From Spirochaetaceae bacterium (lineage in GTDB: Bacteria > Spirochaetota > Spirochaetia > DSM-27196 > SKKC01), in the NCBI GenBank assembly GCA_007694005.1, contig RECN01000076.1:1-64000 (forward strand): a stretch of DNA of 64,000 nucleotides. The letters are read 5' to 3'. Positions 1 through 64,000 of this stretch are shown here, piece after piece. How positions within the stretch are numbered: position 1 is the first letter of the stretch; the number at the start of each line of letters is the position of its first letter. The position numbers and the translations under genes were made by a program. The notes beneath the pieces were generated by a model. The model was not told the origin of the DNA. It saw only the letters and a program-made list of their open reading frames with translations, and did no database searches.

Positions 1-2419
1 GATAGTACATGGTATCGATCAGCCCCCGCTGCCACCGGTCGCGCTGGGATCGAAGTATGCGTCTCGATACCGGCACCTCAGTCCAGCAGTTCGCGTTGTA
101 GGAGTACTGCACCGCGTGTGGTTCACCTCTATCGGTCAGGCTGCGGGTTATCCTGACCACGAGTTCCATGTCTTCTGCGACGGTATCTTTGGAGAAGTAA
201 CCGCTGCCGGTCATGTATCCGTGCGCGTCGATCACATCGGCCTTCCTGAACACGCCGAATGCACCGGATATAATCATGAGACTTTTCAGACCGGCCCATC
301 CGGTGCGCCCGGCCATAAATGAGCGCAGATATTCAAGCACCTGAAAGCGGCCAAGATGCTCCTGCGGCAGACGGATCTCCTCAAGGACACCGTCCGATAC
401 CGTGCAGCCGTTGACCGGGAAGATATTCCCGCCGGTCGCGACCACAGGCACATCGCTGTCGAGAAACTGGGCAGTGGCGCGCAGAAGCGCGTCCCGCTCA
501 AGAAGCGAATCGGCATCGATTGCGGCAAAATATGCCTTCCGAGACGCATTGATACCGACGTTCAGCGAGTCGGCCTTGCCACCGCTCTGCTTGTCGATTA
601 CCGTCAGTTCCGGGATTCGCGGATTGCGATAGATGCCGCGAACGGGCTGCGCCGGCAGATAGCCGTGTACAAAAATATCGACACGATCGAGTTCAAACAC
701 GTCAATGAGTCGCTGCAGCGTCCCGTCGGCAGAGCCATCATTAATTACAAGCACCTCAAAGTCGGGGTACCGAAGGCCGAGAAGCGAGCGTACGCTTTCG
801 ACGATCGAGGCTTCTTCGTTATACGCGGGTGCCAGCACGCTGATAGACGGAAGCACTCCCGGAGCAAAGAGCATCGATACCGGCTTGATTTCAAAACCTC
901 GCTGTTGAGATCGAACCGAACGTCCGGCGATCCAGGTCAGGACGAGATACCAGATGTTCAACGCGAACGCGTACCAGGCGAACACAAGGGTGAACCCGAG
1001 ACCGTACACACGGATATGGTCCATGACCGACAGCTCGGCTGACCATCGAAGCACCGTGTACACCACGACAGGAACAAGCACCGTCAGACCGATCACACCG
1101 ATGACAAACCAGCGCGGCGTTGATTCGCCGACACGGGTGTGCCGGACGGCCGCTCTCCCGGATCGGTCCAGTGATAAGGTCTCGAGCACACGATCGGGGG
1201 CAGATTCGACAATCAGGTCCTGGATGTCGGGTTGCTCCTGAAGGGCTGCTTCTATTGCGTCTATCACGAAGCGCTCTACGTCTGTATCCTGATTCTGCGA
1301 AAGGAAGCCGAGAACGCCATGCACCCGCCCGCTTTGTAGAACGGCACGAAGCGCCTCACGCGCGGGGCGATCACGAAGTGACTTCTCGATAAGATACTCG
1401 ACCCGTTTCGACAGGACCTCGAGCAGTGCGTCACGGCAGCCATCATCCTGCTCTTCCAGTGCGTGTTGCACGAGATCCATGTACAGCCCCGGGTGCGAGA
1501 GAACAAGACGGGACAGACCTATCACGGCACTCTTTCGCGTGTCCTCACGGCGAAGGCCGTCCATAAGCCAGGCCAGGCTCTGCTCCGGGGGCAAATCCCC
1601 GACAGCTTCCAGTGCCAGATTCTGAATCATATGAACTGACGATCTCAAGAGCTGTTCAATATTTGTCTGATGAAGATAGCGTTGCAGGAGCATTCTCGTA
1701 GCCTCAACGGCAACAGCGTCTATATCGCTTCTCGTCAGTGTCTCCAGAAAGGTCCGACCCTCGTCGTCGGAGCGCAGCGCGGCTATGTTCATAACCAGCG
1801 CCTGGACCTCCGGCTCATTCCGTTTCCGCAGCACGTTGAAGTAACTGTGCAGATGATCCCGGAATCGCGACAGGATCCCGTGAATCTGTCGCTGGTAGGT
1901 TTCGTCGCTATCGGCCAGGGAGTCGACAATAGACGGTATCACCACAGGGTTTCCGGTGCGCGACAGAGCGTATGCGATATGCAGCTTCACCGACGATCGC
2001 TTTTCGACAGCCAGCGCCTGCATGAGAGGCGGCGCGGAGTGCTCCGGTCTGGCGTACCCCAGCAGTATCGCAGCGGTCTTCCTTCTCATGACGGCGCTCG
2101 ACTTGAGCCGACGGACCAGCCTGGCGAAAAGCCCAGAATCTACTATGGCATCCTGAATCTTCGTGCGCTGCGCTTCCGGTACGTTGATGGAATCGACGAG
2201 CAGCGCATACTCCTCCATGAACGCTTGGGTGTCTCTGAGCAGGGCTCGTACGATTTCCGCAACCGGTGCAGACGACAGGGATGTCCGAATGAAGTTTCGC
2301 ACCCACAGTCGTCGACGTTCAGTGCCGCGCAGTAGTAGCCGAAGGACAAGTAATCGCAGCAGGAGGATTACGTTCAGGCCCGCAATCGACACAAGGAGAA
2401 GCAGTTCCCAGCGATACAT
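1..2419 (-). CDS. HEAT-repeat / family 2 glycosyltransferase fusion, membrane-bound (partial, C-terminus outside window)
   Basis: About 806 residues are readable and no stop occurs before the window edge. One N-terminal membrane helix (about 5-30) is followed by a long alpha-helical stretch with HEAT-like repeats (about 60-430), two membrane helices (about 436-460 and 473-497) and a family 2 glycosyltransferase domain from about 520. Processive-synthase motifs are visible: PAYNEE (~530), AIDADS with the DxD (~635), VAEDME (~745) and QRDRW (~790), as in PgaC/cellulose-synthase-like enzymes. It probably polymerises an extracellular polysaccharide at the inner membrane, perhaps regulated through the HEAT scaffold (inference). 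The start codon overlaps the upstream stop (TAATG), so it is translationally coupled to the degenerate signalling protein before it. The polymer cannot be inferred. Confidence 0.85.
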   Translation of the reverse strand, partial: MYRWELLLLVSIAGLNVILLLRLLVLRLLLRGTERRRLWVRNFIRTSLSSAPVAEIVRALLRDTQAFMEEYALLVDSINVPEAQRTKIQDAIVDSGLFARLVRRLKSSAVMRRKTAAILLGYARPEHSAPPLMQALAVEKRSSVKLHIAYALSRTGNPVVIPSIVDSLADSDETYQRQIHGILSRFRDHLHSYFNVLRKRNEPEVQALVMNIAALRSDDEGRTFLETLTRSDIDAVAVEATRMLLQRYLHQTNIEQLLRSSVHMIQNLALEAVGDLPPEQSLAWLMDGLRREDTRKSAVIGLSRLVLSHPGLYMDLVQHALEEQDDGCRDALLEVLSKRVEYLIEKSLRDRPAREALRAVLQSGRVHGVLGFLSQNQDTDVERFVIDAIEAALQEQPDIQDLIVESAPDRVLETLSLDRSGRAAVRHTRVGESTPRWFVIGVIGLTVLVPVVVYTVLRWSAELSVMDHIRVYGLGFTLVFAWYAFALNIWYLVLTWIAGRSVRSQQRGFEIKPVSMLFAPGVLPSISVLAPAYNEEASIVESVRSLLGLRYPDFEVLVINDGSADGTLQRLIDVFELDRVDIFVHGYLPAQPVRGIYRNPRIPELTVIDKQSGGKADSLNVGINASRKAYFAAIDADSLLERDALLRATAQFLDSDVPVVATGGNIFPVNGCTVSDGVLEEIRLPQEHLGRFQVLEYLRSFMAGRTGWAGLKSLMIISGAFGVFRKADVIDAHGYMTGSGYFSKDTVAEDMELVVRITRSLTDRGEPHAVQYSYNANCWTEVPVSRRILRSQRDRWQRGLIDTMYY

Positions 2420-4377
2420 TACCGGCGTTCCCGCGTGAGGTTGGACAGCAGACCCAGAAGTTCGACCAGCGAGAAGGGCTTGCGCAGGAAGTGTGTAATA
2501 CCCAGCAAAGAGGCCTTCTCTATCGTTTCGTCGTCTTTCCGGTGTGATATAAGAATGAACGGAATGCTGCTGATTTCCGATGAGGCACCTAACTGTTCGC
2601 GCAGGGCAAAGCCGTTCATCTTCGGCAGAAATGCCTCGCAGACAATCGCATCCGGGCGAATCTGTGCGATCGTGTCCAGCGCATCGGCTCCATCATCTGC
2701 CAGAAGAACCGAAAAGCCTTTGTCCTCGAGCAGGCGGGTCAGGGTGTGCAGGTAGGGAGCTTCCGGGTCGGCAATCAGCACAGTCGCTCCCCCGGAACCT
2801 ATGGCGCTGTCTTCGGGATCAGAACTGCAGATCGTGTTCATTCCGCTCGCTCGGGCAATCGACAACCTGCCCTGTGCGCGCTCCAGAAGCGTCTCCGCCG
2901 GACTGCTTTTCGGGATCTCATGCGACTGCACAAGCCCGATGGATACGGTTATCCGCTCGAGAAACATCGCTGACTCGGCAACCGTCTTCCGGATTTCTTC
3001 CGTTACGACCAGAACGTCCTGATCACCGGGATCGACGATCAGATAGATAAAGTCCGGCCCCGCCAGTTTATACAGGCGCGCCTGTACCCGATCTCCGCGC
3101 GAAAGCCGATAGTTCTCCAGATGGTACGCGAGCACGTGGAGTGCATCATCACCTCCAGAACGCCCGAATCGGCGGTTGATCTGTTCGATCCGATCCAGCG
3201 ATACCAGACACAGGGCGTACTCCCGTTCTGCACTCCGGAACGTCTCCAGGTCGGAGTGGAGCGTCTCGGCGGTGTTGAGCGAGTCCGCATGAGGTTCAAC
3301 ACCCCGTGCGGATGCACGATCCACATCGGAACGATCGGGCCTGTCCGGCAGAGTCTGATACGGACCTGTGCGCGTTGCCACCCGGCTGAGCTGCCGTAAT
3401 AATCCGTCGAAGGACTCCGGCAGGGAGAGCGCTGCATCGCGCGACAGCCGTGCAAGGGTACTTCGAAGCACCTCGAGTTCCGGACCGCCTATCCATTGGG
3501 TCAGGCCGGAGACGAGCTCCAACCACATGCGGGGTACTGCATCGTCGGAAAGCTCTCGTCCAAATCCGAGTTCGAGATCCGGCCGGGGGATGCGTGAGGC
3601 CTGGAACAGATTTGTCGCCGTCTCCTCCCCGAGCAGAGCCGCAATTCTGATGAAAAGACGATGTAACGCAATCACGGGAGTGCACTCGTTACGTTCAGGC
3701 TGAAACACCGTATCAATGAGCTTCCGCCCACCGACTGCCAGCTTCCGCCCACCGACTGCCAGCTTCCCGTGCGCCGGCGCAAGCTGACCGAAGTCAGGGA
3801 TACCTTCAAAGCTGTCAAGCACTGTGTCGGCGGTAATTCCTGCGGTTACCACGTCGGTATATATGCGTACCGATTCGCGTCGCAACACCGGCTTGCCCGT
3901 TCGCTTACCCGGCCCCATGGAACCAAAGAATGGCCCGGTAAACAGGGTTCTCGTTTTTGGATGATAGCCGATCATTGCCCCGGACATCTGAAAGAAAAAC
4001 GGCCGACGGAGGGAAATGCGGTCCGCCGGACCGAGCCGCACGGAATGGTCGTAAGCGCTACACGGCCGCACCGTCCACGAACCCAGGCTCGCATCACGGC
4101 TTGACGCGACTGTCCAGTGCAGGTACAGAATTCGCTCTGTCGACAGATCGCGAAGCAGCCTTAACCCGCTGAGACAACCCGGGAGCGGAGACAGGATGAG
4201 CGCTACGAGCGGCTTTTCAGGATTTACGAGCTTCATGAGCTCAGACTTGTATCGGTTCACGTGCCTGTCAGGACCCGGATCGACAAGCACCGAACACTCT
4301 TCGCCGGAAAGAAAGTATGTGGTGATATCCGGGAGCATTTCGCTGCCGAGCGTGTTGAACTGCGTCAGATCGCTCAT
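2419..4377 (-). CDS. ODP-like beta-lactamase-fold / GGDEF / receiver protein with degenerate active sites
   Basis: 652 residues with three domains. Residues 1-~205 resemble the metallo-beta-lactamase fold of flavodiiron/ODP oxygen sensors (DPGP near 34-37, APAH 200-203). The metal-binding HxHxDH-type motif reads SPLPGC (63-68), and the usual DAFG reads GPFFG (148-152). Residues 385-510 are a GGDEF domain whose signature reads AGPDF (439-443). Residues 533-645 are a receiver domain with Lys633 kept, but the phospho-acceptor Asp is Glu581. It therefore looks like a non-catalytic sensor or scaffold, possibly fixed in an active-like state (inference). It is cotranscribed with the glycosyltransferase, so exopolysaccharide control is the likely role. 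A 7-residue tandem duplication lies at 205-218. Confidence 0.8.
   Translation of the reverse strand: MSDLTQFNTLGSEMLPDITTYFLSGEECSVLVDPGPDRHVNRYKSELMKLVNPEKPLVALILSPLPGCLSGLRLLRDLSTERILYLHWTVASSRDASLGSWTVRPCSAYDHSVRLGPADRISLRRPFFFQMSGAMIGYHPKTRTLFTGPFFGSMGPGKRTGKPVLRRESVRIYTDVVTAGITADTVLDSFEGIPDFGQLAPAHGKLAVGGRKLAVGGRKLIDTVFQPERNECTPVIALHRLFIRIAALLGEETATNLFQASRIPRPDLELGFGRELSDDAVPRMWLELVSGLTQWIGGPELEVLRSTLARLSRDAALSLPESFDGLLRQLSRVATRTGPYQTLPDRPDRSDVDRASARGVEPHADSLNTAETLHSDLETFRSAEREYALCLVSLDRIEQINRRFGRSGGDDALHVLAYHLENYRLSRGDRVQARLYKLAGPDFIYLIVDPGDQDVLVVTEEIRKTVAESAMFLERITVSIGLVQSHEIPKSSPAETLLERAQGRLSIARASGMNTICSSDPEDSAIGSGGATVLIADPEAPYLHTLTRLLEDKGFSVLLADDGADALDTIAQIRPDAIVCEAFLPKMNGFALREQLGASSEISSIPFILISHRKDDETIEKASLLGITHFLRKPFSLVELLGLLSNLTRERR
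3721..3762. repeat. 21-bp perfect tandem duplication inside a coding region
   Basis: Two identical 21-bp units (3721-3741 and 3742-3762) are followed by a partial third copy. They encode the duplicated peptide KLAVGGR just after the APAH motif of the ODP-like domain and keep the reading frame. Replication slippage is the likely origin. Confidence 0.9.
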
Positions 4378-4440
4378 AGTTCATTATAGTATTGGGTAGA
4401 CCAGGAATGAAAACGACCGTTTCCATGGTAGAGTGCCGGT

Positions 4441-5205
4441 ATGAAGCGCGTTTTCTTTGGTTGCACGGTGCTGCTGTGGACAATGGCACCTGCGTCGTGC
4501 AGTTCGACACCACTGGTTCCGATCGACAGTGAAAGCAGGATGATACGTTTCTCCGGATACGAGTGGACCGTGCGGGACACCGAAGGTCGCGAAGGCCCCG
4601 GGCCGAATCATTTTTCGGCCGATGAACAGGGTGTACGCATTGATGATCAGGGGCGCCTGCATCTCGGCATCTGGAACCGCGGCCGGACATGGTACACCTC
4701 GGAAGTGCGCCTGCCGGAGGCGCTTGGATACGGAACGTATGTATTTGAGACTGAGGGTCCACTGCGGTTTTCAAGCCCTGAAGTTGTTCTGGGTCTCTTT
4801 ACCTTTGACCACGACGCACCGCAGCGAGCCTACCGTGAGATCGACATCGAGTTTGGTCAGTTTGGAAACCCGCGAAAGCCCGACGCGCAGTTTGTGCTCC
4901 ACCCCTTTCCCCCGGAAGGAAACAGGTTCGAGTTTGACCTCCCGGACGAGCTGCCGGATATCATGACTCACGCGTTCCGATGGACCGAACGCTCCATCGA
5001 GTTCCGTTCGCTATCAGAGTCACTACACGATCCTTTTGAACTGCACGCCGACGACCCGCTGGTTATAGCAGCCTGGGAGATGCGAGGGCGCAGCGTGCCT
5101 GATCCCGGTAACGCCCGCGTCCACATGAATCTCTGGTTGTATCAGGGGCAACGGCCTGCCGAAGCGGCTTCGGTAATTATTCGGGCATTCAGGTTTCTGG
5201 AGTGA
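4441..5205 (+). CDS. GH16-like secreted lipoprotein
   Basis: 254 residues. An N-terminal signal ends in a lipobox with Cys20 (APASC), so the protein is probably anchored in a membrane. The rest resembles a concanavalin-like glycoside hydrolase family 16 domain, with GYGTYVF near 96-102 and the catalytic signature EIDIE at 133-137 (nucleophile and acid/base Glu flanking Asp). GH16 enzymes cut beta-1,3/1,4-glucans or galactans; the substrate here is unknown. It is small for a complete GH16, but the key motif is intact. It is transcribed divergently from the ODP-GGDEF-receiver gene, with 63 bp between the starts, so it could belong functionally to the polysaccharide locus. Confidence 0.75.
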   Translation: MKRVFFGCTVLLWTMAPASCSSTPLVPIDSESRMIRFSGYEWTVRDTEGREGPGPNHFSADEQGVRIDDQGRLHLGIWNRGRTWYTSEVRLPEALGYGTYVFETEGPLRFSSPEVVLGLFTFDHDAPQRAYREIDIEFGQFGNPRKPDAQFVLHPFPPEGNRFEFDLPDELPDIMTHAFRWTERSIEFRSLSESLHDPFELHADDPLVIAAWEMRGRSVPDPGNARVHMNLWLYQGQRPAEAASVIIRAFRFLE

Positions 5206-5236
5206 AGATGCGGCTGAACGCCTCCAGGCAGAACGC

Positions 5237-5923
5237 CTACCCGTCCGCAACAAGCTCCACGACCGTCCGCGGCGTACCCGGCCATCCCCGCACCCCTTCG
5301 TATCGGACAAACTGTCCGTCGCTCACGCGGTACCAGTAGGTCGCGCTCCAGAACATACTGCTTATGCCGGGAAGGCTGATACGCACTTCCCAGGCATCGA
5401 CTCGCTCACCGTCCACGTCTATGGTCGAACGTCCCCGCCTGACAGCCTGCAGCTTCCGCAGGGTCAGATCACCCGGCTGTACGGTCCAGAACTGCATGCG
5501 ATCCCGGGAGGAGCGCACAAATGGCTCCAGCGAGCGCTCGATTGACTGAATCCAGGGGTCAGCATCCTCGAGCTGGAATGATTCATCAACCTGTCGGCCC
5601 TGATTTTTTCCGGTAACCCGTATCGTTCTCCCGCTGATACGGGCGGTATAGTCGGTATCATCTACGGCGTTGCGGTGGGCCCACTGCAGCGACTCGAGGG
5701 TCTGCGCGTCGACTATTACCTCGTGCGTTTCGCCGGTTTCACTCTCTGAGCTGAGCTTCAGCTGCTGCCCGAGTGAATTCTCGGTCGACTGAAGATAGAT
5801 CACCTCGCTGCCGGTCTGTTCACGAAATCTCATGTTCTCTCCCGCTGTAACGCTGTGGGTCGCGAGAAATATAAGCAGAAACGCAATATGCAGTACACGA
5901 AGATGCAGCTTTAAAGATCGCAT
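5237..5923 (-). CDS. Exported protein of unknown function
   Basis: A hydrophobic signal-like N-terminus (MRSLKLHL... to about 27) is followed by a soluble, beta-rich region of about 200 residues with no catalytic motif I recognise. The layout (WAHRN, ITxxGRxIRVTG-like stretch, YWYR near the C-terminus) recalls periplasmic proteins with a DUF3108/DUF6134-like fold, but this is a weak impression. The start is uncertain: an in-frame GTG at 5941 adds six residues, and neither start has a good Shine-Dalgarno. It converges with the GH16-like gene and diverges from crtQ. Confidence 0.6.
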   Translation of the reverse strand: MRSLKLHLRVLHIAFLLIFLATHSVTAGENMRFREQTGSEVIYLQSTENSLGQQLKLSSESETGETHEVIVDAQTLESLQWAHRNAVDDTDYTARISGRTIRVTGKNQGRQVDESFQLEDADPWIQSIERSLEPFVRSSRDRMQFWTVQPGDLTLRKLQAVRRGRSTIDVDGERVDAWEVRISLPGISSMFWSATYWYRVSDGQFVRYEGVRGWPGTPRTVVELVADG

Positions 5924-5972
5924 AATGTAGATATCGTACACAGTCTATCGTGGAAAGTGTACCTTTTCACTC

Positions 5973-7160
5973 GTGTTGTATGTCTTTCTCTCGCTCATGC
6001 TGCTTCTCGGCTTCTTTTCCGGAATTCTGCTCTTCGGACCGCGCATCGTGTACGCCCGAAGCGAGCGTCTGCCCCGGCTCGCAGACGGGATTGCTCCCGC
6101 AGGCCAAGCGGCTGTTTCGGTCGTTATACCGGCCCGCAACGAGGAGTACCGGGTTCCAACCCTGCTTGAGAGCCTCAACGCACAGAGCCATCCGGCAGTT
6201 GAAGTTATTGTGGTAGATGATGAATCCACCGACGGTACCGTGCGTGTCTGTGAACGGTACGGTGCTCGCGTCGTCCCGGCAGGCGACAGACCGACCGGCT
6301 GGATCGGCAAAACCTGGGCTTGCGCCGTCGGTGCTGCTGAAGCCACCGGCTCGCTGATTCTCTTTCTTGATGCCGATGTAGAACTCTCGCCTCACGCGAT
6401 TGCGCGCCTGTGTGCGGCACACACAGAGCACGGTGGAGCCATCTCGGTTCAGCCCTACCATCGCACGCGCCGTCTCTACGAGTCGTTCAGCGCGCTGTTC
6501 AACGCTCAGGCGGTTACGGCGGTCGGCGTCCGGGGTGACGCACGAGGTCTGTTCGGCCCCTGCATTCTCATGGACAGAAGCTCGTACGAGCAGTGCGGTG
6601 GCCACGAGTCGGTCAGAAGTTCGGTTCTGGATGATGTTGATCTCGGCCGGGTCTGCAGGGCCTCCGGAGTACCGGTGCGCAACTATCTCGGGGGCAAGGC
6701 CATACGCTACCGCATGTACCCTGAGGGACCTATGGCCATGATAAACGGCTGGACCAAGAACTTCCTGCGTGGTGCAGGGTCCACGCCAACCCGCGTTCTT
6801 ATGTTGCAGTCTCTGTGGATCATCGGGGCGGTCACGGCCTTCGCGCAGACAACCATCTCGGTAGCCGATTCGAGCGTTGCGGTGTTCACGATTGAACAGG
6901 CTGCCATTATCTACACAACCTTTGCGATCCTTGTCGGCCTGAGCGTACGCTCCTACGGAAGCTTCGGCTTCGGTGTCGCGATCACCTTTCCCCTGCACCT
7001 GCTGTTCTTCGGCTTCATTATGCTCAGAGCGCTGTGGATGCACTTCCGCGGCGGCACTATAGAATGGCGCGGCAGACGTGTCTGCCCGGATGAAGGCGGA
7101 TGCACTGACGCGACGCCGGATACCATCGAAGACACGCCGGTGGTGGAATCCCGTTCATGA
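5973..7160 (+). CDS. crtQ: Glycosyltransferase family 2, CrtQ-like (carotenoid glycosyltransferase)
   Basis: 395 residues from a GTG start. An N-terminal membrane helix precedes a GT2 domain with VVIPARNEE, the VVDDES nucleotide-binding segment and FLDADV (DxD); membrane helices follow in the C-terminal third. This is the architecture of 4,4'-diaponeurosporenoate glycosyltransferase CrtQ, which glucosylates a C30 carotenoid acid. The next gene is a CrtO-type acyltransferase whose start overlaps this stop by four bases, which strongly supports the assignment. The lipid acceptor could differ, because no carotenoid synthase or desaturase is present in the window. Confidence 0.8.
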   Translation: MLYVFLSLMLLLGFFSGILLFGPRIVYARSERLPRLADGIAPAGQAAVSVVIPARNEEYRVPTLLESLNAQSHPAVEVIVVDDESTDGTVRVCERYGARVVPAGDRPTGWIGKTWACAVGAAEATGSLILFLDADVELSPHAIARLCAAHTEHGGAISVQPYHRTRRLYESFSALFNAQAVTAVGVRGDARGLFGPCILMDRSSYEQCGGHESVRSSVLDDVDLGRVCRASGVPVRNYLGGKAIRYRMYPEGPMAMINGWTKNFLRGAGSTPTRVLMLQSLWIIGAVTAFAQTTISVADSSVAVFTIEQAAIIYTTFAILVGLSVRSYGSFGFGVAITFPLHLLFFGFIMLRALWMHFRGGTIEWRGRRVCPDEGGCTDATPDTIEDTPVVESRS

Positions 7161-7642
7161 GCGTTCTGCTTCAGGTCCTTCTGATCGCCGGCACGTGGGT
7201 CGCCATACACATCGGCAGCGGCTACATCGCACACCATGTCCCGCTCACCTGGTTTCAGAGCGACCGCGTGCTGTTTCGAACCCGTCGATTTGAGCAACAG
7301 GGGCGCCTGTATCGCCGACTGTTTAAAGTACATCGCTGGAAAGATCTGCTCCCGGAGGCCGGAGCAGCCTTCGAAGGGGGCTTCGCTAAACGATCGCTTT
7401 CCGGCATAGACGCTGCGTATCTTGAGCGATTCATTGCCGAGACCCGTCGGGCTGAACTTACACACTGGCTCCCCCTGCTGTTTTCGCTGACCTTTTTCCT
7501 GTGGAATCCGCTTGAGATAGCAATCTGGATGCCGCTGTACGCGATCCTGTCCAATGCTCCGTTTATTATCGTGCAGCGCAGCAACAGACCCCGGCTGCAG
7601 ACCGCTGCAGCACGACGAAGGCAGACCTCCATAGAGCGATGA
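7157..7642 (+). CDS. crtO: Glycosyl-4,4'-diaponeurosporenoate acyltransferase, CrtO family
   Basis: 161 residues, the size of the staphylococcal enzyme. It shares the family pattern: an N-terminal membrane helix, a central RxxFKVHRWKD-like segment, the ETRRAELTHW motif, and a second hydrophobic region ending in PFIIVQRSNRPRL. CrtO acylates the glucose of the glycosylated carotenoid acid, the last step of staphyloxanthin-type pigments. The ATG overlaps the crtQ stop (ATGA), so the two are translationally coupled. Family membership is confident; the precise pigment is inferred. Confidence 0.85.
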   Translation: MSVLLQVLLIAGTWVAIHIGSGYIAHHVPLTWFQSDRVLFRTRRFEQQGRLYRRLFKVHRWKDLLPEAGAAFEGGFAKRSLSGIDAAYLERFIAETRRAELTHWLPLLFSLTFFLWNPLEIAIWMPLYAILSNAPFIIVQRSNRPRLQTAAARRRQTSIER

Positions 7643-7707
7643 ATGAGCATTCCGTTCTCTCGGGAGCGGCCCGTCTTCTTTCCCGCCACAGTATGGTAAT
7701 CTAGGAC

Positions 7708-9393
7708 ATGGATATGAACTCAACCGACCAGGCCACGCTGCAACGCCTCCGCTCGAAAACCGGATACAGCTCTGACACGACGAGCTACGGAAATGAGTGT
7801 GTTGCCCGGGCTTTCACCGAAAGCAGTGTCGCCTTCGTGTCCGGCTGGACCGAGCTGGAGACAGTCTTCGACGCTGCGGTGTCGGCACTCGGCACCTGCA
7901 TACGGGATCACGACGGTAGCCCTCTGCTGCAGGAAGGCGGCGTCTACGACGGATGCTGGCTTGAGAGTACCGGAACGGCCAACGCTGAGGTTCTGTCGCG
8001 TTTCGTTCCGGATGCGGCTGAATCAACGATGCTCGCGTTCGCTCGATACCAGCGATCAGACGGGCTGATTCCGTACAAGATCGCCGCCGACGGACCGGTA
8101 TTCCGGCAGATTCAACTGGTCACCCCGCCGGTCAGGAGCGCATGGCACCATTATCGCGTCGCCGACGCGAGTCCCTCATTCCTTTCCCGTATCTACGACA
8201 CGTATTCCGCGTACGACCGATGGCTTGTCGCAAACCGCGATACGCGGAAGACTGGATGCATCGAGGCTTTCTGTACCTACGACACCGGACACGACCTGTC
8301 GCCTCGATTCTGGCACGTGCCGAACTCACCGTTTCGCGGTGAACCCGACCGTTACGACCCGGACAATCCGCGCCTTCCGTTTATTGCACCCGACCTGACC
8401 GCAAGCGTTGCCTGCAGCCGGGACTACCTTGCGCGCATCGCCGAGGAGTTCGGTTCGGATGTTGTCGCGCCGGATACCTGGCTGCACGCCGCCGGGCAGA
8501 TGCGGGAGGCCATGTTCACGCAATGTTTCGACGAGAAAGACCGTTTCTTCTATGACCGCGACGCATACGGCGAATTTGTCAGAGTGCAGTCCGACGTGCT
8601 TATGCGGGTCCTCGCGAGCGAAGCGGTACCGCTTGAGCTGTTCGAAGAGCTGCTTTGCACCTACCTGCTGAACACAAGGAAGTTCTACTCGGACGTTCCC
8701 TTTACGTCCATTGCGCTCGACGATCCCCGTTGCTTCCAGTCTTCGGAGCACAACAGCTGGGCGGGTGCGGTTAACTTTCTCACGATTATTCGTGCGCCGC
8801 ATATGTTCGAGCACTACGGACATTCAGCTGAGTTTATGACCGCAGCCAATCAGCTGATGCAGGCCTTTGCCGATGTGAAGAAGTTTCCGCAATGCCTGAA
8901 CCCCTGGACAGGTGAAGAAGGCTACACTGAGCTGTATTCACCGGCAATCCTGTCGGTACTCGACTACATAGAACGCATGCACGGCGTTCAGGCGGCGACC
9001 GACGGCTCAGTCTGGTGTAACGCACGGCCGCCCGTTCCTTCGTCGGCGGACCGTCCTCGTGAACGATCAAGCGCGTACCGACGGAAGATATCCGGAAACG
9101 AATACGAGCTGGTGTGCGGTTCCGATCGGGCATATCTGTTTCTGAACGGCCGAGCCCATGCGGAGTTTCCAAACGGTACCAGACTCGTGTGTGATCGCTC
9201 GGGTCGTGTAAGCGGGATCACCGGGCTTGTACCGAGGACAGTTCTCGGAGAACTTACGCTCTATTCGTCTTTGCCGGACCAGCACGGCGAACGGTCGTTT
9301 GCCCTTGAGATCTCGGCAAACGAGACGCTCGAAATCGACGGCGAAAGCCTGCAATGCAAAGCGAAGCACAACTATTTACCACCACAATTCTGA
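7708..9393 (+). CDS. (alpha/alpha)6-barrel glycoside hydrolase, MGH1/GH63-like
   Basis: 561 residues with no signal peptide, so cytoplasmic. The sequence has the feel of MGH1-like/GH63-like (alpha/alpha)6 glycosidases: GGVYDGCWLES near 75, RYQRSDGLIPYKI, TYDTGHDLSPRFW near 195 and HNSWAGAVNFLTIIRAPHMF near 350. The last ~90 residues form a separate beta-type tail. It stands 11 bp before a GH43 gene, and the pair faces the GH42/ABC operon, so an exo-acting role on intracellular arabino- or galacto-oligosaccharides is likely (inference). An alternative ATG lies two codons downstream (7714). The exact GH family needs a profile search. Confidence 0.65.
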   Translation: MDMNSTDQATLQRLRSKTGYSSDTTSYGNECVARAFTESSVAFVSGWTELETVFDAAVSALGTCIRDHDGSPLLQEGGVYDGCWLESTGTANAEVLSRFVPDAAESTMLAFARYQRSDGLIPYKIAADGPVFRQIQLVTPPVRSAWHHYRVADASPSFLSRIYDTYSAYDRWLVANRDTRKTGCIEAFCTYDTGHDLSPRFWHVPNSPFRGEPDRYDPDNPRLPFIAPDLTASVACSRDYLARIAEEFGSDVVAPDTWLHAAGQMREAMFTQCFDEKDRFFYDRDAYGEFVRVQSDVLMRVLASEAVPLELFEELLCTYLLNTRKFYSDVPFTSIALDDPRCFQSSEHNSWAGAVNFLTIIRAPHMFEHYGHSAEFMTAANQLMQAFADVKKFPQCLNPWTGEEGYTELYSPAILSVLDYIERMHGVQAATDGSVWCNARPPVPSSADRPRERSSAYRRKISGNEYELVCGSDRAYLFLNGRAHAEFPNGTRLVCDRSGRVSGITGLVPRTVLGELTLYSSLPDQHGERSFALEISANETLEIDGESLQCKAKHNYLPPQF

Positions 9394-9404
9394 GGAGCTA
9401 TTCC

Positions 9405-10268
9405 ATGAAAACTGAAGACATACAGATCCGCGATCCCTTCATTGTGCCCCGTCCTGATAGCGACAGTTATCTCATGTACGGATCGACCGACCCCGACATC
9501 TGGAACCCTCCGGCCACAGGTTTCGACGTCTGGGAAAGCCGGGATCTCTCTTCCTGGGAAGGCCCCGTTCCGGCCTTTCGCCCCCCACACGATTTCTGGT
9601 CCGACCGGAACTTCTGGGCTCCAGAAGTTCACGAGTACAGAGGTGGCTGGTACATGTTCGCGTCATTCAAGTCATCCAAACAGCGCCGTGGCACGCAGAT
9701 ACTCATAGGAGATTCCGCGAAGGGACCGTTTCGCCCCCACAGCCCGGGGCCGGTAACCCCGGGCGAATGGGAGTGCCTCGACGGCACACTCCACATCGAT
9801 CCGACCGGGACGCCGTGGATGGTATTCTGTCATGAATGGGTTCAGATAGACGACGGTACGATATGCGCGATACGCCTGTCGGATGATCTCACCAAAAGCG
9901 TCGGATCTCCGGTCACGCTCTTTGCAGCGAGCTCAGCACCGTGGGTTGAGCCCTTCCGCGACGGCAAGAGCTACGTAACCGACGGCCCCTTTCTGTTCCC
10001 GATCGGTGATCGTCTTGCCATGATCTGGTCGAGTTTTCGCGGCGGCGCGTACGCCATAGGCGTGTCGTACAGCGATACCGGTGTTCTCGGCCCCTGGCAG
10101 CACGACGGGCAGCCGCTCTATCAGAACGACGGCGGGCACGGCATGATATTCCGGGACCTGTCAGGTCAGCTGAATCTGACGATACACACACCGAACCGAA
10201 CACCCCATGAACGGGCGATATTTCTACTGCTTGAAGAACACGGGGGGAGCTTATCGGTTGGAACCTGA
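9405..10268 (+). CDS. Glycoside hydrolase family 43 (arabinofuranosidase/xylosidase type)
   Basis: 287 residues. The start is set at 9405, where GAGGAGC sits correctly upstream; a longer reading from 9354 would overlap the previous gene. A five-bladed-propeller GH43 pattern is visible: IRDPFIV near the start with the general-base Asp, FWAPEVHEY near 67, ECLDGTLHID near 120 and the late GGHGMIF with the conserved His. No signal peptide is present, so it acts on imported oligosaccharides. GH43 enzymes commonly release L-arabinose or D-xylose; proximity to araA and araD favours arabinose. It ends 18 bp from the convergent permease gene. Confidence 0.85.
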   Translation: MKTEDIQIRDPFIVPRPDSDSYLMYGSTDPDIWNPPATGFDVWESRDLSSWEGPVPAFRPPHDFWSDRNFWAPEVHEYRGGWYMFASFKSSKQRRGTQILIGDSAKGPFRPHSPGPVTPGEWECLDGTLHIDPTGTPWMVFCHEWVQIDDGTICAIRLSDDLTKSVGSPVTLFAASSAPWVEPFRDGKSYVTDGPFLFPIGDRLAMIWSSFRGGAYAIGVSYSDTGVLGPWQHDGQPLYQNDGGHGMIFRDLSGQLNLTIHTPNRTPHERAIFLLLEEHGGSLSVGT

Positions 10269-10286
10269 CGATGGTTATTGCAGCAT

Positions 10287-11123
10287 TTATCCCTTGATCG
10301 CACCGGCCATCATCCCCGCGATAAACTTGCGAGAAGATATGAGAAAGGCAATTACGATTGGCAGAATCGCGAGAGATGCGGCCATCATGAGTATTGCCAC
10401 ATCTGTCCCCCGCCGCGGGTCCCCTGTTAACTGCACAAGCGATAGGGGAAGCGTTAGCAACCGGTCGCTTCGCAATACAATGAGCGGCACGATAAAATTG
10501 TTCCAGCTGGTCACAAACGAGAAGATACCTAGCGCGGAAAACGCCGGTGTCAAGGTAGGTGCAACGACACGGAAAAAGATCAGCCATTCATGACACCCGT
10601 CTACTCTGGCCTGATCCAGCAGCTGCGGATGTACTGAGCTACTTATGTACTGGCGCATCCAGAAAATCCCGAACGCGTTCGCTGCGCCCGGCACAATGAG
10701 AGCCAGGTGGTTGTCCACCCAACCGATTTCCCGAATCACTATGAACCAGGGAATAATATTCGCGATCCAGGGGATCATGAGCGTCGACAAACAGAGCGCA
10801 AACATCCAACGCTTACCCGGAAACGTGTACATCGCGAATGCGTATCCGCCCATTGAGCAGAAGATGAGTATCAGCAGGACGTTTGCTGCAGCAACAAACA
10901 CTGAATTCCACATATGCCGTGCATACGAAATAGAATCGAAGAGCACTGTGAAATTCCGCACCACCTGATCGCCGAAACCAAGAGGTGGTGGATACGAGAA
11001 AATGTTGATGGTGGAATGTGTCGCGAGCGCGAACATCCAGTAAATCGGAAAGGCGATACAGAATGCACCTGTACCGATTATCAGATACAGGATGGCTCGG
11101 TTCAAAAGATTTGTGCGTGTCAT
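10287..11123 (-). CDS. ABC sugar transporter permease, MalG type
   Basis: 278 residues with about six membrane helices and the binding-protein-dependent permease EAA-type loop near 185-205 (EWLIFFRVVAPTLTPAF). It is the second permease of a carbohydrate uptake (CUT1) importer and follows the MalF-type gene by 12 bp. No ATPase gene accompanies the operon; CUT1 systems often share a general MsmK/UgpC-type ATPase encoded elsewhere. The substrate is probably an arabinose- or galactose-containing oligosaccharide, judging from the GH42 and GH43 neighbours. Confidence 0.9.
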   Translation of the reverse strand: MTRTNLLNRAILYLIIGTGAFCIAFPIYWMFALATHSTINIFSYPPPLGFGDQVVRNFTVLFDSISYARHMWNSVFVAAANVLLILIFCSMGGYAFAMYTFPGKRWMFALCLSTLMIPWIANIIPWFIVIREIGWVDNHLALIVPGAANAFGIFWMRQYISSSVHPQLLDQARVDGCHEWLIFFRVVAPTLTPAFSALGIFSFVTSWNNFIVPLIVLRSDRLLTLPLSLVQLTGDPRRGTDVAILMMAASLAILPIVIAFLISSRKFIAGMMAGAIKG

Positions 11124-11135
11124 TGCAACAGACTC

Positions 11136-12059
11136 CTACACCTTTTCCCGGAAGAAACGGATATTCATGACGGCTACAATTATCGTGAGCAGCATTATAA
11201 CCAGCGCGATCGATGACGCGTATCCGAACCGTGAGAAACGGAAGGCATTCCGGTACAGGTACACCATAAGGGTAAGCCCCATGCGGTTCGGTCCCCCTTC
11301 TAAACCTGCCAGGACGAATGGTTCGTCAAACAAGGTAAACGTTCCAACGACTGACAAGACGAATGAGAAGAGCACTACTGGTTTTATCAGAGGCAGACTG
11401 ATGCGAAACAGAACCTGCGGCCAACTGGCCCCATCGATCCGCGCCGAGTCATACAGTTCATTCGGTATTGACTGTAGACCGGCAAGATATATGACCATGT
11501 TCCATCCAACCCAACGCCAGATAAACACGGTCATTATAACGGTGCGAACCCATTCTCCCTGACCACCGAGCCAGTTAATGCGTTCGCCGCCAAATGCCAT
11601 AATTATCAGATTGATCAAGCCACCTCGAAAACCGAAGACGTTCATGAACACAAGAGAAATGGCAACAGACGACGCAACGACAGGAAGAAAATAAATCGTC
11701 CGAAAGAAATGCCGAAAACGAATAAATCCCGAATCGAGAATGAACGCCACGATCAGCGCAAACGATAGCATGGGTATGTGAGCGACAACTCCGATAAAAA
11801 GCGTATTGTAGAGTGCCGTCCAGAAAACCGGGTCCTGGGCAATACGAGTGAAGTTTGCCAACCCGGAAAACCGCATCGCACTCAATCCGTCCCAGCTTTG
11901 AAAACTCAGATAGAACGAAAACAGGATCGGAAAGGCCATAAACACGAGAAACAGCACGTAAAACGGTGCGATGTAGCTGTACGGCACCCAGCTGTTGATC
12001 ATACGACGGCCAAGCCCGCGTGGCTTACGATTCGTTCCGACAGTTTCAGCGTATCCCAT
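11136..12059 (-). CDS. ABC sugar transporter permease, MalF type
   Basis: About 307 residues, six predicted helices and the permease loop near the C-terminal third (YDSARIDGASWPQVLFRISLP). I prefer the start at 12059 (MGYAETVG), about eight bases after a GAGAG purine run. An ATG at 12083 is also in frame but lies just after a strong hairpin and has no Shine-Dalgarno. It pairs with the MalG-type permease and the upstream binding lipoprotein to form a CUT1 importer. Confidence 0.88.
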   Translation of the reverse strand: MGYAETVGTNRKPRGLGRRMINSWVPYSYIAPFYVLFLVFMAFPILFSFYLSFQSWDGLSAMRFSGLANFTRIAQDPVFWTALYNTLFIGVVAHIPMLSFALIVAFILDSGFIRFRHFFRTIYFLPVVASSVAISLVFMNVFGFRGGLINLIIMAFGGERINWLGGQGEWVRTVIMTVFIWRWVGWNMVIYLAGLQSIPNELYDSARIDGASWPQVLFRISLPLIKPVVLFSFVLSVVGTFTLFDEPFVLAGLEGGPNRMGLTLMVYLYRNAFRFSRFGYASSIALVIMLLTIIVAVMNIRFFREKV

Positions 12060-12089
12060 TTGCATTTCTCTCTCTGCACACATTGTATA

Positions 12090-12118
12090 CCCTGTCGGAG
12101 CGTGACGCCCCGACAGGG
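12090..12118. other. Intercistronic hairpin between binding-protein and permease genes
   Basis: Arms CCCTGTCGG (12090-12098) and CCGACAGGG (12110-12118) pair perfectly, and a further GCG/CGC pairs inside. There is no T run, so it is not a classical terminator. The position, after the abundant binding protein and before the permeases, suits an mRNA-stabilising or partial-termination structure. Confidence 0.7.
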
Positions 12119-12152
12119 ATCATTGGTATCTACGTCAGATCCCGACGGAACT

Positions 12153-13478
12153 TCAATCCAGACCCAACACTGTTCGCAAGGCATCCCTCTCGGGTGCAGT
12201 GGCACGAAGAATCTCGTCGACGACAGAAGCGAGAATGCTTTCTGCTGACTCGCCGGCATCTATCCCGACATCGACTCCGCTCATAAAAATACCTTGGGTC
12301 TCAATATCCATGGGAGTCACCAGCGAAGGTTCAATTCGCGTTGCGATATCGGCCCAGAGACGTCGGGTCTGTTGTCCTCCGAAATAGGGATCGGGTTCAT
12401 CGTAGAACGAGGCATCCCACGCCGGAACGAGAGACGGGAAATAGTCGACCGCCGCGAACATTGCGTTCTGTGCTTCGACTGTGGTCAGCATGTACTCGAT
12501 AAACGCCCAGGCTGCTGCGGGGTTGTTCGACATAGACGGTATCGCTAAAAAGGACCCACCCCAGTTGACAGAGTCAAACAGCGGTTGCCGTGCGACCCCC
12601 CAGTCTCCAGCGGAATCAGGTGCGATCCAGGACTTGAGGAATCCACCAAACCAGCTTCCTGCGGACACCACAGCAATCCGATTATCGCCGAGCAGCGACG
12701 TCCACTCACCACCCCACATCTCAACATTCGCATCGAGCCCTTGAGATCGTATCTGGCCAGCAAGATCAATAAGTTCGATCGAATCCGCTTCGTCGATGCG
12801 TAAACTAAGATCTTCGTTGTAGAAATCTCTGTTGGACCAGCGAGCCGAGATCAGGTCGACAGCGTTTCCCATAAGCCAGCGCTCATCGGGCACGTGCATT
12901 GCCCGCGCAACTTCGAGGAACCCGTCGGGAGTGTTCATGAGCTCGAACACGGAGTCCGGGTCACTCGGAAGTCCTGCAGCTTCGAACATGCGCCGATTGT
13001 AGAACATGGTCAGCGGCCCTATATCCCACGAGAGGCCGACCATCTGGGTCCCGTCGATCGAAAGTCCATGTTCCCACTTAAAGTCCACGAAGTCATCGGC
13101 AAATCTGCCAGCATTGTACGGTTCGTCGAGAAGATTCACGAATCCCGGGCGATCCCGAAATGAGCCTATATACTCGGCCTCAATCATGACCACATCAGGC
13201 GCACCGGCTCGCGCCGCAAGTGATGCGAGCAGTCGATCGTGATGATCGCCCGTTGCGGTCATCTCGAGTTCGACCGTTACATTCGGATACTGCTCGTTGA
13301 AACCTTCGATGATTGCAGCAACGGCATCATCACCTGCAGGCCAACCGCCAAATGTAATCGTTCCTGATATATCTGCAGGATCCAGACTTACCTCGTCTGC
13401 TCCACATCCAACCAGAATAAGTGATGCGCCGGTCAGTATGACCAGAGCAGTTACCAAAACGCGAATGGGCTTATTCAT
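12153..13478 (-). CDS. ABC sugar transporter substrate-binding lipoprotein
   Basis: 441 residues. A signal peptide ends at the lipobox LVGC near residue 25. The mature part is a family 1 extracellular sugar-binding protein (ITFGGWPAGDDAVAAIIEGF, then a long periplasmic fold with NNPAAAWAFIEYML). It captures the oligosaccharide for the MalF/MalG-type permeases that follow. GGAGGAGGG precedes the ATG. It is flanked on both sides by hairpins, a common way to raise binding-protein expression over the permeases. Confidence 0.9.
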   Translation of the reverse strand: MNKPIRVLVTALVILTGASLILVGCGADEVSLDPADISGTITFGGWPAGDDAVAAIIEGFNEQYPNVTVELEMTATGDHHDRLLASLAARAGAPDVVMIEAEYIGSFRDRPGFVNLLDEPYNAGRFADDFVDFKWEHGLSIDGTQMVGLSWDIGPLTMFYNRRMFEAAGLPSDPDSVFELMNTPDGFLEVARAMHVPDERWLMGNAVDLISARWSNRDFYNEDLSLRIDEADSIELIDLAGQIRSQGLDANVEMWGGEWTSLLGDNRIAVVSAGSWFGGFLKSWIAPDSAGDWGVARQPLFDSVNWGGSFLAIPSMSNNPAAAWAFIEYMLTTVEAQNAMFAAVDYFPSLVPAWDASFYDEPDPYFGGQQTRRLWADIATRIEPSLVTPMDIETQGIFMSGVDVGIDAGESAESILASVVDEILRATAPERDALRTVLGLD

Positions 13479-13496
13479 AAAGTCCCTCCTCCTTTT

Positions 13497-13515
13497 TTAC
13501 CGGCAGTGCCGGTAA
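13497..13515 (-). other. Hairpin just upstream of the binding-protein ribosome site
   Basis: On the minus strand TTACCGGC and GCCGGTAA pair around a three-base loop, 20 bases after the GH42 stop and directly before the GGAGGAGGG of the binding-protein gene. It is not followed by T residues in the sense direction, so a processing or stability element is more likely than a terminator. Confidence 0.6.
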
Positions 13516-13535
13516 GATGCCTGCCTATATGCAGA

Positions 13536-15551
13536 CTATTGCTCTCTAAGAACGTCGAAGCCAAATGCAGCCAGGCTCAGACTTGAAACAACCTCGCCTG
13601 TTGCAGCGATCTGCAAGGGGTGTTTGAGCTCGACAACTTTCGGTTCCGGATTATGATTCATTACCCAGTACATGCGCGTTTCCGCATTTTGCCGAGCAAC
13701 AGTTTCAACGTTTTCGACCGGACGAAACGGATTCGGTTCAACTCCCGCGAGGTCTGCCGCGGTTGAAAGAACGACACTGACCGCATCCTCGGTCAGGTCA
13801 CAGCCAACATAGATGCAGAAACCTGAGCCGAACTCTTTCTGTGTTACAGCCGCGGTCCCGGCGAAGGAACCGTCAGTGTACGAAGCGAGTTCCTTCGCTC
13901 CGTCGATTTCAAGAATGTCGGTCCAGACTGATGCTTTTGACGAACCGAACAAACCTTTCACAGAGACCTGACGCCCCCAGTTCAATGAATCGAACTCCGT
14001 GACTTTGACACCTGCCAGAGTTGACAGCCGTCCTGGGATCTGTTCGTCGATCATGGTGTTATTTCGGTCCCGTATACCGGCTCTGAATCCCGTCACGAGT
14101 ACTCCTCCGTTCGATACGAAGTGCTCGAGCGCTTCAACAGCATCATCGTCCACCATCGAATACGCGGGGAGCAGAATAACGCGAGCTTGTTTTAATGCTG
14201 TGGACAGCGCGGTAACGGACACATTGAATCCCCGCGACGCAAGAGACCGGTAGTACGTATGGAGCAGTTCCGTGTAGTTGAACTCCGGGTTATGTGGCTG
14301 GAACTGATGGCTCCAGAGAATCTCGTAGTCATGCACCAGGGCGATATCAGCTGTCGGCTCGGTGTGATCAATAATCGTTCGCATCGGCGCTGCGGTCTGT
14401 ACTGTATCGGCGACTTCCTGATACCGCCGGCGTGGCACGCCGTCGTGGTCAAGAATCCCATACCAGTACTGCTCTGTCCCTGTCCGGCACGCGCGCCAGC
14501 GAAAATACACGATTGCTTCTGCACCGTGTGCGACCGCCTGCATGGTCCAGAGACGGATCTCCCCGGGGGCTGGCGTATCGCCGAGCGTACGCCAGCCGCA
14601 TGGTCCGCTCTGTTGTTCCATGACCCAGAAGGGCTTCTGCTTGAGGCCACGCATGAGAGAGTGGCGAAACCCGATGTCGTGAGGCGCGGTACGTCCCCAT
14701 GCAAAACTCGGATAATTATCCCACGACACGAAGTCGATGGTCTCACTGAAACGATGGTAGTCAATATCCGTAAAGTCACCCATGAGATTGTGCGTTACGG
14801 GTCGATCGGAATGCGCACGTATTGCCTCCACCTGGGCATTGTGAAAGCGCATCACGGCGTCGGTGGAGAAGCGGGAGAAATCCAGAAGCAGTCCGGGATT
14901 ATGACCCTGTGCGTCGACCGAATCGAGCGAGCTGCTTCCCGGGTCCTGGGCAACGGTGTACGCTGGCAATACTACTTCATCGAACGATCTGTACTCTTGA
15001 CTCCAGAACACCGTCCCCCACGCTTCATTCAGCGCATCTATGGTCCGATACCGCTCCTTAAGCCATACTCGAAAGGCTACAAGCGACGCTGTATCGAACT
15101 GGAGCGTTGTGTTGTGGCAACCAAACTCGTTGTCCGTCTGCCACGCGGTAACTGCCGGATGGGAGCCGAAACGCTTCGACAGTTCGCCGGCAATATGCGC
15201 AGATCGCCTGAGATAGTTCTCGTTGCTGTATGAGTAGTGCCGTCGTGAGCCGAATGCCTTTGTGCGACCGGTCGCATCAACAGGAAGTATCGTCGGATCC
15301 TGATCGACAAGCCATTTGGGGGGGGTTGCGCTCGGAGTACCCAGAATGACTTCTATACCGTAGCGGTGGGCGAGCTCAATGAAGCGCTCTACCCAGTCGA
15401 ACTGGTATTCGCCGTCGGAGGGCTCGAGACGAGCCCATGCGAACTCAAGAATGCGAACGGCGGTGAGCCCTGCCTCAGACATAAGCCGGCAGTCGGTCTC
15501 CCATCTCGCTTCGGGCCAGTGCTCAGGATAATAGTCTGCTCCGAATAACAT
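13536..15551 (-). CDS. Beta-galactosidase, GH42 family
   Basis: 671 residues from 15551, where GGAGGA lies six bases before the ATG. A longer frame to 15614 reads through two operator palindromes and is rejected. The GH42 hallmarks are clear: YYPEHWPEARW at the start, the acid/base Glu in QTDNEFG (~150), the nucleophile Glu in WVMEQQSGP (~310), a trimerisation domain and a C-terminal beta domain. It hydrolyses beta-galactosides, or alpha-L-arabinopyranosides in some members, in the cytoplasm. It is the first gene of the GH42-binding protein-permease operon, under a good promoter overlapped by LacI-type operators. Confidence 0.92.
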   Translation of the reverse strand: MLFGADYYPEHWPEARWETDCRLMSEAGLTAVRILEFAWARLEPSDGEYQFDWVERFIELAHRYGIEVILGTPSATPPKWLVDQDPTILPVDATGRTKAFGSRRHYSYSNENYLRRSAHIAGELSKRFGSHPAVTAWQTDNEFGCHNTTLQFDTASLVAFRVWLKERYRTIDALNEAWGTVFWSQEYRSFDEVVLPAYTVAQDPGSSSLDSVDAQGHNPGLLLDFSRFSTDAVMRFHNAQVEAIRAHSDRPVTHNLMGDFTDIDYHRFSETIDFVSWDNYPSFAWGRTAPHDIGFRHSLMRGLKQKPFWVMEQQSGPCGWRTLGDTPAPGEIRLWTMQAVAHGAEAIVYFRWRACRTGTEQYWYGILDHDGVPRRRYQEVADTVQTAAPMRTIIDHTEPTADIALVHDYEILWSHQFQPHNPEFNYTELLHTYYRSLASRGFNVSVTALSTALKQARVILLPAYSMVDDDAVEALEHFVSNGGVLVTGFRAGIRDRNNTMIDEQIPGRLSTLAGVKVTEFDSLNWGRQVSVKGLFGSSKASVWTDILEIDGAKELASYTDGSFAGTAAVTQKEFGSGFCIYVGCDLTEDAVSVVLSTAADLAGVEPNPFRPVENVETVARQNAETRMYWVMNHNPEPKVVELKHPLQIAATGEVVSSLSLAAFGFDVLREQ

Positions 15552-15568
15552 ATTCGATCCTCCGAACC

Positions 15569-15582
15569 TGTGCACGTGCACA
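15569..15582. promoter_or_regulatory. LacI-type operator palindrome (GH42 operon, proximal)
   Basis: Perfect 14-bp palindrome TGTGCACGTGCACA (16 bp with flanking C/G), with the central CG typical of LacI-family operators. Its centre is 31 bp, about three helical turns, from a second identical copy. It lies in the 5' leader of the GH42 gene, 17 bp before the start codon. Confidence 0.85.
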
Positions 15583-15599
15583 GTACCTGAAAAATTAGA

Positions 15600-15613
15600 T
15601 GTGCACGTGCACA
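15600..15613. promoter_or_regulatory. LacI-type operator palindrome (GH42 operon, at transcription start)
   Basis: A second perfect TGTGCACGTGCACA (16 bp with flanking A/T). It begins six bases downstream of the -10 box of the GH42 promoter, so a bound repressor would cover the transcription start. Confidence 0.87.
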
Positions 15614-15619
15614 TTCATC

Positions 15620-15648
15620 ACACTAACACTACCCAACTCAGCTGTCAA
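15620..15648 (-). promoter_or_regulatory. Sigma70-type promoter of the GH42/ABC operon
   Basis: On the minus strand TTGACA (15643-15648) is followed by a 17-bp spacer and TAGTGT (15620-15625). The -35 is consensus; the -10 is moderate. Two operators lie immediately downstream. Confidence 0.7.
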
Positions 15649-15691
15649 AGCAAATTTGGCGCTGCATTAGACATTATTCGAGCTTAGTTGC

Positions 15692-16747
15692 TTATTCGGA
15701 CTGAAACGAATCCATGTTCTCAGGAAGTACAATCTCAACCGGCATGAGAACCTCGGCATCCATGTCCGTGCCGAATGCCAGATGCCGGGCGAGCATGTGG
15801 GCGGCTTCATATCCCTGAGTTTCAGGACGTTGGGAGATTATGGCATCGATTCTGCCTTCACGAAGCAGTTGTGCGTTCTGTGCAAGCAGATCATAGCCGA
15901 TGATCGGGATGTGACGCCGTATGCCGATGATCGCAAGAGCCTGCGCGAGCAGATCCGCTGAGGCGTTGGTCATGAACACCGCCCCGAGATCAGCTCCGAT
16001 CTCCTGCAGGCGCGTGACGAGCTCGTCCCGGTACTCTTCCTCGGAGCCGTCGAGGAGCGACAGATCGTAGATGTCCCCGGAGGAAATCTCAGCCCAGTAT
16101 TCGCGAAACGCGTTAGCCCGCTCCAGCAGATGCAAATCCACCCTGCCCAGGGTAACCGAGGCTACCGACGATCCTCCGTCCCTCATCAGTTTCGCCAATC
16201 TGCCCGCAACACGCCCCCCCTGTCGCGGATCCTGTCCGACAAATGGTATGTCCGTCCCATGGAGCCGGGAGTCGAATGCGACCGATGCAATGTTGCGCTG
16301 CGCTATGCGTTCAGCCAGGACCCGCTGGGACTCAACCGAGACAACAGGCGCGACGAGCAACCCGTCAGGCGCCGGTGCATCCCCGCCGACGTTAAAAATG
16401 CTATCCAGACAGTCAACGAAGCTCTGCTCGTTGTACCGATTGAAGAACGACGTCCGTACCTCGAGATTATTCATGTTCAATCGGGCAAATGCCCGCTGCA
16501 TGCCACGATACGGCTCGGCCCAGTACCCGCCGTCGGACTGAAGATGTGGAATCAGGACCTCGATCACGAATACACGCCCGTGGGAGAGGTTTCTCGCGTG
16601 GACGTTCGGCGTGTAGGAGAGCTCGTGAATCGCTTCTCGTACGCGAGCCTCGGTGTCCGGTGCGACCTTCCCCCGATTGTGGAGAACGCGGTCAACTGTT
16701 CCCAGAGAAACGCCTGCCCGGCGGGCTATGTCTTTAACGGTTATCAC
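15692..16747 (-). CDS. LacI-family transcriptional regulator of the arabinose/galactoside locus
   Basis: 351 residues. The N-terminus is a LacI helix-turn-helix (ITVKDIARRAGVSLGTVDRVLHNRG) followed by a periplasmic-binding-protein-like sensor domain to the end. The GTG start follows AGAGGACTT, which spans the end of araA, so it is cotranscribed and probably translationally coupled with araA, eight bases downstream of it. The three TGTGCACGTGCACA palindromes at the GH42 and araA/araD promoters are the obvious targets. A feedback loop results, because one operator lies on its own operon promoter. The ligand is not visible; arabinose or a derivative is likely. Confidence 0.88.
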   Translation of the reverse strand: MITVKDIARRAGVSLGTVDRVLHNRGKVAPDTEARVREAIHELSYTPNVHARNLSHGRVFVIEVLIPHLQSDGGYWAEPYRGMQRAFARLNMNNLEVRTSFFNRYNEQSFVDCLDSIFNVGGDAPAPDGLLVAPVVSVESQRVLAERIAQRNIASVAFDSRLHGTDIPFVGQDPRQGGRVAGRLAKLMRDGGSSVASVTLGRVDLHLLERANAFREYWAEISSGDIYDLSLLDGSEEEYRDELVTRLQEIGADLGAVFMTNASADLLAQALAIIGIRRHIPIIGYDLLAQNAQLLREGRIDAIISQRPETQGYEAAHMLARHLAFGTDMDAEVLMPVEIVLPENMDSFQSE

Positions 16748-16754
16748 AAGTCCT

Positions 16755-18260
16755 CTATCGTAACCGGAAATACGCAGCGTTCCAACGCAGCGCGTCCTGA
16801 ACAGAGCGCACTGAAGCCTGCTCGTCTATCACTATGGCTTCGATATCGTGCAGATCGGCGAAATCGCGGAACTGCTCGAGCGTTACCTGATCGCTATAAA
16901 CGGTGTGGTGCGCACCACCGGCATGAATCCACGCTCCCGCGGCAACCCGCAGGTCGGGCATAGGTTTCCATAAAACGCGTGCGACAGGCAGGTTCGGCAT
17001 GTCATGCGGAGCTGCCACCGCCTCGACTTCGTTGATAATCATGCGAAACCTGTCGCCAAGATCGACAATCGTGGCGTTGCGCGCACGCCCCGGCTTACCG
17101 TCAAACACGGCCCGAACAGGATCGTCTTTGCCGCCTATGCCTAAGGGATGTATCTCTATACGCGGTCTTCCTGCGGCAATGCTCGGGCAGATCTCAAGCA
17201 TGTGCGCCCCGAGTACGGTGCTGTCTCGGCCGGCAAAGTTGTAGGTGTAGTCTTCCATGAAAGACGTACCTCCGGGCTTGCCCATGGCCATGATCTTGGA
17301 TGCCCGGAGAAAAGCCGCCGTCTTCCAGTCACCTTCTCCGGAGAACCCGTAGCCTTCGGCCATGAGCCGTTGCGGCGCGAGTCCCGGAAGCTGCGACAAT
17401 CCATGCAGGTCTTCAAAGGTCGTCGTAAATGCAGTAAACCCGCCATCCTGAAGGAATGCGCGAAGCGCAATCTCCTGTCGTGCCGCATAGCGAAGGCTTT
17501 CGTGACGGTCTCCACCGGACTGCAGCTCGGCTGCCACATCGAACAGATCGTGGTACTCCGCCACGACTCGCTGCACATCTGAGTCCGCGACCTGATCCAT
17601 GTACGCCACGAGATCACCGACACCGTATCCTTCGACCGAATAGCCGAATACGATGCGGGCGCTCACCTTGTTCCCTTCGGTTACAGCGACCTGCCGCATG
17701 TTGTCACCAAAGCGTGCGATGCGACCCTGTTGTGCGTCGAGTCGGGCAAGTGCAACCCGGCACCAGTCGGCGATATCGGCCTGTACAGCGTCCTCGCTCC
17801 AGTGACCAACAACAACTTTACGGTGTACATCCAGCCGCGTAGCCGCAAATCCGAACTCACGCCCCCCATGCGCAGACTGGTTCAGATTCATGAAGTCCAT
17901 GTCGATCGTGTCCCAGGGTATCGCTGCGTTATACTGCGTGTGTAGATGAAGCATGGGTACCGCGAGGGTCTGCAGGGCAGGCAGCCACATCTGGGACGGA
18001 GAGAATGTGTGCATCCACGTTATGATTCCGGCACAGTCGGCCGACGCTGCCGCCTCCGCAAAGGTCTGACTGATCGCATGCGCAGTTGTCAGCACGGGTT
18101 TCGCGACGATCCTGACGGGTATGTTTCCGGACGCGTTCAGACCGGCGACGATCTTCTGAGCATCGTCGTATACCTGGTCGAGAACTTCGGGGCCGTAAAG
18201 ATGCTGGCTTCCGGTCACGAACCAGATTGAAAGATCGGAGAGTTTATCGTGTGAAATCAT
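16755..18260 (-). CDS. araA: L-arabinose isomerase
   Basis: 501 residues from 18260, close to the 500 of E. coli AraA. CTGGAGGAA sets the start; a longer frame to 18350 crosses the operator and is rejected. Family motifs are present: WFVTGSQHLYG near the start, AEGYGFSGEGDWK and SFMEDYTY with the metal-binding Glu pair, VLGAHMLEI and GAHHTVYSD with the metal-binding His pair. It converts L-arabinose to L-ribulose in the cytoplasm. It is first gene of the araA-lacI operon and faces araD. Confidence 0.96.
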   Translation of the reverse strand: MISHDKLSDLSIWFVTGSQHLYGPEVLDQVYDDAQKIVAGLNASGNIPVRIVAKPVLTTAHAISQTFAEAAASADCAGIITWMHTFSPSQMWLPALQTLAVPMLHLHTQYNAAIPWDTIDMDFMNLNQSAHGGREFGFAATRLDVHRKVVVGHWSEDAVQADIADWCRVALARLDAQQGRIARFGDNMRQVAVTEGNKVSARIVFGYSVEGYGVGDLVAYMDQVADSDVQRVVAEYHDLFDVAAELQSGGDRHESLRYAARQEIALRAFLQDGGFTAFTTTFEDLHGLSQLPGLAPQRLMAEGYGFSGEGDWKTAAFLRASKIMAMGKPGGTSFMEDYTYNFAGRDSTVLGAHMLEICPSIAAGRPRIEIHPLGIGGKDDPVRAVFDGKPGRARNATIVDLGDRFRMIINEVEAVAAPHDMPNLPVARVLWKPMPDLRVAAGAWIHAGGAHHTVYSDQVTLEQFRDFADLHDIEAIVIDEQASVRSVQDALRWNAAYFRLR

Positions 18261-18301
18261 TAGTATTCCTCCAGAATTGCGAACAGAGATGTGCTCAGGA
18301 G

Positions 18302-18331
18302 TTGATGGTCCACTCCGAATCACACTACACT
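18302..18331 (+). promoter_or_regulatory. Possible araD promoter
   Basis: TTGATG (18302-18307), an 18-bp spacer and TACACT (18326-18331): four of six matches in each box. The shared operator begins six bases downstream. Confidence 0.5.
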
Positions 18332-18337
18332 GATACA

Positions 18338-18351
18338 TGTGCACGTGCACA
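18338..18351. promoter_or_regulatory. LacI-type operator palindrome between araA and araD promoters
   Basis: The third perfect copy of TGTGCACGTGCACA in the window, lying between two promoters that point towards each other. A single bound dimer could block both araA and araD. Confidence 0.87.
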
Positions 18352-18362
18352 CACTATCTGAT

Positions 18363-18391
18363 ATCATAGAGTCGGACAGAAATGCTGTCAA
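18363..18391 (-). promoter_or_regulatory. Sigma70-type promoter of araA-lacI
   Basis: On the minus strand TTGACA (18386-18391), a 17-bp spacer and TATGAT (18363-18368): near consensus. The operator lies 11 bp downstream of the -10 box. Confidence 0.78.
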
Positions 18392-18434
18392 ATGCGAATA
18401 TCGTCAAGGGCATGGAATTTCGGAGGAAGCGACT

Positions 18435-19172
18435 GTGCGAAGTCTCAATAGAACGGAACTGCAGCAACTCGATTCACTCAGAGCTGCCGTGGTCAAGGCA
18501 AATCTGGACATCGTGTCGGCGGGACTGGTACTTCTGACCTGGGGGAACGTCAGTGCAGTAAACCGCTCGCTGAATATCGTTGCGATCAAACCAAGCGGTG
18601 TCTCCTACGACGAGCTCACTCCAGAACTGATCCCGCTGGTAGATCTCGAAACCGGCGACACGATCGAGGGAGGCATGAAACCGTCCTCCGATACCGCGAC
18701 ACACCTCGAACTGTACCGCGCCTTTCCGGGCGCAGGAGCTATCGTTCACACGCACTCCCACGCGGCGGTCTGCTTTGCACAGTGCCATCTCGACATTCCC
18801 TGCCTCGGCACGACGCACGCCGATCACTTTCTGACCGATATCCCGGTTACCCGCGGCCTTCGCCAGTCGGAGATAGAGCACGACTACGAGCTGAATACCG
18901 GGCGGGTCATCGTCGAACGCTTCACTGAATCAGGGATTGATCCAAAACACACTCCGGGTGTGCTTGTCGACCAGCACGGGCCTTTCGCCTGGGGGACCGA
19001 TGTAAAGACTGCCGTCGAGAACGCCGTCGTGCTTGAAGCCTGCGCGCGCATGGCGCTTGACTGCTCACGCTTGTCGGGAAAGAGCCCGGATCCCGCTGAT
19101 CGCGTTTTGGTCGAGAAGCACTTCTTTCGCAAGCACGGGCCCACCGCGTATTACGGACAGGGGCCGGTATAA
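18435..19172 (+). CDS. araD: L-ribulose-5-phosphate 4-epimerase
   Basis: 245 residues from a GTG at 18435, preceded by GGAGGAAG at a good distance; a longer frame from 18339 starts inside the operator and is rejected. Class II aldolase/AraD features: WGNVS near 33, KPSGV, SSDTATHL, the zinc-binding HTHSHAA and the later DQHGPFAWG. It converts L-ribulose 5-phosphate to D-xylulose 5-phosphate. The kinase that makes its substrate (AraB) is not in the window. Control is probably by the LacI operator between araA and araD. Confidence 0.93.
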   Translation: MRSLNRTELQQLDSLRAAVVKANLDIVSAGLVLLTWGNVSAVNRSLNIVAIKPSGVSYDELTPELIPLVDLETGDTIEGGMKPSSDTATHLELYRAFPGAGAIVHTHSHAAVCFAQCHLDIPCLGTTHADHFLTDIPVTRGLRQSEIEHDYELNTGRVIVERFTESGIDPKHTPGVLVDQHGPFAWGTDVKTAVENAVVLEACARMALDCSRLSGKSPDPADRVLVEKHFFRKHGPTAYYGQGPV

Positions 19173-19214
19173 GACGGACCCAGTGCATGCACGACCGATG
19201 TCGCCCCGAGGAGC

Positions 19215-20147
19215 TCACATACGGTTACGGCGAAATGTGCGAGGAGTCTCACCGGTACAGCGCAGGAAGGCTTTCGTAAAATACCCAGCGTCGACGTAGC
19301 CGCACTCGACGGCAATCTGCTTGATCGGCGCGCAGGTGTTGTAGAGCAGATCAACCGCCCGCTCAATGCGTACCCGCTCGAGAAATGCTCTCGGTGATAT
19401 TCCAGCGGTCGCGGTGAACAGCCGAGTGAAATGCGAGCGACTCAATCCCAGTTCGGCCGCGAGGTCGGCCACGCCGATCTGACGATCGCACCTCTCGCGC
19501 ATCAGCCGTTGCGCACTGCGCGTGGTCTCGACGTGGTGCGCCTCGGCGCGACGAATCCTGGCCACCGCGAGTAGCTCCATAGCGATGGAGTAGGCGAGCG
19601 CGGAGGCACGAAATGCCCGGTCATCGCGACCAGGATCCGCGTACGTACCGGCCACGACCGCCTTTGTAAACCCGAGCGTTTCGTGCATCAGGTCCAGCAG
19701 CCGCGACGAGTGCTCCAGTCGGATCACGGGTCCCCCGGCCAGCGCGGCGTCGACGGCACGCATCGCTTCGGATCCGGTCAGGCAGACGTAGACGAACATC
19801 CACGGGGCACCACCGGGGAACTCGTAGCGGTGGTCGTGCGGGATCGCCGCCACCATCAGGTCGCCGGGAAGGAGTCGATGCTCGGTACCCTCCCAGTTCA
19901 GTCGCCCCTCTCCACGAAGCGTGTACTGAAGCACCGCAAAGCGGCGCGCGCCGCGGCGACGCCCGTCGAACGAGTAGTCGAGGGTCATCGCCCGCGACCG
20001 ACCGCAGCTTGTAATCATCGCGTGGAGCGGGATCGACCGACCGGTGTGAAGGAGCGCCGATTCCCACAGTTCTTCGTCATGCACGAGCACAAAATTACCA
20101 CTATTCGCGACATAACGCCATCGACACAGGAAGAGCGGCATGTACAC
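19215..20147 (-). CDS. AraC-family transcriptional regulator
   Basis: 310 residues. An AraC-type cupin ligand-binding domain occupies about 60-160 (LQYTLRGEGRLNWEGTEHRLLPGDLMV), and the C-terminal ~100 residues hold two helix-turn-helices ending in GYVDAGYFTKAFLRCTGETPRTFRR. It diverges from a GH4 glycosidase with only 29 bp between the starts, so it most likely activates that gene in response to its sugar. If the true start is an internal codon, the regulatory space would be larger. Confidence 0.88.
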   Translation of the reverse strand: MYMPLFLCRWRYVANSGNFVLVHDEELWESALLHTGRSIPLHAMITSCGRSRAMTLDYSFDGRRRGARRFAVLQYTLRGEGRLNWEGTEHRLLPGDLMVAAIPHDHRYEFPGGAPWMFVYVCLTGSEAMRAVDAALAGGPVIRLEHSSRLLDLMHETLGFTKAVVAGTYADPGRDDRAFRASALAYSIAMELLAVARIRRAEAHHVETTRSAQRLMRERCDRQIGVADLAAELGLSRSHFTRLFTATAGISPRAFLERVRIERAVDLLYNTCAPIKQIAVECGYVDAGYFTKAFLRCTGETPRTFRRNRM

Positions 20148-20176
20148 TGAACGAAAACAGGGTTCAGGGAGGACAC

Positions 20177-21664
20177 ATGTCGTTCAAAGTTGCATTTATC
20201 GGGGCAGGAAGCGTCGGCTTCACGCGAAAGCTCGTCCAGGACATCCTCGGAGTACCAGAGTTCAGCGACATTGAGTTCAGCCTTATGGACATCAACGCGC
20301 AGAACCTTGACATGATCGCACAACTCATCGCCCGCGACGTCAATGCCAACGGCCTTTCGGACGTGAAGATCACGACAACGACCGATCAGGCCGAGGCTGT
20401 TCACAGGGCGCGCTACGTCATTAACGTGGCGCGGGTAGGAGGGCTGGAGGCGTTTGCGACCGACATCGATATCCCGCTCCAGTACGGGGTAGACCAGTGT
20501 GTCGGCGACACCCTGTGCGCTGGTGGCATTATGTACGGCCAGCGTGGGATCCCGATGATCCTGAACCTGTGCAAGGACATGCGCGAGCACGCGGAGCCCG
20601 GCGCGCTCCTCCTGAACTATGCGAACCCTATGGCGATGCTGACATGGGCCGCGAACACGTACGGCGGAGTGAACACTGTGGGCCTCTGTCACGGCGTCCA
20701 GGGCGGTCATCGTCAGATCGCCGACGTATTAGGCGTACCGCAAAACGAGGTCGACATCGTCTGCGCCGGCATCAACCACCAGACCTGGTACGTGCGCGTT
20801 CTGCACGACGGCAAGGAGGTGACCGACAGTCTGCTTGACCTCTACGAAAAGCACCCCACGTACAGTGAAACGGAGAAGGTACGCATCGATGTGCTCCGGC
20901 ACTTCGGATACTACTCGACCGAGAGTAACGGTCACCTCAGCGAGTATCTGCCGTGGTATCGAAAGCGAGCAGAAGAGATCAAGAACTGGATCTCGCTCGA
21001 CACATGGATCAACGGAGAGACTGGGGGATATCTGAGAGTCTGCACCGAGAAGCGCAACTGGTTCGAGGAGGACTTCCCCCGCTGGATGACCGACGAAGCA
21101 GGCGAGTACGGGCCAGACCATCGATCGAACGAACACGGCAGCCATATAATCGAAGGACTCGAGACAGGACGAATCTACCGCGGGCACTTCAATCGCATAA
21201 ACGGATACACTATTACAAACCTTCCAACCGATTGCGTGATCGAAGCGCCCGGCTACGTCGACCAGACCGGCATCAAAATGACACAAGTCGGCGATCTCCC
21301 GATAGGAGCGGCGGCGGTCTGCAATGTAAGTATCAACGTGCAGCGGCTTGCTGTTGAAGCCGCGGTTCGCGCCGACGTCAGCCTGCTTCGCCAGGCGTTC
21401 ATGCTCGACCCGCTGACTGGTGCCGTATGTACCACTTCCGAGATCTGCCAGTTGGTCGATGACATGCTCATCGCCGGCGCGCCGTGGCTGCCTCAGTACC
21501 AGGAAGCGATTTCGGTGGCAAAAGGGCGTCGCGAGTCGGGTGCGCGGGTCCCGACAAGGGAGTACTCTGGCGCCGCACGGCTCGCGGTAAAGAGCGTGAA
21601 AGAACTCCGCGACGAAGAGTCGGGACTCAACGTCGAAGCGCGTGCGTTCAGGTTCAAACAGTAG
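20177..21664 (+). CDS. NAD-dependent glycosidase, GH4 family (alpha-galactosidase or alpha-uronidase type)
   Basis: 495 residues with GGGAGGA before the ATG. GH4 features: the N-terminal NAD-binding GAGSVGFT, NYANPMAM near 148, and the metal/NAD site beginning at Cys171-His172 (CHGV). GH4 enzymes use NAD+ and a divalent metal in a redox-elimination mechanism. The residues after CH divide subfamilies. From memory CHS marks MelA-type alpha-galactosidases and CHG occurs in uronidases, so galactoside versus uronide specificity is open. It is cytoplasmic, apparently monocistronic, and divergent from an AraC regulator. Confidence 0.85.
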   Translation: MSFKVAFIGAGSVGFTRKLVQDILGVPEFSDIEFSLMDINAQNLDMIAQLIARDVNANGLSDVKITTTTDQAEAVHRARYVINVARVGGLEAFATDIDIPLQYGVDQCVGDTLCAGGIMYGQRGIPMILNLCKDMREHAEPGALLLNYANPMAMLTWAANTYGGVNTVGLCHGVQGGHRQIADVLGVPQNEVDIVCAGINHQTWYVRVLHDGKEVTDSLLDLYEKHPTYSETEKVRIDVLRHFGYYSTESNGHLSEYLPWYRKRAEEIKNWISLDTWINGETGGYLRVCTEKRNWFEEDFPRWMTDEAGEYGPDHRSNEHGSHIIEGLETGRIYRGHFNRINGYTITNLPTDCVIEAPGYVDQTGIKMTQVGDLPIGAAAVCNVSINVQRLAVEAAVRADVSLLRQAFMLDPLTGAVCTTSEICQLVDDMLIAGAPWLPQYQEAISVAKGRRESGARVPTREYSGAARLAVKSVKELRDEESGLNVEARAFRFKQ

Positions 21665-21705
21665 GACGCCGTTGCACATACGACCGCCCTTGCCCACAGG
21701 CATCT

Positions 21706-21720
21706 GAATATGCAATATTC
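21706..21720. promoter_or_regulatory. Inverted repeat directly upstream of the P-type ATPase
   Basis: GAATAT-GCA-ATATTC, perfect six-base arms around a three-base spacer, ends five bases before the ATPase start codon. It could be the operator of a metal-responsive repressor. There is no recognisable Shine-Dalgarno in this stretch. Confidence 0.5.
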
Positions 21721-21725
21721 TTTAT

Positions 21726-23897
21726 ATGCACTACACCGTTACCGGTATGGATTGCGCCGAATGTGTCACAACGGTCGAAGAGACCGCAAAGCGTATTCCC
21801 GGCGTACAGAGCGTTCGCGCCGAGTTGCTCACCGAAAGCATCTCAGTCGAGTTTGATCCGGCGGCTGAAGCCGCCGACGTGCAGGAGAAAATCGCGATGG
21901 CGCTCAGACGAGCAGGCTACGAACTCGCAGTCTCTCAGGAAACCGGCAGCGATATTGCTTCAGGTCGTACCAGCCGGGCCTCCGCTGCGGGGGCGGGCTC
22001 GCTTTTGCGGCGCTTTTTTCTACTCGTCAGCGCGGTTTTCGCATTTGTCGTCATAGGAGAATGGTTCGGGCTCATCGATTCGATCACCGAAGTGCTGCCC
22101 TGGTGGGCGGCAGTCCCTGCGATACTCGCGTTCGCGTACCCGCGCCTGAAGCCGGTTTTTGCCGCGCTTCGACAGCGCAGAATCATTTCGCACACGCTCA
22201 TGAGCACAGCCCTGATCGCGGCGCTCATCGTCGGCGAATGGGCAACGGCAGCCATCCTCGCGGCGTTCATGCACATAGGAGCCTACGCGGAGCATCTGGT
22301 CGCGGTCAAAGGCCGGAGCGCGCTCAAGGCGCTTGCAGCATCCGCCCCGCGGGAGGCGGTCGTCGTTGACGAGGCGGGGACGGAGCTTGCCCGCCTCCCT
22401 GCCGAGCAGGTCAGCGCCGGCGATCTCGTACGGGTACGCACCGGGGACATGGTGCCGGTGGACGGAGTGGTTATCTCCGGTCAGGCCATCGTGAACCAGA
22501 GCGCGCTGACCGGCGAAAGCATTCCGGTGGAGGTCGAAGCGGGAAGCGACGTCCTCTCAGCGAGTCAGGTAGAAAGCGGCGGCATTACGGTGCGAACCGT
22601 GTCGGCAGGTGCCGACAGCATATTCGGCCACATACTGGACGTCGTCAGACAGGCCGAGGCCTCCCGCGGACCGACCGCCCGGATAGCCGACCGCTTTTCC
22701 GCGGGGTATCTACCGGTCCTTCTGGCTATCGCCGCGGCAACCTGGATCATCGGTGGTGAGCTCATGCCTGCTATCGCGGTCCTCGCGGTCGCGTGCAGCT
22801 GCAGTTTCGCGCTCGCAACCCCTATTGCCATGCTCGCCTCCATCGCCCGGTCCGCAAAGGAAGGGCTCCTGATTCGCGGCGGCGACGTGATTGAGCGGGC
22901 GTATCGCGTCGACACCGTGCTCTTCGACAAGACGGGAACCCTGACCACCGGCAGCATCGCGCTCTCGGAGGTTGAGCTGATCGCGAGCGCCGGACCCGTA
23001 CAGACCGCAGACGATGCCCTTGCGCTTGCTGCCTCCGCGGAGTACTACAGCGAACACCCCGTTGCATCGGCACTCGTGGCCGCTGCGGAGAAGAAGTCGC
23101 TGACGCTGCTGCCACCCGATGCTCCCGAGTCGGTTCCCGGTGGTGTAACTGCGCGCATACGCGGGAGCCTCGTTCGCGTCGGAAGTGCACGCTATCTGGG
23201 AATGGATACCGCCGCTGCCGGAGGTGAGCTGTCTCATGCCGGCGAGGTGGTAAACGACCCGGCTGCTACGCCCGCTCCGGCTACCGCGGGCCTCAGCGCG
23301 TATCTCGAGGTCGACTCGATCGTCACCGCACGCTTTGAGTTTACAGACCCGGTCCGACCCGAAAGTGAGGAACTCATCAACCTGCTTAAAAACCTGGGCA
23401 TGGCTCATATTGAGATGCTGACCGGTGACGCCAGTCGGGCTGCAGACGAGGTGGCCGGTACGCTCGGCATACAGCTCCGGAAGGGGCTGCTGCCGGCGGA
23501 CAAACTCGCGCGAACCGAAGAGCTCATGCAGCAGGGACACCGGGTCGCCTTTGTCGGCGACGGTATTAACGATGCTCCGTCCCTCGCACGGGCCGACGTC
23601 GGTATTGCCACCGGATCACTCGAGGCGGCCCTGCACGCGGCAGATGTTGTTCTCCTGAGAAACGACATAGGCCTGGTGGGCACCTTTCTGCACACAGGGC
23701 GGCGCACCATGCACACGGTGTTCGGAAACATCGGTTTCACGACGGTGTACAACGTGCTCGGAGTCAGCCTTGCCGCCGTCGGCATCCTTCCTCCGGTTTT
23801 CGCTGCGGCGCTTCAGGTCATCCCTGATCTCGGAGTACTGGCAAACTCGTCCCAACTGGCGCGTCCTGCGAGGATATCATCGAGAGGACGGTCATGA
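21726..23897 (+). CDS. P1B-type metal-transporting ATPase with CSC in place of CPC
   Basis: 723 residues. The N-terminal HMA domain carries the GMDCAEC metal site (Cys10, Cys13). Membrane helices, the TGES actuator loop, the phosphorylation site DKTGT (Asp401), SEHP and GDGIND are intact, so the pump should turn over ATP. The intramembrane motif is Cys357-Ser-Cys359 where heavy-metal pumps normally have CPC. The C-terminal helix lacks the HxxGS-type residues of zinc/cadmium pumps, so copper-like or unusual specificity is possible. The start lacks a Shine-Dalgarno. The 3' end overlaps the convergent gene by 85 bp. Confidence 0.88.
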   Translation: MHYTVTGMDCAECVTTVEETAKRIPGVQSVRAELLTESISVEFDPAAEAADVQEKIAMALRRAGYELAVSQETGSDIASGRTSRASAAGAGSLLRRFFLLVSAVFAFVVIGEWFGLIDSITEVLPWWAAVPAILAFAYPRLKPVFAALRQRRIISHTLMSTALIAALIVGEWATAAILAAFMHIGAYAEHLVAVKGRSALKALAASAPREAVVVDEAGTELARLPAEQVSAGDLVRVRTGDMVPVDGVVISGQAIVNQSALTGESIPVEVEAGSDVLSASQVESGGITVRTVSAGADSIFGHILDVVRQAEASRGPTARIADRFSAGYLPVLLAIAAATWIIGGELMPAIAVLAVACSCSFALATPIAMLASIARSAKEGLLIRGGDVIERAYRVDTVLFDKTGTLTTGSIALSEVELIASAGPVQTADDALALAASAEYYSEHPVASALVAAAEKKSLTLLPPDAPESVPGGVTARIRGSLVRVGSARYLGMDTAAAGGELSHAGEVVNDPAATPAPATAGLSAYLEVDSIVTARFEFTDPVRPESEELINLLKNLGMAHIEMLTGDASRAADEVAGTLGIQLRKGLLPADKLARTEELMQQGHRVAFVGDGINDAPSLARADVGIATGSLEAALHAADVVLLRNDIGLVGTFLHTGRRTMHTVFGNIGFTTVYNVLGVSLAAVGILPPVFAAALQVIPDLGVLANSSQLARPARISSRGRS

Positions 23898-26041
23898 AGG
23901 AAGGCCATTCCCACTGCCGAGCGCAGTTCGTCGTGTTCGTGATTGCGCAGAAACCCCGCCCCGAGCGCCTCTGAGACCACCCCGTACTGTTCGAGGACGG
24001 TCTGCTCGATCATGCGTACATAGTCTTCGGGCAGGCCGGCAACTTCAACGATGCTCGCTCGGATTGCGGCGAGATCGGCGATCGAGACGGGTATGAACAC
24101 ATCCGCCTCGATGGGTGTTCCCGTTGTCCCCGGCATCCGGTAGCCGACGATGCGAAGACCCGGCCAGGTCGGTTCGGTACTACGCCGTGACGCCTGGTAG
24201 TCTGCGAGTACCGGAAACACCTCGGTGAGTGTTTCAAACAGCGGAGCAGGGCCGGAACCGTCGACGTCCAGGGGAAGCGTGACGATATCAGGTCTCAAGC
24301 TGCGCAGCGTTTCACCGAGCTGTCCGGCAACCGCCGTCCCTCCGAAGTACTGCACGTCCCTGCCGCGACACCCGAAAGAGGTCCACAGACAGTCGCTGCT
24401 CCATTCCTGCTGAAGCGAGCGCAGGTGCCTGATATCGGCTGCTTCCACGTGCAGGTGGTCGACGTCCTCAAAGTGCCGGATAAGCGCCTCGACCCGTACC
24501 TGCACATCGCCGACGGAATCTGCTCCGTACACTTCGTGCAGGTTCCGCAGGAGGCGTCTGAGTCTGCCGACATCCTTGAAGGCCTCAGACTTTCGGGCCA
24601 GGCCGTCGAGAAAAGTCCAGGCGTCTCTCGACCGGTAATCGGGTCGCCCCTCGTCGAAATACCCGAGACGCTGCATGGACTTGAGCCCGAGGCGATCATC
24701 GTGAAGCCCTCCGAGCATTCGTATCGTAAGATCGAGCATCTGCTCTTCGGGTACATCGTACGGCGCCGATCGGAGAACCGCGACGGCCTGTTGTATGCTC
24801 GATGAGCCTTGCAGGCGTGTAATCCAGGGAGCAAGGGCCATGATGGCACTGTGGGGCAGTGGCTCAAGGTGCAGAATTACCGCATCGTTGATCCTTCGCA
24901 GCCCGCCGGACAGTCTCGAATGCAGGCCTTCGAGTGTCATGGTATTCAGAGGATGCATCCCGAAATCTGAACGCTGCAGAAGCCGTACGCCTAAAGGATT
25001 TGCTTCGTAGTCACGCTCCGCGAGCTCGCTGACGGGTCGGCCGGTCGCGAGCGAGATGTCGATGACACACTGCTGCATACGCTGCTCGCCGAGTGGTTCC
25101 TCGACTTCAACGGTCTCAAGATAGCGGGTGCGCAGCAGCGGGGCCGCGGAGCTCAGCGTGTATACCCGTCCCGACCCTTTCGGCGCAAAACTGCGGGCCG
25201 GATACTCGGAGTCCGTGGGAGCGTAGAGACAGTCTTCGAGATGCTCAAGCCCCGACGCGTCGGTCGCCGCCACTATGGACACCGCGCCTGCTTCAGTGCT
25301 GAGCACCTGCGGACCGAGCGTAACCGTCGGCACCCGCCTCCGGCCGTCGACGTGGTGAACAAGCCGGTATCGGCCCAGAAAGCGATCTGCTGCGTCCCGA
25401 GGCACCGACGTGACCCGGGCGTCGTTCATGCGGACGCCCACCTCGTTCCCGAGGATCATGCCATTCGGCCCGATCTCGCTGACACAGAATCCGATGCCAC
25501 CCGCGTCGGCAATGAGCTGCGCATGGCGCCGTGCCACTCCCTCGAGACGCTCAAGCGCCTCGGCCCGTCGCCGGTGAGATCGCGTCCCGTCTTCGCGACG
25601 GATCCGGCGCCGTTCGGGTTCGAGATCCAGCAGATCCACCGCGGAGGTATCAAGCAGTACCGCGTGATCGGGATCGAAGGTTTCCCCGTTGAGGAAGAGC
25701 TCGACCAGTCTTGACCTGACCGGTTGATATCCCTGCCGCGTCACAAACTCAAGCCCCTGTACGAGCCGGATATGCTTCAGACTGCGCTTCTCAAGGCCGG
25801 ATCTTTCCTGCATGAACGCAGCCACGTGCTGCAGGATGCGACCCGTGTCGAGCAGCACCAGTCCGGTCGGGTTATCGGAGGCCCACTCGAAGAGTCTCCC
25901 GGTAATGAGTCGGGCTAGCTCGTACATGTCGCGCGCGAAAAGAAGCGGTACGGATTCACTGCTGTGGTAGCACAGCACCCGTCTGCTCCCGTCCAGATAG
26001 CGCTGTTCGATCTGCGATGCGTCGCAGCGGTGGTCAGCCAT
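23813..26041 (-). CDS. NagB-LmbE-like fusion protein, both active sites degenerate
   Basis: 742 residues, the size of NagB-LmbE fusions found in spirochaetes and Bacteroidetes. The N-terminal half follows glucosamine-6-phosphate deaminase: the segment EIGPNGMILGNEV at 189-201 aligns with the GIGxDGHIAFNEP motif, but the catalytic Asp and His positions are Asn193 and Met195 (Glu200 is kept). The C-terminal half resembles PIG-L/LmbE deacetylases, but the metal-binding HPDD is LPHS (395-398). Later ILPLD-type and ADVFIPVS segments fit LmbE. It is therefore probably not a deaminase/deacetylase of the usual kind. It lies 69 bp after an exported transglutaminase-like gene on the same strand. The remote assignment is by eye. 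Confidence 0.6.
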   Translation of the reverse strand: MADHRCDASQIEQRYLDGSRRVLCYHSSESVPLLFARDMYELARLITGRLFEWASDNPTGLVLLDTGRILQHVAAFMQERSGLEKRSLKHIRLVQGLEFVTRQGYQPVRSRLVELFLNGETFDPDHAVLLDTSAVDLLDLEPERRRIRREDGTRSHRRRAEALERLEGVARRHAQLIADAGGIGFCVSEIGPNGMILGNEVGVRMNDARVTSVPRDAADRFLGRYRLVHHVDGRRRVPTVTLGPQVLSTEAGAVSIVAATDASGLEHLEDCLYAPTDSEYPARSFAPKGSGRVYTLSSAAPLLRTRYLETVEVEEPLGEQRMQQCVIDISLATGRPVSELAERDYEANPLGVRLLQRSDFGMHPLNTMTLEGLHSRLSGGLRRINDAVILHLEPLPHSAIMALAPWITRLQGSSSIQQAVAVLRSAPYDVPEEQMLDLTIRMLGGLHDDRLGLKSMQRLGYFDEGRPDYRSRDAWTFLDGLARKSEAFKDVGRLRRLLRNLHEVYGADSVGDVQVRVEALIRHFEDVDHLHVEAADIRHLRSLQQEWSSDCLWTSFGCRGRDVQYFGGTAVAGQLGETLRSLRPDIVTLPLDVDGSGPAPLFETLTEVFPVLADYQASRRSTEPTWPGLRIVGYRMPGTTGTPIEADVFIPVSIADLAAIRASIVEVAGLPEDYVRMIEQTVLEQYGVVSEALGAGFLRNHEHDELRSAVGMAFLHDRPLDDILAGRASWDEFASTPRSGMT

Positions 26042-26110
26042 GATGGCAAATGGTATGCCCGGGAACGGCTCTCCGTCCAGCAGACGAAACCGCCTCAGCG
26101 GCGGGTGGTG

Positions 26111-27532
26111 CTACCGGACGCCAAGCGGCACATAGTGCCAGTCGGCCTGCTCGATGTGCTCTCTTGCGACCGCGCCGAGCGGCCAGGCGGTGGTCAGTTC
26201 CGACATGTAGTAGCTTCGATCATCAACCTGGAACTGCACCTCTGACTCGGTGCGACCCGATGTCCTCACGCCTTCGGGCGACCCGGTGGCACTACCCGGG
26301 CCGGGGATCGAACGCCGTGCATCCACACCCGCAAGAGCGTGCCCGTGTTCAATGGACACAAAGAGACCTGCGTCATATCCAAGATGATGAAGAAGCGCGA
26401 CGTAGGTCATGCCGAGGCTGTCACAGTCGCCACTCGCGGTGAGAAGGCAGACAACCGGCGGCTGAAAGAGCCCCGCGTTCACCGCCTGGCGAAACTCGAA
26501 GGCCTGTAGCCATGACAGTACGATGTCGGGCAGCTCGTCGCCGGGTACGCGGTAGGCTTGCGCGTACTCCTGAATCTGTTCGGCGAGATCCGAAAGCCGG
26601 GGATAGGTGTCACGATAGATCAGCCGGAAGTAGCGGCGCCACGCCGAGAGCCACGCAGGAGCATGACGCGCTGCTTCGTTTATGTCGGCCGTCGCACCTG
26701 TGGGAGCATCCGGAACCCTGGAGGTACCGGGGCCGGCGAACTGGTAGCCTGCAAGGAGGCGTGCCTCCCGGCTCACAAGAAGATCTCCGGTCTCGGGAGA
26801 CCCCGGTGTGGCACGAAAAACCACCCGCTCTTCGGGATAGCGGAAGCGCACCGATGGACCGGGAAAGCGGAGCGTCACCTCCGGCCACTCCTGCTGCTGC
26901 AGGTCGTTCTCAAAAAACATCGCGACAGGACCGGGCATGGGTTCTTCCGGACCGAGCGCATCGAGAACCGAAAGCAGCAGATCCTGTGCCGAGCGCGCGT
27001 GTTGCGCCGGTGCCGACACGACCGCGACCGCCATGACCGCAGGCAGGTCAAGCGCGAGGATGTACCCGGAGCGGCCTGAGCGCTCGAGGTCTACCTCGGC
27101 AAACAGGGCTTCGTTTCCGTGAAACTCGAATACGGCTGCTTCGCCTGCGGCATCTGTCACATCGGCTGCTTCCTCGACGAGCAGATCGATGTCGGGAATA
27201 TCGGCGTCTGAACCCCAGCGCTCCGCCCTGACGTCGGCAGCTGCGCGCTTCGGAAGCAGCAGCAGAACAGCTTCTCCGTCCGCTGCGGACGCCCCCGGCG
27301 ACAGCGGACCTCGGAAGCTCCGCCACTGAAAATGCCCCGACGGCAGGGTAGACCCGACCGAGCCGAGCTGATTCGGTGAAACTTCGTCCCAGCCGACCGG
27401 AAGGTCGAAAACGTATCGGAGATCGGGATCGTGAACGTACAGTGCGTTGGCTGCGGGTACGAACCACAACGCGAAAGCCACGACGAGCAGCGCGAACGGG
27501 ATCTTTCTGCAAAATAGCTTCATACTCTTCAT
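26111..27532 (-). CDS. Exported transglutaminase-like protein
   Basis: About 473 residues from 27532; a start three codons later (27523) is possible. A signal peptide ends near AANA (~29). The C-terminal part has a papain/transglutaminase-like triad: Cys370 in GDCDSLGM, His in EHGHALAGV (~398) and Asp404. The middle is beta-rich and of unknown fold. Such proteins act as periplasmic cysteine proteases or are structural. It is probably cotranscribed with the NagB-LmbE-like gene downstream, and it diverges from an MFS transporter gene with about 60 bp between them. Confidence 0.65.
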   Translation of the reverse strand: MKSMKLFCRKIPFALLVVAFALWFVPAANALYVHDPDLRYVFDLPVGWDEVSPNQLGSVGSTLPSGHFQWRSFRGPLSPGASAADGEAVLLLLPKRAAADVRAERWGSDADIPDIDLLVEEAADVTDAAGEAAVFEFHGNEALFAEVDLERSGRSGYILALDLPAVMAVAVVSAPAQHARSAQDLLLSVLDALGPEEPMPGPVAMFFENDLQQQEWPEVTLRFPGPSVRFRYPEERVVFRATPGSPETGDLLVSREARLLAGYQFAGPGTSRVPDAPTGATADINEAARHAPAWLSAWRRYFRLIYRDTYPRLSDLAEQIQEYAQAYRVPGDELPDIVLSWLQAFEFRQAVNAGLFQPPVVCLLTASGDCDSLGMTYVALLHHLGYDAGLFVSIEHGHALAGVDARRSIPGPGSATGSPEGVRTSGRTESEVQFQVDDRSYYMSELTTAWPLGAVAREHIEQADWHYVPLGVR

Positions 27533-27591
27533 GATCGGCCGCTTATCCTCTTCCCCAAAACCACCCCACCTGTATAGTATCACCTCCCACC

Positions 27592-28950
27592 ATGGAATCC
27601 ACGTCTACCCACCCGGGCAATCGCCGCGCGCTGCTCGTTGAGAGTTCGGCGAGTACCATACCTATCCTTCTTTCCCAGGGTGCGATCTTTACCGCTATAG
27701 CAGTGTTTTTCTCGGTGGACGTGGTCGGCATAGCTTACGCGGCGGCGGTTCCCATGGTCATGCAGGTTGCCCAACTCGCCGGGCCGTCCATGATACGCGC
27801 GTTTCGTGGCCCGGTTCGGCTGTTCCGTTTCGCGACGATACTGCGCTGGCTGTGGGCCGTGTTGATTGTGGCTGCGATCGCAGGGATACGCACACCTGGG
27901 GTCTTCTTCCTGGTCTTTATCCTGACACAGGCTGCCGCCGCGGTTGCCGGTAACGCGTGGATGTCCATACTGCAGGCAGATCTTTCCGAGCATGAACGCG
28001 GAACCTTCTTCGGAACACGAAACGTACTTGTGTCGGCAACGGCAGTGATTGCGGTACCGTTCATGTCCGTGCTCCTTGATGTGTTTCCGGAGCCGATCAA
28101 CATTGTCGCGGTAATCGCAACCGGTATTGTCGCGAATTTTATCGCCTGGAAGGCAGTTGGACGCATACACGAGGAGCCCCAGGAAGCCCTCGACGCACGC
28201 ATACCGGTGCGGGAGATATGGGAGGACCGACCAGCAAAGCGCATGATCGTGGCATTCTTTGTCTGGAACACCATTCTCCTGTTTTCGGCACCCTACTTCG
28301 CCTATCACCAGGTGGTGAATCTGCAGATACCCATGAGCATCCTCGGACTCGCGACGGTCGGCATAAGCCTCCTGACCATGGCTTCGAGCAAAGCCTGGGG
28401 GGTATGGGCAGACAGGATCGGAACCAAGAGTATCACGGTCATTGGCGTTATCGTAATCGCGGTGACTCCCATCGTATGGCTGCTCATGAATCCCCGGACC
28501 TGGCCCGTGGGTCTCGTTGCCGACATGATCCTGACCTCTACGGGATGGGGAGCCCTGAACGTCGGCATGGCCACCTTGCCCATGGAAGTCGCTCCTCGCG
28601 AAAAGGCGAGTGGTTTCTATGCCATGTACTTTGCGATTGGAGCACTCGGCGGGCTGCTCGGAGCGGCGATCGGGGGAACCTTCGCAGGGCTGGTCGAACC
28701 CCTGCGCTTCAGCTTTTTTGGAACAGAGTTCTTCGGACTTCAGATTCTCATGCTCGTCGCCGCAGCGCTGCGCCTGCTGATAATCCCGTTCATCCACCGC
28801 ATTCCGACACGCCGCTACGTAAGCCCGCGCCACCTCGTGATCAACGCACTGTCGGTGATCGCACGGCGAAGCCCCGTACGCCCCGTGGAGTTTGGTCGGA
28901 TTACGCGCTTCGGGTTAGGGTTTCCGAAGATAAAGAAACTCAGGCGGTAG
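27592..28950 (+). CDS. MFS transporter
   Basis: 452 residues with about 12 hydrophobic helices, a long central cytoplasmic loop near 190-210 and a basic C-terminal tail. A loop with WADRIGTK between helices of the second half fits the MFS motif A region. No substrate clue is visible; it belongs to the small group of MFS proteins with a GTFFGTRN segment (~140). The gene stands alone, divergent from the transglutaminase-like gene. The roughly 200 bases after it hold no gene I can support. Confidence 0.8.
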   Translation: MESTSTHPGNRRALLVESSASTIPILLSQGAIFTAIAVFFSVDVVGIAYAAAVPMVMQVAQLAGPSMIRAFRGPVRLFRFATILRWLWAVLIVAAIAGIRTPGVFFLVFILTQAAAAVAGNAWMSILQADLSEHERGTFFGTRNVLVSATAVIAVPFMSVLLDVFPEPINIVAVIATGIVANFIAWKAVGRIHEEPQEALDARIPVREIWEDRPAKRMIVAFFVWNTILLFSAPYFAYHQVVNLQIPMSILGLATVGISLLTMASSKAWGVWADRIGTKSITVIGVIVIAVTPIVWLLMNPRTWPVGLVADMILTSTGWGALNVGMATLPMEVAPREKASGFYAMYFAIGALGGLLGAAIGGTFAGLVEPLRFSFFGTEFFGLQILMLVAAALRLLIIPFIHRIPTRRYVSPRHLVINALSVIARRSPVRPVEFGRITRFGLGFPKIKKLRR

Positions 28951-29151
28951 CGGACGGCCTCCCGCGTCGCCGGGCGGACACCAGACACACGACCATCATG
29001 GAGCGCCATACGGAGTCTGATGGAGCGGCCTCGAAATTATCTCCACCGGCACACCTGTGTACGTTCAGACGGAAGGGCGTACGCGGTATGAACGACGTTG
29101 CAATCAACAAGGCACAGAGCATTCAACGCTGAAGCTTCAAGCCAGAAAACC

Positions 29152-29928
29152 CTAACTGAACTCGCCCGACAGATACTCCTTCGTGCGCGCCTCTTTTGGA
29201 TTGCTGAAGACCTGCTCCGTCGGTGACAACTCGATCAGTTCGCCCACGTAGAAAAACGCCGTGTAGTCGCTGACCCGACTTGCCTGCTGCATGTTGTGGG
29301 TCACGATTATGATCGTTACCTTGTCCTTGAGTTTCTGTATGAGCTCTTCGATGCGGCGAGTTGCCATCGGATCGAGGGAACTCGTCGGTTCGTCCATGAG
29401 CAGCACTTCGGGGTCAACGGCGAGCGCACGCGCAATGCACAGACGCTGCTGCTGCCCTCCGGATAGGCTGCCGCCCGGGCTGCGCAGACGGTCCTTGACC
29501 TCGTCCCAGAGCGCGGCGTCGGTAAGTGACCGTTCCACGACTTCGTCGAGGACCGACTTCTTGCGTGTCCCGACAAGACGAAGGCCTGCTGCGACGTTTT
29601 CGTAGATCGACTTCGTAGGAAACGGCGTGGGTTTCTGGAACACCATGCCGACGCGGCGTCTGACGACGACCGGATCCATGGACGACGCGTACAGGTTCTC
29701 TCCGTCGAGAAAGACCTGCCCGCTTACGTCTATGTCGGCCCCGAGATCGTGCATGCGGTTCAGCGCCCTCAGAAAGGTTGACTTCCCGCATCCGGAGGGC
29801 CCGATAAGCGCGGTCACGTGCTTGTCGTATACCTGCGCACTGACGTTCTGCACACCGGTCGTGACGCCGTAACGAACCGTGAGGTCCTTCGTTTCTAGCC
29901 GTATTGATTCTTGTGTTGAAGTTTCCAT
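29152..29928 (-). CDS. pstB: Phosphate ABC transporter ATP-binding protein
   Basis: 258 residues from 29928, where AAGGGAAA precedes METSTQES; an ATG further upstream lies in pstA and is rejected. Walker [10 protein letters not shown], signature [15 protein letters not shown], Walker [14 protein letters not shown] and the switch His are all present. It energises phosphate uptake by PstC/PstA. It follows pstA by ten bases. No phoU follows: the operon simply ends here. Confidence 0.95.
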
Positions 29929-29938
29929 TTCGTTTCCC

Positions 29939-30796
29939 TTATCCGCGGAACTGTTTTTCCATGCGATTGATAACAACCCGACCGACGTAAAACGTGATCA
30001 TAACGAAGAGCAGGAGAATGATAGCCGCGCCCCATCCCATCGAATGCCATTGGCGGTACGGGCTGATCGCGAGGCTGTATATGCGCTGCGGGAGCGTATC
30101 CATAGGACGAGTCATGTCAAAGCTCAAAAAATTATTCCCGAGTGAAGTCAGCAGGAGTGGTGCGGCCTCACCTGCAGCCCGCGCAAATGCAATGAGGATT
30201 CCAGTCACCACACCAGCTCTGGCAGCAGGAATCACGAGCGCTGTCGTAACGCGCCACCTCGGGAGTCCCAGAGCGAGTCCTGCCTCCCGAAGGCTCCATG
30301 GTGTGACTCGAAGCACACTCTCGGTCGTCCGGGCAATAATCGGAATCATGACGAAGGCGAGCGCGACCGAGCCCGCAAGCGCGGAAAATCCTCCCGTGTT
30401 CTTGACGACCAGCGCGTATGCGAGCAGACCCATAAGAACCGCCGGCATGCCGTTCAACGTGCTTGTCATAAGTCGCGCAACCGGAGCCAGAGGATGTTCC
30501 TGAAACTCCGACATCATTATTCCGGTTGAGATGCCGAACGGTACCGCCATGCCCAGGGCAACAAGGTCGATGATAACGGTCCCGACGATAGAGTGAACGA
30601 GTCCCGCAGGACGCCCCTGCATGGCCCTGGAAGGACTTCCGAGCTCCTCGGTAAAGAACTCATAGTTCAGCGCTGAAAAGCCGTTGACGACAACGTGAAA
30701 GATAATGAAAAAAAGCGGAACGATTACGACGAGGGTCGCGAGTACGAACATTGCCTCGGCGAAGCGATCTCTGGCGTATCGGGCTCTCAAGGTCAT
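29939..30796 (-). CDS. pstA: Phosphate ABC transporter permease PstA
   Basis: 285 residues, about six membrane helices, with the permease loop [24 protein letters not shown] near 175-198. The ATG overlaps the pstC stop by four bases (ATGA). It pairs with PstC to form the transmembrane channel for phosphate. The sequence looks intact. Confidence 0.94.
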
Positions 30797-31779
30797 ACGA
30801 CCCCCTTTCCCATGCTCAGCTTGCGCTGTATGTAGCTTGCAAACATATTAATGACGATCGTTACGAAGAAGAGATACAGACCGACTGCCATAATGCTTGA
30901 GTAATGCAGCGTTTCAACCGCCTCGCGAAACTCGTTGACGATAAGCGACGGCATGGTCGCAGCGGGTCCAAACAGCGTAAACGGTACCCGGTTTGAGTTT
31001 CCAATGAGCATGGCAACCGCCATGGTCTCCCCGAGTGCGCGTGCGAGCGACAGCAGCAGACCGGCGACTATGCCGGTTCGCGCATAGGGAAGCACCGCCG
31101 TCCGCATAACCTCCCAGCGAGTCGCTCCGAGCGCCCATGCAGCCTCACGCTGTTCGCGGGGAACCTGGCCAATCGCATCTCGTGCCAGGGCGACCGTATA
31201 TGGGACGATCATAAGCGCGAGGATAAGCGTGGCGGTCATGAGGTTGAAAGTGGTCGGAGCGCCGATAATAGGAATGAGCCACTCGGCTTCCTCGATCGCC
31301 CAAACGTAGATCGGGACGTAGATGGCGTCACGGATCTGCGGAGCAAAGTTGAAGATTCCCCAGATCCCGATTACGACACTCGGAATTGCAGCGAGCAAAT
31401 CGATAGTGTAGTTGATGATATTCGCAAGCCACTTTGGGGCGTACTCAGCGACGAATATGGCCACCCCTAACGCAGGCAGCGCCGCGATCGTCAGTGCTGC
31501 AAAGCTCGTTATGAGCGTTCCGATTATGAACGGGAGTGCACCGTGGATACGCGCAACAGGATCCCAGGTCGTCTAGGTCAGGAATGAACCGATGCCGAAT
31601 GCCTGGAAAGTCGGCCTTGCTTCGAGGTAAATTACTATTGCCATCGCCGCCGCCAGCAGGATAATTCCGCTTGCGAGCCCCGTCACGACCACGCGAAACA
31701 CACTATCGCCGGGGCCACGATACCGCGCCGGTATCTGCGCCGCGACAGCTCTTCCGGGACTTTCAGACACATCGCTCAT
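30793..31779 (-). pseudogene. pstC: Phosphate ABC transporter permease PstC interrupted by an in-frame amber codon
   Basis: Read through one TAG at 31573-31575 (codon 69), the frame gives a normal-length PstC of about 328 residues. Before the stop comes the first membrane helix and FGIGSFLT; after it TTWDPVARIHGALPF continues without a shift, exactly as in intact family members. A single base change from a sense codon such as TCG explains it. The amber is not a general recoding, because several genes here, including araA and the GH42 gene, end in TAG. Translation could restart at a GTG (31464), giving a product lacking the first helices. It may be a true lesion, a suppressed codon or a sequencing error. 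Confidence 0.85.
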
Positions 31780-31830
31780 TGATTCCTCCAGTGCTTCAAG
31801 GCCTATATAAACGAACCACGGTCATATACG

Positions 31831-31858
31831 TGTTAGGATTGGGTTAGATTTCTGTTAG
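31831..31858. promoter_or_regulatory. Pho-box-like array upstream of pstC
   Basis: Three hexamers at exact 11-bp steps: TGTTAG (31831), GGTTAG (31842), TGTTAG (31853). Direct repeats with 11-bp period are the hallmark of PhoB/PhoP binding sites. It lies between the pstS terminator and pstC. Confidence 0.65.
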
Positions 31859-31871
31859 GACAGAACGACCG

Positions 31872-31900
31872 AAAAAAGGACCGCGCTATAAGCGCGGCCC
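31872..31900 (-). terminator. Rho-independent terminator after pstS
   Basis: On the minus strand a GC-rich stem (CCGCGCT paired with AGCGCGG, three-base loop, extended by outer GG/CC) is followed by six T residues. It lies about 45 bp after the pstS stop and should reduce read-through into pstCAB. Confidence 0.85.
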
Positions 31901-31942
31901 TGTTCCCGAATCCGGCACACGTGGTGCCTGAACAGTATTGAC

Positions 31943-33076
31943 TTAGAAACCGTTGGCGCGTACGTCGGCGATTACCGATTCGCCGATGTTCTCGCCTTCC
32001 CAGTTGAGAAGACTGATCATCTCTTCGGCGACTGCCTGAGCGTCGTCCGGGAGACGGGCAAAACTCAGACTTTCGTTTATGTCCTGGCCGTCGGTCACGA
32101 TCCAGTAGAGAAAGCGCGTCAGCTCGACTGCCTGATTCCGGCTCTCGATGGCCTGGTTCCGGTCAAGGTTTTCGTACACGAGCGCCCAGGCAATGCCTGC
32201 GATTGGATAGCCTTGGGCCGCGTCGGTGTCGGTCAGAAGGACACGTCCATCCAACGGGATTTCGACGGCTGCGGCGAGGCTTGTAGCCTGCAGCGAGGGC
32301 TCAATGGTGTTTCCCGAGTTATTGATGACGCTACCGAACGAAATATCGTTCAGGACCGCGTAGACCAGACTGTTATATCCGAGCGCTCCGGGAGTCGACT
32401 GGACAATCCCTGCCACACCTTCGTTTCCGTTACCGCCACTCCCGGTCGGCCAGTTCACCGAACTTCCGAATCCTATGCGATCTGCCCAATCGGGACTAAC
32501 CTTTGTAAGATAGTTTGTGAAAATGTTCGTCGTACCCGATCCGTCAGACCGATGCGCAATCTGTATCGGAAGATTCGGGAGGTTCACATCCGGGTTTAAG
32601 GCCTGTATCGCGGGATCGTTCCAGCGGGTGATCTCTCCAAGAAACGCCCCGGCAATCGTATCCGGATTAAAGACAAGCCCACTGTCGACACCGGGAATGT
32701 TGTACGTCAAAACGACGTCGCCGAGCGTCAACGGCATGTTGAAGGCGAGTCCTCCGGTGTTGTCCCGTGCAAGCGCCATGTTGTCGTCACTCAAGTACGC
32801 TTCGGTCGCGCCGAACATGACGGTCTGTTCCATGAACTGGCGCACACCGCCACCCGAGCCGATAGACTGATAGTTAATGGTAACGGCTCCGCCGGTAACA
32901 TCCCGGTACTCGTCCGCCCAGGCAGTAATTAGTGGTGCGGGAAAAGATGCTCCTGCGCCAAGAAGCTCAGCTCGTGCCCGGCCGCTCGCGGGCGCTCCCG
33001 GAGTACCGCTTTCCTGTCCGCCGCCGGCGAACATAAATGCCGCAGTGAATACCATGACTGCGAGAACCGCAATCAT
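31943..33076 (-). CDS. pstS: Phosphate-binding protein PstS (start probably frameshifted)
   Basis: From the in-frame ATG at 33076 the protein has about 377 residues: a hydrophobic signal lacking basic residues, cleavage before GGGQESG, then the PstS fold with LLGAGASFPAPL, SDGSGTTNIFTNYL and the late SFARLP segment. The best Shine-Dalgarno (AGGAGG) is followed seven bases later by an ATG at 33094 in another frame, which reads MNRTMG and stops. A one-base indel between 33077 and 33092 would join the two and restore a normal basic signal N-region. Reading from a GTG at 33124 would run over the Shine-Dalgarno. PstS captures phosphate for the PstCAB channel. Confidence 0.85.
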   Translation of the reverse strand: MIAVLAVMVFTAAFMFAGGGQESGTPGAPASGRARAELLGAGASFPAPLITAWADEYRDVTGGAVTINYQSIGSGGGVRQFMEQTVMFGATEAYLSDDNMALARDNTGGLAFNMPLTLGDVVLTYNIPGVDSGLVFNPDTIAGAFLGEITRWNDPAIQALNPDVNLPNLPIQIAHRSDGSGTTNIFTNYLTKVSPDWADRIGFGSSVNWPTGSGGNGNEGVAGIVQSTPGALGYNSLVYAVLNDISFGSVINNSGNTIEPSLQATSLAAAVEIPLDGRVLLTDTDAAQGYPIAGIAWALVYENLDRNQAIESRNQAVELTRFLYWIVTDGQDINESLSFARLPDDAQAVAEEMISLLNWEGENIGESVIADVRANGF

Positions 33077-33149
33077 CCCATTGTCCGATTCATACTCGAA
33101 CCTCCTGTTATATCGTTCACGCACGCAAAAGTTCGCGCGTGATGGCGGG

Positions 33150-33193
33150 ACTGTACCAGTTGTATTGTTAGAAACCCGTGAGTGAGACGTGAG
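33150..33193 (-). promoter_or_regulatory. Pho-box-like array and -10 box upstream of pstS
   Basis: Hexamers TGTTAG (33166), CGTGAG (33177) and CGTGAG (33188) stand at exact 11-bp steps. On the minus strand they read CTCACG, CTCACG, CTAACA. A -10-like TACAGT (33150-33155) follows ten bases after the last repeat, the spacing used by PhoB-activated promoters. The array could also serve the divergent gene at 33248. Confidence 0.7.
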
Positions 33194-33247
33194 ACTTCCG
33201 TTTAAGCGATACGCGGACTCCGTCTACATGCTACACTCGCGCTCGTG

Positions 33248-33898
33248 ATGAAGGCCCGTTTCAATCTGGACGGTATCCATGAGTCCCTGACACAGTTCTG
33301 CACTGAGTTTGAGGCTATCAACGACAGGCTCGCGATGCGACGTGAGACGTTCACGGGGCAGATGGCTGAACAGATCGTCGAAGCCTACGGCTATCTGAAC
33401 GGTCTGCTTGACCAGAACATGGACCTCTTTACCCCGGCCGGACTGCACGGGCTCCTGGAACTGAACCACATTGTGCTGTGCGGAACCGACGCCGACAATA
33501 GAACTCACTACTACACGCATCTGGAAGAGACCCGAAAGAGCTTCATTTCGCGCATTAAGCCGATCAAGGACTGGGTGCTGAAGAAGCGAAACGAGAGCAA
33601 TCCCTATCAGCTTGCTACCGGGTTTTACTCGCGGCAGCTCAGTCGACCGCAACTCTTTCTCGAGGGTAACCACCGCACCGGGAACATCGTCCTGAACTAC
33701 CTGCTCATCAGCAAAGGATCGGCACCCTACGTTGTCTCAGCTGAAGACGCCCATACCTACCTGGATATATCAGGAGATATCAAGTTTACGGATAATGGAA
33801 ACTATCTCGATACCGCACTACGCATGCCCGGCCATCGAAAACGCTTCAAGGCATTCCTGAAAGAGCGGGTCGACGAACGTTATCTGGAGCACCGGTAG
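33248..33898 (+). CDS. Fic-like protein with degenerate motif
   Basis: 216 residues, mostly helical, no signal. Residues 135-146 read QLFLEGNHRTGN, which aligns with the Fic signature HxFx(D/E)GNGRxxR. The catalytic His is Gln135, the GNGR glycine is His142 and the last Arg is Asn146. Canonical AMP transfer is therefore unlikely; another phospho-transfer role or a binding role is possible. It lies 18 bp before a Na/Pi-type transporter gene and shares its upstream region with pstS, hinting at phosphate-linked regulation. The start could also be the GTG one codon earlier. Confidence 0.6.
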   Translation: MKARFNLDGIHESLTQFCTEFEAINDRLAMRRETFTGQMAEQIVEAYGYLNGLLDQNMDLFTPAGLHGLLELNHIVLCGTDADNRTHYYTHLEETRKSFISRIKPIKDWVLKKRNESNPYQLATGFYSRQLSRPQLFLEGNHRTGNIVLNYLLISKGSAPYVVSAEDAHTYLDISGDIKFTDNGNYLDTALRMPGHRKRFKAFLKERVDERYLEHR

Positions 33899-33916
33899 GA
33901 CCGGTCGAGGTACGCT

Positions 33917-35557
33917 ATGACACAGCTAACAGCCTGGATTGCCCCCTTCGCCGGTGTGGCCCTGTTCATACTCGGACTGAGACAGATTACCGCGGCGAGC
34001 ATGGGGCGCGTCGCGATCCGCAGTTTTCCGACCCTGCGTGATCGCCAGGGCTCCGGAAACGCGCGCCTGCGCGCGGGAATGCGCATAGCCTCGGGCGGTT
34101 CAGCAGGTGCAGCCGCTTCTGCTGTGATATCGTTTGTCGACGCCGGCGAACTCCCTGGTCCGCGCAGCACACAGGCGCTCGCCGGTGTGCATCTCGGTTC
34201 ATTGCTCGCAGCAGTCCTCGCCGCCTCGATCGGCCCCGCTGTTTCGACCCTGCTGCCTGCATTCCTCATGCTGCTCGTCGCCCTTCCTGCCCGGCAGTAC
34301 GGAGCAGCCGGGCAGAGTTCCCGCAACGATATTATTACCGGAACTGCTTTCCTGCTCCTGGGCATGGACATCGCATTTCATTCAGGACCGGAACTCACAC
34401 AGGCACTTCCGGTAAACGCTCTGCCCGCGTTCGCGATCTCGCCGGTCGCGGCCATCGCCGCCGGCATCGCCATCGCGGCTTTGTTTCGGTCCGCAACCGG
34501 AACTACCGTCCTCGCGACTGCGCTTCTTGCGACCGGCATGGTACCTTCGACTGCGGCTGTACTTCTGGCGCTGGCAGGTATCCCGGGAGCAGGCATCGCG
34601 TTCCACCTTTCCACAACCCGACTCAGCCGCAGGGCCCGCGTTGCGTCGATGACCTTTTTTCTGCTCGGAGTATTAAGCGGACTCTTCGGTCTCATTGCCT
34701 GGGGCGCGTTGAACCTTGTTTCCGCCATACCGCCGGTTCCCGGCCTGGTAGCCGTCATGCTGCCGGTGGCGGCAGTCTTCACCGGGCATGTGTTCTCCGC
34801 GGTTGTCGCACTCTCTGCGCCGGCACTCCTGCACCGCCTCGCGGACCGGCTCGTATCGGAAGATCCCGAGGCGAGCGACACTCAAAGCGATGCCGACAGC
34901 CTGCATCTGCTTAAAGCACCGCTCCCCGAGACGCTCGACGCGAATCTTGCGATTACGCGCGCAGCCCTCGGTAACATGGCGCAGACCGCCTACGAGATGC
35001 TCATGATCGTCATCAACATCTCGCAGCTTTCCGACGAGGCCGACAACGCGATCGAACGAATCATTGCGCTCAGGCAGGCGAATCACACACGCGGGGAGCA
35101 GATCTCATCATCCCTTACCAGAAGCGCCCAGCTTCGCTGCACAAACGCGCAGGCAGATGAGATCCGACGCCAGCAGCAGATTGCCGGGGAGTTAAGCCTG
35201 ATCGGCGACGACTGCTACAAGGCCTCGCGCATGATGGTGCGCAGCTATCGAAAAAACTACACGGTGCACAAGCAGAGCGCGGACGAACTCTTTGCCTACA
35301 CGTCCCACATCCTTGATTTCCTGCGCTACATCAGCGACACCCTGGGCGGTCGGATTACGCCCGATGACCCGACGATTGCAGCCGAGATGGAGCAGAACAT
35401 CGACCGTCAACGCGACAAGCTCAAGAAGCGTGCGCGAAAAGCGCTTCAGAAGAATCCGGATGCCGACGTAAAAGGAGAACTCGCGTTCATAGACGTCGTC
35501 TCGTATCTCGAACACGTGGCAGATCGCTGTAATGCAATCGCCGAACTAGTGCGATAG
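33917..35557 (+). CDS. Na/Pi cotransporter-family protein with PhoU-like C-terminus
   Basis: 546 residues. About eight to ten hydrophobic helices fill 1-310, arranged as two related halves, and a helical PhoU-like domain occupies about 340-546. This is the bacterial NptA/YjbB layout. The QSSSAT signature expected in each half is not visible: the corresponding places read GSAGAAASA (~62) and FRSATGTT (~192). Ion or substrate specificity may thus differ from known phosphate/sodium cotransporters. It is probably cotranscribed with the Fic-like gene and lies next to pstS. Confidence 0.75.
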   Translation: MTQLTAWIAPFAGVALFILGLRQITAASMGRVAIRSFPTLRDRQGSGNARLRAGMRIASGGSAGAAASAVISFVDAGELPGPRSTQALAGVHLGSLLAAVLAASIGPAVSTLLPAFLMLLVALPARQYGAAGQSSRNDIITGTAFLLLGMDIAFHSGPELTQALPVNALPAFAISPVAAIAAGIAIAALFRSATGTTVLATALLATGMVPSTAAVLLALAGIPGAGIAFHLSTTRLSRRARVASMTFFLLGVLSGLFGLIAWGALNLVSAIPPVPGLVAVMLPVAAVFTGHVFSAVVALSAPALLHRLADRLVSEDPEASDTQSDADSLHLLKAPLPETLDANLAITRAALGNMAQTAYEMLMIVINISQLSDEADNAIERIIALRQANHTRGEQISSSLTRSAQLRCTNAQADEIRRQQQIAGELSLIGDDCYKASRMMVRSYRKNYTVHKQSADELFAYTSHILDFLRYISDTLGGRITPDDPTIAAEMEQNIDRQRDKLKKRARKALQKNPDADVKGELAFIDVVSYLEHVADRCNAIAELVR

Positions 35558-35585
35558 CAGCACGCTTCTGCTACACTCTGCGGCC

Positions 35586-36860
35586 ATGACGACACACGTT
35601 TCACCGGCTACGATCGCCGGCCGCACACAGGCACCAGCCAGCAAATCACACACGATACGCGCGCTCCTGATCGCGAGCCTTGCGTCCGGCGTCAGTCGCG
35701 TCGACAAGCCGCTTGAGAGCGACGACGCGACAAGCTGCGTGGACACCTGCAGAGCGCTCGGCGCTACCCTTACCTGGAACGAAGAAAGCGAGTACTACAT
35801 TGTCGACGGTGTGGCAGGCCGCCCGACCGCACCGGCAGACATCATCGATGTCGGAAACTCCGGCACAACCCTCTACCTCGCCATGAGCGCTGCCGGGCTT
35901 GCCGAAGGCACCACGACCTTTACCGGAGACGAACAGATACGGCGCCGTTCGGCCGCGCCGTTGCTGCAGTCACTGGACGACCTTGGAGCAACCACCGTCT
36001 CGCAGGCCGGAAACGGCTGCGCACCGATTACGGTAACCGGGAGGCTGCGCGGTGGAACGACCAGCATCGAGTGCCCGACAAGCCAGTACCTTTCGAGCCT
36101 GCTTCTTGCCTGCCCGCTCGCAGACGGAGATACGGAAATCACGGTGCCGCTGCTTTGGGAACGTCCCTACGTCGACATGACCCTCTGGTGGCTCGACAGG
36201 CAGGGCATACGCTACGAGCGCGATGGATACGAACGCTTCACAATCCCCGGAGGTCAGCGCTACAGCGCGTTCCGCACCGATGTACCCGGAGACTACTCGA
36301 GCGCTACCTTCCTCTTTGTTGCTGCCGCTATTACCGGCGGTACGGTGACGGTCACCGAGCTGCACCCGGACGACCCCCAGGGAGACCGGGCGGTGCTGGA
36401 TATGCTCGAACAGCTCGGCTGCGAGGTCAGCTGGCCGAGGCGCACACAGGTTACCGTGAAGGGGCCGGGGTACGGCGAGCTGGCCGGAGGCGAGCTCGAC
36501 CTGAACGCGACCCCGGATGCGCTTCCGGCGCTGGCGGTACTCGGTGCCGCCTGCCGGAGTCCGCTGTCGCTGCGCAACGTCCCGCAGGCGCGGCAGAAGG
36601 AGACTGATCGGGTGGCCGTCATGGCTGCGGAACTCGGCCGCCTCGGGATCGCCATCGACGAACACGAGGACGGCCTTGTCGTGCACCCCGGACGCCTGCG
36701 CGGCGGGGAGGTTCACGGGCACGGCGACCATCGTGTGGTCATGGCGCTTGCAGTCGCGGGGCTCGCCTCCGAAACGGGCGTCAGCGTGGATACCGCCGAA
36801 CGCGCGGCGGTGACCTATCCAGGATTTTTTGAGGCGATCGAACAGCTCGCGAAACGCTAA
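35586..36860 (+). CDS. aroA: 3-phosphoshikimate 1-carboxyvinyltransferase (EPSP synthase), divergent
   Basis: 424 residues, normal length. Lys20 (PASKSHTIRALL), the GDEQIRRR arginine, GDYSSATFLF, DALPALAVL, KETDRV and DHRVVMALA are present, so shikimate 3-phosphate binding and most catalytic residues are kept. Two positions differ from the classic enzyme: the Arg of NAGTAMR is Tyr97 (NSGTTLY), and the C-terminal Lys of KTFP/KSYP is Val409 (VTYP). In E. coli these are Arg100 and Lys411, the latter contacting PEP. It may be a distinct, perhaps glyphosate-insensitive, subtype. It follows the Na/Pi gene by 28 bp. Confidence 0.88.
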   Translation: MTTHVSPATIAGRTQAPASKSHTIRALLIASLASGVSRVDKPLESDDATSCVDTCRALGATLTWNEESEYYIVDGVAGRPTAPADIIDVGNSGTTLYLAMSAAGLAEGTTTFTGDEQIRRRSAAPLLQSLDDLGATTVSQAGNGCAPITVTGRLRGGTTSIECPTSQYLSSLLLACPLADGDTEITVPLLWERPYVDMTLWWLDRQGIRYERDGYERFTIPGGQRYSAFRTDVPGDYSSATFLFVAAAITGGTVTVTELHPDDPQGDRAVLDMLEQLGCEVSWPRRTQVTVKGPGYGELAGGELDLNATPDALPALAVLGAACRSPLSLRNVPQARQKETDRVAVMAAELGRLGIAIDEHEDGLVVHPGRLRGGEVHGHGDHRVVMALAVAGLASETGVSVDTAERAAVTYPGFFEAIEQLAKR

Positions 36861-36893
36861 TCCACGGTGCTCGCTCGCGCGGAGCATGCCGCC

Positions 36894-37853
36894 TCACGAA
36901 AACGCGAGAAAGCCCAATGTGACGAACACCGGTATCGCAACTGCCGAGGCAAGATAGGACACGATAACCCCTCGCCCAAAGACCTCCACCTGCTCGTGCG
37001 TGCCGTAGGCTTCTGCCACCAGCATGAGATTCGTCGCCGGAGGGGATGAGGCCTGCAGGACGATGCCGACCGGCAGGGCGACTGCGACTGCTGCGGGTAT
37101 GCCCCCGAGCGGGATGGCCCACAAAAAGAGCAGCACCGCGGCGGGATAGGCGAAGGAGCGGTAGAACACGTAGCGGCTCCAGTTCGTGCGATCGACTCCG
37201 GCCTGCGTACTGATCCTCGCGAGCACGCCCCCGAGACCGATCAGGACCAGATCAAGGCTGATGGAGCCGGCGAAGACCATGCCCTGTCGCAGCAGCCCGG
37301 GAATGAGGTCGTACCATCCGGTCGCCGCGAGCAGGATTCCGGTAATCAGGCCGGCCGTCGGGGCGTTAAGCCGAATCACGAATCGCTTCGGCCCTCCCCG
37401 CACGAGCGCTACGGCGACGGTCCAGAATATCAGGTTGAATCCGAGCGTGTAGAAGAAGAGATAGATCATGACCGGTCCGCCAAAGAGCGCCTGCATGATG
37501 GGGATGGGGATGTAACCCGCGTTGTGTATGGCCCCGAGCGTGGCGACCTCTCCTGGGTGGTCGGTCGGTATGCCGAACCTGCGCCCTGCAAGACGGCGCA
37601 TGTAGATGCCCTGTACAGCCATCATCACCCCACACAATAGGGCAGCTCCAATGAGCCAGGCCGGGCCGACCGCTGCAGCGCTGTCCCAGTTCTCGCCGAA
37701 ATTGGTCACGAAGAACAAGGGAAACAGCACGTTGATCGTCGTAAAGACCAGCGGTGTCAGTACGTGCTTTCGCATAAAGACGGGACGAAAGAGGAGAAAG
37801 CCGAAGGCGGCAAGAAGAACGAGGCGGAGGACTGCGTTGAGTACGGGAAGCAC
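36894..37853 (-). CDS. AEC-family permease (auxin efflux carrier fold)
   Basis: 319 residues with about ten hydrophobic helices, a GLGGVLARIS segment near 205 and SSPPATNLMLVAEAYG near 270, both typical of AEC/MdcF-like carriers. Bacterial members export or import dicarboxylates and other organic acids. It is divergent from the acid-sugar kinase gene (77 bp apart), so transport of a related acid is plausible but not shown. A shorter start 15-16 codons in is possible. Confidence 0.85.
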   Translation of the reverse strand: MLPVLNAVLRLVLLAAFGFLLFRPVFMRKHVLTPLVFTTINVLFPLFFVTNFGENWDSAAAVGPAWLIGAALLCGVMMAVQGIYMRRLAGRRFGIPTDHPGEVATLGAIHNAGYIPIPIMQALFGGPVMIYLFFYTLGFNLIFWTVAVALVRGGPKRFVIRLNAPTAGLITGILLAATGWYDLIPGLLRQGMVFAGSISLDLVLIGLGGVLARISTQAGVDRTNWSRYVFYRSFAYPAAVLLFLWAIPLGGIPAAVAVALPVGIVLQASSPPATNLMLVAEAYGTHEQVEVFGRGVIVSYLASAVAIPVFVTLGFLAFS

Positions 37854-37930
37854 GGCAACACATCTATCCGAGCTTCAGGCGAAAGTCAATCGGGTGTAGA
37901 CTGAATGAACCGGTGTACGGGAGGTATGCC

Positions 37931-39238
37931 ATGATACGCTGCTGCATTATCGCCGATGACCTGACCGGGGCCAACGCCACCGGGGTACTCCTGGGTAAAC
38001 TAGGGCTCCACAGTTGTACCGTGCTCAAGCCGGAGCGGTTGAGCGATGAGCACCGGTCACACTACGACGTGGTCACGATTCCGACCGACAGCCGGGGGCT
38101 GCCCGCACCGGAGGCGTACCGGCGGGTACACGACGCGGTTTCGTGTCTCTCCTGCGATGAGATACAAATCTACAATAAGCGAATCGACAGTACGCTGCGG
38201 GGTAACGTCGGCTCAGAAATCGACGCAATGCTCGACGCACTCCCGGACACGCGTATTGCTGTTGTCGTCCCGGTATTTCCTCAGGCCGGACGGATCGCGG
38301 TCGGCGGCTATCTCCTCGTAAACGGCGTGCTGCTTGAACGAACGGATGCGGCGAAAGATCCGAAGATGCCCGTGCGGACATCGCGAGTGAGGAGCATCAT
38401 CGAGGCCCAGACGAAATACCCGGTGCACACCATAGATCTTGAAACCGTCTACCAGGGCGAAACGGCTGTAACCGGGGCGCTTGAGCGTATCGGTGGCGAT
38501 ACCAACGCAATCGTCGTCTTCGACGCGATAACCGACGCGGACCTGGACGTGATCGCCAGGGCAGTCCTCAAGAGCGGTATTCCCTTCATCAGCGCTGATC
38601 CGGGACCGTTTACCGCGGCCGTGGCGCGACAGCTTCTGTTCGATCAGACGAATACTACGGTACGCCCTCAGGTTCTCATGTGCGTCGGCAGCGTCACGTC
38701 GCTCACCGTAGAACAACTCAGGCATAGCTTCGAGCACATGGACGTATCCGCTGCCTTTCTGCACGCGGAGGAAGTGATAGATGATGAAGCCAGGCGCAAC
38801 AGAGAGATCGACCGCGTAACAGCCATACTCAGGGATCAAGCCTCACGGGTGCTGTGTATCAGTTCCAATCATCTGGACATCTCGAGAACGCTCGACCTGG
38901 AGCAACAGGCGAAGGAACGGAATACGACCGCCGAGGCGCTTTCCACGCTGATCAATCGAAGTCTGGCCGGCGTAGCAGAGCGGCTCCTTGACTCGGTTCC
39001 GAGTCTCGGCGGCGTCTACGCGAGCGGCGGCGACATCACGGTCGCCCTCTGCGAGGCTTCGGGAGCCGAAGGCGTGGCGGTCATGCGCGAAATTATTCCG
39101 CTCGCAGCCGAAGGGACGCTGATCGGAGGGACGCATGACGGGTTACGAATCGTAAGCAAAGGCGGTATGGTAGGAGGTACGGATGCGGCGACGGTATGTA
39201 TCCGCAGCATCCTGGAACGTCTCGACGCGCTTCCTTAA
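37931..39238 (+). CDS. Four-carbon acid sugar kinase (DUF1537 family)
   Basis: 435 residues from 37931, where GGGAGG precedes the ATG. DUF1537 layout: IIADDLTGANATG at the N-terminus binds the acid sugar, VDSTLRGNVGSEI-like text lies near 83, and the C-terminal nucleotide-binding domain has YASGGDITVALCE and LIGGTHDGLRIVSKGGMVGGTDA. The family phosphorylates threonate, erythronate or related acids. A PdxA2-type dehydrogenase follows 21 bp later, the pairing known from D-threonate catabolism, where the 4-phosphate is oxidatively decarboxylated to dihydroxyacetone phosphate. Confidence 0.9.
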   Translation: MIRCCIIADDLTGANATGVLLGKLGLHSCTVLKPERLSDEHRSHYDVVTIPTDSRGLPAPEAYRRVHDAVSCLSCDEIQIYNKRIDSTLRGNVGSEIDAMLDALPDTRIAVVVPVFPQAGRIAVGGYLLVNGVLLERTDAAKDPKMPVRTSRVRSIIEAQTKYPVHTIDLETVYQGETAVTGALERIGGDTNAIVVFDAITDADLDVIARAVLKSGIPFISADPGPFTAAVARQLLFDQTNTTVRPQVLMCVGSVTSLTVEQLRHSFEHMDVSAAFLHAEEVIDDEARRNREIDRVTAILRDQASRVLCISSNHLDISRTLDLEQQAKERNTTAEALSTLINRSLAGVAERLLDSVPSLGGVYASGGDITVALCEASGAEGVAVMREIIPLAAEGTLIGGTHDGLRIVSKGGMVGGTDAATVCIRSILERLDALP

Positions 39239-39259
39239 GGGCGCGCAACAGGAGAATAT

Positions 39260-40264
39260 ATGAAACCAATTATCGGTATCACTATCGGAGACCCGGCAGG
39301 TATAGGGCCGGAGATCACCGCGCACGCGTTGCAGTCACCAGAGGTATACGACGCATGCATACCACTGGTAATCGGCGACGCGGACGTCATGCGTCAGGCG
39401 TGTTCGTTCGTGAAGGTCACACCCGAGATACGGACCGTCTCGTCGCCGGAAGAAGCGACGGGTAAGGCAGGAGTCATCGAAGTTCTCGATCTGGACAACA
39501 TAGAGATCGGAAACTTGAAGATGGGTACCGTGCAGGCACCGTGTGGCGCCGCCGCGTATGAGTACATAGAAAAAGCCGTGCATCTCGCGAACGAAGGCCG
39601 CATACACGCCATGGCGACCGGTCCGATCAACAAGGAATCGCTTCGTGCCGCGAAGGTTGAGTACATCGGTCACACCGAGATCCTCGGCGCCCTGACGGGT
39701 ACCAGCGACCCCCTGACGCTGTTTCAGGTCGACAAAATGCGGATATTCTTCCTGACGCGTCACGTTTCGCTCCGGAAGGCAATAGATCTGATCCGAAAAG
39801 AACGGATCCTCGACTACCTGAGCCGCTGTACCGAAGCGCTCAATCAACTCGGGGTCGAACGGAAAGACATAGCGGTGGCCGGGCTGAATCCACATTGTGG
39901 TGAACACGGCCTGTTCGGTGACGAAGACGATACGGAAATCCGACCCGCGGTCGAAGCCGCACAGGCAGCCGGCCTCGATGTCACCGGTCCTATCGGCGCC
40001 GACTCGATTTTCCATATGGCAGTCGAGGGCCGTTTTGCTGCCGTCCTCTCGCTCTACCACGACCAGGGACACATCGCTGCGAAGACCTACGACTTCTACC
40101 GCACGGTTTCGGTTACGCTCGGCATGCCCATCCTGCGTACATCGGTCGACCACGGGACCGCTTTTGACGTCGCGGGAACCGGAAAAGCCGACTCCGCGGG
40201 TATGAAAGAGGCAATTCTCGCCGCGGCTCAGTACGCCCCTTCATTTGCGAAACGGGCCGGTTAG
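39260..40264 (+). CDS. pdxA2: 4-phospho-D-threonate dehydrogenase, PdxA2 type
   Basis: 334 residues with AGGAG before the start. PdxA-family motifs are present: [13 protein letters not shown] at the start, GHTEILG with a metal His near 137, [13 protein letters not shown] near 207, [11 protein letters not shown] near 260 and [15 protein letters not shown] near 290. PdxA proper acts in vitamin B6 synthesis, but the coupling to a DUF1537 kinase points to the catabolic PdxA2 branch, yielding a triose phosphate. It overlaps the convergent HbpS-like gene by four bases. Confidence 0.88.
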
Positions 40265-40677
40265 GCGCCGGATAGACCTGCCGCCCGGGCCCCGGCCCGG
40301 GCAACCTCTTCGTCCTGCTCCGGCGTCCCGCCGCTGACACCGACCGCCCCGACGAGTTCGCCGTCGCGGTACAGGGGTACGGCTCCCTGGCCCATAATGA
40401 AGTTCCCCCCCTGTATCATCGTGAAGGGGAGAAAGATCGCGTCTCCCGCCCGATGGCTGAGCTCGCCGCTCGGCCGCCCCATGCAGGCCGAGGCGACGGC
40501 CTTGCCCCGGGAGATATCGGGGGTGCGCCAGGATGCGCCATCGGTTCTGCACATGGCGATCAGATCACCTCGTGGATCGGTTACGGAAATACTCATGGCG
40601 AGACCGAGTTCGACAACCGCATCCCGGCACGCGCTCAGAATCACATCAGCCTCTGACAGCCTGACTGTTTCGATCAT
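40261..40677 (-). CDS. HbpS/GlcG-family protein
   Basis: 138 residues from 40677 (GGAGGGAG before the ATG). The compact alpha/beta fold is recognisable from [65 protein letters not shown]. Members bind haem (HbpS) or are encoded in glycolate and diol operons (GlcG) with unknown activity. It points against its neighbours, between the PdxA2 and CdaR genes. A role in sensing or handling a pathway intermediate is possible; the sequence does not show one. Confidence 0.85.
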
Positions 40678-40815
40678 GACTCCCTCCATAGCGTTCGTCT
40701 CAGCTTAACGGGGAATCTCTCGGTACCGTCAATGCGAAAACGGTCCCCGCGCGACCGATTTTCGCGTGTAGCGCGTTCACCCGGCCCGTGATACCATCGT
40801 GCAGGGTACACGCTC

Positions 40816-42036
40816 ATGATCCCGACCAGAATCGCGCAGAAATTCGTCGACCGGTTCTGCGCGACAATACGCTACAACGTAAATGTCATGGACACTGACG
40901 GGATCATCATTGCTGCCCGCGACAGCCATCGCATAGGCATGTACCACGAGGTCGCACATACCCTTGTGATCGAAAACCGCGAGGTTGCGGTGGTATCGTC
41001 CGAGGACCGCCCACCACCGGGGGTAGCACCCGGTGTCAATCTACCGGTGCGCCACCGGGGAGAGGTCATAGGCGTCGTCGGTCTCACCGGCCCGTTCCAG
41101 GACGTCGGTGAAGTAGCCCACACCGTCCGCACCGCCATCGAAGCGATGCTCGAGTATGAGTGGGAGCGCGAACAGCTTGAGCATCGGCAGGATCGCAAGA
41201 AGATCCTCGTAGACGCGCTGCTGTATCAGGATGGTGTTGACGTCGAACAGCTTCGTGACCTCATGCATCGCTGCGGGTACGATGCGGACACACCGCGTAT
41301 GCCGCTCGTCTTTGAGCTCCCTGACGGGTGCACCCCCGTAGAGTACCTGAAACTGGTCAAGTCGAGCCGATGCCATACCAGGAATGACCTTTCGTTCATC
41401 GGGTCATCCGGTCACGTAACCGTCTTCAAGGCCGTGCAGACGTCGCAATCGGCCATACTCGGCAGTATTCGCTGCTGTTTCCGTGATTACTGCGATGCTG
41501 TGGACGAACGCGTCGACGAAGCCGGGATGCCCCCGTTTCTCCGTTGTGCGTCGGGCCCCGTTCAGGAGCTGCCGATCCGGTACCGGATTTCGCTCCGCAC
41601 TGCGCTCTGGACGCTGCACAGCAGTACTGAACGGCGCGCGCTGTTTACCGACCACACACACGAACTGTTCCTGCACTCGATCGCACCGGAGCTCTGGCAC
41701 AGCGTCTTCGATGCAATGCTCGCGCGCATGCAGGCCTCTCCACTTGTTGATGAGACGACGCTCGAGCAGCTCGGCCGGACCTTCATGGTCCTGCGCGAAG
41801 AAAACATGAGCCCGACCCGCGCTGCGGAACGGCTGGGCATACACAAAAACACGGTCGTTTTCAGGATGAACCGCCTCTGCGAACTCTCCGGCCTCGATCC
41901 GGTCGCGAACTGGCGTGAACGGGAGATGCTCTACCTGCTGTTTGGACACATGATTCGTCAGAACACACCGCTGGAGAAGCAGCCATCCTTCGCCGCCCCT
42001 GCAATTGGTCGATCAGCACAAAACTATCGCGTGTAA
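40816..42036 (+). CDS. cdaR: CdaR-family sugar diacid/glycerate regulator
   Basis: 406 residues. The N-terminal putative sugar-diacid recognition domain covers about 1-135 (IAQKFVDRFCATIRYNVNVMDTDGIIIA). A PucR-like C-terminal helix-turn-helix lies near 335-385 (MSPTRAAERLGIHKNTVVFRMNRLCELSG). In E. coli CdaR activates glucarate, galactarate and glycerate genes in response to D-glycerate. The following GntP, GarR and glycerate kinase genes match that regulon. The Shine-Dalgarno is weak (CAGGG). Confidence 0.9.
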   Translation: MIPTRIAQKFVDRFCATIRYNVNVMDTDGIIIAARDSHRIGMYHEVAHTLVIENREVAVVSSEDRPPPGVAPGVNLPVRHRGEVIGVVGLTGPFQDVGEVAHTVRTAIEAMLEYEWEREQLEHRQDRKKILVDALLYQDGVDVEQLRDLMHRCGYDADTPRMPLVFELPDGCTPVEYLKLVKSSRCHTRNDLSFIGSSGHVTVFKAVQTSQSAILGSIRCCFRDYCDAVDERVDEAGMPPFLRCASGPVQELPIRYRISLRTALWTLHSSTERRALFTDHTHELFLHSIAPELWHSVFDAMLARMQASPLVDETTLEQLGRTFMVLREENMSPTRAAERLGIHKNTVVFRMNRLCELSGLDPVANWREREMLYLLFGHMIRQNTPLEKQPSFAAPAIGRSAQNYRV

Positions 42037-42125
42037 TTGGTATGCAGGCACATTGGTCTCCTGAAACTCCTGCCCTACACTGAGCGGGATGGGTATCCAT
42101 CAGAAATCTATTATGGAGGGTCAAT

Positions 42126-43457
42126 ATGGTATCAGGTCCAATTGCTCTCGTGTTGCTGGTCGTGGCAGTCGTGCTGATCATATTCGGCACTGCAAAACTG
42201 CAGATGAACGCCTTCGTCGTCCTTATCGGCGTTGCGTTTCTGTATGGCCTCGCGGTAATGATGCCGCTGACGGAAATTGTCGATCGAATTACCGGAGGAT
42301 TCGGCGGTACACTCGGTGCGATCGGTATTGTGATCATATGTGGAACGATCATAGGCACAATACTCGAGAAAACCGGAGCGGCTATTTCCATAACGCAGGC
42401 AATTCTTAATGTCGTCGGGCAAAAACGCGCTCCGCTGGCAATGAGCTTCGCCGGTTTTGTCGTCTCGGTTCCGGTCTTTTGTGACTCCGGATACGTCATT
42501 CTCACCCCGCTGAACAAGGCGCTTTCGGTGCAGGCAAAGAAGTCAATGGCCATGATGGCCGTTGCGCTCGGTACAGGCCTACACGCGACCCACGCACTGG
42601 TACCGCCGACTCCGGGCCCGATTGCAGCGGCTCAGGAACTGAATGCGGATCTTGGCATGGTCATCATGCTGGGCCTTCTGGCCGCTCTGGTCAGCATGTT
42701 CGCAGGATATCTGTACGCCACGAAGGTCGCGGGAAAGTACGATCTCGGCACCGAGCTTGAGGAATCGTACGATGACTTGAAGGCGAAGTACGGTAAGCTG
42801 CCCGGCACAATGCACTCGATGCTTCCTCTGCTCCTGCCGCTTCTGCTGATCGTGATCAGCTCGATTGCCGCGCTTCCCGGACGCCCCTTCGGCGAAGGTG
42901 GTTTCTACAACCTCACACGTTTCCTCGGAGCACCTGCGACCGCACTTATCATTGGTGTGTTCATTGCTCTGACGCTTGTACCGAAAAAGTCACAGGCTGA
43001 AGCCCGCAGTGAATGGATAGGACAAGGTGTGAAAAACGCGGCTCTGATCCTTGCGATCACCGGTGCCGGTGGTGCATTCGGACGCATCCTTCAGGGTTCA
43101 CCTATGGTGGCCTTCATTTCGAGTTCCATGGAAGGTCTGCAGATCGGTCTGTTCCTGCCCTTCCTGATTGCCGTTGCGCTTAAAATCGCACAGGGAAGCG
43201 GTACCGTATCAATCATTACCACCGCCGCGATCATGGCGCCCCTTGTGCCTATCTTCGGGCTCAATCCGGTTCTGACCGTCCTTGCAATCGGATCGGGTGC
43301 TGTTGTCGTATCGCACGCAAACGACTCCTACTTCTGGGTCGTCACACAGTTTGCGGGGATGCCGGCTTCCATGGGGTATAAACTCTGGACCGTAGCGACG
43401 GGTATACAGGGCGTTGCCTCGTTCCTGTTCGTTCTGATTCTGTCGATTTTCATGTAG
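42126..43457 (+). CDS. GntP-family sugar-acid permease
   Basis: 443 residues with about twelve hydrophobic helices and GGAGGG before the start. GntP features: GFGGTLGAIGIVIICGTIIG near 60, VPVFCDSGYVIL near 117, ATHALVPPTPGPIAAA near 153 and SHANDSYFWVVTQF near 397. The family takes up gluconate, glycerate and related acids with protons. A terminator follows the gene, so the downstream reductase may have its own promoter or rely on read-through. Confidence 0.93.
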   Translation: MVSGPIALVLLVVAVVLIIFGTAKLQMNAFVVLIGVAFLYGLAVMMPLTEIVDRITGGFGGTLGAIGIVIICGTIIGTILEKTGAAISITQAILNVVGQKRAPLAMSFAGFVVSVPVFCDSGYVILTPLNKALSVQAKKSMAMMAVALGTGLHATHALVPPTPGPIAAAQELNADLGMVIMLGLLAALVSMFAGYLYATKVAGKYDLGTELEESYDDLKAKYGKLPGTMHSMLPLLLPLLLIVISSIAALPGRPFGEGGFYNLTRFLGAPATALIIGVFIALTLVPKKSQAEARSEWIGQGVKNAALILAITGAGGAFGRILQGSPMVAFISSSMEGLQIGLFLPFLIAVALKIAQGSGTVSIITTAAIMAPLVPIFGLNPVLTVLAIGSGAVVVSHANDSYFWVVTQFAGMPASMGYKLWTVATGIQGVASFLFVLILSIFM

Positions 43458-43473
43458 AATCAGTCCTTGTTTC

Positions 43474-43512
43474 GAGCGGGGCTCCGTAAAGGGGGTCCCG
43501 CTCTTCTTTTTC
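43474..43512 (+). terminator. Rho-independent terminator after the GntP gene
   Basis: GAGCGGG pairs with CCCGCTC, with further pairing inside, followed directly by a T-rich run (TTCTTTTTC). It lies 16 bp after the stop codon. Confidence 0.82.
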
Positions 43513-43561
43513 TTCATCCTGGGTGCCACCGGAGATGTATCGTTGTTCAGGAGGTTCTATC

Positions 43562-44452
43562 ATGCGAATCGGTTTTATCGGACTGGGTATTATGGGAAAG
43601 CCCATGGCAAAAAACCTCATAAGAGCCGGATATGACCTGCTGGTCTGCGACATCGGTCAGGATGCCGTAGCAGAGCTCGTAAAAGAGGGTGCCACGGCGG
43701 CGGACTCACCTCGAGACGTCGCAGCGGAAACCGAATTTATTATTACCATGCTGCCGAACTCTCCTGAGGTCAGGGATGTCGTGCTGGGAACGAAGGGAAT
43801 ACTGGAAACGGTGCAACCCGGTTCTATCGTTGTAGACATGAGCTCCATTGCGCCTCTGGTTTCGCAGGAAATCGCAGCCGTTCTCCGCGAGGAGCAGGTT
43901 GAGATGCTTGATGCCCCGGTGAGCGGAGGGCAGCCCAAAGCAATCGACGGTACGCTTGCAATCATGGTCGGGGGTTCCGAGCATGCCTTCGAACGCGCCC
44001 GTCCGGTCCTTGAGAAACTGGGGGCGTCGGTCGTTCGATGTGGTGACATCGGCGCAGGAAACGTCACCAAACTTGCGAACCAGATCATCGTTGCGCTGAA
44101 CATCGCAGCTCTATCAGAGGCAATGGTTCTTGCCACAAAGTCGAATGTCGATCCCGAGACGGTGTTCCATGCAATCAAAGGCGGCCTTGCCGGTAGTACC
44201 GTCATGAACGCGAAGATGCCGCTGATACTCCAGCGACAGTTCGAACCGGGGTTCCGTATTGAGCTTCACATAAAGGACCTGCAGAATGCTCTGGACACTG
44301 CCCACGAAGTCGGTGTCCCCGTCCCCTTGACCAGTCAGGTCATGGAGTTCATGCAGGCACTTAAAGTCGACGGAAAGGCAAAGGACGACCATGGTGGTCT
44401 CATACAGTTTTACGAGAAACTCGCGGGCCAGGAGGTACGCCCCAAGGTATGA
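43562..44452 (+). CDS. garR: 2-hydroxy-3-oxopropionate (tartronate semialdehyde) reductase
   Basis: 296 residues from 43562 with AGGAGG at ideal spacing; an upstream extension lacks this. It follows E. coli GarR closely: FIGLGIMGKPMAKNL, IITMLPNSPEV, DMSSIAPL, LDAPVSGGQPKAIDGTLAIMVGG, the catalytic Lys in GNVTKLANQ, and HIKDLQNALD. It reduces tartronate semialdehyde to D-glycerate, the substrate of the glycerate kinase two genes downstream. Its stop overlaps the start of a TPR gene (ATGA). Confidence 0.94.
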   Translation: MRIGFIGLGIMGKPMAKNLIRAGYDLLVCDIGQDAVAELVKEGATAADSPRDVAAETEFIITMLPNSPEVRDVVLGTKGILETVQPGSIVVDMSSIAPLVSQEIAAVLREEQVEMLDAPVSGGQPKAIDGTLAIMVGGSEHAFERARPVLEKLGASVVRCGDIGAGNVTKLANQIIVALNIAALSEAMVLATKSNVDPETVFHAIKGGLAGSTVMNAKMPLILQRQFEPGFRIELHIKDLQNALDTAHEVGVPVPLTSQVMEFMQALKVDGKAKDDHGGLIQFYEKLAGQEVRPKV

Positions 44453-45102
44453 TCAGACGCATCCGGGAAAGAATGAGACAACGGCGTGCACTTACGGCGT
44501 ACGCGGCCGGTGACTTCGAGCGCGCGGGAGCGCTGTTCAGAGCTATGCTCAAAGCGCATCCGGAGACACGCGGTATCCGCCATAATCTGGCGCTGACCTG
44601 CATCGCTCTGGAGCAGTACGAAGAAGCTGAGGAGATGCTGCTGACCGAGCTCGACTGGTACGGCGAGTATTATCCACGCCTGAGGGTGCTCGCAGACCTG
44701 TACTACGTTACCGGACGCCGGGAAGCCGCACACGAGTTCTACCGCAGGACACTCGCGAGCGAGGTACCCGATCATGACCGGCTGGTCATCGAAAAACGGG
44801 TGGAACTGACCGCGTCGGAGCAATCCTTCGCACTCGTCGCCGAAGCACACGCAGCGTTTTCCCGGGGCAACAGTCTCATGGCGAATGAAGACTGGGCAGC
44901 TGCGGTCCGGGAGTTCGAACATGCAGCCTCGCTGGACGTCACGAATATACACGCTCTGAACAATGCGGGAACGGTCTATCTGAACAACCTCGACCAGCCG
45001 GACAGAGCGGTCGAGCTGTTTCGACAGGCGCTTCGATGGTCGAAGCTTCCCTGGATAGGAAGAAACCTGAAACAGGCTGTGGCTGCATGCAGCCAGACCT
45101 AG
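44449..45102 (+). CDS. TPR-repeat protein
   Basis: 217 residues, all helical, with tetratricopeptide-like units (AYAAGDFERAGALFRAMLKAHPE near 22, ALTCIALEQYEEAEEML near 48, ALNNAGTVYLNNLDQPDRAVELFRQAL near 170). It has no signal peptide. The start overlaps the garR stop by four bases and the glycerate kinase gene follows by 25 bp, so it is embedded in a metabolic operon. Nothing in it suggests an enzyme; a scaffold or regulatory role is a guess. Confidence 0.8.
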   Translation: MIRRIRERMRQRRALTAYAAGDFERAGALFRAMLKAHPETRGIRHNLALTCIALEQYEEAEEMLLTELDWYGEYYPRLRVLADLYYVTGRREAAHEFYRRTLASEVPDHDRLVIEKRVELTASEQSFALVAEAHAAFSRGNSLMANEDWAAAVREFEHAASLDVTNIHALNNAGTVYLNNLDQPDRAVELFRQALRWSKLPWIGRNLKQAVAACSQT

Positions 45103-45127
45103 TCTGAAATACGCAGGAGATACCTTC

Positions 45128-46480
45128 ATGAACACACAGGCAATAAGCAGTATAGCCGAAGCTGCGCTCGAACGCGTTAACCCGCGGCGGATGATGACCG
45201 ACTGTCTGACGCTCACCGATGATATTTTGCACATCCGAACCGAAACGGATGAACGTTCGCTTGACCTGTCCCAGTTCAACAGTATCCTCGTTCTCGGTGC
45301 GGGCAAGGCAACGGCACGCATGGCCGCAGGTCTTGAGGATGTGCTCGGTGAACGAATCACGGATGGGCTTATTTCGGTCAAATACGGTCACGTCGAAAAC
45401 CTCCTGCGAGTACAGATCCGAGAGGCAGGCCATCCCGTTCCCGACGAGTCGGGTGTTAACGCAGCACAGGACATGGTTGCCCTGGCAGAAGAGGCAGATG
45501 AGAAAACGCTCTGTCTGGTGCTTATCTCAGGCGGCGGGTCGGCACTCCTGCCGCTTCCCCTCCGCGAAGCGGGTATAGAGGTGACGCTCGCTGACATGCA
45601 GGCGACGACCCAACTGCTTCTCCGAGCGGGAACCCCGATTCAGGAAATTAACTGCATTCGCAAGCACATATCAGGGATTTCCGGAGGGAGAATCTGCCGC
45701 AGTCTGTACCCGGCGACTACTGTCAGTCTGATTCTCTCGGACGTGGTCGGTGATGAACTCGAGAGCATTGCCTCAGGGCTGACGAGTCCCGATACGACGA
45801 CCTTCGCGGATGCGGTAGATATCGCACGGCGCTACGAAATCTACGACAGACTGCCGGAGTCAGTGCGTGAGGTTCTCGAACAGGGTGTTCGCGGCGATAT
45901 CGCCGAGACGCCAAAGCCCGGAGACGAGGAGTTTGCACGGATACAGAACATCCTGATCGGAACCAACGCCCTCGCGCTCGAGGCGGCCCGGAGTCGCGCT
46001 TTGGAGCTCGGGTACAACACCTTTGTGCTCACCTCGCAGCTGACCGGCGAGGCTCGAGAGATTGCGAAGTTTTTCGCGGGGATGGCTCGTGATCTTGTTC
46101 GCTCCGACATGTTCTGCGCAAGACCGGCCTGCATACTCGCCGGTGGCGAAACAACCGTAACGCTCAAGGGCTCGGGTAAGGGTGGACGCAATCAGGAAAT
46201 GGCCCTGGCGTTCCTTGGCGAAGTAGCCGCCCACCCCGACGCCTTCGACGGTGTGACCTTTCTCTCAACCGCAACGGACGGTAACGATGGTCCGACCGAC
46301 GCCGCCGGGGCCTTTGCGTCCGCCGAGCTGGCTCGGCGGGCGGCGGAGGCAGGGCTCTCGATAGCCGGGACGATAGAAGCGAGCGACTCGTACCATTTCT
46401 ACGAAAACATCGACGCTCTGTACAAAACGGGCCCGACCAATACCAACGTATGTGATGTACAGATTCTGATCGTCGAGTAA
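45128..46480 (+). CDS. Glycerate 2-kinase (GckA/TtuD, MOFRL family)
   Basis: 450 residues, the family's usual length, with AGGAG before the start. The DUF4147 part has LVLGAGKATARMA near 56, GGGSALLPLP near 137 and a LSDVVGDEL motif near 203. The MOFRL domain at the C-terminus has LAGGETTVTLKGSGKGGRNQEMAL near 340 and STATDGNDGPTDAAGA near 380. It phosphorylates D-glycerate to 2-phosphoglycerate, completing the route from the GarR product into glycolysis. Confidence 0.93.
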   Translation: MNTQAISSIAEAALERVNPRRMMTDCLTLTDDILHIRTETDERSLDLSQFNSILVLGAGKATARMAAGLEDVLGERITDGLISVKYGHVENLLRVQIREAGHPVPDESGVNAAQDMVALAEEADEKTLCLVLISGGGSALLPLPLREAGIEVTLADMQATTQLLLRAGTPIQEINCIRKHISGISGGRICRSLYPATTVSLILSDVVGDELESIASGLTSPDTTTFADAVDIARRYEIYDRLPESVREVLEQGVRGDIAETPKPGDEEFARIQNILIGTNALALEAARSRALELGYNTFVLTSQLTGEAREIAKFFAGMARDLVRSDMFCARPACILAGGETTVTLKGSGKGGRNQEMALAFLGEVAAHPDAFDGVTFLSTATDGNDGPTDAAGAFASAELARRAAEAGLSIAGTIEASDSYHFYENIDALYKTGPTNTNVCDVQILIVE

Positions 46481-46508
46481 GGCGTTTGTTCGGCTGAGAT
46501 CCGGGCGT

Positions 46509-47249
46509 CTACTGAGGCAGACTGCTTCTGGTATATAAGCGGTGAATCGTCTTGTTTATCCTGGGAACCGATCCTGCGTAGAGCCCTCCGATATAGCCGC
46601 CAACTTCCTCGGCTGAGAGCCAGTCGTCCACGATTTCGGTTTTTCGGTCGCGCGTCTTCACGGGGTTATAGACCATCAGCGAATGAATGCGAATGTCGGT
46701 TCCGCGTGCTTCCTGTTTCAGTACCCGGGCAGTCATGAGCTGGGCCGCGGCAGAAATGGATACGGCTCCTATCTCGGGCGCAATCAGCTCTGCGGCGCCA
46801 CCGTTAATCATTACGTAGACTCCCGTATGTCGCTCGTGCATCAGCGAAACAAGGGTGCGAACGCAGATGAAGTGTGTCTTGAGATTATCGTTAATTACCT
46901 GATCCCAGTGCTCGACCGGCATGTTGTGCAGGCTGTAGCCGTAGTACCAGCTGCCGAGACAGGCAACGCCCAGATCGACGCGACCAAAGCGATCGAGCAG
47001 TTCCTGGCGAAACACGTTCATGGAGTCAATGTTTCCGATTTCAGCGGGCATACACACCAGCTGGCCTTTTCCGTCGGCAGGGTCACCCGCGACGTCCTGA
47101 ACATACTCTTCCAGACGCTGCCGCTTCGCATCGTTACGATACGGCACCACTACCGTGGCACCGTCACGAACGAGCGAACGCACGACCCCTTCTCCTACAC
47201 TCCCGGTGCCACCGGCAACTACAGCCACACAATCGTTCAGTCGTTCCAC
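46509..47249 (-). CDS. SDR-family protein lacking the catalytic Ser-Tyr-Lys
   Basis: 246 residues, a classical short-chain dehydrogenase size, with the NAD(P)-binding AGGTGSVGEG near 12-21. The usual Ser, and the YxxxK, are not found: the strands read MINGGAAE and ISAAAQLM where S and Y...K are expected. It may bind a nucleotide without reducing a substrate, or use other residues. It points against the glycerate kinase (28 bp apart) and diverges from rdgB. Confidence 0.75.
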   Translation of the reverse strand: MERLNDCVAVVAGGTGSVGEGVVRSLVRDGATVVVPYRNDAKRQRLEEYVQDVAGDPADGKGQLVCMPAEIGNIDSMNVFRQELLDRFGRVDLGVACLGSWYYGYSLHNMPVEHWDQVINDNLKTHFICVRTLVSLMHERHTGVYVMINGGAAELIAPEIGAVSISAAAQLMTARVLKQEARGTDIRIHSLMVYNPVKTRDRKTEIVDDWLSAEEVGGYIGGLYAGSVPRINKTIHRLYTRSSLPQ

Positions 47250-47392
47250 AATATTCTCCCCCTACCAGCGTAACGGACGACTTCCGGATGTGTCTAATAA
47301 AAGGTCTGTATATCCCGACTACGAGAATTCTATTCCTTTCGATTTCGCGATGCATAGAAACTCAACCGAATCGTGCTACGGTAAAAAGCATA

Positions 47393-48025
47393 ATGAGATT
47401 CCTACTTGCAACGAACAATCGACACAAACACCGCGAGATGACTTCGATCTGCTCACCGCACGAAGTACTGCTTCCGGAGGACTTCGGCATACATTTCGAG
47501 TTCGAGGAAACAGGAGATACGTTTTTCGCAAACTCCTTCGGGAAAGCCCGGGCGCTTCTGCATCTCTTTTCGACACGCGTTGACCGCGACACGGCAGACC
47601 GCATTGACGCGGTTATAGCCGACGACTCCGGAATCTCCGTCGATGCCCTGAACGGTGCTCCCGGAGTGTACAGTGCGCGTTTCGGGATGTCTGAGGCTGG
47701 AGAACTGCTATCGCAGGAAGAACAGAACAACCTGCTTCTCGAGAAACTGAACGGAGTCACAGACAGGGCGGCTCACTATACCTGCAACATGACCGCAGCC
47801 CTCCCCTCCGACCGCTTCGTGTCGGTGCAGGAAACGTGGCTCGGCACAATCGCCTCGAAACCGACGCAGGCCGACGGAGGCTTCGGCTACGACCCGATCT
47901 TTCTTCTACAGGGCACGTCGACCTATGCCGCGGAGTTAACAGCGCAGGAAAAGCACCGCGTGAGTCACCGGGGAAAAGCCACACGCAGCCTGATCGCCGC
48001 GCTCGCAGCAATGAGCCGGGAGTAG
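47393..48025 (+). CDS. rdgB: XTP/dITP diphosphatase (RdgB/HAM1 family)
   Basis: 210 residues from 47393; a longer frame upstream has no support. Motifs: LLATNNRHKHREM at the N-terminus, VIADDSGISVDALNGAPGVYSARF near 78, GGFGYDPIF near 162 and KHRVSHRGKA near the end. It removes non-canonical purine triphosphates from the nucleotide pool. No Shine-Dalgarno is seen before this ATG; a TACGGT box about ten bases upstream could mean a leaderless transcript, but this is tentative. Confidence 0.92.
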   Translation: MRFLLATNNRHKHREMTSICSPHEVLLPEDFGIHFEFEETGDTFFANSFGKARALLHLFSTRVDRDTADRIDAVIADDSGISVDALNGAPGVYSARFGMSEAGELLSQEEQNNLLLEKLNGVTDRAAHYTCNMTAALPSDRFVSVQETWLGTIASKPTQADGGFGYDPIFLLQGTSTYAAELTAQEKHRVSHRGKATRSLIAALAAMSRE

Positions 48026-48066
48026 CGTCGGATACAGACCGTTTAACGGGTGTTTGCGGAGGTCAA

Positions 48067-49209
48067 ATGAGCGATATCCAGGGTAACAATGCGGGTAAAG
48101 GCATCTTCATAGCCTCCACCGGCCAGCATATTGGTAAGACGACAACATCACTGGGGATCTTTTCGGGGCTCATGAAGCGAACCGGAACGATCGGTTTCAT
48201 CAAACCGGTCGGTCAGGAGTTTGTAGATCTCGGGGCATCAGTTCGGGTCGATAAAGATGTGTTGCTCTTCCAGAAACGCTTCGGCCTGAAAGACCAGCTG
48301 GAGCATATGTCCCCTGTGATATTCCCCCGGGGATTTACCCGCGATTATGTGGATGAAAAGGTCGATCTTACCAGCATCGAACATCTGATTACCGACGCGT
48401 ATACAAAACTGACGGAGAACTCCGGGATCGTTCTGGCCGAAGGCACCGGTCACGTCGGTGTCGGCTCTATTGCCGACATCGACAACGCGAGAGTCGCCCA
48501 GCTTCTCGGGCTGCCGATGATACTCATCGCATCGGGTGGCTTGGGGTCGGCGTTCGATTCCCTGGCCTTGAACAAACACGCCTGTGACCGGTGTGGCGTC
48601 AGGATTGCCGGGGTCGTCTTGAATCGTGTTCGCGATGATAAGCGCGAAATGATCATAGACTATATGACCAGGGCGCTTTCCCGGTGGGGCGTCCCTCTGT
48701 TAGGAGCAATACCCTACAGTAAGACGCTCGCTGCCTTGCGGATAGACGATTACGCCCGATTATTCGATGTGCCGATTCTCGCCGGCCAGTCCCATCGCTA
48801 CCGTCATTTTGACCTGATCCGTCTGGTTGCCACCAGCAACGAGGTGTACGAGCAGCTCATTGAACCACGCCAGTTAACGATTACACCGGCCAGCCGCGAA
48901 GACATTATTAACTCGACCTTACTGAAACTCGATGAGTGGAAGCGATCCGGTGAACATCTGGAGTTGAAGCCGGGTATCATCCTTACCGGTCGCTACGAAC
49001 CTGATCCCAGTATCGTTAATCGCTTGATAGACGCCGACGTACCGGTGCTGTACACACCGCTCAACTCCTTTGATGTGATGAAGAAGATTACCGAGCACAC
49101 GGCGAAAATACACATCGAGGACACGAAGAAGGTAAATACGGCGGTCGATCTGGTCGAAAGCCACATTGATATCGACCAGCTGTTGACGATCGTGTCTTCC
49201 CAAAAGTGA
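48067..49209 (+). CDS. P-loop / DRTGG-domain protein
   Basis: 380 residues. The start at 48067 has GGAGG upstream; an open frame beginning inside rdgB is ignored. Residues 10-~225 form a BioD/Pta-N-like P-loop domain (STGQHIGKTTTSLGIF, then LAEGTGHVGVGSIADIDNARVAQLL and GVVLNRVRDDKREMI). The rest is a DRTGG domain (ILTGRYEPDPSIVNRLIDADVPVLYTP). Such proteins resemble the regulatory N-terminus of phosphotransacetylase; their activity is not settled. The putative AbiC-like gene starts seven bases after its stop. Confidence 0.85.
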   Translation: MSDIQGNNAGKGIFIASTGQHIGKTTTSLGIFSGLMKRTGTIGFIKPVGQEFVDLGASVRVDKDVLLFQKRFGLKDQLEHMSPVIFPRGFTRDYVDEKVDLTSIEHLITDAYTKLTENSGIVLAEGTGHVGVGSIADIDNARVAQLLGLPMILIASGGLGSAFDSLALNKHACDRCGVRIAGVVLNRVRDDKREMIIDYMTRALSRWGVPLLGAIPYSKTLAALRIDDYARLFDVPILAGQSHRYRHFDLIRLVATSNEVYEQLIEPRQLTITPASREDIINSTLLKLDEWKRSGEHLELKPGIILTGRYEPDPSIVNRLIDADVPVLYTPLNSFDVMKKITEHTAKIHIEDTKKVNTAVDLVESHIDIDQLLTIVSSQK

Positions 49210-49216
49210 GGTAGAT

Positions 49217-50158
49217 ATGCAGAAGATCGTCTATTATGTTGCGATCGGGATAGGAGCTGCATTCGCGGTAATCGGATTCAGTCTATTTATGATCTTCACC
49301 CTCTCGCCACAGGGCCTGTCCCACGCAGGACTTTCCGACATCGCATCTGCCTCTCATTTCGGACAGTTTATCGGCGGATTTCTCGGTCCTCTATTCAGTA
49401 TCGTTACCTCATTTCTTCTGTTCGCCACGCTCATAAATCAGAGTACGATCAACGGACGAGTCGCATTTGAGAGCAGCTTCTATAAAATGCTGGACTACCA
49501 TTTTCAGCATATCTCTTCGTTGATGGTGAAACACGTCAAAAACACCGAGTCCCAGTACGAGCCGGTTACCGGAAAGCGCGCGTTCATCGTTTTCAAACTT
49601 CACCTGGAGCGCTTACTCGAAATTGTGCGCCAGGCATCCGACGACCTGGAGCTGGCCCTGAGCGACGACGAAATAATCGATATAGCCTGCATAGCATTTT
49701 ATTATGGGATTCTGGATGAAAATCAGGATTTTCTCCTGGGAAAACTGAGAAGATATGAGAGTCATGAGGCGCTCGTTCAGTATCTGACGGCCTCGAAGAG
49801 GAGTCACCTGGAAAACGACAACGAGTACGTGGGCCGCGCGAATCAGACGAATCTCAGCAGCTATTTCCGGAACATGTATCACCTCATTAAGTACGTGGAT
49901 TCTCAACGAATCCTGTCTGCCAGAGAGAAGATTCGTTACGTCAACATTCTCAGGGCACAGCTTTCGGATTCAGAGCTGTGGCTCCTTTATTTCAATGTAG
50001 CGTCCCGCTTCGGAAAGAAGTGGCAGGAGAACGGGTATTTAATGAAGTACCGCCTGATCCGGAACCTGCCGTCGGGATTCTGTTATCCATTTGATCCGTC
50101 GGAGAAATTCCCCATGGAATATGTGGATTATGAACTGAGCAGCGCAGGTAAACCGTAG
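49217..50158 (+). CDS. Putative phage abortive-infection (PutAbiC-like) membrane protein
   Basis: 313 residues. Two membrane helices (about 4-27 and 47-70) come with the family-like text FGQFIGGFLGPLFSIVTSFLLFATLINQ, followed by a helical cytoplasmic domain with YFRNMYHLIKYVDS and ILRAQLSDSELWLLYFN. This matches my memory of the PutAbiC family (PF16872), named after lactococcal AbiC. It starts seven bases after the DRTGG gene and 40 bp before adk, so it sits in a housekeeping operon and not in a recognisable defence island. A defence role is a family-based inference. Confidence 0.7.
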   Translation: MQKIVYYVAIGIGAAFAVIGFSLFMIFTLSPQGLSHAGLSDIASASHFGQFIGGFLGPLFSIVTSFLLFATLINQSTINGRVAFESSFYKMLDYHFQHISSLMVKHVKNTESQYEPVTGKRAFIVFKLHLERLLEIVRQASDDLELALSDDEIIDIACIAFYYGILDENQDFLLGKLRRYESHEALVQYLTASKRSHLENDNEYVGRANQTNLSSYFRNMYHLIKYVDSQRILSAREKIRYVNILRAQLSDSELWLLYFNVASRFGKKWQENGYLMKYRLIRNLPSGFCYPFDPSEKFPMEYVDYELSSAGKP

Positions 50159-50198
50159 ACAGCACTTTTTTTGGAACCGTTTTTATATAGGAGTTTTT

Positions 50199-50774
50199 AT
50201 GTCAGGTAAGCACATTTTATTGTTTGGCCCTCCAGGGGCTGGAAAGGGAACGCAGGCTTCCAAACTGGTTACCCTGTTGCAGGTCCCGCACATATCCACA
50301 GGAGATATGTTCCGGGAGAACATCAAGAACGAGACTGAACTGGGGGTACTGGCGAAGTCGTATTCCAGTCAGGGCAAACTGGTTCCCGATGAAGTTACGA
50401 TTGCAATGGTGAAAGATCGGCTTTCGCGCAGCGACGTCAAGACAGGCTTTCTGCTCGACGGATTTCCCCGATCAGTTCCCCAGGCTGAAGCCCTCCACGC
50501 CATTCTTGAAGAAATCGGTCTGCCGATTGACCATGTCGTCAACATTTCTGTCAGCGATGATGATATCCGGTCCCGTCTGGCAAAACGGGCAGGAATCGAA
50601 GGCCGGGCCGACGATGCTGATCCGAAGGTCATACAGAACAGACTGGACACGTACAAGTCCCAGAGTGAGCCCTGTCTCGATTTCTACCGACCGAAGGGTA
50701 TTGTCCGCGACGTCGATGGAATCGGATCAATTGACGAAGTATTTGATCGGATAAAACTCGTCCTGAATTATTAA
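50199..50774 (+). CDS. adk: Adenylate kinase, short-LID form
   Basis: 191 residues with TAGGAG before the start. P-loop GPPGAGKGTQ, STGDMFRENI, LDGFPRSVPQAE and the arginines of RLAKRAGIEGRADDADPKVIQNRLDTY are clear. The LID is the short type without the zinc finger-like insert of many bacterial enzymes (about 215 residues). It converts ATP + AMP to 2 ADP. It closes the DRTGG - AbiC-like - adk run. Confidence 0.94.
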   Translation: MSGKHILLFGPPGAGKGTQASKLVTLLQVPHISTGDMFRENIKNETELGVLAKSYSSQGKLVPDEVTIAMVKDRLSRSDVKTGFLLDGFPRSVPQAEALHAILEEIGLPIDHVVNISVSDDDIRSRLAKRAGIEGRADDADPKVIQNRLDTYKSQSEPCLDFYRPKGIVRDVDGIGSIDEVFDRIKLVLNY

Positions 50775-50829
50775 GCGGCCCGGTTTTCCACCACTGCAAT
50801 AACAGGCAACTCTGTTATACTGTTATGCA

Positions 50830-51750
50830 ATGGACGTCGTAAAGCTCAAGGCATTCTGCACCGTCGCCCGGCTGAAAAGTATCAGCCGGTCTGCGGAAGC
50901 ACTCTATTACACGCAACCTGCGGTGAGCGCGCAAATTCGTGAGCTCGAGAACACCTATGGTACCCGGCTCTTCCGTAGAGTCGGTCAGAGTATTGAGCTC
51001 ACCGCTGCAGGCGAGACACTCCTGCCCCACGCCACCGCTCTCCTGAAGCTGTTTGAACAGAGTCGAACCCTGGTATCAGAAGCGGTAGGGATCACCAACC
51101 AGTCCCTTACGATCGGCGTAAGCAGCATGCCAAGCATTCATGTTCTGCCGCAGATCCTCGCAGACTTCAGGCAGACTCACAGCGACATCGACGTTTCGAT
51201 TACGGTCAGAACCGCCTCCGAGATAGAAGACCTGATTTCCACCGGGAGCGTCGATGTCGGCATTGTCGGTCGCACCAGCGGGTCGCGCAACAGGGCGCGA
51301 CTTCAGAACATTGCCCTGCTTCAGGATCCTCTGGTTATTGTCGCACCACCCGACCATCCCTGGGTTTCTCGTGGCGACGAGCCCCCGTCGGAAGACCTTG
51401 CCGGGCAGCGCTTCGTCCTCCCCCCGGAAAACACCCTGACCCGAAGGGCCGTAGAGCGATGGTTCCGCCACCTGGGAGTGCGACCGGCTGTGACCCAGGA
51501 GCTGACCAATACCGAAGCGATCAAACGAATGGTAATCCATGGCCAGGGCGTTTCAGTCCTTGGACGGCTGGTAGTGGCAATGGAAGAAAAGGCCGGCTGG
51601 TTACACGCCATCCCCTGTCGAAGTCTGGATCTTAAGCGTTCGGTCAATCTGATCTATCTGAACGTCGACAGCGACACGCTCCCGGAAGCCGCACGGACGT
51701 TCTGTGCGTGGATCACCGAGCGCTTCCGGGAACAGGAGACCTCTCGCTGA
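50830..51750 (+). CDS. LysR-family transcriptional regulator
   Basis: 306 residues. The winged helix-turn-helix is at the N-terminus (LKAFCTVARLKSISRSAEALYYTQPAVSAQIRELE) and the LysR substrate-binding domain covers about 90-295. It is convergent with the tctA gene (50 bp between stops) of a tricarboxylate-type transporter, so it is a candidate regulator of that operon, though such regulators are more often divergent. Confidence 0.9.
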   Translation: MDVVKLKAFCTVARLKSISRSAEALYYTQPAVSAQIRELENTYGTRLFRRVGQSIELTAAGETLLPHATALLKLFEQSRTLVSEAVGITNQSLTIGVSSMPSIHVLPQILADFRQTHSDIDVSITVRTASEIEDLISTGSVDVGIVGRTSGSRNRARLQNIALLQDPLVIVAPPDHPWVSRGDEPPSEDLAGQRFVLPPENTLTRRAVERWFRHLGVRPAVTQELTNTEAIKRMVIHGQGVSVLGRLVVAMEEKAGWLHAIPCRSLDLKRSVNLIYLNVDSDTLPEAARTFCAWITERFREQETSR

Positions 51751-51799
51751 ACCCGGATTCGACACACTCGATACTTCCTTGAAGCGCTACGGCCGGCTC

Positions 51800-53290
51800 C
51801 TAACTCTCCTGCAGTTTCTTGTCCTTTATGCGCTTCTTCACGATGGGATACACGACAGCTACTATGGCGATGAACAGCATAATGAGTGTAAGCGGGCGCT
51901 GATAGAAACTCTCAACCCCACCAATCATCATAGCCTGCCGGTAACTCATTTCCGCCAGACTCCCCAGCACTATGCCAAGCACAACCGGTGCGCAGGGATA
52001 CCCGAAGCGTCTGAAAATCCAGCCGATTATGCCGAAGATCACGCATACCACGACCGGATACATGGATGATGTGACGGCGTAACTGCCTACAATAGCGAAG
52101 GTGAAAATGAGCGGGTAGAGTATGGTCTTTTTCATGTCCGTTACCCGCACGAACAACTTGGCTCCAGCCAGACCGACCAGCAGGATAAAGGCGTTCGCCA
52201 TAAACATGGAGGCAAACATGCCGTACACCAGTTCTGGCTCGGTTATGAACAACTCCGGGCCGGGGTTCAGGCCGTGTACCAGAAGCGCTCCGAGCAGGAC
52301 CGCCGCCGTGGCGCTTCCCGGTATTCCCAGAGCCAGCAGCGGAACCAGGGCGCCACCGGCGGAGGCGCTGTTTGAAGCCTCAGCCGCGGCGACACCTTCC
52401 GGCGAACCCTTGCCAAACAGCTCGGGGTGCTTGCTGAAGCGCTTCTCAATATCGTAGGAAATAAACGCGGCTATCGTACCGCCGGCCCCGGGGAAAATTC
52501 CGATGAGGGTTCCCGATATACCAGCGCGTATGATGTTCTTCCACACCGTCAGATAGTAGCTCAGCTTGGGCAGCTTGTACGCAAGCTTGTCGAATTTCTC
52601 GCCCTTGGTATAGTGCTCGAGGTTGTAGAAGAGCTCTCCCAGAGCGAACAGTCCGATGATGGCGGGTATCAGGGAGATGCCATCTAACAGCCGTATCTGC
52701 CCGAACGTAAAGCGCTGTGTGCCGGCGATCGGGTCCATGCCAATGGTGTTCAACAGCAGCCCGAACAGGACCGCCACGAGCGCTTTCTGCCAGTTCTTTC
52801 CACCCATCGTAGCCACCGTGGTAAGACCCAGTACGGTCAGGGCGAAGTACTCGGAAGGCCAGAAGGTCAGCGCCACCCGCGCGAGCGGCGTAGCGAACAG
52901 GATCAACACCACCGTTCCGATAATACCGCCGATGAAGGAGGCATACAGGGACACGCCCATTGCCTCGCCGACGCGCCCGGATATCGCCATGGGGTAGCCG
53001 TCGAAGGCGGTAACCGCCGCGGAAGGAGTTCCCGGTGTATTAATAAGCACCGCCGAGACGGACCCACCGTAATTAGCACCCTTGTAGGCCCCCAGGAGCA
53101 GCACCATGCCGAGAATTGGTGGCAACTGGAAGGTCATGGGCAACATCAACGCTACGGCCATGGATGGTGATATGCCGGGGATGGCCCCAAAAATGATACC
53201 GGCAAAAACACCGAGCAGACAGAGAACGATGGCCGTAGGAGTAAACATGACACCGAAGCCACCGACCAGGTTTGTTAGTATATCAATCAT
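51800..53290 (-). CDS. tctA: Tripartite tricarboxylate transporter, large membrane subunit TctA
   Basis: 496 residues from 53290. About 12 hydrophobic helices; the TctA signatures GAIPGISPSMAVALMLP near 35, YGGSVSAVLINTPGTPSAAVTAFDGYP near 75 and GIPGSATAAVLLGALLVHGL near 340 are present. It forms the ion-coupled channel of a TTT importer that receives substrate from TctC. It is the last gene of tctC-tctB-tctA. The Shine-Dalgarno is weak (GGGA). Confidence 0.94.
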   Translation of the reverse strand: MIDILTNLVGGFGVMFTPTAIVLCLLGVFAGIIFGAIPGISPSMAVALMLPMTFQLPPILGMVLLLGAYKGANYGGSVSAVLINTPGTPSAAVTAFDGYPMAISGRVGEAMGVSLYASFIGGIIGTVVLILFATPLARVALTFWPSEYFALTVLGLTTVATMGGKNWQKALVAVLFGLLLNTIGMDPIAGTQRFTFGQIRLLDGISLIPAIIGLFALGELFYNLEHYTKGEKFDKLAYKLPKLSYYLTVWKNIIRAGISGTLIGIFPGAGGTIAAFISYDIEKRFSKHPELFGKGSPEGVAAAEASNSASAGGALVPLLALGIPGSATAAVLLGALLVHGLNPGPELFITEPELVYGMFASMFMANAFILLVGLAGAKLFVRVTDMKKTILYPLIFTFAIVGSYAVTSSMYPVVVCVIFGIIGWIFRRFGYPCAPVVLGIVLGSLAEMSYRQAMMIGGVESFYQRPLTLIMLFIAIVAVVYPIVKKRIKDKKLQES

Positions 53291-53315
53291 ATAGTGGAAT
53301 CCCTTTGTTATGCTA

Positions 53316-53888
53316 TCAGAACAGCCCGGCGAAAAGCGCACCGATGGGCAAGCGAACGTTCAACAGTTGAGCAAAAAAGAAATATGAGAATATCACCCAG
53401 CCGACCGGCATAGCGGCCATTTCGAGTTTGTTGCGCGAACCGAGCACCCACATGATTGCGACAAGGAACATGGCCGAGCTCAGGTAGTAGCCGATGATCG
53501 GAAAAAGTAGGAAGCTTATGATCAGTGCGCCAAAAACGATTGCCACGCGCCATACACTGCCCCACTTCGGGTCGTGCTGTTCTTCGCCCTTCAGCATGGG
53601 AATAAACGCAAGCACCGAAACCGGAATGAGCACGACAAACCAGAAACGAGGCATGGTGGCTGCAGTGGTGGCCATACTTCCAAGACGGGCAACCCGGAAC
53701 GAATAGGTCAGGAAGTAGAAAAGTAAGCCGACCCATAACACGAAGACGAGAACAAGAATCTGTCCCGTATAGGGGTGCAGCCGCTTGAACGGTCTGATTA
53801 CCAGCCAGGCCAATGCCAGGACGATAAACAGAAAGGCCAATTGCGTAAAAAGCCCGTGACCTGCGAAAAATCTGCCGATCTGTGCCAA
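53316..53888 (-). CDS. tctB: Tripartite tricarboxylate transporter, small membrane subunit TctB
   Basis: About 190 residues, four to five membrane helices in the TctB pattern. I place the start at a TTG (53888), seven bases after a strong GGGAGGG; an ATG ten codons upstream would swallow that ribosome site. It lies 25 bp before tctA. TctB is needed for assembly or function of the TctA channel. Confidence 0.85.
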   Translation of the reverse strand: MAQIGRFFAGHGLFTQLAFLFIVLALAWLVIRPFKRLHPYTGQILVLVFVLWVGLLFYFLTYSFRVARLGSMATTAATMPRFWFVVLIPVSVLAFIPMLKGEEQHDPKWGSVWRVAIVFGALIISFLLFPIIGYYLSSAMFLVAIMWVLGSRNKLEMAAMPVGWVIFSYFFFAQLLNVRLPIGALFAGLF

Positions 53889-53980
53889 TTGAAAACCCTC
53901 CCTTACAGGACAAGGCACAGGCGGCGAAGTGAGCTCCGCCGTCCGTGCCTGTTTAGTTTAATTACGTAGATGATAAATGT

Positions 53981-54008
53981 ACCCGTGTTGTGTTCCCACA
54001 ACACGGGT
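53981..54008 (-). terminator. Strong hairpin between tctC and tctB
   Basis: A perfect 12-bp stem (ACCCGTGTTGTG with its complement) and a four-base loop lie just after the tctC stop. No T run follows, so partial termination or 3'-end protection of the abundant binding-protein transcript is likely. A second, weaker GC hairpin lies near 53912-53950. Confidence 0.65.
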
Positions 54009-54019
54009 AACAGGAACGC

Positions 54020-55006
54020 TTAGTCCGCGAGCCCGAGTTCGCGGAGCCAGAACTCGGTGACACGGACCGTGTTGTCAACAATTGCCCGGAAGTCATCTCC
54101 GAAGACCGCTCTCGGGACGATTGCGTTGCTTTCGTTGAACTCCAGCCATCTCGGGTGTTCGGAGACCTGAAGTATGAGATCCTCCATCCACTCAATCATG
54201 GCAGTCGGGGTGCCCTGTCGAACGGCAAGACCACGCCAGATGTGCTCGTTGTTCAGCTCGGGGTACCCGAGTTCCTCAAACGTGGGGGAATCCTCAAAGC
54301 CAGCCAGGCGTTCGGGAGAAGCAACCGCCACCACCTGCAAGTCGCGACCGACCGAGTTGAAAGGGTTACCCATCTGAACCTGCGCCGAACCGCTCAACAC
54401 TGCAGCTGCCGCGAGAGGACCGGACTCATAAGGTACTGCGGTGCCTTCCACACCGGTAGCATCCCAGATCTGCAGCGCTTCAAAGTGTTTGTTGGCGTTA
54501 AGCACCGGTACTGCCCACACCTGCCGACCGTTCATTTCCCGCGCCTGCTGTATAACACCTTCGAAGTCCATGCCCGCTTCGTAGTCACTCCGTCTGACAA
54601 TGACCGCCGCGGGGTCTCTCTGTATCTTCGCGAGCCAGTGATATCCGTCGATGAACACGCTCCGGTCAAATTCGTTGGCGACCACGTTGTTAACGTTGGA
54701 CATGGCCATGGCGAAGATGGTGTAGCCGTCGGCGGGTCGTCCCATAACTGCCTGCGAGGCGTTCATGGTAGCACCACCGGTTACGTTCTCTACGACGAAG
54801 GTTGCGTCGGTATAGTTGCGCGCAAGATCAACGAAGAGTCGGACGGCTACGTCCGTACCACCACCCGCACCTACGTGGGTAATAATCGTTATCGGTCGTG
54901 TTGGCTCCCATGGACCATCATCCGCTGCGGCCTCACCCTGCTGACCTGCGGCGAACGCACCGAACGCCATTGAAACTAAAAACAGTAAAACGAATAATCG
55001 TCTCAT
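54020..55006 (-). CDS. tctC: Tripartite tricarboxylate transporter substrate-binding protein TctC
   Basis: 328 residues from 55006, where AAAGGAGAGAG precedes the ATG. A signal peptide is cleaved before GQQGEAA, a typical spirochaetal mature end. The Bug/TctC fold shows WEPTRPITIITHVGAGGGTDVAVR near 35 and NVTGGATMNASQAV near 70. It binds a carboxylate in the periplasm; the substrate is not predictable. It is the first gene of the operon. Confidence 0.93.
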   Translation of the reverse strand: MRRLFVLLFLVSMAFGAFAAGQQGEAAADDGPWEPTRPITIITHVGAGGGTDVAVRLFVDLARNYTDATFVVENVTGGATMNASQAVMGRPADGYTIFAMAMSNVNNVVANEFDRSVFIDGYHWLAKIQRDPAAVIVRRSDYEAGMDFEGVIQQAREMNGRQVWAVPVLNANKHFEALQIWDATGVEGTAVPYESGPLAAAAVLSGSAQVQMGNPFNSVGRDLQVVAVASPERLAGFEDSPTFEELGYPELNNEHIWRGLAVRQGTPTAMIEWMEDLILQVSEHPRWLEFNESNAIVPRAVFGDDFRAIVDNTVRVTEFWLRELGLAD

Positions 55007-55138
55007 ACTCTCTCTCCTTTTGAAGAACCTGTGTTTTGTGAGCATTTCTCTCACCTTTATAAGCGCTATTTTGTTGATGGTAGCACGTGAATTTCGGTGC
55101 CAGCCAATCAAAATAATTTTATCGAATGAAAAATACCT

Positions 55139-56218
55139 TTATGACCCTTTCGTAAACAGATCGCTCAGCAGAGGCTGAAGCTTTTTCCGGGAATACCCCA
55201 GGTTTCCCTGTGCGTAGAGCGCAAGAGCCGGGCTGGACGAACCGGAAATCTCAGAAAGCTGCAGATCGCTGTTCGCAAGAAAAGAGAGCAACTGCTCCCG
55301 CAGGTCCTGCTTCGGACAGTACACGACCAGTTCCCGCGTGAACGACGGGCTGGTATATGCATTCATCGCAATCAGCACGTCCAGATTACGTGAACTGGCA
55401 AAGGCATCCATGGCTCCGGCAAGGTCTGACTCTTTCTTCAGCCAGTCGGCGATGGGCAGCAGCACCGAACCGATACCAACCTGAACCTCTCCGAGCTTCC
55501 ACTCCTTGTAGTCCTTGCGAAGCAGATCTTCAGTACCCAGCGACGAGACGTTGAACTTCTCTCGCTGCAGATCGTCGAAGAGCTGCTGCCGGTCGGCACC
55601 GGTGCGGGCGAGCAGGGTATCCACCATCTGCTGGTCCTTCGGAGTAGCACGTTCCGCCGCCGGGTCAAGATTTACCGTGTCGAGCAGGATGGTGCCGAGG
55701 AGAAGTTTCGAGACTCCTGCATCGAGAAGCGATTCATCTTTCGCAAGCATGAGCTCCGCGACCAGTGTCGCGACCGATCCGACCGGTTCTATAATTCTCG
55801 GTGATACTTCAGGGAAAAGACCCTCGTCCTTGTGATGATCAACGACGCCGGTAACCACGGGCGCAAACTTCTCCTGTGCGGCAGCGAGTTTGTTGTGGTC
55901 CACCAGAACGACAGACAGCCTGCCTGCCGCGAGTAGGCCATCGAGGTCTATCTCGTCGGCAAAAATCAACGAGTCGACGTCAATTCCGGCTTCGGTGATC
56001 AGGTACACCGCTTCGGTCCGCAGTTTGAAGTCACCCCGGGGGATGTTAATCACGGGAACCGATCCACGCAGATATGCCAGGAGCACCGCTGCCTGCATCG
56101 AGTCCAGATCTGCCGCCTCATTTCCTATCACGCACTCGATCTTCGTTCCAGAACTGATCATCTCTCGGCTCGCTGCGAGAAACTGGTTAACGCGGTCCGT
56201 TGCCGCTGTTTCGGCCAT
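55139..56218 (-). CDS. DHH/DHHA2 phosphoesterase, PRUNE/exopolyphosphatase-like
   Basis: 359 residues from 56218, with GCAGGAGG upstream. The DHH domain opens with GNEAADLDSMQAAVLLAYL (~31), like PRUNE and yeast PPX1, and has VVLVDHNKL and VVDHHKDEG carrying the metal-binding Asp/His residues. The DHHA2 domain fills the C-terminal third. It probably cleaves polyphosphate or pyrophosphate with manganese or magnesium. Its neighbours on the other strand include PhoU-like and Pit phosphate genes, which fits a polyphosphate role. Confidence 0.82.
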   Translation of the reverse strand: MAETAATDRVNQFLAASREMISSGTKIECVIGNEAADLDSMQAAVLLAYLRGSVPVINIPRGDFKLRTEAVYLITEAGIDVDSLIFADEIDLDGLLAAGRLSVVLVDHNKLAAAQEKFAPVVTGVVDHHKDEGLFPEVSPRIIEPVGSVATLVAELMLAKDESLLDAGVSKLLLGTILLDTVNLDPAAERATPKDQQMVDTLLARTGADRQQLFDDLQREKFNVSSLGTEDLLRKDYKEWKLGEVQVGIGSVLLPIADWLKKESDLAGAMDAFASSRNLDVLIAMNAYTSPSFTRELVVYCPKQDLREQLLSFLANSDLQLSEISGSSSPALALYAQGNLGYSRKKLQPLLSDLFTKGS

Positions 56219-56451
56219 ATCATGCCTCCTGCAAGGTCTCGATGTTTGGTTTGATTCTTGGGTATGGTCGAGCACATACGAGCAGTTGTCAATCGGCGTC
56301 GACGGTGGAGCAGCGATTAAGACGCAATATGCGCCAGAACATTCTTATAGTCAATAAAAGGATTTTTGATTGGCGGTGAAGCAGCTCACCGTGGTAGCCT
56401 GACTTCAAACACACATAGGTATGAGGGGCACATGTACCCCGGAGGTAAACG

Positions 56452-57096
56452 ATGGCTGATGTATTTGGAAAGAATAAAGCAACGAGTGCTGAAGAAGCGG
56501 CAAAGATTGTACCGCGCGCGGAGTTCCGCGTATTCGAGAATGGTGTAATCGACGAGGTTAAAGAGCGCCTGTGGAACGGCAAAACCGTACTGTTCAAAGC
56601 ACGACGCATGCCGGTAGAGACCTACTTCCTCTCCGTTCACACAAACGAGTCGAACGTGAAAGTTCGCGAAGGGCTTCTCGACATTAAGACCAAGGTAGAT
56701 GAAACGCCGAACGGATACGAGGTTTTTCAACCGCGCGGAAAGTTTCAGTTTCCCGTGAAAAAGGACGATCTCGCGACCATTATTTCGCATCTCAAGATTG
56801 ATATGGATCTCAATCAGGACGAGTACGAAATCGATACGTTCATTACCATGGCTCGCCGACACAATGAGATGGCCGTTGTCAACGTGGAGAAGATGCGCTA
56901 CGGCTTTACCATCGACGGGATAATCTGCGAATACGCGTATGTATGGTTTAACGGCGCGCTTGTCGAGACCGCATCCGTCGAAAGCGAAGATTACGACGGT
57001 ATGAAGCAGGTTATTGAAGGACTTGGACTCGCCGAGAAGCCTAACACGAACTACCTGAAAGGCGCGAAGCGCGTTGTAGGTATGGAACTGGGCTAA
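56452..57096 (+). CDS. Conserved-looking protein of unknown function
   Basis: 214 residues, soluble, with GGAGGT before the ATG. I do not recognise the family. Features: an alternation of beta-like segments with charged residues (RAEFRVFENG ~22, RRMPVETYFLSVHT ~51, RGKFQFPVKKDD ~95, MDLNQDEYEID ~118), an Asp/Glu/Lys/Arg-rich composition, and no membrane segment. This faintly recalls CYTH/triphosphate-tunnel proteins, which would fit a phosphate setting, but it lacks a clear ExExK. It is transcribed alone, followed by two hairpins, the second a strong terminator. Confidence 0.75.
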   Translation: MADVFGKNKATSAEEAAKIVPRAEFRVFENGVIDEVKERLWNGKTVLFKARRMPVETYFLSVHTNESNVKVREGLLDIKTKVDETPNGYEVFQPRGKFQFPVKKDDLATIISHLKIDMDLNQDEYEIDTFITMARRHNEMAVVNVEKMRYGFTIDGIICEYAYVWFNGALVETASVESEDYDGMKQVIEGLGLAEKPNTNYLKGAKRVVGMELG

Positions 57097-57119
57097 AGCG
57101 TCGAAGATCTATCGACGCT
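57097..57119 (+). other. Hairpin immediately after a stop codon
   Basis: AGCGTCGA and TCGACGCT form a perfect eight-base stem around a seven-base loop, starting on the base after the stop of the unknown gene. There is no T run, and a true terminator follows 20 bp later. Confidence 0.65.
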
Positions 57120-57136
57120 AAGGTCTCGGTCTTAGG

Positions 57137-57175
57137 TGCGCAGGGCTACCATGTAGTAGTCGTGCGCATTTTTTT
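57137..57175 (+). terminator. Rho-independent terminator before the DUF47-pit operon
   Basis: TGCGCA pairs with TGCGCA, and the stem continues inward through GCTAC/GTAG(T) with one mismatch to a six-base loop. Seven T residues follow. Confidence 0.85.
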
Positions 57176-57227
57176 GTTTCTGTGAGTAAACAGAATTCGC
57201 AAATATCAGAGGAGTGAGAGGAGAGTT

Positions 57228-57923
57228 ATGGCAGAAAAACAGGATAAGGATACGGGCAAGCGAGGGTTCATCGGAGGAATATTCGGCTCGAGAACGCGGG
57301 CTCTTGAACTGGAAATTGATCAGTACCTCGGCTACATCGACCAGGCGTCACTTCATCTCGGAGAAGCGTTGAAGAAGTACTTCGACGGAGACATCGAGAG
57401 CTTCGAGCAGAAGTCCGGGGAAATCGACATCGCCGAACGCAATGCCGACGAACTGCGCCGAAACATATCTCATCGACTGTACGCAGAAATGCTGATTCCG
57501 GACGCACGCGGTGACGTACTCGGCCTCATTGCAACGACCGATGACGTGGCAGACGTTGCCAAACTGGTTGCCAGCCACTTCAGCATAGAGAAACCGTCGG
57601 TTTTCCCCTTTCTTAAAGCCGATTTCATAGAGCTCACCGAACTGGCCGTAAAGGCCGCACAGGAGCTCACGCTTTCGATGCGCGCGTACTTTCGCGAGCC
57701 CTACCGGGTAAACGAACACATCGAAAAAGTGCATTTCTGGGAGCACCAGGCCGACGTGGTCGAAGAACGGCTGAAACGGAAGGCATTCGAGACACCCGAT
57801 ATCAAGGAATTCAGCAAGCGTGTTCACATGCGGTACTTCGCGGAACGTATCTCGCTTCTCGCCGATACGGCAGAAGGCGTGGCCGACCGACTGTCCATTT
57901 CCGTAATCAAGCGGAGCATTTGA
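57228..57923 (+). CDS. PhoU-like DUF47 protein (Pit accessory)
   Basis: 231 residues, entirely helical, with GAGAGGAGAG before the start. The DUF47 pattern is visible (YLGYIDQASLHLGEALKKYFDG, ISHRLYAEMLIPDARGDVLGLIATTDDVAD, KVHFWEHQADVVEERLKRKAF, HMRYFAERISLLADTAEGVADRL). DUF47 proteins are encoded next to Pit transporters and are thought to regulate them. The pit gene follows 12 bp later. It is the only free-standing PhoU-like protein in the window. Confidence 0.9.
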   Translation: MAEKQDKDTGKRGFIGGIFGSRTRALELEIDQYLGYIDQASLHLGEALKKYFDGDIESFEQKSGEIDIAERNADELRRNISHRLYAEMLIPDARGDVLGLIATTDDVADVAKLVASHFSIEKPSVFPFLKADFIELTELAVKAAQELTLSMRAYFREPYRVNEHIEKVHFWEHQADVVEERLKRKAFETPDIKEFSKRVHMRYFAERISLLADTAEGVADRLSISVIKRSI

Positions 57924-57935
57924 CATGGGGGCTAT

Positions 57936-58985
57936 ATGGAACTAGGCGGACTAATCTTTCTCAGTAGTGGCCTCTATATGGGCTGGTCTCTCGGCGCGAA
58001 CGATGCAGCGAATATATTCGGAACTGCCGTCGGAACGCGCATGGTGCAGTTCAAGACGGCCGCGGTTATCTCGGTCATATTTATCACGATCGGCGCGGTT
58101 ATCAGCGGTGGTGGTACGGCTCACGGACTCGGAGCCCTCGGTGCAGTGAACGCACTTCCGGGTTCGTTCACCGTTTCCTTCGCCGCCGCTGCGACAGTAA
58201 TGTCGATGACCCGTATGGGGCTGCCGGTATCGACCACTCAGGCGATCGTCGGAGCCATCGTCGGATGGAATCTGTTTTCGGGTCATCCGACCAACATGGA
58301 ACAACTGACGACTATCATGACGACCTGGGTCACCGGGCCTATTCTCGGAGCCATGTTTGGCTTCGGACTGTTCTTTCTGGTGCGTTTTCTCCTGAGCAGG
58401 GTCAGCCTGCACATGATCCGGCTCGATCGCTACACGCGTAACGCGCTGCTCCTGGCCGGTGCATTCGGTGCGTACAGCCTCGGAGCGAACAATATGGCGA
58501 ACGTGGTCGGTGTGTTTCTTGACTCCTCTCCCTTCGTCGATATCTCCGTGTGGGGATTTACCTTCACCGGAGCTCAGCAGCTGTTCATGCTCGGAGGTCT
58601 CGCTGCAGGCCTTGGCGTTGCGACCTACTCGAAACGGGTCATGATGACCGTCGGATCAAACCTCTTTAAACTGTCTCCAGTGACGGCGTTCATCGTTATT
58701 CTTTCCACGGCGCTGGTCCTGTTTCTCTTTGCCTCACGGGGTCTGGCGGACGCTATGACTTCGGTCGGGCTGCCGGCATTTCCGCTCGTACCGGTATCGC
58801 AGTCCCAGGCTGCAGTAGGCTCCATAATCGGCGTTGGCCTGGCGAAAGGGGGACGCAACCTGAACTACAAGCTCCTGGTAAATATCGGACTGGGGTGGAT
58901 TGCAACCCCGACGTCCGCTGCACTCGTTGCGTATGTGGGACTCTTCATTATGCAGAACGTGTTCATGCAGCAGGTGTTCATTTAA
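57936..58985 (+). CDS. pit: Pit-family inorganic phosphate transporter
   Basis: 349 residues with about ten membrane helices. The two Pit signatures are visible: SLGANDAANIFGTAVG near 15 and SLGANNMANVVGVFL near 182, along with GLPVSTTQAIVGAIVGWN near 93 and SQSQAAVGSIIGVGLAKGG near 287. Pit proteins import metal-phosphate with protons (or sodium) at low affinity. Coupled to the DUF47 gene, it gives the cell an uptake route independent of Pst. Confidence 0.94.
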   Translation: MELGGLIFLSSGLYMGWSLGANDAANIFGTAVGTRMVQFKTAAVISVIFITIGAVISGGGTAHGLGALGAVNALPGSFTVSFAAAATVMSMTRMGLPVSTTQAIVGAIVGWNLFSGHPTNMEQLTTIMTTWVTGPILGAMFGFGLFFLVRFLLSRVSLHMIRLDRYTRNALLLAGAFGAYSLGANNMANVVGVFLDSSPFVDISVWGFTFTGAQQLFMLGGLAAGLGVATYSKRVMMTVGSNLFKLSPVTAFIVILSTALVLFLFASRGLADAMTSVGLPAFPLVPVSQSQAAVGSIIGVGLAKGGRNLNYKLLVNIGLGWIATPTSAALVAYVGLFIMQNVFMQQVFI

Positions 58986-58998
58986 GCGATACGATATA

Positions 58999-59026
58999 GC
59001 GTCACCGGCAGGAATGCCGGTGACGC
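58999..59026 (+). terminator. Strong hairpin after pit
   Basis: GCGTCACCGGC pairs perfectly with GCCGGTGACGC around a six-base loop, 14 bp after the pit stop. No T run follows, so termination may be partial or factor-dependent. Confidence 0.65.
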
Positions 59027-59060
59027 CCCGTTCGAAACGTCGATATAATCGCGGACACGA

Positions 59061-60272
59061 ATGCAACAACCGGAACCATTTCTCCTACGACAACTAATTC
59101 TCCCGTTCTACATTCCGAGTTTCCTCTGGGCCGCTGGAGCCGGGGCCATACTTCCCATTCTGCCGCTGTATATTCGTTCTCTTGGTGCGAATCTGTCGCT
59201 GACTGGTGTGGCAATGGCGATGTTTGCAAGCGGAACGCTGATCGGCAACATTCCCAGTGGAATCGCTATTTCCCGGTTTGGACAGAGGCGCACAATGATC
59301 GCGGCGATACTCGCCGAGATCGCCTTCGCGGCAGCCGCTTCGGTGGTTCGCACACCGTACCAGCTTATGCCTCTTCTGTTCGGGCTCGGCGTCACACACA
59401 CGCTTTTTTTCATCGCGCGCCTTTCGTCATTGCGGGAACTCGTACCTCGGCAGCGGCGTGGTCGGGCGCTGTCGATACTCGGCGGCGAAACGCGACTGGG
59501 ATCCTCGATAGGGCCCGTTCTCGGCGGATTTGCCGCCGATATCTTCGGGCTGCGTGCACCCGTCGTGATGCTCTGTGTTTTCAGTCTGCTTGCGTCCTTC
59601 TTCGTTGTCGCGTTCGTCCCGACAACACCAGCCGTACCTCGCGATGTCCCGGGCAGAGCCGGAACACTCGGCCGCATGTTCACGGTCCTGCATGAACAGC
59701 GACGTGTGTTTGCGACAGCCGGCTTTGCGGTTCTGACCCTGAAACTCGTCCGGGAAGGACGAAAGGTGTTTTTCCCGCTGTGGGGCGACTTCATCGGCAT
59801 GTCGAGCTCGGCCATCGGCCTGCTCTTCGGCATTGCTCACATAGCCGAGCTCGCCCTGTTCTACCCGGCCGGTACGATCATGGACCGGTGGGGCCGCAAG
59901 AAAACGGCGATCCCCTGCCTGCTGCTCTTCGCGCTTGGATTCCTGTTGCTCCCGCTCGCAAGGACACCGCTGCTGTTCGGCCTGATTGCCCTCGTCGTGT
60001 CCGTGGGCAACGGCATTGGAGCCGGAATAAACATGACCCTCAGTACCGATATGGCACCGGAGGGTCGCGCCGTTGAGTTTCTCGCGGTATGGAGCACTAT
60101 CACGGATATGGGTGGCGCAGCGAGTCCGCTTGTAATCGGCTTTGTCAGCGCCGCACTCAGCCTCACGGCCGCAGCGCCGGTCGTGGGCCTCGTCGGACTG
60201 TCAGGTGTGGCCATCATGGCCTTCACCGTGAAGGAGACGCTCCACGGAAGCCCTGCGACCGGAGAGACATAG
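59061..60272 (+). CDS. MFS transporter
   Basis: 403 residues with 12 predicted helices. MFS motif A is visible in the first half (GIAISRFGQRRTM) and its counterpart in the second (GTIMDRWGRKKTA). The layout resembles drug/sugar efflux MFS proteins. The gene is monocistronic, after the pit hairpin and convergent with an alpha/beta hydrolase gene. No Shine-Dalgarno is evident. The substrate is not predictable. Confidence 0.85.
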   Translation: MQQPEPFLLRQLILPFYIPSFLWAAGAGAILPILPLYIRSLGANLSLTGVAMAMFASGTLIGNIPSGIAISRFGQRRTMIAAILAEIAFAAAASVVRTPYQLMPLLFGLGVTHTLFFIARLSSLRELVPRQRRGRALSILGGETRLGSSIGPVLGGFAADIFGLRAPVVMLCVFSLLASFFVVAFVPTTPAVPRDVPGRAGTLGRMFTVLHEQRRVFATAGFAVLTLKLVREGRKVFFPLWGDFIGMSSSAIGLLFGIAHIAELALFYPAGTIMDRWGRKKTAIPCLLLFALGFLLLPLARTPLLFGLIALVVSVGNGIGAGINMTLSTDMAPEGRAVEFLAVWSTITDMGGAASPLVIGFVSAALSLTAAAPVVGLVGLSGVAIMAFTVKETLHGSPATGET

Positions 60273-60314
60273 CCCGTCTTAAGAAAACCGGTGGCGCGCG
60301 CTCCGGGGTTCGCT

Positions 60315-61361
60315 TTACAGAAACTCCGCCAGAAAAGGCCAGACCTCGTCCTTGTAGTATCGGTGCCCGCCCCTGCCTGCGTACAACCGGCACCGGTCCG
60401 GGACGTCGGCGTCCTCGTAGATACGCTGGACCTCGGAAAATGCCTCTTTTGTCGCGCCAAAAGGGAAAATGTGGTCCTCGATGCCGTTTACGAAGAGAAG
60501 CGGTCGCGGCGCTACGAGCCCCGCTATGTCGCTCATTTCGACGAGGCGGACGATGCCGGGCACAACATTGCACATACAGTGGTGCACCGAGAGTATCGAT
60601 GCCTCAAAACTGCAGAAGTAGCTTCCGGGAACCGCAACAGAAACGCGCTCGTCAAGAGCAGCGGTGAAGAGCGACACGGTGCCGCCCCCGGAGTTGCCGG
60701 TGATCGCAATGCGGGTGCTGTCGATCTCCGGGCGTGTGGCCGCGTAATCCATGAGTCTGCCCATGTCAAACACACGCTCCCCTATGAGGCTGCGGCCGAG
60801 CATGAGTGAACGTCGCTGCAGTTCATCGCAGGAGCTGCCCTTACCGGCATCCATCTCTTCCTGTCGTGCCATTTCCCAGAATCCCCGGACGTCGGGAGCG
60901 ATCACTGCATAGCCTGCTTCCACCGCCTGAAGCGCAATATCCCGGTCGCCCGACTCGCTGTGCCCGCGTTCCTCTTCGTTCTCGTAGTTTCCGACATAGA
61001 TCTCTTTGCCTCGCCGCCCGTGGCCGTGCGGGGTCAGAACCAGGGGAACCGGACTGGCGCTCGATGCAGCCTCCGGCAACAGCAGGTAGAACGGTATCTC
61101 CATGCCTGGTTCGGCGCGCAGATAGTATTTCTCGAGACTATAGCCGTCCCGGACTTCGCGCGACGCGACCCGGCAGTCAAGGGGTTCATCACCCCGTGCA
61201 GCCTGAATATCGTCGAGTCCACTGATCTGCCGGATCTGCTCCCGCACGCGTGTCTGCCACTCAGCAAGAGGAACCTTCTTCCCGGCACGCTGATAGGAAA
61301 GCACCGGTGGCGTCTGAGACAGCACCGCCTGCACATACTGTTTTTCGTTCACATACTGCAT
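60315..61361 (-). CDS. Alpha/beta hydrolase (dienelactone hydrolase / acetyl xylan esterase type)
   Basis: About 348 residues from 61361 (MQYVNEKQ); an ATG 11 codons earlier is possible. The fold is indicated by LVLTPHGHGRRG near 112, VIAPDVRGFWE near 155, the nucleophile elbow GNSGGG near 220, and the C-terminal NGIEDHIFPF (Asp) and GRGGHRYY (His) that complete the Ser-Asp-His triad. No signal peptide, so it is cytoplasmic. It resembles DUF-type hydrolases acting on acylated sugars or esters; specificity is unknown. Confidence 0.8.
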   Translation of the reverse strand: MQYVNEKQYVQAVLSQTPPVLSYQRAGKKVPLAEWQTRVREQIRQISGLDDIQAARGDEPLDCRVASREVRDGYSLEKYYLRAEPGMEIPFYLLLPEAASSASPVPLVLTPHGHGRRGKEIYVGNYENEEERGHSESGDRDIALQAVEAGYAVIAPDVRGFWEMARQEEMDAGKGSSCDELQRRSLMLGRSLIGERVFDMGRLMDYAATRPEIDSTRIAITGNSGGGTVSLFTAALDERVSVAVPGSYFCSFEASILSVHHCMCNVVPGIVRLVEMSDIAGLVAPRPLLFVNGIEDHIFPFGATKEAFSEVQRIYEDADVPDRCRLYAGRGGHRYYKDEVWPFLAEFL

Positions 61362-61458
61362 GCGTGACAGTATGGCACGGAAGACCACCGGCATCGAGTA
61401 AGGAAATCAGCTGCCGGCCTGCCTTGCCGCGCGCATCGCGACCGGATACGCTGAGGCT

Positions 61459-62634
61459 ATGGACAAGAAGCCTTTTCACCTCAAACCCCTCGACTACGCG
61501 ACCGCCCTGAGCTTTGCCGTGTACGCGGCGAGCGTCACGGTCACTCCCATATCGCTTGTCGCACTCTCACGGGAACTCGGTATTTCACTCGTCGGTGGCG
61601 GAACCATAGAAGCGGTGCGGGCGTCACTTCTGATACCGGCGCTCCTCATCAGCGGCTGGGCCGCCGCACACTTCGGCAAGGCGCTTGCACTTGGCGTGAG
61701 CACGGGTCTGCTCGGGGCGGGATTGCTCGCCTACGCGTTCGCTCCGGGATACGCGGCGATTCTCATTGCAGTCGGAATGGTCGGCTTCGGCGGGGGCGTA
61801 ATCGAGGCGCTTCTGAACCCGCTCATACAGGATCTGCACCCCGGTGACTCGGGCCGCTACCTGAATTTCCTGAACGCATTCTTTTCGGTCGGTGTATTTA
61901 TCACGGTGATTTCCGGGGGCGAATGGATCACGCAAGGGGGTTCGTGGCGTTACATCATGGCGGCTCTCGGTGTCCTGTGCCTGGTCGCAGCGATCATTTT
62001 CGTTTCGCTGAAGCACGAAGCTCCCCGGGAAGCCGAGCGCGGTGTACGGGTGGTCATTACCCGCAAGCTTTCGGTACTCCGAAATCCGCGCTTCTGGCTC
62101 TTCTTTCTCATGATGTTTCTCGGTGGAGGTGCCGAAGGCGGCCTGACGTTCTGGAGTGCAAGCTACATACAGCTCGAGTTCGGGAGTGTCGCGCGCATCG
62201 GTGGCATAGGAACGGCGGCCTTTGCGGCAGGTATGATCGTCGGACGGGTCGCGAGCGGGCACTTCGTGCGGCAGCAGCACCTGCAGCGTCTCATAGGCGG
62301 GTCGGCAGTCGGCGGATTCATTGTCGGAATGATTCTTCCACGCTTCAGCGGCATACCGCTTCTTCTCGCGGGGCTCTTTGCCGCCGGGCTGTCCATAGCC
62401 TGCTTCTGGCCGAGCATTCAGTCCTACGCGGCTGACCGTATTGAAGCCGACAACACCGCACTGTTCATCCTGCTTTCCTGCGGTGGCATTCCCGGATTCG
62501 GCTTCGCTGCGTGGATCATGGGAGTGATCGGCGAAAGCGCCGGGTTGAATGCATCACTCTACGTCATACCCGCTTTTCTCGCGCTGCTCGCGGTACTTCT
62601 GTTCATCGAGAGGATGTGGAAGCCGGTAACATGA
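61459..62634 (+). CDS. MFS transporter coupled to an APH-type kinase
   Basis: 391 residues and 12 predicted helices. It resembles FucP-like or small sugar MFS importers (FGGGVIEALLNPLIQDLHPGDSGRYLNFLNAFFSVGVF near 110-145, typical of this group). Its stop overlaps the start of a phosphotransferase gene (ATGA), and that gene overlaps an exported-protein gene in the same way. Coupling to a kinase suggests uptake followed by phosphorylation of a sugar or amino-sugar-like compound, which is inference. Confidence 0.85.
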   Translation: MDKKPFHLKPLDYATALSFAVYAASVTVTPISLVALSRELGISLVGGGTIEAVRASLLIPALLISGWAAAHFGKALALGVSTGLLGAGLLAYAFAPGYAAILIAVGMVGFGGGVIEALLNPLIQDLHPGDSGRYLNFLNAFFSVGVFITVISGGEWITQGGSWRYIMAALGVLCLVAAIIFVSLKHEAPREAERGVRVVITRKLSVLRNPRFWLFFLMMFLGGGAEGGLTFWSASYIQLEFGSVARIGGIGTAAFAAGMIVGRVASGHFVRQQHLQRLIGGSAVGGFIVGMILPRFSGIPLLLAGLFAAGLSIACFWPSIQSYAADRIEADNTALFILLSCGGIPGFGFAAWIMGVIGESAGLNASLYVIPAFLALLAVLLFIERMWKPVT

Positions 62635-63596
62635 GCGGCACCTTCCGAGCCTCGATTTCCGACGTAGAAGCGCTTGTACAGGCGCACGGGTACACCGCGG
62701 GCGCGGTAAAACCCGTACCCGGTGGACACTTCAACGAAAGCTACTACATACGTACCGTACAGGGTCCCGATCTTGTCGTGCGTATCGCACCTCCTCCCGA
62801 CGCCGGTCTGCTGTTCTACGAACGCGGCATGATGGCCCAGGAACCCGAGATCCACGACATCGTGCGGCGGCGTACCGATCTGCCAGTCCCGGAGATCATT
62901 GCCTTCGACAACACCCACCGCCACATCAACCGTGACGCCATCATTATGGAGCGTCTGCCCGGTCGGCCGCTCGCCCACACACGGCTGTCGCGCGAGGCAA
63001 TGGACGCGCTTATGCGCGACATCGGAAGCGCGCTCGCACGGCTGCATCGTACCTGTCACGCGCGTCAGTACGGATATCTCGGTGCGCATGCGCCCATGAA
63101 CCCGGCGGACCGCTGGAGCGACGCCTTCCTGGACATGTGGGACAGGCTCATGGGCGACCTCGAGGGCTGTGGGGTGTTTCTGCCCGAGCATGCTGATGAT
63201 GCACGTCGCGCTATCGAACATAATCTTGAAGCCTTTGACTACGCGGGCCCTGCGCGGCTCCTGCACATGGATATCTGGACGCAGAACATCCTCGTCGACC
63301 ATGAAGGAACCCTCTGCGGCATTATCGACTGGGACCGCGCCCTGTGGGGCGACCCGGGTATCGAGTTCGCCGTCCTCGCCTACTGCGGATTCGACAACGA
63401 GGCCTTCCGCGAGGGCTATGGGGAATGGCCGGGCGACGGCGCGTCGAACGAGACCAGCGCGGACGTGCGCATGCGTTTCTATCATCTCTATGAAGTGCTG
63501 AAGTATCCGGTAATCTGGACGCTCAGGGGCGGTCGCGGAGAGAGGATTGCCTCGTACCGCGATTACGGATTATCAATGATCAGGGAGCTATTATGA
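62631..63596 (+). CDS. APH/choline-kinase-family phosphotransferase
   Basis: 321 residues from 62631, an ATG overlapping the previous stop. The protein-kinase-like fold shows PVPGGHFNESYYI near 28, DLVVRIAPP near 48, the catalytic HMDIWTQN near 215 and the metal-binding IIDWDRALWGDP near 233. Members phosphorylate aminoglycosides, sugars, choline or amino acids. The operon setting (MFS transporter before it, exported protein after it) fits catabolism better than resistance, but neither is proved. Confidence 0.85.
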   Translation: MSGTFRASISDVEALVQAHGYTAGAVKPVPGGHFNESYYIRTVQGPDLVVRIAPPPDAGLLFYERGMMAQEPEIHDIVRRRTDLPVPEIIAFDNTHRHINRDAIIMERLPGRPLAHTRLSREAMDALMRDIGSALARLHRTCHARQYGYLGAHAPMNPADRWSDAFLDMWDRLMGDLEGCGVFLPEHADDARRAIEHNLEAFDYAGPARLLHMDIWTQNILVDHEGTLCGIIDWDRALWGDPGIEFAVLAYCGFDNEAFREGYGEWPGDGASNETSADVRMRFYHLYEVLKYPVIWTLRGGRGERIASYRDYGLSMIRELL

Positions 63597-64000
63597 AACA
63601 GACAGTGAAAACGGTATTGTTGGTTGGTGTTTTTACGATTCTCGCAGTCACGGGCCTCGCTGCCCAGTCAGCCGGCGGGGGCTTGAGCGTCTTTGTCCCC
63701 GAGTCGCTGTACATAGCGGGCGAGGGCTCATTGAGCATAGAAACGGGGTTTCAGACCGCGATTGGAATCGGTGGTGGATTAAGTGTGCCGATCGGCATTG
63801 CATATAATCAGATCTACGGGCTCATGCCGTCGCGCGAAACAGACGACTACACGGCGAACAGACCCTGGTTCTATTCCGACAGTCTCGTGACCTTTGTTCT
63901 GGTACAGGCATCTGTCGGATCGGGACCGGTGTACGTAAACCTCTTCGGCGGTGGCGCGGGCAACTGGAATATCGCGATACGACCGCTGACGGTAAATATC
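63593..64000 (+). CDS. Exported, possibly outer-membrane protein (partial, C-terminus outside window)
   Basis: The frame is open for 136 codons to the window edge. A clear signal peptide (MKQTVKT... to LAAQS) is followed by glycine- and aromatic-rich alternating strands (GGLSVFVPESLY, SIETGFQTAIGIGGG, FGGGAGNW), typical of spirochaetal beta-barrel or surface proteins. The ATG overlaps the kinase stop (ATGA), so it is coupled to the MFS-kinase operon and could be the outer-membrane porin for the same substrate (inference). Confidence 0.7.
   Translation, partial: MKQTVKTVLLVGVFTILAVTGLAAQSAGGGLSVFVPESLYIAGEGSLSIETGFQTAIGIGGGLSVPIGIAYNQIYGLMPSRETDDYTANRPWFYSDSLVTFVLVQASVGSGPVYVNLFGGGAGNWNIAIRPLTVNI

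Follow-up and report, generated by a model that had tools for sequence, protein, structure and literature searches.

The pst locus and its two hexamer arrays

The window, meaning the whole 64,000-nucleotide stretch of DNA analyzed in this study, lies on contig C88 of a 3.9-Mb assembly of 204 contigs. It harbors the genes pstS, pstC, pstA, and pstB, all on the minus strand, together with repeated hexamers upstream of pstS and pstC and two genes on the opposite strand. The features considered here are as follows, with repeats written in the direction of pst transcription.

29152..29976, minus strand: pstB (TIGR00972, 377 bits, cut-off 343)
29939..30796, minus strand: pstA (TIGR00974, 245 bits, cut-off 193)
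30793..31779, minus strand: pstC, whose codon 69 is an in-frame TAG (TIGR02138, cut-off 196; the part downstream scores 219 bits)
31804..31809, minus strand: putative -10-like TATATA of pstC, read from the sequence ten bases past a degenerate fourth repeat, on which it hinges
31820..31825, minus strand: possible fourth repeat of the pstC array (ATGACC), degenerate, in 11-bp phase at the downstream end, with a weak match to the unit profile
31831..31858, minus strand: predicted Pho box of pstC, three strong repeats CTAACA-N5-CTAACC-N5-CTAACA, matching the triple pattern
31877..31901, minus strand: intrinsic terminator lying between pstS and the pstC array, an 11-pair stem with a T tail
31943..33124, minus strand: pstS (TIGR00975, 328.7 bits, cut-off 205), ORF start uncertain
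33150..33155, minus strand: -10-like TACAGT of pstS, read from the sequence ten bases past the last repeat CTAACA (33171-33166)
33166..33193, minus strand: predicted Pho box of pstS, three repeats CTCACG-N5-CTCACG-N5-CTAACA, from the sequence and from relatives
33199..33204, minus strand: possible fourth repeat of the pstS array (TAAACG), degenerate, in phase at the upstream end, with a weak positive unit score
33245..33898, plus strand: divergent gene whose conserved product is Fic-like but has neither the catalytic His nor a Pfam family
33917..35557, plus strand: gene for a Na+/Pi-cotransporter-like protein (NptA) that carries a PhoU domain at its C-terminal end (PF01895 passes its cut-off, PF02690 falls short)

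On the plus strand, the hexamers start at 31831 (TGTTAG), 31842 (GGTTAG), and 31853 (TGTTAG) before pstC, and at 33166 (TGTTAG), 33177 (CGTGAG), and 33188 (CGTGAG) before pstS. The initial annotation had described three hexamers at exact 11-bp steps before each gene; we confirmed these positions, and none of 100 Markov-simulated windows contained an 11-bp triplet. Four pairs of GT[TG]AG at lag 11 were found on the plus strand of the 64-kb window, where a first-order Markov model predicted 0.31, and every other lag from 7 to 40 gave at most one pair except the harmonic 22, which occurred twice. Because the pst units sit on the minus strand, the arrays are read with transcription as CTAACA, CTAACC, and CTCACG units. 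The earlier comparison of plus-strand TGTTAG with the TGTCA of E. coli had therefore been made the wrong way round. The place and orientation of the pstS array are kept in relatives, most of which have four repeats there as a rule.

The stretch of 53 nt around the terminator folds with a minimum free energy of -28.4 kcal/mol (z -5.3). This terminator stands between pstS and the pstC array and accounts for the presence of two arrays: pstS is probably transcribed separately from pstCAB, and each unit would need a box of its own.

The pst genes show signs of disruption. Codon 69 of pstC is TAG in this genome and open in four relatives. At the start of pstS (33060-33124, minus strand), the ATG after AGGAGG opens a short out-of-frame peptide. 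The long frame has to begin either at a GTG farther upstream or at an ATG farther downstream, which points to a possible frameshift in the signal-peptide region. The operon of this genome may thus have suffered damage or been mis-assembled, with assembly error and real decay fitting both irregularities alike. The in-frame TAG, the broken-looking start of pstS, and the lack of pst matches in two sampled congeners (see below) would all fit repeats with no regulatory role, whether chance occurrences or the remnant of a decaying operon. Such an origin is nevertheless extremely improbable in our judgment, given the exact 11-bp phase and single orientation of the repeats, and their occurrence at corresponding positions in many genomes whose pst genes are intact.

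Recurrence of the arrays in relatives and in the same genome

The named relatives of the window PstS are metagenome assemblies of Spirochaetaceae or Spirochaetales. A search of 46 genomes from the order with the pattern YTMAC-N6-YTMAC-N6-YTMAC gave 35 matches, compared with three for a reversed-pattern control. The matches were collapsed by hand to 29 distinct places, 20 of which precede pstS, PstS-like, pstC, or phoU genes. Of the other order-level triples, some precede genes for UDP-glucose dehydrogenase, an extracellular solute-binding protein, or an ABC ATPase, and the rest have no clear phosphate link. In 118 relatives, quadruple arrays were found 11 times (none in the control), and a class-wide search for CTMAC triples extended the finding to additional families, with triples before phoB, phoU, pstB, pstC, and PstS-like genes. 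The check that had been named at the outset, namely a search for such arrays before the phosphate genes of relatives, was thereby answered in the affirmative within both the order and the class.

The orientation of the repeats is equally consistent. In spirochaete upstream regions, lag-11 YTMAC pairs on the gene strand numbered 18 for pstS (24 regions), 18 for pstC (23 regions), and 15 for phoU (30 regions), whereas the opposite strand gave one, none, and none, respectively (51 vs 1 in total). The unit profile derived from 41 arrays reads (C/T)T(A/C)AC, with positions 8-9 rich in A. Beyond the phylum, CTAACA or TTAACA doublets precede pstS in Delongbacteria, Cloacimonadota, Chitinispirillum, and a deltaproteobacterial assembly.

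Some matches were of other kinds. Those in genomes G093, G181, and G032 (of the CTCACCTACAA, CTCACTTTTTG, and CTCACTTCGCG types, respectively) have no phosphate gene downstream; they are probably simple tandem repeats and were rejected as Pho boxes. Separately, a UDP-glucose dehydrogenase gene (L212:129-1590, G025:C87) has a triple array upstream, and it is possibly a cell-surface-polymer target of the phosphate regulon.

The genome of the window was itself searched by two-half-site patterns, which yielded 41 doublets. Profile scores, based on a profile learned from the arrays of relatives, were obtained only for the 30 matches with fetched loci. Among these scored doublets, the best were those of pstC (24.6 and 22.3 bits), followed by that of phoU (21.4 bits) on contig C195. 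The pstS pair scored 15.7 bits and was exceeded by two intergenic doublets for which no phosphate gene was identified (L019, 17.9 bits; L004, 17.7 bits), as well as by two that overlap ORFs (L020, 17.4 bits; L006, 16.7 bits). The doublet before phoU is a third copy of CTAACA-N5-CTAACA (CTAACAGAATCCTAACA), located at C195:4436-4452, with 33 nt between it and the phoU gene of a phoU-phoB-phoR operon. In addition, a CTCACA-N5-CTAACA doublet was found 39 bases before the ATG of a calcineurin-like phosphoesterase gene (L028:1501-2670, G000:C148), which is a plausible candidate for a further regulon member.

The initial annotation had also placed a -10 box ten bases after the pstS array, and this held on the minus strand, where CTAACA is followed by ten bases and TACAGT. 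The phoU box on C195 likewise has a -10-like TACGGT ten bases past its last repeat. For pstC, no TANNNT occurs ten bases after the third strong repeat, and one is present only when the degenerate fourth repeat is counted. Across 34 arrays, TANNNT lies 9, 10, or 11 bases beyond the last repeat in three, five, and three cases (11 of 34), which is more often than at any other three adjacent offsets. This spacing is consistent with the published PhoB layout (PMC1906773) and supports it without proving it.

The probable regulator and related Pho boxes

The C195 operon encodes a PhoU (195 bits, cut-off 130), a kinase that scores 403 bits against the cut-off of 400 for PnpS, a PhoR-type kinase, and a response regulator that is the best match to TIGR02154 in the genome, at 244.7 bits and thus below the curated cut-off of 296.2. 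We assigned this regulator as PhoB partly on the basis of its operon context. The genome encodes about eight full-length OmpR-type regulators, and the solved full-length structures closest by sequence are RegX3 and MtrA. Together with the score of the PhoB candidate under its cut-off, this leaves a small chance that a different member of the OmpR/PhoB family, for example a RegX3- or MtrA-like protein, binds the arrays and happens to control pst. We regard this as very unlikely; the same box stands before phoU-phoB(-phoR) here and in relatives, which is the usual sign of autoregulation, and the C195 protein remains the best PhoB match, with PhoU and PnpS/PhoR-type kinase neighbors that pass their models.

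The arrays are direct repeats of 11-bp period in a fixed orientation, with phosphate genes downstream in relatives, in a genome that encodes phoU-phoB-phoR. These results indicate that both arrays are very probably Pho boxes of a phosphate-starvation switch in this soda-lake-type spirochaete, at which the regulator would bind and through which the genes would respond to phosphate. Pho boxes had been the initial reading, and it is still the best one, given the same array before phosphate genes in relatives and the phoU-phoB-phoR operon here. At low phosphate, the PhoR-type kinase would phosphorylate the PhoB-type response regulator, which would then bind head-to-tail on the 11-bp-phased half-sites (C/T)T(A/C)AC-N6, standing in for a -35 element, and recruit RNA polymerase to the -10 box about ten bases downstream. 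Activation of this kind, dependent on phosphorylation and exerted by the C195 PhoB, would co-induce the binding protein and the membrane transporter from separate pstS and pstCAB boxes in amounts that may differ, and through the box before phoU-phoB-phoR the regulator would act back on its own expression.

Published Pho boxes consist of direct repeats that differ in sequence from species to species, such as CTGTCAT in E. coli and GTTCACC in Streptomyces (PMC4415409). The SphR box of Synechocystis (CTTAACCT) consists of at least three tandem 8-bp repeats with 3-bp linkers, and the Pho boxes of E. coli lie 10 bp upstream of the -10 (PMC1906773). The spirochaete arrays resemble the cyanobacterial SphR box in their direct repeats of 11-bp period, their TTAAC core, and the presence of at least three repeats before pst genes (PMC1906773), but their unit is mostly CTAACA or CTCACG without a conserved T at position 8, and the arrays before phoU-phoB often have just two repeats. 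They also share TTCAC-like core repeats, as in CTCACG, before phosphate genes with the Streptomyces PhoP box (GTTCACC; PMC4415409), although the spirochaete units prefer CTAAC to TTCAC. As in the E. coli PhoB box, which has its -10 about ten bases downstream (PMC4415409, PMC1906773), 11-bp head-to-tail repeats would replace the -35, and some of the spirochaete arrays have a -10-like sequence at this spacing; pst and phoB-phoR would be targets in both regulons. The core, however, is CTAACA rather than CTGTCA, and Arg201 of PhoB (PMC3973317) is replaced by Gly or Ala in spirochaetes.

A box of the E. coli type was sought in 77 spirochaete upstream regions, and the pair TGTCA-N6-TGTCA was present in none. 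The proposal that the consensus, about (T/C)GT(T/G)AG, differs from the E. coli core thus stood, whereas its distinctiveness did not: once the arrays were read with transcription, they proved to be of the known TTAAC/TTCAC type, and the idea of a novel consensus was dropped. By its letters, the spirochaete box appears nearest to the cyanobacterial and Gram-positive forms of this type. The PhoP box of Bacillus subtilis, with repeats of TT[A/C/T]ACA, has nearly the same hexamer and the same 11-bp period in a different phylum.

The recognition helix of the regulator differs from that of E. coli. The set of spirochaete PhoB homologues located beside phoU or pst genes had 37 rows, six of which were the same gene fetched twice, leaving 31 distinct proteins from the class; these share the motif R(S/A)VDVQ(I/V)L(G/A)LR(K/R)(K/R)L. 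At the position aligned to Arg201 of E. coli PhoB (RTVDVHIRRLRKAL), they have Gly, with Ala in one. In the E. coli PhoB-DNA complex, Arg201 makes a specific hydrogen bond to a guanine (PMC3973317), and the G of CTGTCA has no counterpart in the spirochaete half-site CTAACA. This correspondence suggests that the loss of Arg201 may be tied to the loss of G from the half-site.

Possible origin of the pst operon and a probable phosphate-regulon signal for Spirochaetia

The window PstS shares 65% identity with the PstS copies in its own family (G004 and G006) and 78-84% with those of several other families. No pstC or TIGR00975 PstS was found in two sampled congeners, one of which is only 76% complete. 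The Fic-like protein is 68-75% identical in six other spirochaetes, where its gene follows pstB in the pst operon, an arrangement seen in relatives from other families, and the Na+/Pi-cotransporter-like gene follows the Fic-like gene in relatives as well. The order in other families is pstS-pstC-pstA-pstB-Fic-like-NptA on one strand; G004 of the own family and two genomes of family f7 have pstSCAB-phoU-phoB-phoR instead. A profile search with the Fic-like protein retrieved a FICD homologue (E 0.0018). The protein reads LFLEGNHRTGN where the Fic motif would stand, and its predicted structure is of low confidence (mean pLDDT 54).

Mis-binning was considered as the source of the pst operon and looks unlikely, since aroA on the same contig is nearest to the own family (69%, compared with at most 62% elsewhere). 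In its simplest reading, based on identities rather than on a tree, the operon (29152-35557) possibly came by transfer from a different family of spirochaetes, and the Fic-like and NptA genes stand inverted relative to the order in such families.

Pho boxes of the TTAAC/TTCAC type are an already known and ordinary device, and it is their description in spirochaetes that is new as far as the literature was searched: in literature that took in few subscription journals, no paper was found whose title or abstract dealt with a Pho box or Pho regulon in spirochaetes or Leptospira. We propose, tentatively and as somewhat less than an even chance, that Spirochaetia, along with some other phyla such as Delongbacteria, might form a separate specificity class of Pho boxes, CTAACA-N5-CTAACA, read in spirochaetes by a PhoB helix RSVDVQILGLR without the guanine-reading Arg201, so that protein and box would have changed together. 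With box and helix common to the families, phosphate control would extend immediately to a pst operon acquired from a different family, which may be what occurred here. The arrays provide a concrete and scannable phosphate-regulon signal for Spirochaetia, with targets that recur across families, and they offer a protein-DNA pairing open to test, in which the loss of Arg201 from the recognition helix would be set against the loss of G from the half-site.
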